Shown in pieces: positions 1-9,237 of a DNA stretch of 9,237 nucleotides. The position numbers and the translations under genes are program-made. The stretch is from positions 1 through 9,237 of the forward strand of contig JALGZO010000346.1 of the NCBI GenBank assembly GCA_025774865.1. The letters are read 5' to 3'. This DNA comes from a bacterium (GTDB lineage: Bacteria; ARS69). The notes beneath the pieces were generated by a model. The model saw nothing but the letters and a program-made list of their open reading frames with translations, had not been told where the DNA came from and did not search any database. Position 1 is the stretch's first letter. Each line of letters starts with the position of its first letter.

Positions 1-321
1 TGACGCTGTCGGATCGAGCTGGCGAACGATCTCCGAGAAACGCTTCGCCGGCAGGGTGACCGAGCCCTCGCGATCGACTTCCGCATCGACGGTCGTCGAT
101 ATGGTCAAGTCGAGATCTGTCGCCGTGAGCTTGAGCTGACTCCCGCTCGCCTCGAGGAGAAGGTGACCCAACACCGGCATCGTCGTTTTCTGGGGGACGA
201 CGTTCAGGACCCGTTCCACCGCTCCGGCCAGTGTCGTCTGCGGCGTGCGAATTTTCATCGTGCCGCTTCCGGCCGGTGTGTTGACAGGATCCTTTTTCTC
301 CTCGGTGGTCGCGTTCGCCAT
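1..321 (-). CDS. dnaN: DNA polymerase III beta subunit (sliding clamp), 5' part only
   Basis: The first 107 codons are present; the gene runs off the left edge. The product is the ring-shaped clamp that holds the replicative polymerase on DNA. The visible part is the N-terminal clamp domain: a VERVLNVVPQKTTMPVLGHLLLEA-like stretch, then LTATDLDLTIST and EGSVTLPAKRF, all typical of DnaN. The ATG at 321 is chosen because GAGGAGGAA lies 4 bases upstream. It gives a 21-residue polar extension (MANATTEEKKDPV...) before the family's usual MKI start. That internal ATG at 258 is the alternative and has no clear ribosome binding site. dnaN follows dnaA on the same strand after 281 bases, so it may have its own promoter as well as receiving dnaA transcripts. 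The identity is secure; the start is less so. Confidence 0.95.
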   Translation of the reverse strand, partial: MANATTEEKKDPVNTPAGSGTMKIRTPQTTLAGAVERVLNVVPQKTTMPVLGHLLLEASGSQLKLTATDLDLTISTTVDAEVDREGSVTLPAKRFSEIVRQLDPTAS

Positions 322-324
322 GAC

Positions 325-333
325 TTCCTCCTC
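325..333 (-). promoter_or_regulatory. Strong Shine-Dalgarno sequence of dnaN
   Basis: Read on the minus strand this is GAGGAGGAA, ending 3 bases before the ATG at 321; its AGGAGG core ends 5 bases before it. It favours the upstream ATG over the internal ATG at 258. Confidence 0.7.
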
Positions 334-347
334 ACGGGATTGGGAGC

Positions 348-356
348 TTATCCCCG
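348..356 (+). promoter_or_regulatory. DnaA-box-like TTATCCCCG
   Basis: It matches TTATCCACA at 7 of 9 positions. It lies on the opposite side of the T-rich tract from the box at 411-419 and points towards it. A weak site on its own; the position gives it value. Confidence 0.4.
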
Positions 357-390
357 TGTATTTCTATTTCTTTTCTTCTCTCAGTACAAG
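357..390. promoter_or_regulatory. T-rich pyrimidine tract, candidate DNA unwinding element
   Basis: This stretch is nearly all pyrimidine on the plus strand up to about 382 (TATTTCTATTTCTTTTCTTC core) and markedly AT-rich for a genome of this GC content. It sits on the trio side of the DnaA box at 411-419 and is bounded on the far side by TTATCCCCG at 348-356. The position fits the melting region of the origin. Part of it could also act as a dnaN promoter. Confidence 0.55.
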
Positions 391-394
391 ATCG

Positions 395-419
395 TAGAAG
401 TAGTAGGGCCTGTGGATAC
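395..419 (+). promoter_or_regulatory. Basal origin unwinding element: DnaA-trios, GC cluster, DnaA box
   Basis: On the plus strand, TAG-AAG-TAG-TAG (395-406) is followed by GGCC (407-410) and TGTGGATAC (411-419). The last is an 8 of 9 match to the inverted DnaA box TGTGGATAA. In studied bacteria, DnaA bound at the box spreads as a filament over the trios (3'-GAT or 3'-GAA type triplets on one strand), separating the strands. Here the trios face the T-rich tract at 357-382, which would be the first DNA to melt. The match in order, spacing and polarity is close; function is inferred. Confidence 0.72.
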
Positions 420-586
420 GGGGAAAAGACCGATACGACCACCGACAACTCTCGGTGTCCGAGCCGGTTGCGAGTACCTGCTCGCCGAGCGTCTCCGGTG
501 GAGAGCCCGGAAGGCGGTGGGGAACGGTACCGAGTTGTTCACGGCCTTCCATCCATCCCGATTCTGTCCCCATCCCGCTCCCCACC

Positions 587-595
587 TTTTCCACG
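587..595 (+). promoter_or_regulatory. DnaA-box-like TTTTCCACG just past the dnaA stop
   Basis: A 7 of 9 match to the consensus, 8 bases beyond the dnaA stop codon. It may be an outlying box of the dnaA-dnaN cluster or chance. Confidence 0.35.
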
Positions 596-602
596 AGGAC
601 GA

Positions 603-2024
603 TCAGCTCCGGAGTGTGCTCGTAAGTCGTTCGACGATGTGACGAAGTTCTGGGTCGGTTGTCTTCGCGGATCCGATTTTCTCGCAGGCGTGCATGACTG
701 TCGTGTGGTCGCGGCCACCGAAGCGACTGCCGATCTCCGACAGCGACAGTGAGGTGAGTTCGCGCGACAAGTGCATCGCGATCTGTCTCGGGTATGCGAG
801 AGAGGTGGTCCGCTTCTTCACCTTCATTGCCTCTTCGGGAATACCGAAGTGGTCGGCGACGACCCTCTGAATCTGTTCCACCGTGACGATCTTGTCGTGG
901 TGCCCGAGGAAGTCTTTGAGCACGCCGCGGGCGAGGTCGATGGAGAGATCGTTGTCAGTGAGGGAAGCGAACGCGAGTAGTCGGATCAACGACCCCTCGA
1001 GCTCTCGGATGTTGGAACGCACGTTAGACGCGATGAACTCGAGCAGGTCGTCGGCGATCTCTAGATCATCATCAGCCGCTTTCTTCCGTAGAATGGCGAT
1101 GCGGGTCTCGAGATCCGGCGGCTGGATGTCGGTGACGAGTCCCCACTCGAAACGCGAGACCAGCCGCTCTTCGAGGGTCGGGATCTCCTTCGGTGGACGG
1201 TCCGATGTGATCACGATCTGCTTGTGGGCATCGTGCAGCGCGTTGAACGTGTGGAAGAACTCTTCCTGGGTGGACTCCTTTCCCTGTAGAAACTGAATAT
1301 CGTCGATGAGGAGGACGTCGACGCGACGATACTTGTTTCGGAAGTGCCAAGTGCGCCCCCCCTGAATCGCGCCGATCATCTCGTTCATGAAGCTTTCGGC
1401 GGACGCGTAGTGCACGATCGTGCCGGAGTCGTTTGTCTGGACGATGTGGTTGCCGATCGCCTGCATGATATGGGTCTTGCCGAGGCCCGAGCCACCGAAG
1501 ACGAACAGGGGATTGTAGGCGGTGGCAGGATGCTCTGCGACGGCGCGGGCCGCGGCGTGACAGAACTGATTCGACTTACCGACGACGAACTGCTCGAACA
1601 TGTACTTGGGATTGAGCGGCGTGGAGACGCGGGGTGCGTCACCCACGGTGGGGATGCTGGTCACCCGGGCGAGCCGCGACGAGTAGGCGGCGTACGCGGG
1701 GTCCAGAGCGGGCGGCGATGGTTCCGGCGCAACGTCACGGGCTGAACCCGGCGCGGAACGATCGAAGCCGCCGGCGTCACCGAGCACGAGCTCGATGCGC
1801 CCACCGGGCCCGAGTCGCTCTGTGGCCGAACCCTGTAAAAGGCCCGCGAATCTATCCTGCACGTACTGGAGATGAAACAGGTTCGGGGCCTCGAGTCTGA
1901 GAGCGGAGCCTACAGCCGGGCGGGCCATGAGAGGCCGCAACCAGGTCTCGAGTTCCTGCGATGTGACGCGGCCCGAGAGATCCGCGAGCATTCCGGACCA
2001 GACGTCACCGGAGACAGTGGTCAT
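603..2024 (-). CDS. dnaA: Chromosomal replication initiator protein DnaA
   Basis: The product is the AAA+ ATPase that binds DnaA boxes, opens the origin and loads the helicase. From the ATG at 2024 it has 473 residues, a normal length. Domain I is about 1-80. A Pro/Ala/Ser-rich linker follows to about 130. The AAA+ core has Walker A GGSGLGKTH (177-185), Walker B LLIDDIQF (238-245), sensor 1 ITSDRPP (272-278), a box VII arginine region ERLVSRF (286-292) and sensor 2 NIRELEGS (338-345). Domain IV carries the DnaA signature GGRDHTTVMHACEKI (436-450). A TTG five codons upstream is in frame, but the ATG is preferred because GGGAG lies 8 bases before it. DnaA-box clusters flank the gene on both sides, which suggests autoregulation as well as initiation. 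Confidence 0.98.
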   Translation of the reverse strand: MTTVSGDVWSGMLADLSGRVTSQELETWLRPLMARPAVGSALRLEAPNLFHLQYVQDRFAGLLQGSATERLGPGGRIELVLGDAGGFDRSAPGSARDVAPEPSPPALDPAYAAYSSRLARVTSIPTVGDAPRVSTPLNPKYMFEQFVVGKSNQFCHAAARAVAEHPATAYNPLFVFGGSGLGKTHIMQAIGNHIVQTNDSGTIVHYASAESFMNEMIGAIQGGRTWHFRNKYRRVDVLLIDDIQFLQGKESTQEEFFHTFNALHDAHKQIVITSDRPPKEIPTLEERLVSRFEWGLVTDIQPPDLETRIAILRKKAADDDLEIADDLLEFIASNVRSNIRELEGSLIRLLAFASLTDNDLSIDLARGVLKDFLGHHDKIVTVEQIQRVVADHFGIPEEAMKVKKRTTSLAYPRQIAMHLSRELTSLSLSEIGSRFGGRDHTTVMHACEKIGSAKTTDPELRHIVERLTSTLRS

Positions 2025-2030
2025 CGAGTT

Positions 2031-2037
2031 TTCTCCC
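2031..2037 (-). promoter_or_regulatory. Shine-Dalgarno sequence of dnaA
   Basis: Read on the minus strand, GGGAGAA lies 6 bases before the ATG at 2024. It would overlap the alternative TTG start at 2039, and so decides for the ATG. Confidence 0.6.
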
Positions 2038-2045
2038 AAACACCG

Positions 2046-2065
2046 TGATTCACAGGTTGTCCACC
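2046..2065 (+). promoter_or_regulatory. Pair of degenerate DnaA boxes
   Basis: TGATTCACA (2046-2054) and TTGTCCACC (2057-2065) each match TTATCCACA at 7 of 9 positions. They are in the same orientation, 2 bases apart. They lie in the dnaA 5' leader, where DnaA binding could repress its own gene. Confidence 0.4.
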
Positions 2066-2149
2066 CACCGGGGGAAGGACTTCGAACCGTGTAGGCCGCC
2101 GGCCGGGTGTAATGCTATAAAAAGCAAGGAGTTACGAAGCTTTCCCGGG

Positions 2150-2169
2150 TTATCCACAGAAGTGGAAAA
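2150..2169. promoter_or_regulatory. Perfect DnaA box with an inverted partner
   Basis: TTATCCACA at 2150-2158 is a perfect consensus box. After 2 bases comes AGTGGAAAA (2161-2169), an inverted 7 of 9 match. The head-to-head pair is the strongest DnaA site upstream of dnaA and probably anchors the upstream half of the origin. Confidence 0.7.
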
Positions 2170-2229
2170 GTCGGTAAACCTCTGTCGGGGCGCGACCTGA
2201 CGACCGTCTTCCCGAAGGCGGAGGCGCAG

Positions 2230-2238
2230 TTTTCCACC
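2230..2238 (+). promoter_or_regulatory. DnaA-box-like TTTTCCACC
   Basis: A 7 of 9 match to the consensus, 61 bases after the inverted pair, in the same orientation as the perfect box. A probable low-affinity site. Confidence 0.4.
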
Positions 2239-2458
2239 GGGCGAGACCTCCGTATCTCCTTGGGAGAGCGCGGATTATGGATCTCTCGCCCGCCCCGTGT
2301 CAATACCGAACGATCGATAGAATGCAAGAATCTTGGCCAGCGTTCTCGAAGGAGAACGACGCACCAAAAACAGGGTGAGGCGGAGCGCGGGCCGACTCTT
2401 GACGCGGGAGCCGATCGTACCCTACTTGCGGGGGGCACTCGCCGTCGAGGCGGCCCTC

Positions 2459-2495
2459 TTGACATCGGTGGGGGTAGCCTGGGAAACTGCCGGGC
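2459..2495 (+). promoter_or_regulatory. Possible rpmH promoter
   Basis: A perfect -35 hexamer TTGACA stands at 2459-2464, but the -10 position has only a weak match (GAAACT, 2483-2488, spacer 18). A second candidate, TTGACG at 2399-2404, also lacks a good -10. A promoter before rpmH is expected because dnaA is divergent; its exact place is uncertain. Confidence 0.3.
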
Positions 2496-2559
2496 CGATT
2501 CTGCCCAGAACCCGGAAGCTTCCCCGCGCGGCGAGCGCGCGGGCCCGAGGAGATTCAGC

Positions 2560-2694
2560 GTGAGCATCACATACAAGCCGAGCCGGATCCGCCGGAAGCG
2601 CACTCACGGCTGGCGCAAGCGAATGTCCACCAAAGCCGGCCGCAAGGTTCTCAAGGCTCGGAGGAAACGCGGTCGCAAGCGTCTGAGCGCCTGA
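2560..2694 (+). CDS. rpmH: Ribosomal protein L34 (bL34)
   Basis: A 44-residue, highly basic protein of the large ribosomal subunit. TYKPS at 4-8, [18 protein letters not shown] at about 14-31 and GRKRLSA at the end match the whole L34 family. The GTG at 2560 is chosen because it gives the normal length and has CGAGGAG 7 bases upstream. It is the first gene of the plus-strand cluster, with a 26-base gap to rnpA, the classic rpmH-rnpA pair. In other bacteria this pair is strongly expressed from a promoter upstream of rpmH. Confidence 0.97.
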
Positions 2695-2720
2695 TCACGA
2701 AGCAGACCTCGGGTGGGACC

Positions 2721-3128
2721 GTGAAGGGCGAGGGATTTCCGAAGGAAGAACGGGTCCGCCGGAGTGCGGAGTTCACCCGGATCCTTCAGGAAGGGAAGCG
2801 ACACCCGGGCCGGTTCCTCTACGCATTCTGGATTCCGGACGGTGCACCACCGGCGGTCAATCGCGTCGGCGTCGCCGTCGGGAAGCGGCTCGGCAAAGCC
2901 GCCGTCCGGAGTCGGTTGAAGCGACGGATCCGGGAAGCCTATCGTCGAAAGAAGAGGGAACTACCGTGCCGGGGACTTGCGATCATCTTCCGGGCTTCGC
3001 GTCACGCGGTCGGCAGGAGTTCCCGCGATATCGAGGCCGACGTCGAGATGTTGCTGCGCTCGGTTGCGGAATCGTCCGCCTCGCCATCCTCACCCTTCGA
3101 GCGATCCTCTTCGTCTACCGTCGGGTGA
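2721..3128 (+). CDS. rnpA: Ribonuclease P protein component
   Basis: The product is the small basic protein that binds the RNase P RNA and helps it cut the 5' leader from pre-tRNAs. It has 135 residues. RRSAEF at 13-18 starts the fold, [14 protein letters not shown] lies at 47-60, and the RNR-type basic helix is [15 protein letters not shown] (61-75). The usual asparagine of that motif is serine (S64), which some lineages tolerate. The last 20 or so residues ([15 protein letters not shown]) are a serine-rich tail without family likeness. This stretch overlaps the conserved start of yidD in another frame, so the tail is probably shaped by the overlap. The GTG start at 2721 follows a weak GGGTGG; it begins 26 bases after rpmH. 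Confidence 0.95.
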
Positions 3129-3319
3129 TCTCTCCTCTACTCGGGCCCCGCTGTCGGTTTTATCCGAGCTGCTCGTCGTACGCCGATGAAGCGCTGGTGC
3201 GGCACGGCTGGCGGGGACTCGGCCTCATCGTGAAGCGGGTCTCGCGCTGTCATCCGTGGAACGCGGGCGGCGTGGATCCAGTCCCCGCAAAGACATTCGG
3301 AGACACACGTGTCGGCTAA
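2966..3319 (+). CDS. yidD: Membrane protein insertion efficiency factor YidD, unusual start
   Basis: A small membrane-associated protein thought to help YidC or Sec insert inner-membrane proteins. The conserved core runs from about residue 36: a hydrophobic, basic helix, then [22 protein letters not shown] (52-73), HGWRGL (80-85), and [14 protein letters not shown] (94-107) with the family cysteines C63, C69 and C95. The only ordinary in-frame start before this core is GTG at 2966, with AGAGGGA 6 bases upstream. It gives 117 residues, about 35 more than usual, with no family likeness in the extra part, and overlaps rnpA by 163 bases. A rare start such as ATC near 3071 would give the normal length of about 82. 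It overlaps yidC by 11 bases. Confidence 0.85.
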
Positions 3320-5147
3320 TCCAGGACAAGAGCAGCGTGCCTTCTGGGCGATTCTTCTGGCCATGGGGGTACTGCTGGTCTGGAGTGTGCTGTTTCCGCC
3401 CCCGAAACCGCCCCCGCGCCCGATCGCCGCCGACAGAACGATCCCGGCCCAGGAAGCGCTCAGCGCGCGCCCGGAGTCCGAGCCCCTGGCCGTGGCGGAC
3501 CCGTCCAGCGAGGAGCCGGCTCGTGCATCCGGCTCATTACTCGGCGTGTCGGGCGGCGACGATGTGCTGTTGCAGCGCGACGATGAGACGGCCGCCGAGC
3601 GGGTGCAGATCCGTGTCGGCGGAGCCGACGTTTCGCTGACATTCGACGGGCAAGGTGCACGCTTGACGGAGGCCGTGCTGCACGGATTCAGCGAAGGTGA
3701 CCGGCCGGTGCAACTCCTCCCCGAGAACGGGGCCGGTGCCCTGGGATCAGTACTCCGGATCGATGGCCGCGAGTTTCCGCTCGACCGGTTCGTGTTCAAC
3801 CTCGTCTCCGACTCCCAGTCCTCGGTCGGTCGCCGGCTCGTCTGGGAGCTCCCCCTCGAGGAGGTGACCCTCCGGAAGACGTTCACCGTCCCGCCGGAAG
3901 GCCACCAGCTCGAGGTCGAGCACGAGCTCGTCCGTGACCGGGCGGGACTGTCCGCGTGGGGCCTGTCGTGGGGCGGTGGAATGCGAAGCACCGAGGAGAA
4001 GAAAGGAAAGGTCCGCGGCGCGTATTTCTACGGCACCGCACTGGCCGAGGGCAAGGTCCAGAGAAAAGCCCCGAACCAGCTCGGGAACGGACCACTCGAG
4101 TACGAAGGCCTCACGTACTTCATCACGAGTCAGAACAAGTACTTCGTCGGCGCGATCGTGCCGCGGGGCGACAACCAAGGGCCAGCCCGGCTCTGGCAAG
4201 TCTCGGCCGGTCGTGAGGCGGCCCCCTCGGTGGCGGGCGACATTCTGGTCGAGCGAGCCGCGGGGCTCGCGGCGAACCGCGTCGCCTACGACGTCTACAT
4301 CGGCCCGCTCGACTACGCGGGACTGTCCGCCCTCGGACTCGGTCTCGAGGGGGCCGTGGATCTCGGCGCACGCTGGATACGTCCGATGTCACGCACGATT
4401 CTCGCCGTGCTCATCTGGATGCACGGCATCATCCCGAACTACGGCGTCGTCATCGTGCTGTTCTCGTCGGTGGTCAACCTTCTTTTCTTCCCGCTGACGT
4501 TCAAGAGCACGCGATCGATGCGCGATATGGCGGCGCTCAAACCCCGCCTCGACGCGCTGAAGGAGAAGCACAAGGACGAGCCGGAGAAGTTGAGCAAGGC
4601 GACGATGGCGCTCTACAAAGAGGCGGGCGTCAATCCGCTCGCTGGGTGTTTCCCGCTGCTTCTGCAGATGCCGATCTTCTTCGCGCTCTACGCCGTCCTC
4701 TTCCACACGATCGAGCTGCGGCAGGAACCATTCGTGTTCTGGATCCGCGATCTCTCGCAGCCCGACGTGGTGTTCAATCTGCCGTTCGCGCTACCGTTGA
4801 TCGGGTCGGGCGTCGCCCTGCTCCCGATCATCATGGGCGTGACGTCGTACTTCCAGTCCAAGGCCACGATGGTGGACCCGAACCAGAAGATGATGGTCAC
4901 GATGATGCCGATCATGATGACGTTCATCTTCTTCACCATGCCGTCCGGCCTCGTTCTGTACTGGCTCACGAGCAACCTCTTCACCATCGGACAGAAGTTC
5001 CTCATGAAACCGTCCGCGGTGGCCACGGCCGTGGTGGAGGAAGCGGACACAGACAGCCACGGCAAGGGTGGCGGCCGGAAATCCGGAACGAAACGGAAGG
5101 CGGGCCGCGGAGCGGGAGCGACAAGAGCCGGCGCCAAAAGCAAATGA
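3309..5147 (+). CDS. yidC: Membrane protein insertase YidC (OxaA/Alb3 family)
   Basis: It inserts and folds inner-membrane proteins, alone or with SecYEG. It has 612 residues, the long diderm form. A membrane segment at about 12-30 ([18 protein letters not shown]) is followed by a proline-rich stretch, then a large periplasmic domain to about 350. The insertase core begins near 355 with [53 protein letters not shown], and ends with [13 protein letters not shown]. The C-terminus is a Lys/Arg/Gly-rich tail, as in forms that bind ribosomes directly. The position aligning with the groove arginine (E. coli R366) is asparagine, N390 (AAC at 4476-4478). GTG at 3309 is chosen for GGAG 6 bases upstream. 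Its stop overlaps the mnmE start (ATGA). Confidence 0.97.
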
Positions 5148-6517
5148 GCGCCGACACCGTGGCGGCCATCGCCACCGCGCTCGGCGAGAGCGGGCTCGGG
5201 GTGGTCCGCGTGAGCGGCCCCGACGCCGTTCCGCTCGTGGGGAAGCTCGCAAAGACCCGCCCGCCGCTCGAAGAGGCACCGACCCATACCGTCCGCCACG
5301 TCTGGCTGCGTGACGAGCAGGACCGAGTACTCGACGAAGTGCTCGTGACCGTGATGCGTGGGCCGCGCACGTTCACGGGCGAAGATGTCGTCGAGATCGG
5401 TGTTCACGGAGGAACGATCCCCGCTCGCCGCGTGTTGCGCGCGACGCTGCGCGCCGGTGCGCGCTTGGCGGAGCGCGGCGAGTTCACCAAGCGCGCATTC
5501 TTGAACGGCCGCCTCGATCTCTCGCAGGCGGAAGCGGTGGCGGATGTCGTGTCGGCGCGCACGGAACGCTGCGCCGACGTCGCGCTGGCGGCGCTCGCCG
5601 GAAGACTGGGGAAGCGAACAGAGGGAATCGAAGGGCGCCTGCTGGATCTTCTGGCGCGGCTCGAGGTCAATCTCGACTTCAACGAGGACGTGACGGCGGT
5701 GAGCCGCGACGAGATCGCAGCGACGCTCGACGAGTGTCGCGACGATTTGCTCGAGCTCGAAGCGCGAGCGCCGTGGGGGCGCCGGCTGCGGGAGGGCGCG
5801 ACCGTCGCGCTCGTGGGGCGCCCGAATGTCGGAAAGTCGAGCCTGTTCAACGTGCTCCTCGAGGACGACCGGGCGCTCGTAAGCGAGGTGCCCGGGACGA
5901 CGCGCGATTACCTGGAAGCGTGGATCGATGTGGGAGGCGTTCCCGTGCGGCTCATTGATACGGCGGGGGCGCGCGAAGCGGGCGGGAGCCTGGAAGCGGA
6001 AGGAGTGCGACGCGCGGCCAAGCTCGAGGCCGAGGCGGACCTTTGCATCGTCGTTCTGGACGGCGCTGACGGGATCCGAACCGAAGACGAGCGCGTGCTC
6101 GCGCGCACGGCGGAGAGCGCCCGGCTGGTCGTGCGAAACAAGACGGACCTGGCGCCGGTGAAGATGAACGGGAGCACAGGGTCGCTGGCCGTCGTGTGCG
6201 AAGCCGCACTCGAAACGTCGGCCACGACCGGTGAAGGGGTCGTGTCGTTACGAGAAGCGATCGCGGATCGGCTGCTGAGCGGGGTGGGCCGCGAACCGGG
6301 CGAAGAAGTGCTGCCGAGCGAGCGACACGAGGATGCGATCCGGCGCGCGCTGAGTTCTATCAGAGCGGCCCGCGGAACCTGGGACGCGGGATGGACCGAG
6401 GAGATGCTCGCGGGGGACGTGCGCGACGCGGCGATGGCGCTCGGCGAGATCACGGGGAAGACCGTGAGCGAGGACGTCCTGAACCGGATCTTCTCGAAGT
6501 TCTGTATCGGGAAGTGA
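5144..6517 (+). CDS. mnmE: tRNA modification GTPase MnmE
   Basis: With MnmG it forms the complex that puts a 5-aminomethyl or carboxymethylaminomethyl group on wobble uridine 34 of certain tRNAs. It has 457 residues, the usual length. The N-terminal tetrahydrofolate-binding domain has DTVAAIAT (4-11), TFTGEDVVEI (77-86), HGG (88-90) and GEFTKRAFLNGRLDL (112-126). A helical domain encloses the GTPase domain: G1 GRPNVGKS (225-232), G2 PGTTRD (250-255), G3 DTAG (272-275), G4 NKTD (332-335), and an ETSATTGEG region for G5 (357-365). It ends in FCIGK with the conserved cysteine C454. The ATG overlaps the yidC stop and has no strong ribosome binding site, so translation is probably coupled. The frame is open further upstream inside yidC, but that part has no MnmE likeness. 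Confidence 0.98.
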   Translation: MSADTVAAIATALGESGLGVVRVSGPDAVPLVGKLAKTRPPLEEAPTHTVRHVWLRDEQDRVLDEVLVTVMRGPRTFTGEDVVEIGVHGGTIPARRVLRATLRAGARLAERGEFTKRAFLNGRLDLSQAEAVADVVSARTERCADVALAALAGRLGKRTEGIEGRLLDLLARLEVNLDFNEDVTAVSRDEIAATLDECRDDLLELEARAPWGRRLREGATVALVGRPNVGKSSLFNVLLEDDRALVSEVPGTTRDYLEAWIDVGGVPVRLIDTAGAREAGGSLEAEGVRRAAKLEAEADLCIVVLDGADGIRTEDERVLARTAESARLVVRNKTDLAPVKMNGSTGSLAVVCEAALETSATTGEGVVSLREAIADRLLSGVGREPGEEVLPSERHEDAIRRALSSIRAARGTWDAGWTEEMLAGDVRDAAMALGEITGKTVSEDVLNRIFSKFCIGK

Positions 6518-6529
6518 GGAGACCGAGAA

Positions 6530-8347
6530 GTGAGTTCGTCGAGAGCGGTGGACATCGTCGTGGTCGGAGCGGGGCACGCCGGAATCGAGGCGAGCTTGGC
6601 CGCGGCCCGGAGCGGATGCCGCATCGCGATGGTGACGCTCGAGCGGACGAGTGTCGGTCGCATGTCGTGCAACCCGGCGATCGGTGGCGTCGCGAAGGGC
6701 CACTTGGTGCGCGAGATCGATGCGCTGGGCGGTCAGATGGGGCGCGCCATCGACGAGGCGGGTGTCCAGTATCGGATGCTGAACACAGGCAAAGGTCCCG
6801 CCGTGTGGGGTCCCCGCGCCCAGGCGGACCGTGAGCTTTACGGGCGAGTGATGTGCCGCGTCGTGGGAGACGAGCCCGGCATCGAGATCATCGAGGGGGA
6901 AGTGGGCGAGCTGCTCGCGCGCGACGGCGTCGTTCGCGGCGTGCGGCTGACGGACGGTCGCACGATCGGGTCGTTCGCCGTGATCCTCGCAACCGGGACG
7001 TTTCTCGGCGGTCAGATGTTCGTCGGGGATCGGACGATGGTCGGCGGGCGACGGGGGGAGCCGGCCGCGACGAGGCTCACTCGCAGCCTGACCGCGCTGG
7101 GCCTGCGAGTGGGGCGCCTGAAGACGGGGACGCCCCCGCGGATCTTGCGCGGCGACCTCGAACTTGCGCAGCTCGAGCGACAGCCCGGCGATCGGGACCC
7201 GCGGCCGTTCTCACACTTCGGCGTCGCGCCACCCGATCGACCCCAGCTGGAATGCTATCTCACGCGGACGACGCCGGAGACACACGCCATCGTGCGCGAG
7301 AGCCTCGAGCTGTCCCCCCTTTACACCGGGAAGGTCCGCGGAACCGGACCGCGATACTGTCCTTCACTCGAGGACAAAGTCGTCCGCTTCCCCGACGTGG
7401 GCGGTCATCTCTTGTTTCTCGAGCCGGAGGGTTGGGACACCGACGAGATCTACGTCAACGGTCTGTCCATGTCCTTGCCGGTCGCGGTCCAGACCCGGGT
7501 CCTCCGAACGATTCCGGGAATCCGCGGTGACGTCGTGCCGCATCGACCGGGTTACGCAGTCGAGTACGACTTCGTGGATCCCACGGAGCTCGATCGCACG
7601 CTTCGGTGCCGCGGGGTGCCGGGCCTGTACTTGGCGGGGCAGATCAACGGCACCACCGGTTACGAAGAGGCGGCGGCGCAAGGGCTGGTAGCGGGTGTCA
7701 ACGCGGCCAGACAGCTGGCCGGCAGGGCCCCGTGGATCCTGGGGCGAGACGAGTCGTACATCGGTGTCCTGGTCGACGACCTCGTGACAAAGGGCACGGA
7801 CGAACCATACCGGATGTTCACATCTCGGGCGGAGTACCGTCTCCACCTGCGGCAGGACAACGCCGACGAGCGGATGCTTCGGCACGCCCGGGAACTGGGA
7901 CTTCTCTCTCTCGCGGACCTCGCGTGGCTGGAGCGCCGAGTCCAGCGGGCCGACGAGCTCGAAGGGCGGTTGCACCGCGAGAAGACCGGAGGTGTCGCCC
8001 TGGCAGACCTGCTGGTGCGCCCAGAAACGACCCTGGCGGCCTGGGCAGACAGCCTCACCTTTCTGGGGGTGTATTCACCCGAAGAGCGCGAGAAGGTCGA
8101 GATTCGGCTGAAATATCGCGGCTACCTCCAGCGAGAGAAGAATCGGATTCGCCGATTCCGAGATCTCGAGGGAGTGCGCATCCCGGAGAGACTCGACTTC
8201 GCTGAGATCCGGGGCATGTCGATGGAGGGGCGGGAGAAGCTGGCGCGGATCCGCCCCGAGACCGTCGGGCAGGCGTCGAGGATCTCGGGCGTCTCCCCAG
8301 CTGATGTCTCGGTTCTGCTCGTCGCGCTCCGGAAGAAGGCCGGTTGA
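6530..8347 (+). CDS. mnmG: tRNA uridine-5-carboxymethylaminomethyl(34) synthesis enzyme MnmG
   Basis: The FAD-dependent partner of MnmE in wobble-uridine modification. It has 605 residues, slightly short of the common 620-630. The FAD fold starts with VVGAGHAG (11-18). The family block [22 protein letters not shown] covers 47-68, followed by QYRMLN and [14 protein letters not shown] (80-100). Both conserved cysteines are present: C47 and C277 (RYCPSLEDK), the same numbers as in E. coli. A second nucleotide-fold block, [21 protein letters not shown], lies at about 364-384, and the C-terminus has [21 protein letters not shown] at 6530 has GAGGAG about 8 bases upstream and starts 12 bases after mnmE stops. 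It overlaps rsmG by 4 bases. Confidence 0.98.
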
Positions 8348-8955
8348 TCCAGGAGGGTCAGGTCCGAGGTGTGCTCGGCACGGTCGTTGACCGCGAAGGC
8401 GGTGGTCCGGACGGCTGGGAGCGACGCGTTGCACTCTTCGTCAACCTTCTGGTGCAGTGGAATCAACGCATCAACCTCGTTTCTCGGACGACCGTGGACC
8501 AGGTGCTCACGGCACACGTGCTTCCGAGCCTGGCGCCCCTCCCCCTCGTCGCCCCCGACCGAGATCTGCGAGTGCTGGACATCGGCAGCGGGGGTGGCTT
8601 TCCGGGGATCCCTCTGCGAATCCTCAGACCGCGGGTTCGGCTCGACCTTGTCGAGGCAACCCGGAAGAAGTGTCTGTTCCTGGAGCAGTGTGTGGCGGAA
8701 CTAAACCTGGAAGGAACCGCCGTGCACTGGTGTCGGATCGAGACGCCCGTGCCGGAGCTCCGCGCTCGCGCTCCGTTCGACCTGGCGTTTGCGAGGGCCG
8801 TCGGCGGGGAACCCGGAGTAGTCAGGGGGGTGCGGGGATTGCTGCGGTCCACCGGCGAGGCCTGGACCTTCGTGGCTCCCCTGTCCGCCGGCGCGGAACA
8901 CGTCTGGGCCGATCCGAACGGTCGGATGATCACGGCACTGCGGCGGCTCGTCTGA
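8344..8955 (+). CDS. rsmG: 16S rRNA (guanine(527)-N7)-methyltransferase RsmG
   Basis: It methylates G527 of 16S rRNA in the decoding region using S-adenosylmethionine. It has 203 residues, a little short. WNQRINLVS (39-47) is the family's N-terminal motif. The cofactor loop is [14 protein letters not shown] (78-91), followed by [12 protein letters not shown] (102-113). RAVG (151-154) stands where RAVA is usual. After this it drifts: the usual KG near the end is replaced by FVAP (176-179) and the C-terminus is short. The TTG at 8344 overlaps the mnmG stop (TTGA), so coupling is likely. GTG at 8371 is an alternative, downstream of AGGAGGG (8351-8357) but with a long 13-base gap. The first parS site lies 7 bases past the stop. 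Confidence 0.93.
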
Positions 8956-8962
8956 CGAGAAG

Positions 8963-8978
8963 TGTTTCACGTGAAACA
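8963..8978. promoter_or_regulatory. parS: parS site 1
   Basis: A perfect palindrome TGTTTCACGTGAAACA, identical to the B. subtilis parS consensus. ParB (Spo0J) binds it and spreads with CTP. It begins 7 bases past the rsmG stop. Confidence 0.95.
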
Positions 8979-9045
8979 ATCGGACGGGACCCCTCGCCAC
9001 AGGCCATCCGCCATCGGCCACGGGCGGCCCGGCCCCAGCAGCAGG

Positions 9046-9061
9046 TGTTTCACGTGAAACA
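9046..9061. promoter_or_regulatory. parS: parS site 2
   Basis: A perfect 16-bp parS palindrome, preceded by GG rather than the AG seen at the other copies; 83 bases from site 1. Confidence 0.95.
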
Positions 9062-9102
9062 ACTGGAATAGGGTCCTCCCAGGCGGCTCCCGCCGCGGCT
9101 AG

Positions 9103-9118
9103 TGTTTCACGTGAAACA
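9103..9118. promoter_or_regulatory. parS: parS site 3
   Basis: A perfect 16-bp parS palindrome, 57 bases from site 2. It begins the first of the two duplicated repeat units. Confidence 0.95.
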
Positions 9119-9161
9119 ATTTGGGGGCGGCGCCCGGGGAGAGAGCTCCCTCTGTGACCAG

Positions 9162-9177
9162 TGTTTCACGTGAAACA
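9162..9177. promoter_or_regulatory. parS: parS site 4
   Basis: A perfect 16-bp parS palindrome, 59 bases from site 3. It begins the second duplicated unit. Confidence 0.95.
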
Positions 9178-9222
9178 ATTCAGGGGCGGCGCCCGGGGAG
9201 GGAGAGCTCCCACTGTGATCAG

Positions 9223-9237
9223 TGTTTCACGTGAAAC
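9223..9237. promoter_or_regulatory. parS: parS site 5, cut by the window edge
   Basis: The first 15 of 16 bases of the palindrome match; the last base lies outside the window. It is 61 bases from site 4, so the array may continue to the right. Confidence 0.9.

Follow-up and report, generated by a model that had tools for sequence, protein, structure and literature searches.

A dense array of identical parS sites directly after rsmG in a bacterial origin region, probably a ParABS centromere enlarged by tandem duplication

The window analysed here (9237 bp) is the whole of contig C350 (G000:C350) of a fragmented MAG, which comprises 785 contigs and 4.72 Mb and is 92.65% complete with an estimated contamination of 8.3%. 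On the minus strand it carries a partial dnaN and dnaA (603..2039; PF00308, E 8e-70), and on the plus strand rpmH (identified by eye in the sequence), rnpA, yidC, mnmE, mnmG (gidA, 6530..8347, by gene-family match) and rsmG (gidB, 8344..8955; PF02527, E 4e-34), which encodes the 16S rRNA methyltransferase and also scores above the TIGR00138 cut-off. The gap between dnaA and rpmH contains an exact DnaA box (TTATCCACA, 2150..2158, plus strand), for which 0.02 occurrences are expected at up to one mismatch; on sequence grounds this gap is a candidate oriC, and it lies some 6.8 kb away from the array described below. The presence of dnaA in the window places that array in the origin region, where mnmG and rsmG, assigned by their gene families, and the exact DnaA box accompany it.

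The array begins 7 bp after rsmG. Perfect copies of the palindrome TGTTTCACGTGAAACA lie at 8963..8978, 9046..9061, 9103..9118 and 9162..9177 (no strand assigned), and a fifth copy at 9223..9237 retains 15 of its 16 bases, the last being cut off by the contig end. All of them fit TGTTNCACGTGNAACA, the 16-bp palindrome by which the parS of chromosomal ParABS systems is recognized. By chance, 0.15 such sites per window would be expected when up to three mismatches are allowed, and four sites were reached in none of 200 shuffles. Furthermore, the 12-mer core TTTCACGTGAAA has five copies in the entire 4.7-Mb assembly, every one of them within 8963–9237. The sequence data thus support the identity of the palindromes as parS. 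An earlier note on this DNA had counted five identical sites within 275 bases, the last four at intervals of 57–61 bases, and both statements hold, with the fifth site one base short. Indeed, the start-to-start distances are 83, 57, 59 and 61 bp. The same note had described the spacing as near-helical in phase, which the measurement contradicts: at 10.5 bp per turn the distances correspond to 7.90, 5.43, 5.62 and 5.81 turns, and the sites therefore do not lie on one face of the helix. In-phase spacing was rejected on these turn counts together with the pooled pairs from the surveyed genomes considered below.

The spacers tell how the array grew. Spacer 3 (9119..9161, plus strand) and spacer 4 (9178..9222, plus strand) are two copies of one sequence, identical in 39 of 45 columns of a gapped alignment (87%; score 32.5 versus −2.9 ± 3.2 in shuffles) and distinguished by a 2-bp indel and four substitutions. 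Spacer 2 shows at best a weak similarity to spacer 3 (4.0 versus −2.7 ± 3.0), and spacer 1 shows no clear relationship to spacer 3 or spacer 4. The proposal that the array grew by duplication is therefore borne out for at least one tandem event. All parS copies are identical while the duplicated spacers have diverged, the pattern expected if selection preserves the sites and lets the spacers drift. The GC-rich inverted repeats said to be shared by the spacers (GGCGCC; GGGAG...CTCCC) are indeed common to spacers 3 and 4 but are absent from spacers 1 and 2. As for a structural role, the folding z-scores of spacers 1 to 4 against their own dinucleotide shuffles are 0.63, 0.04, −0.05 and −0.34, so that the suggested structure is not apparent and shuffled sequence folds about as well. 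The visible array showed no promoter-like site and the rsmG strand no terminator, the sole terminator-like site being on the opposite strand; an Rfam search of the window returned no match.

Because the window is an entire contig, its right-hand end marks a break in the assembly that falls within the array. The array sequence was found on no other contig of the assembly. Nor was parA found in it: the only AAA_31 match, on contig C512, was rejected as ParA and reads as an Mrp-type ATPase. Of the cognate parA and parB, which the earlier note had proposed to find by extending the contig, the assembly yielded a parB fragment on contig C523. The fragment is truncated, beginning at the first base of its contig, and encodes a ParB of the canonical chromosomal type that carries the GERRWRA motif and whose nearest solved structure is 7bnr (E 1.7e-42). 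Since the break falls within a repeat and the assembly yielded no parA, the array probably extends past the edge, and the missing stretch from C350 to C523 probably contains its remainder, parA and the start of parB. With neither parA nor the beginning of parB recovered here, we infer the join of the array to parAB from the sister genera, in which both genes lie directly downstream.

These genera were represented by the four other genomes of the family listed by the search (G001–G004), each belonging to a different genus; RsmG homologues on contigs of other genomes reached no more than 44% identity and, being this distant, were left out of the spacer comparison. A parS site lies beside parA in all four, and it occupies the rsmG–parA gap wherever the contig is long enough to show it. 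In G001 this gap contains seven perfect sites at distances of 36, 35, 137, 68, 77 and 62 bp, the last being followed after about 450 bp by parA and then parB. Two sites 36 bp apart occupy the gap in G003, a single site with one mismatch that in G002, and in G004 at least one site precedes parA before the contig ends. The position of parS is thus conserved, while its number (from one to at least seven) and its spacing are not. When the parS sites were masked, the spacers of the window had no match in the four genera, the best being 12 bp at E 0.14. Conservation of the spacers together with parS, the less expected part of the earlier proposal, thus finds no support, and the outcome is the one that the note had named as refuting it: across the rsmG–parA regions of the four genera only the 16-bp sites are kept.

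Some further features of these loci may be recorded. Sequences resembling DnaA boxes (TTATCCACA and one-mismatch forms) occur above chance between parS and parA in three sister genera (L131, about 11900–12110; L130, 1915–1950; L133, about 11400–11420) and could, judging from their sequence, possibly form a second DnaA-binding region beside the centromere. In the rsmG–parA gap of G003 (L132), the two parS sites are accompanied by a perfect 22-bp inverted repeat whose arms are separated by about 336 bp (about 7449–7470 and 7807–7828), possibly a small mobile element or a structured RNA. In addition, a lone parS core lies at 940–953 of a 4.9-kb contig of G001 (L135, G001:C425), about 250 bp before an ORF that weakly matches the phage replication initiation family phrog_1408 (E 5.6e-6); this contig is perhaps a mobile element borrowing the host ParB, or a binning contamination.

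Dense parS clusters are known from other bacteria, as the earlier note had mentioned for Myxococcus. In M. xanthus, 22 sites form a 3-kb cluster about 4 kb upstream of parA (PMC3899335), the number being given elsewhere as 24 (PMC3778016), and the cluster yields largely one ParB ChIP peak (PMC10387095). The resemblance to the window, with five sites in 275 bp, lies in a dense cluster in the origin region, a canonical ParB and a place beside parAB, which for the window is taken from the sister genera. The M. xanthus sites differ in being more numerous, in spreading over 3 kb, in their distance of about 4 kb from parA and in their consensus TGTTCCACGTGGAACG, whereas the window has at least five TGTTTCACGTGAAACA sites directly after rsmG. 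C. crescentus likewise has close sites near the origin, and these load sliding ParB clamps, but only one close pair is described, two of its five sites being separated by 42 bp, and the five give three separate ChIP peaks (PMC10387095).

Two parS cores with 18–48 bp between them were found in 30 genomes out of a spread of 386; such pairs occur in 31 of 80 genomes in the phylum of G176 and in 41 of 246 in that of G248. G176, which is unrelated to the window, has 12 sites between rsmG and parA and a 182-bp duplication at 92% identity; G297 has three sites at exact 47-bp steps with a duplicated spacer, and G394 six sites 51–52 bp apart with a repeated spacer. Both G176 and the sister genus G001, with 12 and seven sites, share with the window the rsmG–parA position, the core and an irregular spacing, and the units of G176 are duplicated as well; in both, however, the spacer sequences are unrelated to those of the window and the distances are different. 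A different arrangement was seen in G603, where thirteen parS-like pairs, in which GTTTCACGTGAAAC recurs at a distance of about 34 bp or more, are scattered between 0.1 and 2.4 Mb of the 3.4-Mb genome, the inner sequence being similar in some; they have the look of a dispersed repeat with the parS palindrome inside it.

Helical phase was tested on close parS pairs pooled from the three sets (386 genomes; 80 from the phylum of G176; 246, of 400 planned, from the phylum of G248). The null was uniform over 32–62 bp, the distances were entered by hand from printed matches, and the scattered G603 pairs were left out because they are unlike a centromere. Pairs 32–62 bp apart favour distances near 36–37, 47–48 and 57 bp, with almost none at 39–41 bp. 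In the first set they lean to half-integral turns (P about 0.07–0.10 versus uniform at 10.5 bp). When the second set was tested at the phase of the first, P was 0.006 counting one pair from each genome and 0.027 counting one from each genus, although on its own this set was not significant at the level of families (P 0.28). The third, with the half-turn phase fixed beforehand, gave P 0.030 (one per genus). With families weighted equally, P was 0.015 for the second and third sets together and 0.002 for all sets, and in-phase spacing was disfavoured; the period that fits best is closer to 12 bp than to 10.5 bp. We tentatively raise the possibility, which we hold to be somewhat less than even, that close parS sites across bacteria are preferentially placed n+1/2 helical turns apart, in which case adjacent ParB dimers would load on opposite sides of the helix. 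This is a lead, the opposite of the in-phase proposal, and the array in the window follows it only loosely.

Taken together, the array is very probably an ordinary ParABS chromosomal centromere near oriC that was amplified by tandem duplication and would serve to load ParB. The centromere reading is based on the sites, their context, the gene order of relatives, the duplication and the lack of spacer conservation. The kind of feature, a clustered parS centromere, is already known, and the spacer repeats amount to a single duplication that the four relatives do not share. ParB–CTP clamps are known to load at parS, slide off and bridge distant DNA (PMC10387095, PMC12462528). By analogy, ParB dimers would load on each site of the array as CTP-dependent clamps, slide onto neighbouring DNA and bridge it into a partition complex that ParA would move, and several sites packed into a few hundred base pairs could jointly serve as a single strong loading station close to oriC. 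The number of sites would be raised by local tandem duplication, through unequal recombination or slippage, with the spacers copied passively each time; selection would hold the 16-bp sites while the spacers drift. Any advantage of several sites is likewise our inference, and the need for them is doubtful. Since a single parS near oriC suffices in studied species (PMC7022226), the array may be a robustness feature, or a nearly neutral growth of tandem repeats in which the sites are kept by selection.

Other explanations deserve consideration. The spacers might themselves be functional, as a second protein site, as a determinant of ParB spacing or as hairpins shielding the array from transcription through rsmG. 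The likeness of spacers 3 and 4, their GC-rich composition and their shared inverted repeats would fit such a role, but spacers 1 and 2 do without these repeats, the masked comparison with four genera came out empty, the folding scores are near zero and the rsmG strand has no terminator, which together make a function of the spacers very improbable. We consider it still harder to believe that the near-identical units are an artefact of assembly. It is true that the MAG is in many contigs and that this one ends inside a repeat; nevertheless, the units differ by substitutions and indels, similar arrays are present in independently assembled genomes, and the collapse of repeats would reduce the number of sites, not increase it.

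The centromere might in addition double as a ParB-bound operator that controls transcription of parAB. The location of parS between rsmG and parA in the family speaks for this, as does the precedent of P. aeruginosa, in which ParB at the intergenic sites parS3 and parS4 represses adjacent genes (PMC7022226). On the other hand, the last parS of G001 is some 450 bp away from parA, and the visible array is without a promoter-like site, the parA promoter itself falling in the assembly gap. We therefore regard the operator role as unlikely, although not far-fetched.

With the array read as a centromere, the present work documents a dense parS cluster in a poorly known bacterial lineage. Should the half-turn tendency hold up in a larger test, it would narrow the models that can describe the loading of adjacent ParB clamps and, if true, would give parS arrays a geometric rule. 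More generally, tandem duplication appears to have produced such arrays near parA repeatedly, with the spacers carried along passively, and duplicated spacers would thus record the growth of an array, rather than being evidence of a second binding factor.
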